A stretch of 31,312 bases of DNA from a virus. Both the position numbers and the translations under genes were made by a program. Location of the stretch: positions 1 through 31,312 of the IMG/VR virus record IMGVR_UViG_3300033153_009591; one strand, 5' to 3'. Below the pieces are notes generated by a model. That model ran no database searches. It saw only the letters and a list, made by a program, of their open reading frames with translations, and was not told the DNA's origin. Shown piece after piece: positions 1 to 31,312 of the stretch (positions within the stretch are counted from its first letter, which is position 1; each line of letters begins with the position of its first letter).

Positions 1-114
1 TGGCGAGAAATTCACGCCAACAAACAGCGTCACGAATTTCTGTATTATTGGCGAGAAATTCACGCCAACAAACAGCGTCACGAATTTCTGTATTATTGGC
101 GAGAAATTCACGCC
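1..114. repeat. 48-bp tandem array, left part
   Basis: Two full 48-bp units (1-48, 49-96) and 18 bases of a third (97-114) lie here. The array continues from 31201-31312 across the circle junction. Each unit contains the 19-base near-palindrome TGGCGAGAAATTCACGCCA, whose arms GGCG.GAA and TTC.CGCC mismatch only at one symmetric pair, and a second AGAAATTC core in inverted orientation. The last partial copy ends in CGCC followed by TTGAG, so the outer flank base is lost. It lies downstream of the minor head gene and upstream of the head-operon promoter. Operator cluster, replication origin or packaging signal are all possible. Confidence 0.9.
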
Positions 115-136
115 TTGAGTCGTGGCTCTGATTTTC

Positions 137-1096
137 TTATTTTTCTTTTCTTTTTTCTTGCTTATTAAATACTGCTTTTGCACTCTTGTTTTCGTTCTTT
201 TTCGCGTCATAATTAGAAACAATATCGCCACTTTTTAGCCTTTTATCTGTGCTTTTTCCAGTAATTTCTTGTTTTTTGGTGGGGTCTTCTATTGCAAAAT
301 ATGAATGGCGGCAACCCACATGAAATATTTCCCCGCTTGCCTCTAGTTCTGATAAAGTTGGAAATCCAGCAGTTTTTCCGGTTAGCGAAAAAATTTCGGC
401 TTCATGAAATCGGCAAGCATCTTTTGCACCGTGACTTGTTATTTCATATAAATCCAGTCCATTTTCTGATCCCGTATTTGTGATGGCTTTTCTCGCTGTG
501 GTTGCCATCATTTCACTACTTAGCATTTTGGCGTAATTATCTAGCTTCCAGTTTCTCCCGCCCCTATCTATCAAAGCAGTGACGCCCGTTTTTTTGATTT
601 GTTTTTTAACATCTCGAGCAATTAAATCTCGTGGTTTTCCTAATATTTCGCCAGCTGCAATTTCATCTCTAATTTTTATTCTAGTTTTTTTTGCTAAAGC
701 AATTTCTTGAACTACATTTTTCTTTAATGCTGCCATCGATTCCGCAAATTTTACGTTTGCGGCTTTGCTTATTTCATCAATCGCCTTTTTATGAATCTTG
801 GAAAATGCCTGAACTTTTACACCGTCAATAATTAGTTCTGATTTTGTTTTTTTTGCCATTGTGAAATAAATGGCTGGCACTTCTTTTTTAATAAATGCTT
901 TTGTTTCTTTATCAAGAGTTTTAATTGTTTTGTTTAGGCTACTTAAAATTGCCTTGGCTCGATCTCTACGATATAAAGTACCAGCGGAATTTTCTAATTC
1001 TTTTCTAATTCTTTTATAAGCTTTGACATAAATATTTGACAAAGCACGGCTTTTATTATTTATTAAATCAGCCGTTTGTTTTCCTGTTTTAGCCAT
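137..1096 (-). CDS. Minor head protein (phage minor capsid protein 2 / SPP1 gp7-like)
   Basis: This 319-residue protein is the last gene of the packaging and portal block. Its C-terminal half (about residues 195-270) has the family pattern: a Ser-His-Gly-Ala-Lys turn followed by DACRFHEAEIFS, a Pro-Thr-Leu-Ser-Glu-Leu segment, then the GCRHSYF cysteine-histidine motif. The N-terminal half is a lysine-rich helical region. Such proteins sit inside the head near the portal and may be ejected with the DNA. The start is one base after the TGA of the upstream small membrane gene, suggesting coupled translation. The 48-bp repeat array begins about 20 bases past its stop codon. The assignment rests on motif recognition and on position after the portal. 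Confidence 0.8.
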   Translation of the reverse strand: MAKTGKQTADLINNKSRALSNIYVKAYKRIRKELENSAGTLYRRDRAKAILSSLNKTIKTLDKETKAFIKKEVPAIYFTMAKKTKSELIIDGVKVQAFSKIHKKAIDEISKAANVKFAESMAALKKNVVQEIALAKKTRIKIRDEIAAGEILGKPRDLIARDVKKQIKKTGVTALIDRGGRNWKLDNYAKMLSSEMMATTARKAITNTGSENGLDLYEITSHGAKDACRFHEAEIFSLTGKTAGFPTLSELEASGEIFHVGCRHSYFAIEDPTKKQEITGKSTDKRLKSGDIVSNYDAKKNENKSAKAVFNKQEKRKEK

Positions 1097-1097
1097 T

Positions 1098-1301
1098 TCA
1101 TAAATTTAAACCAAATCTCACCCCTAAGAAGAAAGAAAAAGAAAACATAAAAATAATTGCACTGATAAAAAAAGCATTTGCAAAAGTCTTTGTCCTTTTT
1201 TCAAGAAAATCTTTATATTTTTTTTTAATTTCTTTTTTTAATTTCTTTAATTTACCTATTTTAAAATTAAATGCCCCGATTGTTTGAATTTTATTAGTCA
1301 T
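1098..1301 (-). CDS. Small single-pass membrane protein
   Basis: This 67-residue protein has a basic N-terminal half (many Lys around residues 14-38) and one hydrophobic segment at about residues 44-64 (FFISAIIFMFSFSFFLGV). It lies between the portal and minor head genes, 3 bases after the portal stop and 1 base before the next start, so it is tightly coupled to head morphogenesis genes. The start is preceded by CTTTTTAAAAT rather than a Shine-Dalgarno site. I do not recognise a family. A membrane protein inside a head operon is unusual; it could be a late-expressed lysis or exclusion factor, but nothing in the sequence decides this. Confidence 0.7.
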   Translation of the reverse strand: MTNKIQTIGAFNFKIGKLKKLKKEIKKKYKDFLEKRTKTFANAFFISAIIFMFSFSFFLGVRFGLNL

Positions 1302-1304
1302 ATT

Positions 1305-2624
1305 TTAAAAAGCTGTATTAACTAAACTATCTTCTTGTTTTTCAATTTCTTCAATTTTATCATCTAAAATTTCGCCGTCAATATTATCAAGATTTTTAAC
1401 CGCATCTCTGCGGCTCTGAATACCCGCCGCCATTCTATCAGCTTCAATTTGAACCTTTCTCGCTTGATTTTCTGGCAAGCCATCATGAAATTTAACTGCA
1501 ATGCCAGAAAGAGGAATTTTCTTTTTAGTTTCAATCTCATAAGAAAAAGCCAGTGTTTCTCTAATTAGCTTTACAAAAGTTTTTCTTTTCCTCTTTACTT
1601 TTGCCATTGTACGGGCTGCACTTTCCGCAAAAGTTTCATCTTTTTGAACGCCCCCAGCACTCGCAAGATCTAAAAGAATAAAAGAAATTTCAGAAACTCT
1701 TGCAATATCTTCAATGATTTCTTTTTTTTGCTTAAATGCGGAATCAATCAATGAGTTTGAATTTGTCAAATATTCCGGCGTCATTCCATCGTCGCTATCA
1801 ATTTCAATCATTTCTAAATTTGAGTTTTGAGCTTGTCCATTTTGATCTAAAACGCCGGACGGCACCATTAATTTTGCGTCGGCGTGTTTTTCTAACTGTG
1901 TAGCAATTTGAGAACTAACCCTTGTTAATTCTTCTAATAATGAATACAAACCCTGATAATCAGAAACACCATCTAGGCTTTTTGGATCTTTTGGATTATT
2001 TGCCATAAATACAGGAATTTTATCAAGTCCAGTTTGCTCAATTTCTTGTAAATTCGGATCATAAAGAGATAATGGCACCCTGAATTTTGGATCACCTCTT
2101 TTACTTTCACACAACCATAGCTCATATTCAATAAAGCCCACATTATGGACTTTTTTTAATAAATAATTTTTGTCTAAGATTTTTACATACCACGCAAAAA
2201 TAATCTGTAGTGGTGGGGCTTTAATATTTGTTTTGTTATATTGCGGAAAAACCACATCCGGAGAAATTTCTTCAATCATTGCTTCACCATCTTCTAATCT
2301 GACTTCAAAAATCGCTCTACCTCCCCAGCTTTGAGAAATTGCCGCATCCCATAATTTAACCTTAAAATCATTCCTGATTACAATTTCCTCTAATTTTTCC
2401 CCAATATTATCATCAGAAAAAAAGAAATCTGGTTCTTCTAAAAATAAAAGATCAGCGAAAACCGTCGAAATTGTTTCACACATATTTATTATTATTTCCC
2501 GTTTATTTTGCCGATCCTCTGCGGTCCTAAAATGATTTAGAACCTCATCAAAAAAGCCTTTAAAAAGTTTATAATTATTCTCATTTATTAGGGCTTTTTG
2601 TTTTTCTTCTTTATTTGGGAACAT
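1305..2624 (-). CDS. Portal protein (SPP1 gp6-like)
   Basis: This 439-residue protein follows the large terminase in the usual order TerS, TerL, portal. It would form the dodecameric ring at the head vertex through which DNA is packaged. Family-like features are the N-terminal INMCETISTVFADLLF helix, the SWGGRAIFEVRLEDGEAMIEEISPD-type wing region at about residues 94-120, and the long C-terminal helical crown. The length suits the SPP1/gp6 portal class. The start codon is preceded by TTATTTAAAAAAAT, with no Shine-Dalgarno. A 56-base AT-only gap separates it from the terminase. The call depends on context plus pattern rather than on an unmistakable catalytic motif. Confidence 0.85.
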   Translation of the reverse strand: MFPNKEEKQKALINENNYKLFKGFFDEVLNHFRTAEDRQNKREIIINMCETISTVFADLLFLEEPDFFFSDDNIGEKLEEIVIRNDFKVKLWDAAISQSWGGRAIFEVRLEDGEAMIEEISPDVVFPQYNKTNIKAPPLQIIFAWYVKILDKNYLLKKVHNVGFIEYELWLCESKRGDPKFRVPLSLYDPNLQEIEQTGLDKIPVFMANNPKDPKSLDGVSDYQGLYSLLEELTRVSSQIATQLEKHADAKLMVPSGVLDQNGQAQNSNLEMIEIDSDDGMTPEYLTNSNSLIDSAFKQKKEIIEDIARVSEISFILLDLASAGGVQKDETFAESAARTMAKVKRKRKTFVKLIRETLAFSYEIETKKKIPLSGIAVKFHDGLPENQARKVQIEADRMAAGIQSRRDAVKNLDNIDGEILDDKIEEIEKQEDSLVNTAF

Positions 2625-2680
2625 ATTTTTTTAAATAATATATTAAAATATTATCTTTTCAATTAAAAAAAATCAATAAA

Positions 2681-4156
2681 TTAAAATGCTCTTGCTCTTT
2701 TTGTAAAAGTTTTTGTTTTTCGTATTTTTTGACTGCCATAAATTGACAAAAAATAAGAATCTGGAAAATCATCATGAGCGCCCGCCTTGTTTGGGTGTTT
2801 ATAATTTAACTTTTCACTTTCTCCTCGATATTCTTTTTCTAAATCTAGGATTTGATTTTCAAAAAATCGAGTGTTTTTATCTTCTTCCGGATAGCTTAGC
2901 TTTTCATTTTCATTACTAGAAGTTAAGGAGCGCAAGCCTAATCTCCCCAGTTTGTCTTTTGATTTTGGAGAAAAAACCACTGGACGGCACGGGAAAAATA
3001 AAGACTTTTTCAATAATTCTCCCACTACATCACCCGCCCCCGTAGAATCATAATAGCAGCGTCTTAATTTAACTCTTTTTTCTGATTGGAAATTTTGTAA
3101 AAAATAGACTATTTCGGGAATTTGATCGACATAGTCACCACGAAAAACCGCCCATCCTCTAATATTATTATTATAATCTGTTATTGTAATAACTGTAGAA
3201 TCACTTTGTTTTCCCCAATCAATCCCCACATCGCAAAAATTAGTTTGCCAAAATTCCGGATCTTTAAACCGACGGCATGAGTGCAAAGCTTGTGGGCTGC
3301 AAAAATTCCCGACTTCAACAATCCATTGATTAAATAAATTTTTTCGCACTAATTCGCTATCTTTTCCTCCCTCATCTTCAATATATTTTTCTTGCGATTC
3401 TAACCACCTTTTGAATAATTCATTTTTGGTTTTTTCATATTCTTTTTTCATTAATACTTTCATTTTGTCAAAATCATAAAAAAAGACTGTTTGGCTTTTC
3501 ATATTCCCATTTTCTACTTTCTTTTTGGCTTCACATTGCCTAAATCCACCGTTGCCGATCCATATATCAAGCCCCGCCGTGGTTGACATTGCTGGTTCTA
3601 TTTCATCTTTGTAAATCTCATCATTGCCGACATGCATTTCGTCGCGTATCACAATATGAAAAGTCCTCCCTTCTTTGACTGTTTTTTTATCTTCTCTTTT
3701 TGCAAAAGTTTTAAATAATCCAAAGGTTTCTAATCTTGTTTTATTGTTCAAAATTATTACATTTGCACTTTTTTGATCAAAGGAAAAATTTATTGGATCG
3801 ATTGCTTCACATCTGTCAAATAAAAGCCTTGTCCTATCAAAAATTTCGCTTGAGGTTCCTTTTTCCGGAGCAGTAAAACAAACGCGAAAACGCTCGCCAG
3901 TAATATCAGGAAAAATATATGATAAAAACCAAATACAAAAGCAAATTGTCTCAGTTTTTCCAATTTGACGGCAAGCGCTAATAATAATTGAAAATCTTTT
4001 CCTTAAAAATAATCGATAAAAAACTTCTTTTGAAATGTCCATTTGCCAGCTTGCAAGATCAAATTTAAAAAATTCTTTTACTGATTCTTTGTATAATAAT
4101 AAAAGCTTTTCAATATCTTTTTCATTGTTTGGATCAAAATTAATTAGATTTTTCAT
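2681..4156 (-). CDS. terL: Terminase large subunit
   Basis: This 491-residue protein is the ATPase and nuclease of the DNA-packaging motor, acting with TerS and the portal. The Walker A-type motif ACRQIGKT lies at residues 61-68 and Walker B with catalytic acid (IVIRDE) at about 167-172. The RNase H-like nuclease acids appear as D312 in DVGIDWG, D369 in YYDSTGAGD and D461/D462 in AHDDFPDS. All core motifs are intact. The start overlaps the end of the upstream 103-residue gene by 17 bases and has no recognisable ribosome site, so translation is probably coupled. Unusually, one small gene separates it from the small subunit. Confidence 0.95.
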   Translation of the reverse strand: MKNLINFDPNNEKDIEKLLLLYKESVKEFFKFDLASWQMDISKEVFYRLFLRKRFSIIISACRQIGKTETICFCIWFLSYIFPDITGERFRVCFTAPEKGTSSEIFDRTRLLFDRCEAIDPINFSFDQKSANVIILNNKTRLETFGLFKTFAKREDKKTVKEGRTFHIVIRDEMHVGNDEIYKDEIEPAMSTTAGLDIWIGNGGFRQCEAKKKVENGNMKSQTVFFYDFDKMKVLMKKEYEKTKNELFKRWLESQEKYIEDEGGKDSELVRKNLFNQWIVEVGNFCSPQALHSCRRFKDPEFWQTNFCDVGIDWGKQSDSTVITITDYNNNIRGWAVFRGDYVDQIPEIVYFLQNFQSEKRVKLRRCYYDSTGAGDVVGELLKKSLFFPCRPVVFSPKSKDKLGRLGLRSLTSSNENEKLSYPEEDKNTRFFENQILDLEKEYRGESEKLNYKHPNKAGAHDDFPDSYFLSIYGSQKIRKTKTFTKRARAF

Positions 4157-4451
4157 GAAATTGATTTTCTAGTGAAATTTTATCCTCAAACTTATACATT
4201 TTTTTATTTAAAAGGTGTTTAGGGCACATTTCTAAAAATCTTTTTTCTATTAATCTATTCATTTTTTCGTTTTTATCTTCACCCTCTATTTCTGAACTTT
4301 TCATGTTTGTTAAAACATAAGAAATAGTTTCTAAGACTATTATTTTCTTGTTTTCTTCTTTTTTTACGCCGTCCCATTCTAATATTCTTTTAAGTAAAAC
4401 ATCTCTTCTTACAGAGTCCTTCGATGCTTTCATGTAGTCGATCATTTTCAT
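4140..4451 (-). CDS. Unknown small protein between terminase subunits
   Basis: This 103-residue, charged, mostly helical protein lies between the small and large terminase genes and overlaps the start of the large subunit by 17 bases. Its start follows AATTTTTTAAATAATT. I recognise no domain. It contains an EENKKIIVLETISYVL helix and a C-terminal FLEMCPKHLLN segment. Its position suggests a packaging accessory role or a second terminase-associated factor, but that is inference from location only. Confidence 0.7.
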   Translation of the reverse strand: MKMIDYMKASKDSVRRDVLLKRILEWDGVKKEENKKIIVLETISYVLTNMKSSEIEGEDKNEKMNRLIEKRFLEMCPKHLLNKKMYKFEDKISLENQFHEKSN

Positions 4452-4465
4452 AATTATTTAAAAAA

Positions 4466-4939
4466 TTAATTCCCGAAAAGTTTTTTTGCAATGTTCGAAA
4501 TCGGATTTTCTGAAACATCTTTTGTTTTTACAGCTGCATGATTACCTTGCATTTTGTTTATTTCTGCAATTGCTGCAATAACTGCACGGGGTTCAAATTC
4601 CCAAACTCCCTCACCTGTTTCTTCATCTGTTTTTTGTATCATCTCTTTTAAATCATGATCAAAAACCATTACAGGTACTTTTTGCATGCAACGCTTTGAC
4701 ACTTCTAATAAATCATTTAATAATGTTACTTTGGAAAATTGTAATAATTCATCTGTTTTTTTTCTTCTTTTTTCAATTCTTTCTTTAATTTCAGCTTTTC
4801 TCAGCAATTTAAAGCCGATTGCATAAGCTGTTTTTTTAGAATACCCAGCCTGCTTTGCTGCCTTTGTGGCGTTCATTGATAAAAGCCAAAAATCCACAAA
4901 TTTTTTTTGTTTTGCATTAAGTTTTGCTTTCTTTGCCAT
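4466..4939 (-). CDS. terS: Terminase small subunit (Terminase_2-like)
   Basis: This 157-residue protein would recognise the packaging site and recruit the large terminase. The N-terminal LNAKQKKFVDFWLLSMNATK segment and the AAKQAGYSKKTAYAIG helix-turn-helix (about residues 27-45), followed by the LLRKAEIKERIEKR helix, match the Terminase_2 family. The C-terminal part (DEETGEGVWEFEPRAVIAAIAEINKM) also fits, with the central region as oligomerisation domain. A candidate promoter sits just upstream at 4981-5010. The start follows TTTTTTAGAAATTT with no Shine-Dalgarno. Confidence 0.9.
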   Translation of the reverse strand: MAKKAKLNAKQKKFVDFWLLSMNATKAAKQAGYSKKTAYAIGFKLLRKAEIKERIEKRRKKTDELLQFSKVTLLNDLLEVSKRCMQKVPVMVFDHDLKEMIQKTDEETGEGVWEFEPRAVIAAIAEINKMQGNHAAVKTKDVSENPISNIAKKLFGN

Positions 4940-4980
4940 AAATTTCTAAAAAATCGATTTGACGCATCGCTGCTAAAATT

Positions 4981-5010
4981 AATATATCAAAGTTAATTGT
5001 TTTTAGTCAA
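4981..5010 (-). promoter_or_regulatory. Candidate sigma-70 promoter for the terminase operon
   Basis: On the minus strand a -35 box TTGACT (5005-5010) is followed after 18 bp by a -10 box TATATT (4981-4986). It overlaps the end of the upstream membrane-protein gene and points at the small terminase gene, whose start is about 40 bp away. The CTTGAC edge and 18-bp spacing match the stronger promoter-like sites at 9.4 and 17.2 kb. Confidence 0.5.
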
Positions 5011-5227
5011 GCTTTGCTTTATCAATAGGCTTATTTCCAAGTTTTTTCCTCATATTAATATTATATATTTTTTTTTCATGTTCTATCTGTTTTTTTGCAG
5101 CCCACCAAAACGGACTAATGAAAGCTAGCATAATGGACATACCCAACGCATCTTCAAAATTAAACAAAAATGAATAAATCACAAAAATTGTTGCACTTAT
5201 GCCGAAAGATAATTCTATTATTGTCAT
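5003..5227 (-). CDS. Small membrane protein, two hydrophobic segments
   Basis: This 74-residue protein has hydrophobic segments at about residues 7-22 (SATIFVIYSFLF) and 28-43 (GMSIMLAFISPFWWAA), then a basic soluble tail of about 30 residues. It begins 18 bases after a tiny zinc-ribbon gene, and its start follows AATTTTTTCAAAAAAT. No family is recognised. It is the last gene before the terminase promoter. Two short helices with a charged tail are compatible with a holin-like or inner-membrane accessory protein, but the main lysis genes appear to lie elsewhere. Confidence 0.65.
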   Translation of the reverse strand: MTIIELSFGISATIFVIYSFLFNFEDALGMSIMLAFISPFWWAAKKQIEHEKKIYNINMRKKLGNKPIDKAKLD

Positions 5228-5245
5228 ATTTTTTGAAAAAATTAA

Positions 5246-5371
5246 TCATTGCTTTCTTTTTGCTCTGTAGCCTCTTTTATTTTTTCTTGCTTTTATTCTT
5301 GCACATCTCGAACAATATTTTAATAATTTATGTCCGCCTATTTTTATTTTGCATATTTTACATTTTTTCAT
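5246..5371 (-). CDS. Tiny zinc-ribbon-like protein, 41 residues
   Basis: The predicted protein carries two CxxC knuckles, CKIC at residues 4-7 and CSRC at about 20-23, followed by a strongly basic tail (ARIKARKNKRGYRAKRK). This is the layout of a small zinc ribbon that binds nucleic acid. Its ATG overlaps the TGA of the upstream DUF3850-like gene (ATGA), the coupling style used repeatedly in this genome, which supports it being translated. Zinc binding is inferred from the four cysteines; the partner is unknown. A second tiny gene of similar design lies at 5937-6077. Confidence 0.7.
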   Translation of the reverse strand: MKKCKICKIKIGGHKLLKYCSRCARIKARKNKRGYRAKRKQ

Positions 5372-5637
5372 AAATTACTAAAAGTGTTGAGTGCTTTTTT
5401 AGTTCCAACAACTGAATAACCTTTTTTTATTCCATCGGGAAAAGAATTACTTGAAATAATATATTTTACTAAAAAAGTTGCAGTGACTTCTTTTTTAATT
5501 TCTTTCCAGTAAAATTCAAACTGAATAAAGTCCCCTATTTCTATTTTTCTACTATCTTTTAAGATTATAAAATTTTGTAATTCCTTTAAAAGAGGGTGAA
5601 CAAATTTTTCTTCAATTTTTATTTTATGTATTTTCAT
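5368..5637 (-). CDS. DUF3850-like (ASCH/PUA-fold) small protein
   Basis: This 89-residue protein matches the pattern I know for DUF3850: an N-terminal MKIHKIKI strand, a segment with a basic RKIEIGDFIQF turn, a central strand-rich region (VTATFLVKYII), and a C-terminal GYSVVGTKK strand. DUF3850 proteins are small phage and bacterial proteins with an ASCH/PUA-like fold, usually thought to bind RNA or modified nucleotides, though function is mostly unknown. The start overlaps the upstream stop as ATGA, and its own stop overlaps the zinc-ribbon start. It is part of a run of short coupled genes. Confidence 0.65.
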   Translation of the reverse strand: MKIHKIKIEEKFVHPLLKELQNFIILKDSRKIEIGDFIQFEFYWKEIKKEVTATFLVKYIISSNSFPDGIKKGYSVVGTKKALNTFSNL

Positions 5638-5933
5638 AAACTTTCTAAAAAGTCATAACCAATTTGACCGGTTCCAGTAAGTTCTTTTTCTACCTCTTTA
5701 ATTACCTTTTTTCTCACTCTTTTCTTTAATTCCTCTTCATCCTCGAAAAGTTCAAAATGTTTTGCAATTTCAAGCGCTGTTTCTTTAGTAATTTTTGCGC
5801 CTTTTTCTTTAATTGAAATGATATCCTTTTCCTCACTTATTCCATCAGCTTTTCCTATATAAACTCTTCCGCTATCGCTGAAATAGATCCCAAAAAAGCC
5901 CTGAATGCCTGTGGTCCATATTATTTTACTCAT
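5634..5933 (-). CDS. Unknown 99-residue protein
   Basis: The N-terminal half is rich in beta-type sequence (GFFGIYFSDSGRVYIGKADG) and the C-terminal half is an acidic-basic helix (EDEEELKKRVRKKVIKEVEKEL). I recognise no family. The start is 3 bases after the stop of the upstream tiny CxxC gene and the stop overlaps the DUF3850-like start (ATGA), placing it firmly in this translational chain. No membrane segment or signal is visible. Confidence 0.7.
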   Translation of the reverse strand: MSKIIWTTGIQGFFGIYFSDSGRVYIGKADGISEEKDIISIKEKGAKITKETALEIAKHFELFEDEEELKKRVRKKVIKEVEKELTGTGQIGYDFLESL

Positions 5934-5936
5934 GAT

Positions 5937-6077
5937 TTATCTAAAAACAGAAAAATTTCTCACTTTTTCCGGTCTAACTGGTATTGCAATTTTACACCAA
6001 AGACAAGCTTTTTTTTTGATCGAGATTTTTCGACCACATCCACCGCCGCAGTTTCTTTTCATTTGTTTAAATTTCAT
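5937..6077 (-). CDS. Tiny zinc-ribbon-like protein, 46 residues
   Basis: The protein has the cysteine pairs CGGGC (residues 10-14) and CLWC (about 25-28), separated by a basic stretch (GRKISIKKKA), then a tail PVRPEKVRNFSVFR. This resembles a small zinc knuckle for nucleic acid, although the first pair is CxxxC rather than CxxC. The ATG follows AATTTTTTAAGAATACT, the plain T-tract style of this region. It is spaced 3 bases from the next gene. It resembles the 41-residue protein at 5246-5371 in size and design but not clearly in sequence. Confidence 0.6.
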   Translation of the reverse strand: MKFKQMKRNCGGGCGRKISIKKKACLWCKIAIPVRPEKVRNFSVFR

Positions 6078-6153
6078 AGTATTCTTAAAAAATTAATTCA
6101 CTTTGCTCACACTTTGCAGCCCGTTTTCACTCACTTTTCACCCCGTTTTTCCT

Positions 6154-6387
6154 TTACTTTCTCCCATAATCCAAAGAAAATTCAAAACTTGTAATATATC
6201 TTTCAATTATATCATCCGCTAAGTATTTTGCATTTGAAAAACCTTTTTTTTCCTTAAATTCTTTATAAAATTCTTGCGGTTCTTTTCCTTCATGAAATCT
6301 TTTTGAGTATTCTATTGCAAGAAATCTTAATAATTGCGGTTTTGATTTGAATTTTGCCAAGGCTTTTTGCATTTTTTTTGATAACAT
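6154..6387 (-). CDS. Unknown 77-residue protein
   Basis: A short basic, helical protein (MLSKKMQKALAKFKSKP, then LRFLAIEYSKRFHEGKEPQEF) with an aromatic C-terminal part (DDIIERYITSFEFSLDYG). No domain is recognised and no membrane segment is present. Its start lies 2 bases after the peptide deformylase stop, within ATTTTTTAAAAATG. The downstream gap 6078-6153 contains two copies of AAAACGGG on the coding strand and no further gene. Confidence 0.6.
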   Translation of the reverse strand: MLSKKMQKALAKFKSKPQLLRFLAIEYSKRFHEGKEPQEFYKEFKEKKGFSNAKYLADDIIERYITSFEFSLDYGRK

Positions 6388-6389
6388 TT

Positions 6390-6848
6390 TTAAAAAATAT
6401 GTTTTCCATTAAAATGATCAATTTCATGCTGGAAAATTAAAGCAAGTTTTCCATCTATTTCAACTTCTTTTTGCTCTAATATTTCCCCATTCTCAAAAAT
6501 ATGGGTGAAAGAAACAATTAATTTTTTCCATCTTCTTATACGCCGTAAAACTGTTTTTTCCGCAAAACTCATGCAGCCTTCATCGTTAAAAAATGATTTT
6601 CCAATATATTCATTAATATGAGGATTAACAACCGCAAAGCCATTAACTGTGATAAAAAACCTCAATGGCTTTTTCTTTTGGATCTGACAATGAGCAACTG
6701 CAAGAGCTCCTTTTTTATGAAAGCCAAGCGGTTTTTTGCAAAGTCTTGTTATTTCCGGAATTAGTGGAATTATTATTTTTTTAATATCTTCTTTATTGCA
6801 TTTTAAAGAAAGATTTTCGCCGTTTTTTAGATTTTGTATTATCTTCAT
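6390..6848 (-). CDS. def: Peptide deformylase
   Basis: This 152-residue protein should remove the N-formyl group from nascent peptides in the host cytoplasm. Motif 2 is intact as EGCMS (residues 90-94), giving the metal-binding cysteine C92. Motif 3 is intact as HEIDH (141-145), with two metal-binding histidines and the catalytic glutamate E142. Motif 1, normally GxGLAAxQ, is degenerate here as GALAVAHCQ (47-55). The protein ends seven residues after motif 3, so it lacks the C-terminal helix of bacterial enzymes, as do the cyanophage deformylases. Its start overlaps the upstream stop (ATGA). A phage-borne copy may favour phage protein synthesis late in infection. Confidence 0.9.
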   Translation of the reverse strand: MKIIQNLKNGENLSLKCNKEDIKKIIIPLIPEITRLCKKPLGFHKKGALAVAHCQIQKKKPLRFFITVNGFAVVNPHINEYIGKSFFNDEGCMSFAEKTVLRRIRRWKKLIVSFTHIFENGEILEQKEVEIDGKLALIFQHEIDHFNGKHIF

Positions 6849-7066
6849 GATTTTATTAGATTATTTTGAATAATATCTGTTGCTATTTTTTTTGCTTCTT
6901 TGCTGTTTTTTGCCTTAATATCAAGTTTAAGTATCGACTCTCCATTTATAGCAATTTCTGTTTTATATGTGTTTAATGTTTTTTTTATTTTAATGTTTTT
7001 TGTTGTTCCGACTTCTTCACCATTGATCGAAATAGTTCCTTTGCCGATAATTATTTCATTTCTCAT
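6845..7066 (-). CDS. Unknown 73-residue beta-rich protein
   Basis: The sequence alternates in the way of a small beta sandwich (IIIGKGTISINGEEVGTTKN, then YKTEIAINGESILKLDIK) and ends in a helix (SKEAKKIATDIIQ). I recognise no family. It ends in an ATGA overlap with the peptide deformylase start, so the two are probably translated together, and it starts 2 bases after the coiled-coil gene. The role is unknown. Confidence 0.65.
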   Translation of the reverse strand: MRNEIIIGKGTISINGEEVGTTKNIKIKKTLNTYKTEIAINGESILKLDIKAKNSKEAKKIATDIIQNNLIKS

Positions 7067-7068
7067 AA

Positions 7069-7872
7069 TTATATAAAAATTTCATCAATTTTTCTCCATA
7101 ATTCAACTCTTGAGCCAATATTTTTATAAATATCAACTCCTTCTTGAAAATTATTCTTAATAAGAAAATCTTTTATTTTTTTATTTTTTTTAAGTTCCTC
7201 TTTCTTTGCTTTTTCAAGTTCCTTTTTTCTTCTTTCTTCTAGCTCTTTATTTTTCCTTTCTTCCTCAACTGCATTTTTCCTTTCTGTCTCAATTCTTTCA
7301 TTTATTTCTTTTTCCCTTTCTTCTTTTAGTCTTTCGTCTTGCTTGTTGGTCTCAAAAACTTTTTTTAAAGTATCATAATAATCAGAAAATTCTTTTTCAT
7401 TAAAAGAAAGTAAAAAATCATCATCTTTTTCAACTTCAATATTTTTTAACATATCTTTTCGCATTGGTAAAAAGCCCCACCTCTTTTCTTTCTCTTTTTC
7501 ATTATCAATAAAAGCTCTTCTTTCTTTTAATTTTTCCTCAGTTTCTGCAAAAATAATTAGTAGTTTTTTCTCTCTTTTTAATTCTTTCTTGCTCTCTGCC
7601 GTCAAGCTTGACCGCCATTTTTCGCCCACTTTTTTAATCGCAGTTCTAATTTTCTGTAAGTTCGTTGCTGCTGCTTTTATTTCTTCATAGCCTTTTCTAT
7701 CTTTTATTCCATTAATTTCAAGATCTTTATATTTTAAAGAAATATTTTCTAATTTTTCTTCAATTCCTTTGCCATCAATTTCATCTAAAATTTTGATTGC
7801 TTTTGTTAAAGATTTTTGAATATTTTTAGGCAAAAAAAGATTATCTAGCGATATTAATTTTATTTTTTCCAT
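7069..7872 (-). CDS. Long coiled-coil protein
   Basis: This 267-residue protein is dominated by charged heptad-like helices. Residues about 75-125 (EEIKAAATNLQKIRTAIKK onward) resemble the helical core of DUF1351-type phage proteins found near recombination genes. Residues about 178-235 are an almost uninterrupted Glu/Lys/Arg coiled coil. A short globular C-terminus follows (IKNNFQEGVDIYKNIGSRVE). No catalytic motif is visible. Its start follows a clear T-tract element (ATAATTTCTTTTTAATAAAAACC). A role with DNA replication or recombination proteins is possible; the DUF1351 resemblance is weak. Confidence 0.6.
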   Translation of the reverse strand: MEKIKLISLDNLFLPKNIQKSLTKAIKILDEIDGKGIEEKLENISLKYKDLEINGIKDRKGYEEIKAAATNLQKIRTAIKKVGEKWRSSLTAESKKELKREKKLLIIFAETEEKLKERRAFIDNEKEKEKRWGFLPMRKDMLKNIEVEKDDDFLLSFNEKEFSDYYDTLKKVFETNKQDERLKEEREKEINERIETERKNAVEEERKNKELEERRKKELEKAKKEELKKNKKIKDFLIKNNFQEGVDIYKNIGSRVELWRKIDEIFI

Positions 7873-7891
7873 GGTTTTTATTAAAAAGAAA

Positions 7892-7990
7892 TTATTTTTT
7901 TTTCTCCACTTTTTTAAATTCTAAAATAGATTTTTTATTTATTTTTTCCCGATCATAGCGTTTTTTCTTATTTGTTATTGTTTTTTTCAT
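7892..7990 (-). CDS. Tiny lysine-rich peptide, 32 residues
   Basis: The predicted peptide is extremely basic (MKKTITNKKKRYDREKINKK at the start). Its ATG overlaps the TGA of the upstream lysozyme-like gene as ATGA, and its TAA lies inside the T-tract start element of the next gene. Those two junctions follow the style of neighbouring genes and argue for real translation, but low-complexity lysine ORFs arise easily in AT-rich DNA, so this is tentative. Confidence 0.45.
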   Translation of the reverse strand: MKKTITNKKKRYDREKINKKSILEFKKVEKKK

Positions 7991-8610
7991 TGATCAAAAA
8001 ATATATTCTTTGCACTCGCATTTCTTCTACTAATATCTAGCCACCCATAAAAAGCCGTTCCATCTCTCCATAATTTTAAACATTGTTCTAGCTGCCATTT
8101 TTGAGAGGTGAAAAATCTTGGATCATTAACAATTTTTGGATGATAGCCTTTGTGAATTTGACAAAATCCCCAGCTTGGTTCTGCTCCAATTGCTTTTCTT
8201 TTATAGTTCCATTGAGCATTTTCCGCATTTATCATAATTATAAAATTCTTATCGCAATCTGAAAGCTCATAAGCATATCTTATCCAATAACTAGCTTCAT
8301 AATTCCACCCTCTTTTTTCCACTGATCCGCAAATTTTTATTTCCATTGTTTTGCTCTCTATTTTTCTTTCCGGTGAAAAATAAGCGATTTTTTCAGCTTT
8401 ATTTTCCGGTGCTTGCTTTATATTAATTCCCGGAGCTATCGCTTTTTGGCTCCATGATAAAGCGATAAAAAAGAATGCCAAAACTACTACAAAAAAAAGA
8501 ACTATTTCCATATATTCAGCTTTTTTTTTATATCTGACACAGTTTCTTTTTAAATTTTCCCGCCGTTTGTTGATTCTTTTTTTTGCAATTTTTCCGATTC
8601 TTGAATACAT
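7987..8610 (-). CDS. Membrane-anchored lysozyme / lytic transglycosylase-like protein
   Basis: With the start set at 8610, where ATG overlaps the upstream TAA (TAATG), the protein has 207 residues; an in-frame ATG further upstream (8685) would lie inside the previous gene. It has a very basic cytoplasmic N-terminus (1-33), one membrane helix (about 35-52), a linker and a C-terminal domain. That domain resembles goose-lysozyme/SLT folds: candidate catalytic E130 in MINAENAQWN, then PSWGFCQIHKGYHPKIV (145-161) and WQLEQCLKLW. I associate this variant with Patescibacterial genomes. It may cut peptidoglycan at entry or lysis. It sits among early-type genes, away from the amidase. Confidence 0.65.
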   Translation of the reverse strand: MYSRIGKIAKKRINKRRENLKRNCVRYKKKAEYMEIVLFFVVVLAFFFIALSWSQKAIAPGINIKQAPENKAEKIAYFSPERKIESKTMEIKICGSVEKRGWNYEASYWIRYAYELSDCDKNFIIMINAENAQWNYKRKAIGAEPSWGFCQIHKGYHPKIVNDPRFFTSQKWQLEQCLKLWRDGTAFYGWLDISRRNASAKNIFFDQ

Positions 8611-8885
8611 TATATTTTTGAAAAAGAATATTCTCCTATTATGTTTTTTCCGAATTCTTCTATTTCCTCTTTTTTCTTTTTCCATGTTCCTTCCTCTACG
8701 GACTGACCTTTTTTAAATATATTAAGTATTTCCTCTGCTTTTGATTCTACATCTATAATTCCAAAAATTGAAATAGAATACATATCAATTGTTAACCTGT
8801 GAAAACAATTAGCTTTTTCCTCATATTTATAAAATATTGTTTTATTTTTTTTAATTACTACAAATTCCTTGTTTAGTTTCTTCAT
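8610..8885 (-). CDS. Unknown 91-residue protein
   Basis: A small mixed alpha/beta protein: an N-terminal strand pair (FVVIKKNKTIFYKYEEKANC), a hydrophobic beta segment (LTIDMYSISIFGIIDVES), then an acidic helix and the tail KNIIGEYSFSKI. No family is recognised. Both ends show TAATG overlaps, with the coiled-coil gene upstream and the lysozyme-like gene downstream, so the three form one translational unit driven from the promoter at 9361-9390. Confidence 0.65.
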   Translation of the reverse strand: MKKLNKEFVVIKKNKTIFYKYEEKANCFHRLTIDMYSISIFGIIDVESKAEEILNIFKKGQSVEEGTWKKKKEEIEEFGKNIIGEYSFSKI

Positions 8886-9322
8886 TATATTTTTTTAAAT
8901 AAGAATTTTAATCTTCCAAAAAAGCCGGAGTTATTAAATTTATAAATTCTTTCCTCTACTCTAGTTTTTATATCATAAGTTTCATTGAAATTTTCCATTA
9001 ATTTATTTAGTTCTTTTTCTCTTTTTTCGCTTTTTATTCTCATTTTCTCAACTAATTCAAAATGATTCACTTTTTCTTTTTCATAACTTCTAGCAAAATT
9101 AACAGCATTTTTTTTACAAGTTTTTAGTTTTGTTTTTATTGCATCACAATAGGTGTAATTTATTTTATCATTATTGAGAAGTATTTTAATGTCTTCTTTT
9201 AGTTTTGCATTTTGCTTATTTAATCCGCCTTTTGACCTTCCTAAGGAAAGATTTTTTTTGCGGCTTTCATTAAGCTCTTTTCTGAGCTTTTTAATAATAT
9301 CAGTAGTTCCGAGTGGCTTCAT
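8885..9322 (-). CDS. Coiled-coil protein, first gene of an operon
   Basis: This 145-residue protein is largely helical and charged (KKLRKELNESRKKNLSLGRS, then LNKQNAKLKEDIKILL), with a basic aromatic C-terminus (FFGRLKFLFKK) that could be amphipathic. It is the first gene after a good promoter-like site (9361-9390), and its start follows a T-tract element with the C (AATTTTTTCTTTTTTATTTAG). No enzyme motif is seen. Its function is unknown; a structural or scaffold role for the following membrane protein is only a guess. Confidence 0.6.
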   Translation of the reverse strand: MKPLGTTDIIKKLRKELNESRKKNLSLGRSKGGLNKQNAKLKEDIKILLNNDKINYTYCDAIKTKLKTCKKNAVNFARSYEKEKVNHFELVEKMRIKSEKREKELNKLMENFNETYDIKTRVEERIYKFNNSGFFGRLKFLFKKI

Positions 9323-9360
9323 AATTCTAAATAAAAAAGAAAAAATTATTTGTTAATAAT

Positions 9361-9390
9361 ATTCTAGCATTTATTGCTTTGAGTTGTCAA
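9361..9390 (-). promoter_or_regulatory. Strong sigma-70-like promoter
   Basis: Minus-strand -35 TTGACA (9385-9390), 18-bp spacer, -10 TAGAAT (9361-9366). The site lies in a 94-bp intergenic gap between RusA and the coiled-coil gene. Its GCCTTGACA edge and AGCAAT in the spacer match the sites at 31.06 and 17.2 kb, suggesting a shared promoter or operator design. Confidence 0.75.
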
Positions 9391-9416
9391 GGCAATTATA
9401 ATGAATTAATATTGTT

Positions 9417-9809
9417 TTATGTTATAAATTTAGTTATTTCAATTTCAGTTCGTGGGTTTTTTCTGTCTAATAAGCGACGGCTCCCATCATGTCCACAAAT
9501 TAAATAATCATTAGAAATTATCTTTGCTTTTTCTAAAATATCTTCCGGCAATTGATAAAGATTCGATAAATCCGCCCGTCTTTTATCCGATAAATAAAAA
9601 GAAAATTTAATATTAATTTTAAAATCAATGGTTTTAATTCTTTTTTCTGCTCGCTGTATAATTAGCATTTTAAGAGCTTTTTTTTCTGCCTCCCTTAATC
9701 TGATACTCTTTCCAAGGAAAAACTTGCCAGTCAATCGATTTTTCATGATTGGGCGTGAATTTTTTTTAATGACGGGCTTGCCTTTTATGATTAAGTTTAT
9801 TTTTTTCAT
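9417..9809 (-). CDS. rusA: RusA-family Holliday junction resolvase
   Basis: This 130-residue protein matches RusA in length and in its core: KRRADLSNLYQLPEDILEKA (residues 76-95) followed by IISND (97-101). RusA cuts four-way DNA junctions and, in phages, helps resolve replication intermediates before packaging. Aligned by eye with E. coli RusA, D80, D90 and D101 fall at Asp70, Asp80 and Asp91, but Asp72 is replaced by S82 and Lys76 by Q86. Ser at that place occurs in some phage relatives, so activity is uncertain rather than excluded. It starts 3 bases after the methyltransferase stop. Confidence 0.8.
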   Translation of the reverse strand: MKKINLIIKGKPVIKKNSRPIMKNRLTGKFFLGKSIRLREAEKKALKMLIIQRAEKRIKTIDFKINIKFSFYLSDKRRADLSNLYQLPEDILEKAKIISNDYLICGHDGSRRLLDRKNPRTEIEITKFIT

Positions 9810-9812
9810 GTT

Positions 9813-10703
9813 TTAAAAAAGTAAATCCTGTTTTAATCTTTTTTCTCCTATTTCGCAATATTCTTTCAAAATTTCACATGAAATAAAATCTCTGTTTATA
9901 TTTTTTGCGGAAAGTGCTGTTGAAAAACTGCCTCCAAAAGGATCAAAAACTAAATCTTTTTCGTTTGTTGTTAATTTTATTAGATATTCTAGTAATTTTA
10001 ATGGCTTCTGTGTGGGGTGTTTTGCCGTAAAGTGTTCTCTTTTTACTGTAATTATTGATTTTAAATTAGCTCCATTTCTATATTTTGCCAGCACATTCCC
10101 TACTCGATCTCTCCCCATGCTGTTTTTACTTCTTGTTATTCCATGTCCATGTACTTCTTTTTTATTAAATTTAAATAGATTCTTAAAAGCATCAAAGTTT
10201 TTAATTTTTGAAAGTCCACACATAATTCTTTTAATGTCCTGCTCAAATATGTGATAATTACCGGAATTTTTGCTTTCTTTATAGGCATTTACTTTTATTT
10301 TGTTAATTTTTGCCCCTCCTTTTGCTAAAACTGAAATTGTTTCATGTACTCTTGAAAGTTTGTGAAACGGGCTTGTATGGGCGTTTTTATTCCAAATTAT
10401 TTCCTCCTTAAATTTAAAGCCTATTTTTTCACAAATTACATTCCAGCGATAAAAAGAGGCACCACGACCGAAAAACACTAAAAAAGAATCATTTTTCAAT
10501 AAATCAAAGCAATTTTGAAAAAAAACCTCTTCATTAAAATCTCTGTCGAGTTTGTGTTTTAAATATAAATACGGCGGATCCGTTATTATTGCATTAATTT
10601 TACAATTTTGTTCAATCATTTTATTCATAACTTCAAAGCAATCATCAAGAATAACCTCATTCTTCATCTCTTCCCAGTGATTTATTTCTTTAGTTATTTT
10701 CAT
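9813..10703 (-). CDS. DNA methyltransferase, beta class (N6-adenine or N4-cytosine)
   Basis: This 296-residue protein has the catalytic DPPY at residues 42-45 (ITDPPYLYL) and the S-adenosylmethionine site DPFGGS near the C-terminus (about 252-257), preceded by a Lys-His-Pro-Thr-Gln-Lys-Pro motif. Catalytic motif before cofactor motif defines the beta class. It would methylate phage DNA to evade restriction, or host DNA. No restriction enzyme lies nearby, so it is probably solitary. The start overlaps the upstream stop (ATGA). The target sequence cannot be read from the protein. Confidence 0.9.
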   Translation of the reverse strand: MKITKEINHWEEMKNEVILDDCFEVMNKMIEQNCKINAIITDPPYLYLKHKLDRDFNEEVFFQNCFDLLKNDSFLVFFGRGASFYRWNVICEKIGFKFKEEIIWNKNAHTSPFHKLSRVHETISVLAKGGAKINKIKVNAYKESKNSGNYHIFEQDIKRIMCGLSKIKNFDAFKNLFKFNKKEVHGHGITRSKNSMGRDRVGNVLAKYRNGANLKSIITVKREHFTAKHPTQKPLKLLEYLIKLTTNEKDLVFDPFGGSFSTALSAKNINRDFISCEILKEYCEIGEKRLKQDLLF

Positions 10704-11017
10704 AACTTATCTAAAAATTCTTTTTTTCTCTCCTCGATCTCAATCTTGTTTTTTTCCATCCACTCTTTTTTCGCTTTTTCCACATCTTCATTTTTTAATT
10801 TTTGAACTTTGATTTTGTTATTTTCTGAATAAAAGAAAACAAAGTATTTTTCAATAATTTCATTCTCGCCGTTTTTTTTCCAAAACTTATAAATTATTTT
10901 TGGCTTTATTTCGCCGTTTGGCAGCGTAATCTTTACCTTACAGACTGGATCGGGCGCGCTGTGATTATTGAAAGTGAAATCTTTTTGATCTTCATCTATT
11001 CTATTTTTCCAAGTCAT
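10700..11017 (-). CDS. Unknown 105-residue protein
   Basis: The N-terminal half is beta-rich (CKVKITLPNGEIKPKIIYKF, then YFVFFYSENNKIKVQKL) and the C-terminal third is a charged helix (EKAKKEWMEKNKIEIEERK). No family is recognised. It overlaps its neighbours at both ends (TAATG with the upstream gene, ATGA with the methyltransferase). Tight coupling to the methyltransferase could mean a partner role, but that is only positional. Confidence 0.65.
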   Translation of the reverse strand: MTWKNRIDEDQKDFTFNNHSAPDPVCKVKITLPNGEIKPKIIYKFWKKNGENEIIEKYFVFFYSENNKIKVQKLKNEDVEKAKKEWMEKNKIEIEERKKEFLDKL

Positions 11018-11358
11018 TATTTTTTTAAAATATTTTTTATATGATCCAAACTAGTGAATCCATGACCAACTTTTTGAAACATTTCTTTTTCTTTTTGTTT
11101 TAGAAGTTTTCTTTTATCTGAATCTAAAGAATTAATAAAAAGCTGTTTTTCATTTATTTTTCCATTTAAATCAAAATCATAAATACGAAAAACAGCCGTT
11201 CCTTTCCCAGTTTCTGCAAATGTAAGAAATTTTTTGTTTTCGAGCGTATCTAAAAACTCTTTTTTCTTGGTCGAATCAATGAATCCAATTTGAGCTTCAT
11301 TATTCACATCTCGATAATGAACTATAATTTTCGCCGTGTATTTTTGTAGTTTGTTCAT
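11017..11358 (-). CDS. Unknown 113-residue protein
   Basis: A soluble protein with an N-terminal beta region (YTAKIIVHYRDVNNEAQIGF), a segment DFDLNGKINEKQL that resembles a calcium-loop sequence but lacks a second EF-hand, and a basic helix. I cannot place it. The DFDLNGKIN resemblance is probably chance. It overlaps the upstream membrane gene (ATGA) and the downstream gene (TAATG), in the middle of the replication block. Confidence 0.65.
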   Translation of the reverse strand: MNKLQKYTAKIIVHYRDVNNEAQIGFIDSTKKKEFLDTLENKKFLTFAETGKGTAVFRIYDFDLNGKINEKQLFINSLDSDKRKLLKQKEKEMFQKVGHGFTSLDHIKNILKK

Positions 11359-11573
11359 TTTGTTTTAGATATATTTTTACAAATACCCATATCCCCAACA
11401 AACCAAAGCAAGGGGACACCCACAAGAAGTATTGCTACAGGTAGGTTTATTTTCATAGGATCACTTAAACACATTTCAGCACGGTTTTTTATTCCATTAT
11501 TATATGCAAAAGGTATCATTATCGCAATAAATATTAACTGCACCAATAGCCATGTAACTAGAAAATTTTTCAT
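11355..11573 (-). CDS. Small two-helix membrane protein
   Basis: This 72-residue protein has two hydrophobic helices, about residues 4-24 (FLVTWLLVQLIFIAIMIPFA) and 43-60 (INLPVAILLVGVPLLWFV), joined by a loop with NNGIKNRAEMC. The start follows a full T-tract element (ATAATTTCTTTTTTTTAAATTC) directly after the candidate initiator gene. The topology is holin-like, but its place within the replication genes makes superinfection exclusion or membrane anchoring equally plausible. No family is recognised. Confidence 0.65.
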   Translation of the reverse strand: MKNFLVTWLLVQLIFIAIMIPFAYNNGIKNRAEMCLSDPMKINLPVAILLVGVPLLWFVGDMGICKNISKTK

Positions 11574-11591
11574 GAATTTAAAAAAAAGAAA

Positions 11592-12233
11592 TTATAAAAT
11601 TGCAACTTTTGAACTACTCACCAGCGGCGCCACGATAAAGCTTTTCATTTCGCTATATAAATATTTTAATGAGTTTGAATTTTTGGATTTGAAATTATCT
11701 TTTAAAATCTCTTCTAAACGAAATGTAAAATCTTTTTTGCCTATTTTTTTTAATAAATTTAAAAAATGCTTTCCGAAATTCCTTTGCATTTTTTCAGTTT
11801 CTTTAAAAGTTTCAACTCCCACACTTTTTTTTAAAAAATTTAAAGTTTGAGAAATTTCTTCATTTCCGAAAGTTTTCGGCTTTGCCGTTTCTTTAGAAAC
11901 TCTTGATTTGATTTGATTTGATTTGATTTGATTTGATGTTACTTGACTTGACTTGGTCGCAACTTTTTTGACTTTTTTTTGCGACAATGGGGGCGTCAGT
12001 GTCGCAAGCTTATAATCAAGCCGTTTCTTTCCTTTTTTAGCTCTTGCCTTGTTTTCCATCTGTACCGCTTCACGATATATCGACGCAACCAACCCCCCAC
12101 GCATTGAATTTTCAATTTTTTTATCCGGATTTTCTGCTAATTCAAAAATTGTTTTTAGTATATAATCACAATCTTTTTCATTACAAAATTTTATTTGTTG
12201 AAAATATTGGACGGGTATTCTTAAAATTTCCAT
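11592..12233 (-). CDS. Candidate replication initiator with internal 5-bp iterations
   Basis: This 213-residue protein has an N-terminal helical domain of the kind seen in phage replication proteins (FCNEKDCDYILKTIFELAEN, then SMRGGLVASIYREAVQMENK; DUF6291-like by eye). A basic linker encoded by tandem 5-bp repeats reads as SNQIKSNQIKS. A C-terminal helical domain follows (FKETEKMQRNFGKHFLNLLK). The location next to the AAA ATPase, HTH protein, methyltransferase and RusA, and repeats inside the gene as in lambdoid O genes, suggest replication initiation. No catalytic motif is visible, so the function is inferred. The start follows TTTTTTCTTTTTTATTAGT. Confidence 0.5.
   Translation of the reverse strand: MEILRIPVQYFQQIKFCNEKDCDYILKTIFELAENPDKKIENSMRGGLVASIYREAVQMENKARAKKGKKRLDYKLATLTPPLSQKKVKKVATKSSQVTSNQIKSNQIKSRVSKETAKPKTFGNEEISQTLNFLKKSVGVETFKETEKMQRNFGKHFLNLLKKIGKKDFTFRLEEILKDNFKSKNSNSLKYLYSEMKSFIVAPLVSSSKVAIL
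11903..11955. repeat. Iteron-like 5-bp tandem repeats
   Basis: On the plus strand TTGAT is repeated seven times without error (11903-11937), followed after three bases by three copies of ACTTG (11941-11955). Two 5-bp units equal about one helical turn, so equivalent positions face one side of the DNA. The tract lies inside the candidate initiator gene, where lambdoid phages place their origin. It may be an origin iteron set, or only a slippage-generated linker. Confidence 0.7.
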
Positions 12234-12340
12234 ACTAATAAAAAAGAAAAAACATCACAAACAATAATCCCGCCACTAAACGCACAACTGAAAAGTGGCG
12301 GGGTTATTAACTGCGATAAATGTTGTGCGTTATTTTTCAT
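12221..12340 (-). CDS. Possible 39-residue hydrophobic peptide
   Basis: An ORF starting at ATG (12338-12340) immediately after the TAG of the previous tiny gene. It encodes a peptide with a hydrophobic C-terminal half (GGIIVCDVFSFLLVWKF) and ends 13 bases inside the candidate initiator gene. The junction TAGATG supports coupled translation. However, most of its length coincides with two interleaved inverted repeats, so the DNA may be conserved for structure and the ORF may be incidental. No family is recognised. Confidence 0.35.
   Translation of the reverse strand: MKNNAQHLSQLITPPLFSCAFSGGIIVCDVFSFLLVWKF
12263..12331. other. Interleaved inverted repeats, possible RNA pseudoknot
   Basis: Arm A AATAATCCCGCCACT (12263-12277) pairs with A' AGTGGCGGGGTTATT (12294-12308) over 15 bp with one T-G pair. 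Arm B AACGCACAAC (12279-12288) pairs perfectly with B' GTTGTGCGTT (12322-12331). The order A-B-A'-B' is that of a pseudoknot or of two mutually exclusive hairpins. The single mismatch is a U-G wobble in a plus-strand RNA but A-C in a minus-strand RNA, hinting at an antisense transcript. This is the most GC-rich structured spot in an AT-rich region. Confidence 0.7.
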
Positions 12341-12472
12341 CTATATAATTCTAAAAAAACTAATAATAAAAAGCAAGAGAAAAAGCATTTTACCAGCCAC
12401 CAAAGCGAAAAAAAGCGGGTTGCGCATTAGATCAGGATTAATAGCCGGTAAGATGATTTTTTTACAAAACAT
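12341..12472 (-). CDS. Tiny membrane peptide, 43 residues
   Basis: The peptide begins MFCKKIILPAINPDLMRN and continues into one long hydrophobic segment (PLFFALVAGKMLFLLLFIIS) with a short FFRII end, a typical single-pass membrane peptide. Its ATG (12470-12472) is preceded by TTTCTTAGATAATA, a weak form of the T-tract start element, and its TAG directly abuts the next ATG. It lies between the excisionase-like gene and the candidate initiator. No family is recognised. Confidence 0.55.
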   Translation of the reverse strand: MFCKKIILPAINPDLMRNPLFFALVAGKMLFLLLFIISFFRII

Positions 12473-12515
12473 TATTATCTAAGAAAGTTTTGTTTGTGTT
12501 TATTTTTATTTAAAA

Positions 12516-12704
12516 TCATTCATTAGACTTTTCTTTCAAATATTTTTTAATTGTGGAAAGAGGAATTTGCCACCTTTCACTAATTTTAATACAAGGCTTT
12601 AATTTTCCAAGCTTGCAAAGCCTAGTCACTGACCTTGCATTTTTAACATTCAGTAGTTTTGCCGCTTCATTGGCAAAAACTTTTTTTTCTTTTAAGTTTA
12701 TCAT
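12516..12704 (-). CDS. Small helix-turn-helix protein (excisionase/MerR-like)
   Basis: With the ATG at 12704 the protein has 62 residues; a longer form from a GTG at 12731 would add nine hydrophobic residues and is less likely. The sequence KVFANEAAKLLNVKNARSVTRLCKLGKL (first half) followed by KISERWQIPLSTIKKYL is the winged-helix layout of excisionase and MerR-like DNA-binding domains. Such proteins act as excisionases, directionality factors or small repressors. No integrase gene is present in the circle, so a regulatory role is more likely. The start follows TTTATTTTTTATATATA. Confidence 0.75.
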   Translation of the reverse strand: MINLKEKKVFANEAAKLLNVKNARSVTRLCKLGKLKPCIKISERWQIPLSTIKKYLKEKSNE

Positions 12705-12765
12705 TATATATAAAAAATAAATTGCTCTCACTTGTCATTGTAATTGAAAGCAAATTAAAAGTAAA

Positions 12766-13722
12766 TTATCTTTTTTTTGTGCCGTCTTTATTTGTCATAT
12801 TTATTTTTTTTGCATTTCCATTTTCAATATTTCTATTTTTGACTTCAATAATTAAATTTTCAATTTTTTTATGTAATTCTTGCAACTGATCTTTTGTAAT
12901 TTCGTTTAAATCTGTTTTATCGAATTTATTCATTAATGTTAGTGATAGAATTGCTTCTTTTTCTCTTGATTTTGCTCCAATTATCAAAATGTAATTGTGC
13001 CATAAGTCTTCAAAAGCCTTAATATCACTCTCTTTTGCCTCATCTGTATATACTGTTTTTTGCTCTTTTACTGTTTTTATTTCAGAAATTGCCTTGATCC
13101 AGCTTTCAAAATCTTGAGCCATATTATCACCAATTATTCCAGATCTATCTTTAGTTAACAATAAGTTTTGTGATATTGTCAGGATGTCTCTTTTTCCGGT
13201 TTTATTCACCATCATATAGCCCACAATATCCATGAAAGCAGCTATCCCAGTGGCAGCTTTTCCCGCCATTTCTGGAACTATTTTTTTAATCTTTTCATTA
13301 TCAATTATATTTTTTTCAAGTGCAATAAAAATTACGTGCATCGGGAGATCACGAAAACCCCTCAAAACCTTTCTAATTTTGGTTGATAGTTCTCCCCAGT
13401 TTTGTAGTTGCATTTGTTTTTTAGTTCGATTCTCTATTTCGGCAATAACAATATCGTTTATCTCACTAATAGAATCAATTACAACTGTTCTATATTCTTT
13501 CGGGTTTTTTTTTAGGTAGTCCAAAGAATCAGTTAAATCTTTTAGACTTCTTATTTCGGAATAAGAAACGCCTTTTTTGGCAATTGAAAGCAAGCCACCT
13601 TCAGCAGAAAGGAAAAGAGCATTTTTTGCGGTACCAGCGAAAAAAGTTTTTCCGCTTCCACTGGCTCCATAAATCAGTGCTTTTATTTTATGATTTGTGG
13701 GCTCAAATTTTTGTATTTTCAT
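12766..13722 (-). CDS. RecA-like AAA_24 ATPase (Sak4-type recombination protein)
   Basis: This 318-residue protein has Walker A GASGSGKT at residues 19-26 and a Walker B-like YRTVVIDSIS at 77-86. It fits the phage nucleotide-binding AAA_24 family, which includes Sak4 single-strand annealing and recombination proteins. The start is set at 13722 because a T-tract element (AATTTCTTTTTTTTAATA) lies directly before that ATG; a start at 13755 would add eleven hydrophobic residues. The C-terminal part is helical and may bind a single-stranded DNA partner. It is the first gene after the terminator and promoter-like site near 13.85 kb, opening the replication operon. Confidence 0.85.
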   Translation of the reverse strand: MKIQKFEPTNHKIKALIYGASGSGKTFFAGTAKNALFLSAEGGLLSIAKKGVSYSEIRSLKDLTDSLDYLKKNPKEYRTVVIDSISEINDIVIAEIENRTKKQMQLQNWGELSTKIRKVLRGFRDLPMHVIFIALEKNIIDNEKIKKIVPEMAGKAATGIAAFMDIVGYMMVNKTGKRDILTISQNLLLTKDRSGIIGDNMAQDFESWIKAISEIKTVKEQKTVYTDEAKESDIKAFEDLWHNYILIIGAKSREKEAILSLTLMNKFDKTDLNEITKDQLQELHKKIENLIIEVKNRNIENGNAKKINMTNKDGTKKR

Positions 13723-13816
13723 TATTAAAAAAAAGAAATTTATCTTTGCAATCAATCTTTGAGCTAATTACTAAGCGTTTTTTAACTTGTTTAGCTTTCT
13801 TATTTTTTGCTCCTTA

Positions 13817-13846
13817 ACTTTGTCATAAGTTGCCGTCACTTGTCAA
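13817..13846 (-). promoter_or_regulatory. Promoter-like element upstream of the replication operon
   Basis: A perfect -35 TTGACA (13841-13846) in the GCCTTGACA context, with GGCAAC in the spacer as at the 17.2 kb promoter. At 18-bp spacing the -10 reads CAAAGT (13817-13822), which is poor. It may need an activator, or the element may be an operator that shares the -35 sequence. It lies between the terminator at 13.9 kb and the ATPase gene. Confidence 0.45.
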
Positions 13847-13890
13847 GGCAATTAATAAAAAAGGCTTGATAAAGTTGAAAAATCTTGCTT

Positions 13891-13937
13891 AAAAAAAAGG
13901 CTTGTATGTCTTAATTAAAAGAAAACAAGCCCTTTTT
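13891..13937 (-). terminator. Rho-independent terminator
   Basis: On the minus strand GGCTTGT and ACAAGCC form a 7-bp stem (arms at 13925-13931 and 13899-13905) followed by eight T (13898-13891). A T-rich loop separates the arms. On the other strand the stem is followed by CCTTTTT, so weaker bidirectional action is possible. It closes the operon ending with the winged-helix membrane gene and insulates the next one. Confidence 0.75.
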
Positions 13938-13963
13938 CGGCACCCGGAAAAAATGCAATATAA

Positions 13964-14620
13964 TTATAAAGAAAGTTTTTTAATTTTAAAAGCCTTTTCT
14001 TTTTGGATAATGCCCCTGACTTCCTTTTTTTTATCCATATTATTCAATATTTCCTGATCGCCGGCTTTTAATATTCTCATGAAAGAAATTTGATCACTTG
14101 TTTTTGCTCCATCCAATAAGTTTTTGACTTCCTCTAAAGAAAATTTGCTATTCAAAACCCTTGCATTGTTTTCTCCTCGAATCAAAACCTTAAAATGCTC
14201 TAGTTTTTTTGCAATTTTTTCATGAATGTTTCTACTTAATCCAAAAGTTTTTTTAAATTCATTTAATTTAAAAGCTTTTTTTGTGAAAATAAAATGTAAT
14301 AATTCACTTGTTTCTATTCCATCAATTGTTTTTTTTGACTTCTTCTTAAAAGAAAAAAGCTTTTTTCTATATTTGAAAATTAATATTACAAAAATGCTTT
14401 TCAAAATCAAAAAATTATAAAGAAAGAAAATTTTCTTTAATATTAAAAAAGCAAAGCTGTGATTCACTAAAAAAAGAATAATAAAAAGAATAATAACGAA
14501 CTGTAAAAAAAGAGTTAAGATTTTTTTGATTGTGGATTTTTCCAACCACTTCAAAAACTTGTCTCTAAAAATTCCGCCAATGGTTTTTTCTGCCGGTAGT
14601 ATTTGATCTTGATTTTTCAT
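13964..14620 (-). CDS. Membrane-anchored winged-helix protein
   Basis: This 218-residue protein has a short soluble N-terminus, two hydrophobic segments at about residues 33-58 and 60-82 (LTLFLQFVIILFIILFLV, then LYNFLILKSIFVILIF), a lysine cluster, and a C-terminal region (about 100-170). That region reads like a winged helix (ELLHFIFTKKAFKLNEFKK, then LSRNIHEKIAKKLEHFKVL), broadly as in the FtsK gamma DNA-binding domain. It may tether phage DNA to the membrane or act as a membrane-bound regulator. No ATPase domain is present. A strong terminator follows its stop. I know no described phage family with exactly this layout. Confidence 0.5.
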   Translation of the reverse strand: MKNQDQILPAEKTIGGIFRDKFLKWLEKSTIKKILTLFLQFVIILFIILFLVNHSFAFLILKKIFFLYNFLILKSIFVILIFKYRKKLFSFKKKSKKTIDGIETSELLHFIFTKKAFKLNEFKKTFGLSRNIHEKIAKKLEHFKVLIRGENNARVLNSKFSLEEVKNLLDGAKTSDQISFMRILKAGDQEILNNMDKKKEVRGIIQKEKAFKIKKLSL

Positions 14621-14621
14621 G

Positions 14622-14753
14622 TTAATTTAAATGTAAGGTTGAATCAAATGGTACATTCTCATTTTTGCAAGCCATTTTTAATTTTGTTTCAAATTTTTTG
14701 ACATCTTTTAGTGTGTCAAAATCAATTTCCATTGTGAAAATTCTTGAGTGCAT
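14622..14753 (-). CDS. Tiny soluble protein, 43 residues
   Basis: Encodes MHSRIFTMEIDFDTLKDVKK followed by a helical stretch and FDSTLHLN. The ATG follows a full T-tract element (ATAATTTCTTTTTTTTAATGTT), the same signal used by clear genes, and the stop is one base from the next start, so it is probably translated. No family is recognised. Confidence 0.55.
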   Translation of the reverse strand: MHSRIFTMEIDFDTLKDVKKFETKLKMACKNENVPFDSTLHLN

Positions 14754-14771
14754 AACATTAAAAAAAAGAAA

Positions 14772-14873
14772 TTATATTACAAAACCGCCGATTTTTCCGG
14801 TGGTTTTGATATGATTAAAAAGCCGGTGATTTTCAAAGTAAAATTCAAAATTATGATCGTAATAATTTTTCAT
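14772..14873 (-). CDS. Tiny protein, 33 residues
   Basis: Encodes MKNYYDHNFEFYFENHRLFN and a short glycine-bearing end (TGKIGGFVI). The ATG follows TTTCTTTCTTAAAAATAAAC, a T-tract-like element, and the TAA stop forms the start of the next gene's T-tract element. It is the first ORF after the promoter at 14976-15004. The role is unknown and the short length leaves doubt. Confidence 0.45.
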   Translation of the reverse strand: MKNYYDHNFEFYFENHRLFNHIKTTGKIGGFVI

Positions 14874-14896
14874 GTTTATTTTTAAGAAAGAAAAAG

Positions 14897-14919
14897 TTTT
14901 GCTTTTTTGAAAAGCAAAA
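14897..14919. other. AT-rich hairpin in a 5' leader
   Basis: TTTTGCTTTT and AAAAGCAAAA form a perfect 10-bp inverted repeat around a 3-base loop. It lies between the promoter at 14976-15004 and the first tiny gene. With only two GC pairs it would be a weak terminator or attenuator in the minus-strand transcript. The surrounding 14920-15074 holds the promoter and a second AT hairpin (TTAGAA and TTCTAA arms, 15040-15065) but no gene that I can support. Confidence 0.45.
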
Positions 14920-14975
14920 AAATATAATTCCTTTTATGGTGGTTTTTTTATCATTTTTATTTTTATGTTATTACT

Positions 14976-15004
14976 ATTCTACACTACTTTTATTATAAAA
15001 GCAA
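14976..15004 (-). promoter_or_regulatory. Candidate sigma-70 promoter
   Basis: Minus-strand -35 TTGCTT (14999-15004), 17-bp spacer, -10 TAGAAT (14976-14981). It lies in the 200-bp gap after the amidase gene and would drive the two tiny genes and the winged-helix membrane gene down to the terminator near 13.9 kb. It lacks the CTTGACA context of the other sites. Confidence 0.5.
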
Positions 15005-15074
15005 GTTTATTTTTCTTTATTCCATTTTTATAACAACTATTAGAATATAAAAAATATAATTCTAATGATTAATA

Positions 15075-15806
15075 TTATAATGATCTTAAAAAGTCATTAT
15101 TAGTTGTAAATTGTCTTTGAATTTTTTTATTTGTTTCAATCATTCCATAAAGTTGTTTATTTTCTTCTTCTAGTTCCATATAACAACGGCTATTATTCTC
15201 TTTTATTTCCTCAATATCACTCTTTTGCTCTTCTGGTTCTCCATAATCCACTAAAGCCCGATAAAGAGCAATTGCGAGCTTTTCCCTGCCACTTGTTTTT
15301 TTCATGTTTTTTAAATCATTTCCTGCTAAAGTTCCAATCTCAACTAAGCACGCTAAAGGCTTTGTGTCTGCAATTATTCCAAGCCTGTTAAATCGACTTG
15401 CAGTATCGGGTTTTAAATAATTAATTGATCGAGGGGTTTTACCCCAGGCTAAAGCCACCCAATGGGTGCATTTCTCTAGAAAATTTTTACTATTATAGGA
15501 CTTTCTCATAAAATAGCCACCAGTGCCTTGTTTTGCTTTTCTCCAATCAGCATGAATTGAAAGCAACAATGAGTTTGCTCGAGTTAATTTGTTTTTTTTA
15601 CAATCTGCTTTTATCAATTTTATTTTTTGATATAAAGAAAGACCCCTATTTATTCCAATTCCTAAGACATTAATATTTTTTTTAACTAATATATTAAAAA
15701 GCCTTTTAGCCACATCTTGAACAATCTCTCTCTCTGTCGTTCCGTCGCTTGCCACCGCTCCGCTTGTTTCGTGTCCGGCAACTATATAGATTTTTTTACA
15801 CTTCAT
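15075..15806 (-). CDS. N-acetylmuramoyl-L-alanine amidase (Amidase_3), endolysin
   Basis: This 243-residue zinc enzyme cleaves the bond between muramic acid and L-alanine of peptidoglycan. Metal ligands are visible as H12 in VAGHE, E25 in TTEREI and H85 in LSIHADW, and the catalytic glutamate as E156 in CLVEIGTL, in the family order. The catalytic domain covers about residues 5-190; the last 50 residues are charged and helical and may bind the wall or a partner. There is no signal peptide, so release needs a holin. The start follows AATTTCTTTTTCGAAATAAA. It lies 1.4 kb downstream of the holin-like genes. Confidence 0.92.
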   Translation of the reverse strand: MKCKKIYIVAGHETSGAVASDGTTEREIVQDVAKRLFNILVKKNINVLGIGINRGLSLYQKIKLIKADCKKNKLTRANSLLLSIHADWRKAKQGTGGYFMRKSYNSKNFLEKCTHWVALAWGKTPRSINYLKPDTASRFNRLGIIADTKPLACLVEIGTLAGNDLKNMKKTSGREKLAIALYRALVDYGEPEEQKSDIEEIKENNSRCYMELEEENKQLYGMIETNKKIQRQFTTNNDFLRSL

Positions 15807-15916
15807 TTTATTTCGAAAAAGAAATTTGTTTATATTCTAATAGAAACAAAAAAATATTGTGCCATTTTTGGCTTGTTTCAATGTTTTTAAACTTGTTTTT
15901 GTTATTTGCAAAGAAA

Positions 15917-16126
15917 TTAGTATCTTGACTCTTCTATCCTAAGTTTTAAACAACTTGCATAGTTTTTCATGTGTCCAATTTGAAGATCTAACAATGCTTT
16001 TTGTTGAGGTGATATTTTTGAAAATTTCTCAGCATTTAAAAATCTGCATAATTTTCCTATTTTTTTACTGAGCTCATCTCTCTCTACAAGTAGCCGATCG
16101 AAAAAGTCTGATTCTGTGTTGTCCAT
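15917..16126 (-). CDS. crAss001_48-like small helical protein
   Basis: This 69-residue protein has the pattern of the crAss001_48-related family: LLVERDELSKKIGKLCRFL, then ISPQQKALLDLQIGHMKNY, then CLKLRIEESRY, three short helices. Such proteins are common in gut and environmental phages, often next to anti-defence genes, and their function is unknown to me. Here it lies 21 bases downstream of the Acb2/Tad1-like gene. The start follows ATAATTTCTTTTTTTGAAAAA. Family assignment is from memory of the pattern. Confidence 0.55.
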   Translation of the reverse strand: MDNTESDFFDRLLVERDELSKKIGKLCRFLNAEKFSKISPQQKALLDLQIGHMKNYASCLKLRIEESRY

Positions 16127-16147
16127 TTTTTCAAAAAAAGAAATTAT

Positions 16148-16465
16148 CTATAATTTATTTTGTCCCTCAACGCCTCTTTTTTCTCTGTTTTTTGTTCTGT
16201 TTTTCTGGAACTCTAAAGCTTCTAAGATATGAGATAAGGTGTTAATGTTTTCTTCGCAATAAAAATCATTATTAAGAGAATTAAAAAGATAAAAACAGAA
16301 ATCTAAAATGTCAGATGCCTGTATGCCATTTATACCAACTTTTTTTATTGGTTCATTTTGTATTGTAAACTCAATTTTATTATTTTTTATTTTAATAAAA
16401 TTAGAGATTTTGATTACTTTATTTTTTTGAGTTATTTTCTCAAGAGCATTATTTAGGTGTTTCAT
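16148..16465 (-). CDS. Candidate Acb2/Tad1-type anti-defence protein
   Basis: This 105-residue protein ends in the pattern I associate with the Acb2/Tad1 hairpin domain: NGIQASDILDF at residues 46-56, CEEN at 70-73, a helix, then RTKNREKRGVEG at 90-101. Known members form oligomers that sequester cyclic nucleotides (Acb2, CBASS) or cyclic ADP-ribose isomers (Tad1, Thoeris), blocking host immune signalling. The N-terminal 40 residues are beta-rich and variable, as in relatives. The adjacent crAss001_48-like gene fits an accessory context. Which signal it would bind cannot be read from the sequence, and residues known to bind ligand were not verified. Confidence 0.6.
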   Translation of the reverse strand: MKHLNNALEKITQKNKVIKISNFIKIKNNKIEFTIQNEPIKKVGINGIQASDILDFCFYLFNSLNNDFYCEENINTLSHILEALEFQKNRTKNREKRGVEGQNKL

Positions 16466-16499
16466 AGGTTTTTAAAATATATTTAAATTATATCACAAG

Positions 16500-16697
16500 T
16501 TATTTTATTAATCTATTGATTTGATCGTTTACCTGTTGACAGTGTGCTGGATAATATCCGTATATATCACATATTTTTTGTTTACTGTCTTTGCATGGGC
16601 ATTGAACATTATCTATAATACTTTTTACTGCATTGCCAGAATTATGGATTTTGTCCATGTATCTATTGCCGATTTCTTTTTTTTGTGCTCTTTTCAT
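16500..16697 (-). CDS. Unknown cysteine-containing 65-residue protein
   Basis: A small protein with a cysteine-rich centre (VQCPCKDSKQKICDIYGYYP, then AHC) that could bind a metal or form disulphides. The start follows ATAATTTCTTTTTAAATTAAT, a clear T-tract element whose first part encodes the last residues of the upstream protein. No family is recognised. It lies between the promoter-proximal helical gene and the candidate anti-defence gene. Confidence 0.6.
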   Translation of the reverse strand: MKRAQKKEIGNRYMDKIHNSGNAVKSIIDNVQCPCKDSKQKICDIYGYYPAHCQQVNDQINRLIK

Positions 16698-16703
16698 ATT
16701 AAT

Positions 16704-17147
16704 TTAAAAAGAAATTATTCCTTGCCTTCTTTTCGCTTCTAAATCATTCAAGATATTTTCGTATAATCTACGATCTACCATTTTTTTAATCAATCTTTGT
16801 TTTTCTAATTTTTTTCTATCAATATCAAAAAACTTTTCTAAAATTCTAAAAAGAAAACTAATTATTTCATTTTTTATTTCGTATTCTTTTTTAACATCAT
16901 ATTTTTTCCTTAGTTTTTCAGAAAGCTCATTAAAATTTTTTCCTCTTTCATTTTGATCTTGAATTTCGTGGATTCTTTGCAACTCCTCTTTTTCCTCTTT
17001 TTCCACCTTTATAATATCTTTCTCAAAAACCTCTAAAACCTCGACAAGTCTTTTATTCTCCAGTCTGTCCTTGGCTTCCCAGCCATTCAATGCCTTACTA
17101 ATAAAAATAACTTGCTCTATTGATAAACTGACTGTAGATTTTGACAT
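16704..17147 (-). CDS. Unknown charged helical 147-residue protein
   Basis: This protein is the first gene after the 17.2 kb promoter. It is mainly helical and highly charged (KDIIKVEKEEKEELQRIHEI, then LRKKYDVKKEYEIKNEIISF), with no membrane segment or enzyme motif. The N-terminal VSLSIEQVIFISKALNGWEA segment could be a small folded unit. As promoter-proximal gene of the accessory operon it may be abundant. The role is unknown. Confidence 0.65.
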   Translation of the reverse strand: MSKSTVSLSIEQVIFISKALNGWEAKDRLENKRLVEVLEVFEKDIIKVEKEEKEELQRIHEIQDQNERGKNFNELSEKLRKKYDVKKEYEIKNEIISFLFRILEKFFDIDRKKLEKQRLIKKMVDRRLYENILNDLEAKRRQGIISF

Positions 17148-17202
17148 TTAATAACAAATAGAAAAGCGGCGAAAAATTCCGTGGCAATCTTTCACCTCTT
17201 TA

Positions 17203-17232
17203 ATTATCTCATTTGTTGCCTCAAATTGTCAA
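17203..17232 (-). promoter_or_regulatory. Sigma-70-like promoter of the accessory operon
   Basis: Minus-strand -35 TTGACA (17227-17232), 18-bp spacer containing GGCAAC, -10 GATAAT (17203-17208). It lies between the holin-like gene and the 147-residue gene. Its leader contains GGCGAAAAATTCCG (17168-17181, plus strand), which resembles the GGCGAGAAATTCACG core of the 48-bp array and may be an operator. Confidence 0.7.
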
Positions 17233-17244
17233 GTCAAAACAAAG

Positions 17245-17604
17245 CTAATTCATAATATTGTTAATTATAACACCAATAATTCCCGATATTCCAGCCACCT
17301 TCATCATTAGATTATTAAGACTTTTTTTAGTCTCTTTTAAGTCCAAAAGAAATTCATCAATTCTTTTATCTCTCGCTAAACATTCCGCTCTATTATCCAA
17401 AATTTTCTGCTCCAATAAAACAATTTTTACATGATCATCTTTCCTCTCATTCAATAATGAAATAACATTGTTGAGCTGCTCAATAACCTTACTCTCAAAA
17501 GCAATTTGTTTTTTTTCTATCTTGATAATTTTATTCTGGTATTCTTTAATAAAATTTTCAATTTCTCTTATCTTTTCATCTTTTGTACAACTATTTTTTG
17601 TCAT
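17245..17604 (-). CDS. XhlA-like coiled-coil protein with C-terminal membrane helix (holin candidate)
   Basis: This 119-residue protein consists of a long coiled coil (about residues 10-95, for example KIIKIEKKQIAFESKVIEQL) followed by a hydrophobic tail (VAGISGIIGVIINNIMN). The layout, length and position after the tail fibres match haemolysin XhlA-type phage proteins, which act with a holin in lysis of Bacillus prophages. The start overlaps the end of the phospholipase-like gene (ATGA), so both are produced together. It may be the membrane component that lets the amidase reach the wall. No other holin is obvious in this block. Confidence 0.6.
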   Translation of the reverse strand: MTKNSCTKDEKIREIENFIKEYQNKIIKIEKKQIAFESKVIEQLNNVISLLNERKDDHVKIVLLEQKILDNRAECLARDKRIDEFLLDLKETKKSLNNLMMKVAGISGIIGVIINNIMN

Positions 17605-17960
17605 TTTTTGGAAAAAGAAAGTAAAATCTGTCTTTTGGTTTTATATTTCCCAAAACGAAAAAAGAATACTCCAAAAATTGATACAGCTAAAAAATAAACC
17701 GTAGCCACTAAGAAAAAGAAAAACATTTTTATAAAATTATATCTTGCACAATCATCTAACATAGCGGAATAAAACCAAAGATTTGCACGGCATAAATCGG
17801 AAAAATTCCCCCCTCTGCTATAATAAAAATCATGTTGAGAACAAGAAGCTTTAAAAATAAATTGTGGAATTAATAAAAATTTTGCGCCACAAAAACCGCC
17901 TTTTTCAATCGTTTTCTTTTCGGCTGCCGTCAACTCTGACCAGCTAACAGGTTTTTTCAT
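17601..17960 (-). CDS. Membrane protein with phospholipase A2-like motif
   Basis: This 119-residue protein carries GGFCG at residues 21-25 (calcium-loop-like), CSQHDFYY at 40-47 with the His-Asp pair H43-D44, and further cysteines C57 and C71. This is the arrangement of prokaryotic and viral phospholipase A2 domains (CxxHDxxY). A hydrophobic helix at about 79-101 would anchor it, followed by a basic tail. Such an enzyme would hydrolyse the sn-2 ester of membrane phospholipids. Its overlap with the XhlA-like gene and position after the fibres suggest a lysis role. The match is from motif reading only. Confidence 0.5.
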   Translation of the reverse strand: MKKPVSWSELTAAEKKTIEKGGFCGAKFLLIPQFIFKASCSQHDFYYSRGGNFSDLCRANLWFYSAMLDDCARYNFIKMFFFFLVATVYFLAVSIFGVFFFRFGKYKTKRQILLSFSKK

Positions 17961-18349
17961 TATTCAATGCTTCCTCCGGATAAAACAGTTTTCGCAACTT
18001 CTAACTCTTTGACTTTGACCAAGTCCCTTACTGGTTGAGTCGCATTTTCTGCAAAGACCTTAAAAAATCCACTCATTAAGAAGTTTTTTAGTTTTTCTTT
18101 TGAAAATTCTTCTTTACTTTGCGGGTTTTCAACATAAAGAGTATATCTTAATTTTAGATCAATTATTTCCAAAGTTATTCCATCGATTGAATCATTAAAA
18201 CTATTTAATTCTTCAATAGTAGTAAAAACTTTTTCTTGATCACTGCCCAAGATTCGAGGCTCCCAGTTTTTACCTAAATTATCCCAAAGCATTTCCCGAG
18301 TAATTTGAATGCCGTTTATTGCCGGCAGATTTATTTGGATTGATTCCAT
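17960..18349 (-). CDS. Unknown 129-residue protein, probably late
   Basis: A soluble protein with N-terminal beta sequence (IQINLPAINGIQITREML), a central mixed region (DGITLEIIDLKLRYTLYVEN) and a helical C-terminus. No family is recognised. Its start follows a full T-tract element (ATAATTTTCTTTTTTTTAAAATGAT), and its stop overlaps the phospholipase-like start (TAATG). It may be a virion or fibre-associated component, judging only by place. Confidence 0.6.
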   Translation of the reverse strand: MESIQINLPAINGIQITREMLWDNLGKNWEPRILGSDQEKVFTTIEELNSFNDSIDGITLEIIDLKLRYTLYVENPQSKEEFSKEKLKNFLMSGFFKVFAENATQPVRDLVKVKELEVAKTVLSGGSIE

Positions 18350-18373
18350 ATCATTTTAAAAAAAAGAAAATTA

Positions 18374-18988
18374 TTATCTAACATATTCTTGACGGCTTCC
18401 TATTCTGTCTCTTTCAATATGTGCATCAACGAAGGTCGCGTGGACATCTCCACTTTCGCTGTCGGTTCTTGCAAGCCTAAACTGAACAGTTGAAGAAATC
18501 CCCGCCCCCGTCATATCTATTTGCTCAAGTTCAGTTATTTGGTTTAGCGTGCCGCTAATATAAGTAAATATATTATTGGCTGCTGTACTAATCACCACCG
18601 TTTGCCACGCCGTAGTTTTTGCGCTTCCGTTGCTTTGAATTCTATATTGCAAAGTAAACTCTTTGTCAACATTATTAGTTTGTTCCCAATGAATATGTAG
18701 CCTCATTTCTCCATCTTCTTTGGCAGCATGAGGGTATTGATAACTAAACATTAACCTGTCATTTTCATTTCCTATATTTCCATTGTTTTGCATCTTGATT
18801 GAGTTTTCGTTGTAGTCATAATCCAATCTACCTGCCGTTGAAGACAGTCTTCTTCCAATCAAAGATCCGACTATATCGTCCCACGTTGTAGCGTCGCCAT
18901 TCCACTTAACACTTCCATCTTCTTCTATAAAAGTGTTGTTTGCTTCACTCCCAAACTGTGCCGTTTCTGATTTTCTAATTTGAGTCAT
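18374..18988 (-). CDS. Tail fibre-associated virion protein
   Basis: With the ATG at 18988, four bases after the upstream stop, the protein has 204 residues; an ATG at 19009 would overlap the fibre gene. The sequence is beta-rich and Asn/Thr/Ser-rich, with WDDIVGSLIGRRL and the PHAAKEDGEMRLHIHWEQ motif seen in metagenomic phage proteins that follow tail fibre genes, presumably receptor-binding or fibre components. The C-terminal half is a beta sandwich-like region. Function is inferred from composition and place. Confidence 0.55.
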   Translation of the reverse strand: MTQIRKSETAQFGSEANNTFIEEDGSVKWNGDATTWDDIVGSLIGRRLSSTAGRLDYDYNENSIKMQNNGNIGNENDRLMFSYQYPHAAKEDGEMRLHIHWEQTNNVDKEFTLQYRIQSNGSAKTTAWQTVVISTAANNIFTYISGTLNQITELEQIDMTGAGISSTVQFRLARTDSESGDVHATFVDAHIERDRIGSRQEYVR

Positions 18989-18992
18989 AGTT

Positions 18993-20789
18993 TTAAAATA
19001 TTTCTTCATTCAAAGAGCGCCAAGCATAACCGGCAGTAGTTTTAACGCAAATGTCATAATATGATCCATTTACATCTTCATAATATCGCCGTGTTCCTAC
19101 TTTATCGGCGCCAGCCGTTGCCGCATCATTTCCACATTTTATACCACCATCTACATCAAGCCTAGACTTAGGATTTGAAGTATAGACTCCAGTAAATAAA
19201 TTAGATGGATCAAAAGTCATTCCCATTCTATTGCCAAAGGTCCAGTCGTTGCAAATTTTTAATTTTCCACCGTCTGAATCATCAATTCCCATTTTCCAAA
19301 CTTTCCCAGAATTCACCGCATACCAGCCATTCTGTGGATCGCCATTTGCAGTTTTTACTATCTGTAAAGCATCTGATCCCGCAGTGGTTCCCGTGTTTTC
19401 TAATAATAAATTAGTTAAATCTGCTTCATCGTCAAATTGTAATTTGATATTTGTACTATCCGCATAAGCAGCAGCACCAAAAGCTACATGTCCATCTATA
19501 CCAATTGCAAATTTTCGATTTCCATTATATCCTGTATAATATTCATCGGCATTAGCTCCTTCACCAGCTCCTAATATTCCACTCTCCCATAAATTACCAC
19601 TTGCAGAGCGATATTGAATACCTGCATTTCCATTTCCTGTACCATTTCCATCATCTTCTATAATAATTCTCGCATCATCTTCACCGGCTTTTCCGCCTAA
19701 AATATGTAATTGTTTTTCGGGTGTTATCGTTCCAATTCCCACCCAATCAGTTAAAATATTCGGAAATAAAAAGCCGCTCGATTCGTTTCTATCCCATAAA
19801 TTTTCACTATTAATTTTCGTGTTTAATTCTAACAAAGCATCATTTACATTTGTGGATAAAAGACCAGCTGACGGTGTAAATCTTACATCTCCGGCATCTT
19901 GCTTTGGATAATCAGCATTAACCTGCAAAGACCCATTAATAGCATGACTTCTTACCACATAAGCGATCGGTTGAGCAAAACCTGTTGTTGGTTCTGTTTC
20001 AGTTAGAACCCCTGAACCGTTCAAATACAAAATAGAACCCTCTGAAAAACCTGAAGTATCAATATCTTTTAAAGTTCCTGATTGTTCCATCATTCCAAAG
20101 GTTCCTATTGTCATACTCTCACTAGCAAGACCATTTGCTACACCTGTAGCATTACTTGCTAGTTCTACTTCATAAGCTTCTTGTCCAACATTCCAGCCTG
20201 TTATTTTTACGGGCTGACCTTTGCTAATATTTTCGGTGGCTTTTACTCGAAAATGTAAAGCATTAGCATGAACTTCATTTGTATAATCATCAATTGTTTT
20301 ATTAGTCAAAATATTTGATCCACTTTCAGAAATAAAACTGCTCGTATCTAAGAAATAATTATTAGTAATTTCAATAGTTAATTCGTCATTATATGTAATT
20401 TCTAAAACTTGAGCGTTACTTGATCCATCACTATTTGAACCGCCAAAATAATTCTTAAATTCTCCACTATATAGATGGATTATTTGACCTGTGGGGCTTT
20501 CTTGTTTAACATAATAAGCATAATTTCCCACTGGCAAATTTTCCCAATCGGCAGTCACTAGATTAATTTCCGCATAGCCACTTGCTGGCGTTGTAATTGT
20601 AAAATCTTTATTCAGCACCGCCTCGCTTTCATCATCTGACATTTTATTTTTTACTATTAAAGTGAAAGTGTAATTAGTTAAATCAATAACCTCCCCATTT
20701 TCATCTAAATGCTTGCTTTGCCATCCTTTATTATTATCATTGTTTATTTCTAAATCAATTCTTGCCGCTGTGAAGTTTATTTTTTTCAT
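18993..20789 (-). CDS. Tail fibre with BppU-like N-terminal domain
   Basis: This 598-residue protein begins with a beta domain (about 1-115) resembling the BppU N-terminal baseplate-attachment domain (LTNYTFTLIVKNKM, later YYVKQESPTGQIIHLYSGEF). A TNKTIDDYTN linker and a KATENISKGQPVKITGW domain follow, then repeated shaft elements such as WVGIGTITPEKQLHILGG and YTSNPKSRLDVDGG typical of fibre tips. It would bind the host surface. Its start overlaps the upstream stop (ATGA). Base composition is richer in GC than the small genes, as in the other virion genes. Confidence 0.75.
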   Translation of the reverse strand: MKKINFTAARIDLEINNDNNKGWQSKHLDENGEVIDLTNYTFTLIVKNKMSDDESEAVLNKDFTITTPASGYAEINLVTADWENLPVGNYAYYVKQESPTGQIIHLYSGEFKNYFGGSNSDGSSNAQVLEITYNDELTIEITNNYFLDTSSFISESGSNILTNKTIDDYTNEVHANALHFRVKATENISKGQPVKITGWNVGQEAYEVELASNATGVANGLASESMTIGTFGMMEQSGTLKDIDTSGFSEGSILYLNGSGVLTETEPTTGFAQPIAYVVRSHAINGSLQVNADYPKQDAGDVRFTPSAGLLSTNVNDALLELNTKINSENLWDRNESSGFLFPNILTDWVGIGTITPEKQLHILGGKAGEDDARIIIEDDGNGTGNGNAGIQYRSASGNLWESGILGAGEGANADEYYTGYNGNRKFAIGIDGHVAFGAAAYADSTNIKLQFDDEADLTNLLLENTGTTAGSDALQIVKTANGDPQNGWYAVNSGKVWKMGIDDSDGGKLKICNDWTFGNRMGMTFDPSNLFTGVYTSNPKSRLDVDGGIKCGNDAATAGADKVGTRRYYEDVNGSYYDICVKTTAGYAWRSLNEEIF

Positions 20790-22027
20790 AGTATCAAATT
20801 AGAAATAGAATTTGTGTAAGTCTCTCTATTAAAATACATTAATACTTGATTATTTACATTGAAAATTCTGTGATATTGCTTTGAGTGAATCCCTGTATTT
20901 TGTAATACGCCTGATAAATTAAATTCTCTAGCAAAATAATCGCCGCCGCCTATTCCAATAATTCTTTCATTATCAATTACAAAATGATTATTAAAGGTAT
21001 TTGCGGCGCTTCCACAAGTAATAGTACCATCATCAATCAAAACATCGCCTAAAATTTTACATTTTTTTATTTCGTAATCATTGCCAGCATTTCCATCATA
21101 ACTAAAATATAAAAAAACGCCGTCACTTGTCATTTTTGCATTTGTCCCACCCAAAAAGCTTTGTATAATTGTTGTTGACCCTGCCCCCACATCGCTTGCA
21201 TCATATCTTTTTAAGACTCCTTGATAATAGGTAAATAAATAATCGCCAATTTTTACCGCCCCATCAATATGACCAGCCCCAAAATTATAAAAATATTCAT
21301 TATCATAATTTGTAACCACAACAGCGCCACCACCGCCAGCTAAATAATCAACAGTGTAGTTCGCATCATCCGAAAAATAACCTGCCAAATCAAAGCCCCC
21401 AAAATGATTGCGAGGCAATGAATTTCCAGCCCTTAGCATCTTATTATTATCATCAATCTTTTCATTTTCCTCATTTTTATTTCTGCTTAAAACTGGATCC
21501 CCAGCAATATAATTAGTATTCACTTCACCGCTCGCCCCCGAAAAAACCCTAAAATAATGATTATAATTTTGATTTAGCCATGTAACCCCGCCATCTGTGC
21601 TTTTAATTCCTTGTCCATCCAGCAAATCATCAGTTAGATTATTTCTTTTCATTTCAATTCTATTTGAGGCATCGCCTGAACCATCCGAAATATTGCAAGT
21701 ATAAGCTAATCTTACGCCCTCTACTGCGGAAGCATCAAAATAAAAGCTTAGAACTTCAGCGGTTGTTGGAATTGATGAAGTTGGTACTGAATAAGTTTCA
21801 AGTAAAGTATCCGGATCATCTGCCCCATCCAGTGTCCAAACTTTTACATCCACATTTCCCGTCAAAGTTCCAAACCTTTGTAATTTAATTTCTATTCTTT
21901 TTATTTTATCGGTTCCATTTCCATCATCTAAAACAGGGAAAATATCCCCCATATAACTAGTATTAATCACCCAAGAAGTAGCATTATCATTCGTTTGTTC
22001 TGCCTCAAGTGTTAAAATATTAGTCAT
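20786..22027 (-). CDS. Tail fibre or receptor-binding protein, propeller-like C-terminus
   Basis: The start is set at 22027, where ATG overlaps the upstream TAA (TAATG), giving 413 residues. The N-terminal 170 residues form a beta-sandwich-like region (IEIKLQRFGTLTGNVDVKVW). The C-terminal half shows repeating short blades (GAVKIGDYLFTYYQGVLKRY, DGVFLYFSYDGN, NERIIGIGGGDYF) that suggest a small beta-propeller. Location between hub and fibre genes makes it a virion tip protein. Exact family is unknown. Confidence 0.6.
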   Translation of the reverse strand: MTNILTLEAEQTNDNATSWVINTSYMGDIFPVLDDGNGTDKIKRIEIKLQRFGTLTGNVDVKVWTLDGADDPDTLLETYSVPTSSIPTTAEVLSFYFDASAVEGVRLAYTCNISDGSGDASNRIEMKRNNLTDDLLDGQGIKSTDGGVTWLNQNYNHYFRVFSGASGEVNTNYIAGDPVLSRNKNEENEKIDDNNKMLRAGNSLPRNHFGGFDLAGYFSDDANYTVDYLAGGGGAVVVTNYDNEYFYNFGAGHIDGAVKIGDYLFTYYQGVLKRYDASDVGAGSTTIIQSFLGGTNAKMTSDGVFLYFSYDGNAGNDYEIKKCKILGDVLIDDGTITCGSAANTFNNHFVIDNERIIGIGGGDYFAREFNLSGVLQNTGIHSKQYHRIFNVNNQVLMYFNRETYTNSISNLIL

Positions 22028-22494
22028 TAAACAATATTTGAAATAGTCAATCGCCAATCGATAAAAAGAGAATCTAAAGCCGCCACCGTAATATCTACAG
22101 CTACATGAGATAATAAAATTCCAGTGTCCACCGTGCTAGTCCCTTCAATAAAAATTCCTGCCTCTTTGTGCGTTCCTGTAGCAGTACCAGCTGCGAAAAC
22201 TGTCGAGGTGGTCGCTATGTCATCACTATGAGCCAAAGAAGTCACTGCATTTCTTGCTGTTTCATTTCCCAATATTAAATCGCCATCAGCTGGTGCCGTT
22301 ACATCATCTCCTATAGCAATATGAGAAATTAATAAATCACTGTCGGGCGTCGCATTTGTTAATCGATCCGCAATTTTGGTTCTCGCTATTTTAGGCACCA
22401 AATTTTTTACTACTTTTTTTTCTTTGAGTTTTCCAAATTCGTCAAAAACTCTGAAAGTGTAAATGCCTGTTAGTCCAAAGGTTTCATTTTTCAT
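22027..22494 (-). CDS. Tail tip / fibre-attachment protein
   Basis: This 155-residue protein has the order YTFRVFDEFGKLKEKKVVKN, LVPKIARTKIADRL, then ISHIAIGDDVTAPADGDL with ILGNETAR, a pattern widely seen in small phage tail proteins that carry or connect fibres. The C-terminus is beta-rich (LLSHVAVDITVAALDSLFI). It lies between the hub and the receptor-binding candidate, and overlaps the next gene (TAATG). The start follows ATATTATTTAAATA. Confidence 0.6.
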   Translation of the reverse strand: MKNETFGLTGIYTFRVFDEFGKLKEKKVVKNLVPKIARTKIADRLTNATPDSDLLISHIAIGDDVTAPADGDLILGNETARNAVTSLAHSDDIATTSTVFAAGTATGTHKEAGIFIEGTSTVDTGILLSHVAVDITVAALDSLFIDWRLTISNIV

Positions 22495-22507
22495 TATTTA
22501 AATAATA

Positions 22508-23986
22508 TCAAGAAAGCGGCGAACTATCAAGAATAAAAACCCGCTTGTCATCTGAATGACTAGAGGGGAAATATTCACCAAAAACATAAACAATAGATTT
22601 ATTTTTTTCTAGTAAATAACTTTCATCAAGCGTAATCTCTTCATCCTGTTTATTTTCATCTATCGTAATTTTAATATTTTCATTAATTCCAAAGTTATCT
22701 TCAATACTTTCAATTGTTTCCACTGTCTCACCTTCATTTATTTCGATATCACCCCTTATTAATAGCATTCTCAAAAAATCTTCAAAATCAAAAAGAACTG
22801 TCGCAAAACTAACTTTATAAGTAAAAAAACCATTTCCAAGGCTCTTTGCCGTGATTTTATTTATAACGGCTTCTTTATTTAATCCTTTGGCGTTTATAGT
22901 TAAAACCTGACCAGTAATAAAATTTTTTTCGTAAGTTTCAAAGCTTCCTTTTATTGTTGTATTAGAAAATAAATCTAATTGCTGCTTAGCATATTCATTT
23001 GCAAGATCTCGATCATCCAAGCTTTCATCATTAACAACTTTTTCAAAAATTCCATCAGTGGCGGGAAATAATATTTTAAGTGCATCAATACTTGTTTGGT
23101 TTTTTCTTCTTAGTCTCAATGGCACATCATATTTAAAAGTCACTTCCAAAACATCTGAAGAAGTTAAAACAGAATGCAAACCATTTTCAATGTATTTTTC
23201 TCCATAATTTAAAATAAAATCAGTTGTGGGGGTTTCTTCACCAAACTTAATCCCTAAGGTTTTTGAAATGCTATTTACTTTTATGCTTGTATTGTGCGGA
23301 TTTTCCGGCAAAATAAATTGTGTTTTTTCTCCATTTCCCACATCCTTAAAAGTAATATCATTTGAAAGAAAGGTTCCACCTCTAATAATAACAGAATTAA
23401 CTAATTCCGAAACATCCGGCGTAATTTTAAGCTTTTTATAGTTTGCACTTGTATCTGTAATTATTTGCGGCGCCGATTCTTTTCGTTTTTCAAAAAAATC
23501 AATAGTTTTGTCATTATTTATTCGCCATACAAACCCGATCCTTGCGGCTATAGAGGAAATTGCTTCGGACGGCGAAAGATAATTAAAAACTACTGTCTCA
23601 ATTAGAATCCCGTCCTCAATATCGCCATTTGTAAATTCCTCAGTCCAGTCACTTATAATATCCTTTACAATATCGCCAGCGTTCATATTTTCGTATCTTT
23701 CAGCTATTTTTTTTCTGTCAAAAAATCTTTTCCAGCCACTAGAAAAAACATTATAAAAAATCAATGATCCAGTGCCAGTTATTTTTATTTTTTCTACTGT
23801 GCCGGAAAATAAAGTAGTGTCAACCGCTGCAATTGTTTCAATTATTTCTATTGTGTCCCATTCTTCAATGTTTTCTTCTGTTTTAAAACTGGCACTATTT
23901 CCCTTATGGTCAAGTCCATAATTTATTTTTATGCTTTTATTCGTTGCATTAATTGGCGAGCCGTTTTTTTCGATTCTCAGTGACAT
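22508..23986 (-). CDS. Tail hub / distal tail protein
   Basis: This 492-residue protein follows the tape measure gene, the usual place of the tail hub in siphophages. It contains beta domains resembling gp27/late-control D-type hub modules (for example DTTLFSGTVEKIKITGTGS, then NAGDIVKDIISDW, then SPSEAISSIAARIGFVWRIN) and a central domain ending in a DFFEKRKES strand. A C-terminal acidic domain (IEINEGETVETIESIEDNFG) may be a small variable insertion. It would connect tail tube to fibres. No peptidase active site was recognised. Confidence 0.7.
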   Translation of the reverse strand: MSLRIEKNGSPINATNKSIKINYGLDHKGNSASFKTEENIEEWDTIEIIETIAAVDTTLFSGTVEKIKITGTGSLIFYNVFSSGWKRFFDRKKIAERYENMNAGDIVKDIISDWTEEFTNGDIEDGILIETVVFNYLSPSEAISSIAARIGFVWRINNDKTIDFFEKRKESAPQIITDTSANYKKLKITPDVSELVNSVIIRGGTFLSNDITFKDVGNGEKTQFILPENPHNTSIKVNSISKTLGIKFGEETPTTDFILNYGEKYIENGLHSVLTSSDVLEVTFKYDVPLRLRRKNQTSIDALKILFPATDGIFEKVVNDESLDDRDLANEYAKQQLDLFSNTTIKGSFETYEKNFITGQVLTINAKGLNKEAVINKITAKSLGNGFFTYKVSFATVLFDFEDFLRMLLIRGDIEINEGETVETIESIEDNFGINENIKITIDENKQDEEITLDESYLLEKNKSIVYVFGEYFPSSHSDDKRVFILDSSPLS

Positions 23987-23992
23987 ATTTTT

Positions 23993-25921
23993 TTATAAAT
24001 TTGGTCGCATATCATCAAATGTATTTTCAATTAATTCCTTCATTGCATCTTCACTACCCACTGGCTCATTAAAAATATAAGTATTTCCACCATTTCCGCC
24101 GCCTGTACCAATCATCGCATTTAGTTTAGAAAGTGGAATTACCGCCTCACTTTCTCCACCCTCTCCCACCATTGCGAGGGTCGGGCGTGTTATGATTCCG
24201 CCCTCTGCTAAATATGGAATATTTGGAATTGCAGGAATGTACAAAACATCAGTCACGGCGTTTACTTTTCCAAGCATGTTGTTGATCATTCTTATAAAGT
24301 CATTAATTTTATTTTTAACAGCTTGTTTTATTTTATCCCATATACTAATTGCTTTTTCTTTTACTCCTTCCATTGCACCGGTCCAAACCTCCTGAATTGC
24401 ACCACCGCCAAAAGTAAAGATGGATTTTAGCCCATTCCAAAATTCACCCGCTAAAAGTCTTATTGAATCCCATATATTTTTTGCTATATTTTTAATATTA
24501 TTCCAAGCACCGGACCAGTTGCCAGTCAAGATATTTTTAAATAATTGAAAGGCTTGCATTATCGTATCAAGTGCAATTTTAATGATGCTTACTACTGACG
24601 CCCATATTTCAACCAAAAGTATTTTTATTGCCTCCCCCCACTCTTCCCAAAGCATGACCAGCCCACCAATCACATTTTTAACTATCTCACTAATAATGGC
24701 AAAAGCAGCTTTCCAAACTTCTAATAATTCATCAAAAATCGGGAAAATATATTGATCAAAAAACTCTCTCAAATCTTCAAAATAAAACTGTAAACTAACT
24801 ATAAATTTTTGGATTGCTGGTTGAATAGTTATAGTTAAAAAACTTACTAAAGAGGAAAAACTCGCCTGTATCCACTCTATAAAAGGAGCCATTGTCTCTC
24901 TAATTCCTAAAAAGTTAGTTTTCCAAGCTAAAGCCAGCCCAGCCACCGCAGCCACTACTAATCCAATAGGCGAAATCAAAAGAGCTAAAACCCCACTAAG
25001 TCCACTAATTGCTAACATTACGGGATACAAAGCCGCTCCAAGTGCGGCGATTCCAGTGGCGAAAAGTGCAATTTTTCCGATCATGTTTTTTGTTTCTGGT
25101 GAAAGATTTTGTAACCATAAAGAAAGGGTTTTTATTTTTCCAGCTAGTGCTATTATCGCCGGCGCCACTGACGCCCCCAATTGTTCCTTAAAGTCACCCC
25201 AATCGTTAGCAGCTCTTTGAAGTTGCCCCTCTGTCGTCTCTGCCATTGCCTCATTAAGTCCACCAAAATTTCCCGATAATATTTCGGCTAAAGCCGCCGC
25301 CTTTTCCATTTCCGTACCTGTTTTTAATATTTCCGCTTGTGCCTCACTAAAAGTAACACCAACGCGAGAAAGAGCACCAACTTGACCACTCATAACCTTA
25401 CCTAACATATTACCAATGTCAATCATGTCTTGCTGCCCAACATTCACACCTTTTGTGGCTACCGCCATATCAAGCATAGCAGGCGTTAGTTGTTCAATTG
25501 TTTCGGTTTGCAATGCAAAAGTAGCCAATTGAGACTGTCCGAAAATTGTTACTTCATCCCCAATTACTCCGAGCTCTTGCATTGCTGAAGCTTGTTTTTT
25601 GAGTGATTTTATTTGCTCATCTGACGCATTGGTTGTTTGTTTTGTAATTTGCTCAAGCCGTTTTTCTGCTCTTTCTTGTGCAACAATTGATTCTGTCCAG
25701 TCTTTTATTGCTAATATTCCAGCCGCTGAAACAGCCGCAAAACCAGCTGCATATTTTGCATAGCCATCCGCCATTCTTTTTACTTTTTTTTGAAATTTTC
25801 CTACACTGGCGCTCATTTTTGCCATTGTTCTTTTAGTGGTAGTGGCTACTTTAGTCATTTTCCCCGTAAAATCCCCAATGTCCGCCTTTATTTTTGCCAC
25901 TACACTTCCAGCATCAAACAT
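23993..25921 (-). CDS. Tape measure protein
   Basis: This 642-residue protein sets tail length. Using roughly 1.5 angstrom per residue, a rule for siphophages, the tail would be near 100 nm. Features are an N-terminal helical region (FDAGSVVAKIKADIGDFTGK), a repeat-like alpha region (residues about 150-240), hydrophobic helices at about 280-335 (ALFATGIAALGAALYPVMLA and following), and a Gly-rich C-terminus (GTGGGNGGNTYIFNEPVG). It is preceded by the tail chaperone pair, the canonical order. The start follows AATTTTTATTAAAAAA. Confidence 0.88.
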   Translation of the reverse strand: MFDAGSVVAKIKADIGDFTGKMTKVATTTKRTMAKMSASVGKFQKKVKRMADGYAKYAAGFAAVSAAGILAIKDWTESIVAQERAEKRLEQITKQTTNASDEQIKSLKKQASAMQELGVIGDEVTIFGQSQLATFALQTETIEQLTPAMLDMAVATKGVNVGQQDMIDIGNMLGKVMSGQVGALSRVGVTFSEAQAEILKTGTEMEKAAALAEILSGNFGGLNEAMAETTEGQLQRAANDWGDFKEQLGASVAPAIIALAGKIKTLSLWLQNLSPETKNMIGKIALFATGIAALGAALYPVMLAISGLSGVLALLISPIGLVVAAVAGLALAWKTNFLGIRETMAPFIEWIQASFSSLVSFLTITIQPAIQKFIVSLQFYFEDLREFFDQYIFPIFDELLEVWKAAFAIISEIVKNVIGGLVMLWEEWGEAIKILLVEIWASVVSIIKIALDTIMQAFQLFKNILTGNWSGAWNNIKNIAKNIWDSIRLLAGEFWNGLKSIFTFGGGAIQEVWTGAMEGVKEKAISIWDKIKQAVKNKINDFIRMINNMLGKVNAVTDVLYIPAIPNIPYLAEGGIITRPTLAMVGEGGESEAVIPLSKLNAMIGTGGGNGGNTYIFNEPVGSEDAMKELIENTFDDMRPNL

Positions 25922-25953
25922 TTTTTTAATAAAAATTTTTCACTTTTTCCGAG

Positions 25954-26705
25954 TTAAAATTTATTTTTAAAAAAGGCTTTTGCTCTTTCATTTTCCTTTT
26001 TTTGTTCTTCTATATTTAAATTATGAGTTTTTTGGTCTTTCTTTTCAAGTCTTTTTATAAAATTTCTTCTATCACTATCTTTGAGGTGCGGAAAACTAGA
26101 GGCTTGGACAAGCTCTGATAATCTTTTTCGATCCTGGCTATCTTTTCTTTTAGCAATAATCTTAATATATCCATTTATTTCATCCGGATATAGATCATTT
26201 AAAATTTGCTTCTTGTTCCACCCATATTCAGAGGCGAAAATGTCTATTAATTCAATTAACCAGTTTTCCCGGCTTTCATTGTTTCCGCTAGATATTTTCT
26301 TGCTTTTTCCGGAAGTTTTTTTTTTAGTTTTGTAAATACTTTTTGAAGATTGTTTACTTCATAGATCGCAATTAATAGATCAGTTAATCCATCAAGTCCT
26401 AAATCTCTGTCATTTTCGATAACTTCTTTTTCTATATCACACGCTAAAGCCACTATTTCAATAATTTCAGCGGGAAATTTTGAAACAATTTTTAATAAAA
26501 TTTCCAATAGTTTAATATTATTATCTTCTTTAGAATTTTTATTATTTATATCTTGCCAAGTTGAGCCCACTGATTGTAAGAGGGTGCTTGGCACACTATC
26601 AAGCTTTGATAATAATCTAACATATCCAATCAATGGCAATTTTTTTGCCGTATAATTTCCCACTTTTGTTTCTTGCGGTAAAACCGCGTTTTCTCCGGAT
26701 GTCAT
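25954..26705 (-). CDS. Tail assembly chaperone frameshift product (gpGT-like)
   Basis: The reading frame downstream of the short chaperone gene is open to 25954 in the -1 frame without a start of its own. A -1 shift on the A10 run (26325-26316, minus strand) joins 130 residues of the short form to 120 residues beginning TSGKSKKISSGNNESRENWL. The tail includes FASEYGWNKKQILNDLYPDE and ends in a basic helix. The predicted length is about 250 residues. This is the classical G/GT arrangement before the tape measure gene, where the fused form recruits tail tube and tape measure. The frameshift is predicted, not shown. Confidence 0.8.
26256..26705 (-). CDS. Tail assembly chaperone, short form (gpG-like)
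   Basis: This 149-residue helical protein lies between the major tail protein and the tape measure gene, the standard place of the tail chaperone. It contains KLPLIGYVRLLSKLDSVPST, KLLEILLKIVSKFPAEIIEI and a C-terminal LKKKLPEKARKYLAE segment; the LKKK codons are the slippery A10 run that yields the longer product. The start follows AATTCTTTTTTAAAAAATTT, a T-tract element. Confidence 0.8.
   Translation of the reverse strand: MTSGENAVLPQETKVGNYTAKKLPLIGYVRLLSKLDSVPSTLLQSVGSTWQDINNKNSKEDNNIKLLEILLKIVSKFPAEIIEIVALACDIEKEVIENDRDLGLDGLTDLLIAIYEVNNLQKVFTKLKKKLPEKARKYLAETMKAGKTG
26316..26325 (-). other. Slippery A10 tract for -1 frameshift
   Basis: Ten consecutive A on the minus strand, read in the zero frame as CTA AAA AAA AAA CTT. 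Slippage by -1 after the third AAA opens a frame of 120 codons. The tract lies 58 bases before the short-form stop. No strong downstream stem was identified by eye, though CTTCCGG follows at once. Confidence 0.75.
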
Positions 26706-26731
26706 AAATTTTTTAAAAAAGAATTATTTTA

Positions 26732-27241
26732 TCAATCAGCTACTCCAATTTTTACAAGTTTTTCTCCCTCTGTGGCTGATTCATCAATAAGAGCCAAGAA
26801 GGTCACCTCAAAAATTCTATCTTCATCAATTTTGAAAGCAAAAGTTGGTGACCCTATTACTACAGCCTTAGTAAAGACCCAATCCTCAGTAACCGCAGCA
26901 CCTGCACTTATGGGGTGGACCCTCAGCACTTGAGAGGCTATTGTTGAACCCGCTGCCCTACCAATTCCGACTTCATCAGTGGTCGTACCCGTTGTTAGAG
27001 TTGAACCCGCCATAGCCATGTTAAGACTTGCGAGATCACTTTCTGCAAAAAAGATTTTTATTTCCAGTCTATATCCAATCTCTACCGCCTCCATAGGAGA
27101 ATCCCCATACAGATCGACTGTTTTTTCGTGAATAGTTGGAGTATACGAAATTTCAGTTCCACCCTTTGTGTGTCCGACTTCTGTCGCTCCAGCTGTCACT
27201 ATTGCGTGACCAATTTTACAATTATCTAAACTAGCAGCCAT
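26732..27241 (-). CDS. Major tail (tube) protein
   Basis: This 169-residue protein forms the tail tube. It has the tube-protein pattern: N-terminal GHAIVTAGATEVGHTKGG, a strand with EISYTPTIHEKTVDLYGD, an ESDLASLNMAM helix and a C-terminal DRIFEVTFLALIDE strand. The size is typical. Lower lysine content and richer codons suggest high expression. Its start follows AAGTGCCATTTCTTTTTTTA, a strong T-tract element, and a CTCGGAAAAAGTG element lies just upstream. Confidence 0.8.
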   Translation of the reverse strand: MAASLDNCKIGHAIVTAGATEVGHTKGGTEISYTPTIHEKTVDLYGDSPMEAVEIGYRLEIKIFFAESDLASLNMAMAGSTLTTGTTTDEVGIGRAAGSTIASQVLRVHPISAGAAVTEDWVFTKAVVIGSPTFAFKIDEDRIFEVTFLALIDESATEGEKLVKIGVAD

Positions 27242-27277
27242 TTTTATAAAAAAAGAAATGGCACTTTTTCCGAGATT

Positions 27278-27472
27278 TTATTTAACAATTTCTAAACAGC
27301 TAAATTGTCTTTTATTTTTTTTAATATTTTCTGAAACAATAACTGCCTTTTTTTTGCCGATTCTAATTCCCTTATATTTTACAAAATCAGCAACACAGTT
27401 TTTTTTTACAATTACATTGATTGATTTATTTTTTATAGGGCTTTCAATGTTTTCATCTTTAGTTTTCATCAT
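27278..27472 (-). CDS. Unknown basic 64-residue protein
   Basis: A small lysine-rich beta-type protein (NKSINVIVKKNCVADFVKYK, then GIRIGKKKAVIVSEN) between the tail terminator-like gene and the major tail protein. Two adjacent ATG codons are possible starts, overlapping the previous gene by 14 or 11 bases. No family is recognised. The position suggests a minor head-tail or tail completion factor. Confidence 0.6.
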   Translation of the reverse strand: MMKTKDENIESPIKNKSINVIVKKNCVADFVKYKGIRIGKKKAVIVSENIKKNKRQFSCLEIVK

Positions 27473-27845
27473 TTCGTATCTGAAAAGAAAAATTTGTTAC
27501 TATTTCCCAGCGCCCCTTTTCATCTCGTCCAAGGCTTTGAGGTGTTGCAAGTGCGAATACTCGCATTGCGTGCTTTGATCCTATTGTAATGTGAATTTTA
27601 CGATTAAGCAAATTAAAAATTTCATTCGCTCTTTCCATTGTTTTTCCGTAGTTTTTTTGGCTTCCTCTAGCTATTATCTGAATAGTTGGCAGATCCACAC
27701 TTAATTCTTGATATGGAGAGCCACCACCTGTTTCTATTAAGGTAACACAATCTGCAGGGCTGTCCGGTTGATTTGCTAAAAAAAGAGTTTTACCACTTTT
27801 CAGATCAGTATTTTCCACCAAATATATTTTTGCATCTTCAATCAT
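27459..27845 (-). CDS. Tail terminator / minor capsid 3-like protein
   Basis: This 128-residue protein fits the minor capsid 3/DUF3168-type tail completion family: N-terminal LFLANQPDSPADCVTLIETG, central DLPTIQIIARGSQKNYGKTM, and C-terminal VTNFSFQIR strand. It would cap the tail and join it to the head. Its start overlaps the previous stop (ATGA). Confidence 0.7.
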   Translation of the reverse strand: MIEDAKIYLVENTDLKSGKTLFLANQPDSPADCVTLIETGGGSPYQELSVDLPTIQIIARGSQKNYGKTMERANEIFNLLNRKIHITIGSKHAMRVFALATPQSLGRDEKGRWEIVTNFSFQIRNDEN

Positions 27846-28234
27846 TTTATTTTTGAAAGATTATTCGCGATTATTCTACCATAATTTTTGCCATTTTTTT
27901 TCATGGGAATTTCAATATATTTTTGCTGTCTTCTTCCACCTTTTCCTGCGTTTTTTTGAGAGATGTTTAAACTCATATCTTCATGCAATCTAGCCGCATA
28001 AGTTTTATTGTATCCGACCTGTATTTCTACGGTTTCCCCGTGTTTTTCGGGGTCTTTTTTGCTTGCCGTACTTGCTAATCCACCGCTAAAGCCTCTCTGA
28101 AATGGTACAATTCCAGTTGAATCTTTCAAAAGAGCATCACCAGCTAAATTTAAAGCCTTTAATAGAACATTATTAAATTTTTGAGAATATTCTTTAAAGC
28201 CTCTAATTAATTTATCAGTATTAAAATTGCTCAT
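27842..28234 (-). CDS. HK97 gp10-like neck protein
   Basis: With the ATG at 28234, one base after the upstream TAA, the protein has 130 residues. The N-terminal helix (LLKALNLAGDALLKDS), the PFQRGFSGGLAS turn, a VGYNKTYAARLHEDM segment and the C-terminal GKGGRRQQKYIEIPM region are characteristic of the HK97 gp10/minor capsid family that sits between head and tail. An ATG at 28249 overlaps the upstream gene and is less likely. Confidence 0.75.
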   Translation of the reverse strand: MSNFNTDKLIRGFKEYSQKFNNVLLKALNLAGDALLKDSTGIVPFQRGFSGGLASTASKKDPEKHGETVEIQVGYNKTYAARLHEDMSLNISQKNAGKGGRRQQKYIEIPMKKNGKNYGRIIANNLSKIK

Positions 28235-28235
28235 T

Positions 28236-28631
28236 TTAATTGAAAACAATTTTTCCCGTTCTTCTCGTTAGCCCGGATCCCCTCAGCAATTCTTTCATCC
28301 GCGGAGAAATAACTTGAAAACGATCTTTTCCGTCTTCTGACTTTATTCCATGTTCATCATCCGGCGTTTGATTATATAAAAATTCTACTTGAATTAAGGT
28401 GGCTTCTTTTACGGTATCGTGAATAAAAGTATTTCCATCGGTGTCAATGTCGTTTTGTCGAGGAAAAAGCCTTGTTTGATCGGGGTCGTATTTCATCCAG
28501 TAGCCTGACACTGAATCAATAAACCTTTCTGCTCTCTCAATAAGGGGATTTAATATGTCATCGCTTTCTTCAACCAAATTTTTACTTTGTGAATTATTCC
28601 GTATAAAATCGCTGTCAATATATGTAGTCAT
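28236..28631 (-). CDS. Head-tail connector (gp6-like)
   Basis: This 131-residue protein has a gp6-type pattern: LNPLIERAERFIDSVSGYWM near residues 27-46, a central region with DTVKEATLIQVEFLYNQ helix, and a C-terminal SPRMKELLRGSGLTRR end. It would bind beneath the portal. Its start lies 10 bases after a strong hairpin with a T9 tract (28641-28670), so expression may be reduced relative to capsid genes. Confidence 0.7.
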   Translation of the reverse strand: MTTYIDSDFIRNNSQSKNLVEESDDILNPLIERAERFIDSVSGYWMKYDPDQTRLFPRQNDIDTDGNTFIHDTVKEATLIQVEFLYNQTPDDEHGIKSEDGKDRFQVISPRMKELLRGSGLTRRTGKIVFN

Positions 28632-28640
28632 AATTTAACT

Positions 28641-28670
28641 AAAAAAAAAGAGTGCTTTTAAACACTCTTA
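28641..28670 (-). terminator. Rho-independent terminator or attenuator inside the head operon
   Basis: On the minus strand AAGAGTG and CACTCTT form a 7-bp stem around an 8-base loop, followed by nine T. It lies between the 122-residue gene and the connector gene and ends 10 bases before the connector start. The T tract also takes the place of the start element. It probably lowers transcription beyond the capsid genes. Confidence 0.75.
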
Positions 28671-28701
28671 ATTTTTACAAATTGCTTTGATTTTGGCAAA
28701 T

Positions 28702-29070
28702 TTATTTTTGCTTTCCGTCTTTTGGCTCTTCCTGTGGTCCATCATCTGCCATAACTTGCGAGTCATTCTCCGCTTTTGCTTCCATTTCAGCAATTTTCTT
28801 TTTTAAAGCTTCATTTTCAGCTTTAATTTTTGCATCACTTTGAGCCGCTTTTTGAGCCGCTTTTTGTTTTGCTTCAAAGGCTTTAATTTCTTCTTTTGTT
28901 AGCTTTGTATAGCCTTTTTCATGAGCTGATTTTCTAACAGCTACTCTTTGACCTTTATTAGTCATTTGAGGCACTCCTTCAATTGTTTTTGTGGGATTAT
29001 CCGCAAGCAAATACTCTCCTTGCTCTTTAGATACTGCCACAATTCGACCCTTGTTATTTTTCACTAACAT
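28702..29070 (-). CDS. Unknown 122-residue capsid-region protein
   Basis: The first 50 residues look like a small folded domain (GRIVAVSKEQGEYLLADNP, then KGQRVAVRKSAHEKGYTKL) with a hint of Ala-rich coiled coil afterwards (AAQKAAQSDAKIKAENEALK) and an acidic tail. The head location and the neighbouring hairpins suggest a head-associated protein, but no family is certain. The start follows a T-tract element. Confidence 0.6.
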   Translation of the reverse strand: MLVKNNKGRIVAVSKEQGEYLLADNPTKTIEGVPQMTNKGQRVAVRKSAHEKGYTKLTKEEIKAFEAKQKAAQKAAQSDAKIKAENEALKKKIAEMEAKAENDSQVMADDGPQEEPKDGKQK

Positions 29071-29108
29071 ATTTTTTAAAAAAAAGAAAAAAAGGTAAAA
29101 ACCTTTTG

Positions 29109-29133
29109 GAGGCTCTTTTTTTCAAAGAGCCTC
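29109..29133. terminator. Strong hairpin after the decoration-like gene
   Basis: GAGGCTCTTT and AAAGAGCCTC form a perfect 10-bp stem around a 5-base loop. In the minus transcript it is followed by CAAAAGG and a second small hairpin (AAAAGG, ACCTTTTTTT) ending in seven T. It lies 11 bases past the stop of the 71-residue gene and may stabilise or partly terminate the capsid message. Confidence 0.65.
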
Positions 29134-29144
29134 ACAAAAACCTT

Positions 29145-29360
29145 TTATGCCTGTGTTACCAGGGTAAAGGTGCATTCTGCGCTAGTGCCTTTATTTACAT
29201 AAAGCCCACCAGTACCTTTTGCTACATCAGTATCACAAAAAGAACAGCCTTTTTCATAGCCGGCAGTGTCATTTGTCGGCAAAGTTGTCCCCCAAACTTG
29301 GATTTTATACCCACTTGGATTGGTGATATATGTTTCTGATCCGTCATTTTGAAAAATCAT
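29145..29360 (-). CDS. Small head decoration-like protein
   Basis: This 71-residue protein matches a pattern often found right after capsid genes: TTLPTNDTAGYEKGCSFCDT, then a Gly-Thr-Gly-Gly-Leu-Tyr stretch and ECTFTLVTQA end. It may stabilise or decorate the head. The gene is bounded on both sides by hairpins (29109-29133, 29386-29410). Its start follows TATTTCTTTTTAGATAAAAA. Confidence 0.6.
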   Translation of the reverse strand: MIFQNDGSETYITNPSGYKIQVWGTTLPTNDTAGYEKGCSFCDTDVAKGTGGLYVNKGTSAECTFTLVTQA

Positions 29361-29385
29361 TTTTTATCTAAAAAGAAATATTTTT

Positions 29386-29410
29386 GCTGTTTTTTTGAAA
29401 TGAAAACAGC
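29386..29410. other. Hairpin between capsid and decoration-like genes
   Basis: GCTGTTTT and AAAACAGC form an 8-bp stem around a 9-base loop. In the minus transcript no immediate T tract follows, so it is more likely an mRNA-stabilising or processing structure than a full terminator. Confidence 0.6.
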
Positions 29411-29437
29411 GAAAACATTTTTAAACGATAAATATTA

Positions 29438-30319
29438 TTAAGTGATAATATCCACCGCTAATTCATCTCTCATCTCTGCAACCCCGTAAAGAATTTCTAC
29501 AGTTGTAGCGATTCCACCACGATCAGCATCGTAATCCATTCGAACACGAACTGAAAGCCCTGTTTCTACATCAGAAACAACAGAACCAACCGTTCCCATT
29601 CCTGCGGGAATATCCGGCAATGGTCGAACTACTAGCGCCGCAAAGTCTCTGTGAAAAGCCAGATTATGATTTCCAGTAGCAACCGGAATTAACTGACTTT
29701 CAAAAGAATTGAAATTATGAACTTTTCCAATTGCACCATCGGCAATTTTTCCCTTTACTCCAATTTTTTCTGCACTTGTAAAGCGATCGATTGCTAAAGC
29801 CGCCGCATAATCACCTGTTGACATTGCAAGTGTCCAGTTTTCGTCCACTGGTCCCTTATTGTCTATGATTAATTTTCTAGCTCCTAATATCAAAGCTTCT
29901 GTAATCGGGTTTCCTGTGCTCCCTAGAGAGTTAGTCAATCCAGAGTAGAGAGCGAAAATATCATTTTCCACTGCTGTTAAAATTGCAGTCATTCCACTTG
30001 CTACATACCCCTCAATTAGATCATTTCTTGCAAAAGCTTTTTCGGGATCTTCAATTAAGAAAGTAGCCTCTTTATGCTTATTAAGTGTAACACTCACTTT
30101 TGTGCTTGTCACATCTTGAACGGTCCGATCCGCTCCTGCGGTTTTATCGTTTGCCGTTAGTGATCCAAATTTCGGAACATCCACAGAGTCGCCATAACTT
30201 GCCACTTCTGTGTCAAAATCTCGTCTAATCCTTTTTGCTAAAAAAAGATTATCTCGCAATACTCCCATTGCTTTTTGAGCAATAATTGTTGCGTTGTGTA
30301 CATCTAGCGTATTAGCCAT
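29438..30319 (-). CDS. Major capsid protein
   Basis: This 293-residue protein shows the phage coat pattern (P22-like/HK97 fold): an N-terminal helix IIAQKAMGVLRDNLFLAKRI, a VPKFGSLTANDKTAG loop, a LNKHKEATFLIEDPEKAFAR strand, a spine helix (ENDIFALYSGL) and a C-terminal FHRDFAALVVRPLPDIPAGM domain. It follows the scaffold gene and precedes the connectors. Codons are less AT-rich than the early genes. The start follows AATTTTCTTTTTTAAACAAATT, and a CTCGGAAATAGTG element lies in the short upstream gap. Confidence 0.88.
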   Translation of the reverse strand: MANTLDVHNATIIAQKAMGVLRDNLFLAKRIRRDFDTEVASYGDSVDVPKFGSLTANDKTAGADRTVQDVTSTKVSVTLNKHKEATFLIEDPEKAFARNDLIEGYVASGMTAILTAVENDIFALYSGLTNSLGSTGNPITEALILGARKLIIDNKGPVDENWTLAMSTGDYAAALAIDRFTSAEKIGVKGKIADGAIGKVHNFNSFESQLIPVATGNHNLAFHRDFAALVVRPLPDIPAGMGTVGSVVSDVETGLSVRVRMDYDADRGGIATTVEILYGVAEMRDELAVDIIT

Positions 30320-30360
30320 AATTTGTTTAAAAAAGAAAATTATGCACTATTTCCGAGTTC

Positions 30361-30999
30361 TTAGCCTTTTAATCTCCCTTCTTTCCTTGCTTGCTCAATT
30401 TCAACCTTGTTCTCCTCATAAAATTTTGAATCTTTTAGCTGCTCATTGGTAAAAGTATTGCTCGCTGGCGTTTGACCATTTGGGCTTAAGCCAGTATTAA
30501 TATTTTTACTTGAATTATCGCTAAAAAATGCAAGATTTTGATTGATATAATCCAATTGATCTTCAGCTGAAAGAGATTGAGGAATTAATTTTTGCTTTTC
30601 TTCCGGTATTCTATCCATTAAACTTTTTACAGTTTTTTCCACTACGCCTTGTAAAATTTTGGCTCTTTCTACTTTTGGCGCTTGCTCTTCAAGTAGTTTT
30701 TGAAACTCGCCATCTTTTACTAATTTTTCTTGACGGTTTTTTTCGGTAGAGACTTCAATTTCTGAGAGTTTAGTTTCTAAACTTTTTCGTTTTGCCACTT
30801 CTTCCGAAAATCTGCCGTATGGAATATTGTTCGGCGTATTTTGTACATTGCTTTGATTGTTTGGATCATTGCTATTGCTTTGGTTCGCATTTACGCCTGC
30901 GGGGGCTATATTCGGGGCGCTATTGCCTCCCTGAGTGGCTGGATCATTACTATTGTTACCGCCTGTAATGGGGGCGTTTTGTCCTGTGTTGTCACTCAT
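30361..30999 (-). CDS. Scaffold protein
   Basis: This 212-residue protein directly precedes the capsid gene. The first 70 residues are Asn/Gln/Pro-rich and probably disordered, followed by NIPYGRFSEEVAKRKSLETK, a helical coiled segment (DGEFQKLLEEQAPKVERAK) and a short basic C-terminus. This is the usual composition of phage scaffolding proteins of the DUF4355 kind, which shape the procapsid and are then lost. It is the first gene after the 31.05 kb promoter; the start follows TTTCTTTTTTAAGTTATT. Confidence 0.8.
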   Translation of the reverse strand: MSDNTGQNAPITGGNNSNDPATQGGNSAPNIAPAGVNANQSNSNDPNNQSNVQNTPNNIPYGRFSEEVAKRKSLETKLSEIEVSTEKNRQEKLVKDGEFQKLLEEQAPKVERAKILQGVVEKTVKSLMDRIPEEKQKLIPQSLSAEDQLDYINQNLAFFSDNSSKNINTGLSPNGQTPASNTFTNEQLKDSKFYEENKVEIEQARKEGRLKG

Positions 31000-31048
31000 A
31001 ATAACTTAAAAAAGAAACAGTTTTACGCCCTGACGGCGATTTGATTTT

Positions 31049-31077
31049 ATAATAAATTTATTGTTTGGAATTGTCAA
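31049..31077 (-). promoter_or_regulatory. Promoter of the head-tail operon
   Basis: Minus-strand -35 TTGACA (31072-31077), 17-bp spacer containing AACAAT, -10 TATTAT (31049-31054). It lies in the main non-coding region, 50 bp before the scaffold start, with the 48-bp array on its far side. The leader contains CGCC and GGCG (31027-31039) around five bases, a small dyad. The GCCTTGACA edge matches the other sites. Confidence 0.75.
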
Positions 31078-31132
31078 GGCTTTACCTTACAGAAAATAAT
31101 ATTTTTTTAGTAGTGTAATTTTTCTCTGTGAT

Positions 31133-31214
31133 TAATACAGAAATTAAGGCAAGGTTTCATATGTGCTAATTTATGGCTAAAGCAAGCCATTTGCTTAGAC
31201 GAATTTCTGTATTA
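31133..31214. repeat. Inverted copy of the array core beside the array
   Basis: TAATACAGAAATT (31133-31145) is the exact reverse complement of AATTTCTGTATTA in the array (31202-31214), with 56 bases between. Inside that space, AAGCAA and TTGCTT (31180-31185, 31191-31196) form a separate small hairpin. The gap 31000-31200 holds no gene. Confidence 0.75.
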
Positions 31215-31312
31215 TTGGCGAGAAATTCACGCCAACAAACAGCGTCACGAATTTCTGTATTATTGGCGAGAAATTCACGCCAACAAACAGCGTCACGAAT
31301 TTCTGTATTATT
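31201..31312. repeat. 48-bp tandem array, right part (97 bp repeated at window start)
   Basis: The array starts with a partial unit at 31201-31215, then two full units (31216-31263, 31264-31311) and one more base. Bases 31216-31312 are identical to 1-97, so the window ends overlap and the array is continuous in the circle. After removing the overlap, three copies of the 33-bp core (GAATTTCT to CACGCC) alternate with two identical 15-bp spacers AACAAACAGCGTCAC. The true number of units may be higher because assembly can collapse such repeats. Confidence 0.9.

Follow-up and report, generated by a model that had tools for sequence, protein, structure and literature searches.

In the rep leaders of I-complex plasmids, translation of a leader peptide opens the RNA structure and is coupled to the initiator. 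These leaders are subject to both pseudoknot and antisense control (PMC10724649 and, cited there, a 1998 paper by Asano and Mizobuchi). In phage lambda, pO and OOP have been described and the O protein binds iterons at its origin (PMC3985674), which is located within gene O (PMC6022878). Control of replication initiation by RNA is a familiar theme in plasmids and has been little described in phages, and hardly anything is known about gene control in the phages of uncultured candidate-phyla bacteria.

Here we examine a 282-nt gap within a 31,312-base viral record from IMG/VR, the whole of which was analyzed and is referred to below as the window. The gap separates an HTH_17 gene (12516-12704) from a gene encoding a 213-aa protein (11592-12233). 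We tentatively favor the reading, at a little under even confidence, that positions 12240-12456 of the minus strand constitute a structured, non-coding, cis-acting 5' leader of the mRNA for an O-like initiator, in which one loop segment, B', is shared by two partners, B1 and B2.

The leaders of I-complex and IncL/M plasmids (repZ/repA; ColIb-P9) are alike in three respects: a structured leader precedes the initiator gene, a hairpin loop is complementary to a second leader segment near the initiator start, which gives a pseudoknot, and a small open frame overlaps the initiator start. At the locus described here, the predicted complementarity of the loop extends over 10 bp for B1:B' and over 10 bp, with 2 G.U pairs, for B2:B', and the overlapping frame is a codon-poor one of 39 aa. 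Unlike the plasmid systems, the element belongs to a phage and has two competing partners, B1 and B2, and no homology to their RNAs or initiators was found. By analogy, the leader may work like the rep leaders of the I-complex.

The genome and its putative O-like initiator gene

All 48 genes called across the window lie on the minus strand, which bears out an earlier statement that any plus-strand RNA would be antisense to every gene. The called genes end in TAA, TGA or TAG, with TGA being frequent, and among their products are an SPP1-type portal, a P22-like coat protein, a terminase, a Sak4-like annealing protein, an N6/N4 DNA methylase and a peptide deformylase. Close relatives of the Sak4 protein are carried by four phage records (L111, L112, L189 and L190) that require TGA to be read as Gly, and TGA is likewise recoded in the cellular genomes with the nearest Sak4 proteins, genomes that fall in the class of a Gracilibacteria MAG. 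Because L111 and L112 are readable only with code 25 (TGA = Gly) and the nearest cellular Sak4 proteins come from TGA-recoded genomes, the host of the window phage is probably a candidate-phyla bacterium, presumably one in which TGA remains a stop. The window phage, in which TGA is a stop, and the records in which TGA encodes Gly represent related phages on either side of the code change.

Upstream of the gap, the minus-strand gene at 12516-12704 encodes a small DNA-binding protein of the HTH_17 or excisionase-like type (Pfam HTH_17, 4.7e-8). Downstream, the product of the minus-strand gene at 11592-12233 yielded no direct match in family searches, and its predicted fold (pLDDT 44.6) was too poor for a structure search. 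Residues 120-206 of this 213-aa protein share 42-47% identity with the C-terminus of a 273-aa protein encoded by L111 and L112, and the N-terminal HTH of the L111 protein matches phrog_678, 'replication initiation O-like', at 6e-13, a match that the window protein does not share. The assignment of the 213-aa gene as a putative O-like replication initiator is supported by the shared C-terminal domain and by context, as opposed to a full-length family match. The four records with TGA = Gly were the sole source of an O-like homologue found for this gene. Within the gene, TTGAT is repeated in tandem 10.6 times (11903-11955), and two units span 10 bp, or one helical turn; by analogy with lambda O, this array is a candidate set of origin iterons.

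An interleaved inverted repeat adjoins the putative initiator gene

The first-pass annotation had pointed to two alternating inverted repeats, A-B-A'-B', beside a candidate initiator gene, and this arrangement is real. Read on the plus strand, A (12263-12277; AATAATCCCGCCACT) is complementary to A' (12294-12308) at 14 of 15 positions, and B (12279-12288; AACGCACAAC) to B' (12322-12331) at all 10; the successive spacers measure 1, 5 and 13 nt. In the minus-strand reading that is used from here on the names switch, such that B1 denotes 12322-12331 and B' denotes 12279-12288. Under composition-weighted scoring, no inverted repeat of the window outranks the A core, and B belongs to the first five. 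For the two interleaved stems jointly the score is 22.5, which none of 400 dinucleotide shuffles attained; the best of them scored 19.2. A single stem equal to A was present in 12 of the 400, which indicates that the unusual thing is the combination. These shuffles, together with the O-like domain of the neighboring protein, support the earlier proposal that a non-chance interleaved structure with the potential to form a pseudoknot adjoins a replication-initiator-like gene.

The odd A:A' pair is T.G, which amounts to U.G in plus RNA and to C.A in minus RNA. The earlier description of a plus-strand wobble as the sole mismatch holds for the 15-bp core and fails beyond it, where the stem of the minus RNA reaches about 23 pairs and includes four that are G.U.

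Two hairpins and two partners for one loop in the minus RNA

On the minus strand, the 282-nt gap ranks first for structure among the nine largest gaps of the window (z about -5). The core of hairpin P2 (12263-12308, minus) is formed by A and A' around a 16-nt apical loop (12278-12293), with a pairing probability of about 1.0 on both strands. In the minus RNA, pairs read off the sequence extend P2 to 12254-12317 and to 22-23 pairs, with the lower stem represented by C12313-G12258 at p = 0.999; the G.U pairs of the extended hairpin (12318.12253, 12314.12257, 12311.12260 and 12309.12262) are mismatches in plus RNA. The apical loop contains B' (12279-12288, minus; GTTGTGCGTT), and its perfect 10-bp partner B1 (12322-12331, minus; AACGCACAAC), the candidate pseudoknot partner, lies upstream of P2.

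The sense strand also forms a second hairpin that was absent from the first-pass annotation. In this hairpin, P1 (12386-12455, minus), 12438-12451 pairs with 12390-12403 through 14 continuous pairs, of which 4 are G.U, and encloses a 34-nt loop. A fold scan of 1040 windows of 120 nt across both strands placed the segment containing P1 (12361-12480, minus) second, with a z of -5.94, and only the tandem repeat at the contig ends was stronger. Within the P1 loop is B2 (12419-12428, minus; AATGCGCAAC), a kissing-loop candidate that differs from B1 at two positions, C to U and A to G, both of which still pair with B' as G.U in minus RNA and become A.C mismatches in plus RNA. The predicted B2:B' loop-loop duplex comprises 10 bp at -13.1 kcal/mol, which was matched by 10 of 5000 shuffled versions of the P1 loop; the loop-loop test was made after the sequence was seen, and its p-value (about 0.002) is therefore to be discounted. 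Besides B2, the window has just two further sites that can pair with B' over all ten bases. The computed minus-strand structure is one of two stable hairpins, with B1 upstream of P2, B2 in the loop of P1, and both segments complementary to the same 10 bases of B'.

We propose that B' would pair either with B1, as a pseudoknot, or with B2, as kissing loops, and never with both. When folding was followed along the growing minus transcript, B1:B' formed first (-12.5 kcal/mol at 72 nt) and P2 then overtook it. During transcription, B1:B' would correspondingly come first, and P2 would take over once A' is made. Structures forced to contain B:B' were less stable, by ~7 kcal/mol in the plus RNA and ~16 kcal/mol in the minus RNA, which suggests that B:B' pairing is relevant only as a pseudoknot or transiently; in non-pseudoknot folding, the probability of B1:B' was 0. 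The geometry of the H-type pseudoknot is strained, with a 1-nt linker beside a 10-bp stem. The B1:B' pseudoknot would also use a 13-nt linker that is otherwise paired as the lower stem of P2. Because the pseudoknot needs this linker, the choice of partner would set whether the lower stem, which abuts T6CT6 and the initiator start codon, is closed. Closure of the lower stem would in turn set the amount of initiator, through attenuation or ribosome access. If real, the element would be a compact RNA switch that is built of three segments and precedes an initiator gene. We consider it unlikely that this proposal holds in full, as an RNA switch in a candidate-phyla phage that acts on the initiator, has no Rfam match and lets one hairpin loop choose between the B1 pseudoknot and the B2 loop.

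The T-rich tract before the initiator start

Directly below P2 and just before the initiator ATG is a T6CT6 tract (12240-12252, minus), which fits the U-rich element seen ahead of ATGs in this phage. A motif of C followed by at least five T occurs no more than 30 nt from 18 of the 48 gene starts, compared with 4.8% of all minus-strand ATGs, and a Shine-Dalgarno sequence is present at few gene starts. Because the motif recurs near so many starts, T6CT6 is not specific to this place; it is probably the ordinary pre-start element of the phage, perhaps with double duty. Similar U-rich elements (TTTCTTTTT-like) stand before many ATGs, for example at 29361-29380, 30320-30339 and 12240-12252, and a few similar starts, with T-runs and without a Shine-Dalgarno sequence, are seen in relatives L006-L011 and L088.

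Predicted burial of the initiator start codon is unexceptional, ranking 7 or 26 of 48, and sequestration of this codon was set aside as a distinguishing feature. As in attenuators and intrinsic terminators, the tract immediately follows a hairpin on the sense strand; unlike in those elements, the hairpin has a 16-nt loop and a weak stem base, and the T-tract also precedes many other genes. P2 was rejected as an intrinsic terminator, which would combine a GC-rich stem, a loop of 3-8 nt and an immediate U-tract: its 16-nt loop is too long, and a terminator scan found none here.

The proposed leader in relatives and databases

Single-sequence scans with the initiator, Sak4, TerL and portal proteins returned no close relatives. 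Alignment scans recovered TerL and portal relatives at about 30% and Sak4 relatives at 48-54%, and the leader element was found in none of them. It is absent from L111 and L196, both of which have an O-like gene; this gene begins 3 nt past the end of the preceding frame in L111 and 44 nt past it in L196. When the DNA of IMG/VR was scanned for the exact core of A or of B, the 17 matches were unrelated, for the most part GC-rich, and lacked interleaving. Single-sequence covariance models, for P1 and P2 across 19 sources and for P2 also across 353 class genomes and 11 records, matched only themselves. Rfam returned nothing at gathering, with the best matches at chance level (E 0.12-4.7), and searches for plasmid or phage DNA similarity produced only short, chance-level matches. 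Because no relative carries the element, the function of the leader is inferred rather than shown.

Which strand acts as RNA

The first-pass annotation had placed the RNA on the plus strand. That inference is weakened by the stronger fold of the gap in minus RNA (z -5.3, versus -3.7 in plus RNA) and by the pairing of P1 and B2, which is specific to the minus strand. The 15-bp A core is better by one wobble in plus RNA (15 versus 14 pairs), whereas the other elements prefer minus RNA. Because the helices were selected by minus-strand folding, the G.U asymmetry is suggestive only as a sign of strand. A plus-strand two-state switch between A and B, as raised earlier, is disfavored because hairpin A forms once A' is made, before B' is made and with a pairing probability of 1.0. 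Taken together, the sense strand is favored but not proved as the functional RNA strand.

Weighing the proposed leader against other explanations

The fold z of the gap, the absence of comparable interleaved repeats from 400 shuffles, the B2 result, the order of folding, the O-like neighbor and the poor coding scores of the frames within the gap suggest a leader. This reading is weakened by the lack of a homologue, the leaderless O-like genes of L111 and L196, the better A core in plus RNA, the ordinary burial of the start codon, the strained pseudoknot and the commonness of the T-run.

Next best after the cis-acting leader, and fairly unlikely in our judgment, is a plus-strand antisense (counter-transcribed) RNA of ~100 nt that would extend from near 12234 to the T5 at 12333-12337 and limit initiator synthesis, either by kissing the sense leader via the complementary A loop, as plasmid copy-control RNAs do, or in the manner of lambda OOP. 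Its A hairpin would have 15 continuous pairs, T5 directly follows 12322-12331, and a well-placed promoter-like site, TTGAAA-18-TAAAAT (12198-12227, plus), which matches at 10 of 12 positions and has a frequency of 0.023 such matches per 60 nt of plus strand, offers a possible start. However, the promoter scan overall found no more sites than in shuffles, no terminator was called at the site by the terminator scan, the last hairpin contains four G.U pairs and is weak, and P1 and B2 are meaningful in minus RNA only. The location of this candidate, between a small HTH regulator gene and a repeat-bearing O-like gene, parallels cII-oop-O of lambda. Unlike this candidate, OOP targets cII mRNA; the plus-strand evidence here consists of the promoter-like match and the short T-run only, and the sense strand has the stronger structure.

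The repeats could instead act as DNA, as part of an origin, a protein-binding site or a single-stranded hairpin site by the initiator gene and near the TTGAT array, which we regard as distinctly unlikely. The region adjoins an O-like initiator gene whose TTGAT copies resemble the iterons of lambda O, but that array is itself the better origin candidate. In addition, the G.U-rich helices of P1 and of the lower stem of P2 make imperfect palindromes as DNA, and no GC-skew sign change occurs here, though the genes all run one way.

Very unlikely is the absence of any function, with the gap being a lineage-specific remnant whose structure is fortuitous. In its favor, conservation is nowhere shown and relatives are without the element; the interleaved shuffles, the fold z and the B2 complementarity argue against it in combination.

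The region also contains two tiny frames that had been put forward as membrane peptides, possibly of a type I toxin-antitoxin module: one of 43 aa with a hydrophobic C-terminal half (12341-12472, minus) and one of 39 aa that overlaps the initiator start by 13 nt (12221-12340, minus). Both are indeed open on the minus strand, whereas their status as coding sequences did not hold up. Their codon log-odds of -0.26 and -0.10, scores equaled or exceeded by 63% and 30% of spurious ORFs, respectively, fall within the range of spurious ORFs (mean -0.22) and no higher than the bottom 1.3% of real gene segments (average +0.30), at least 98% of which score higher, and protein family searches gave no match for either. 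Because these codon statistics are non-coding, the toxin-antitoxin and tiny-gene readings are weakened, and both frames are probably not genes. That one or both are real, as a leader peptide or as the hydrophobic toxin of such a pair, is highly improbable. Hydrophobic frames arise by default on T-rich strands, whereas the U-rich sequence ahead of both starts and the tight packing (TAG then ATG at 12341-12340, as well as the initiator overlap) are a mild argument for coding.

Other structured segments of the window

The contig ends (1-114 and 31199-31312) consist of an identical 48-bp unit in 2.4 perfect copies each, and the genome probably closes through this array, which is also predicted to fold strongly (z -9.9 at 1-120, minus). 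A long imperfect hairpin (AAACCGCCGATTTTTCCGGTGGTTT) occupies 14690-14830 within a 454-nt gap, with a scan z of -4.25. Strongly folding minus-strand segments at 29080-29225 and 29335-29470 lie on either side of a small gene (29145-29360), which is preceded by two long hairpins and followed by a perfect GAGGCTCTTT hairpin and a T-run, an ordinary terminator. The longest plus-strand frame of the window is a 106-aa ATG frame at 27258-27578, which lies partly inside a 217-nt gap.
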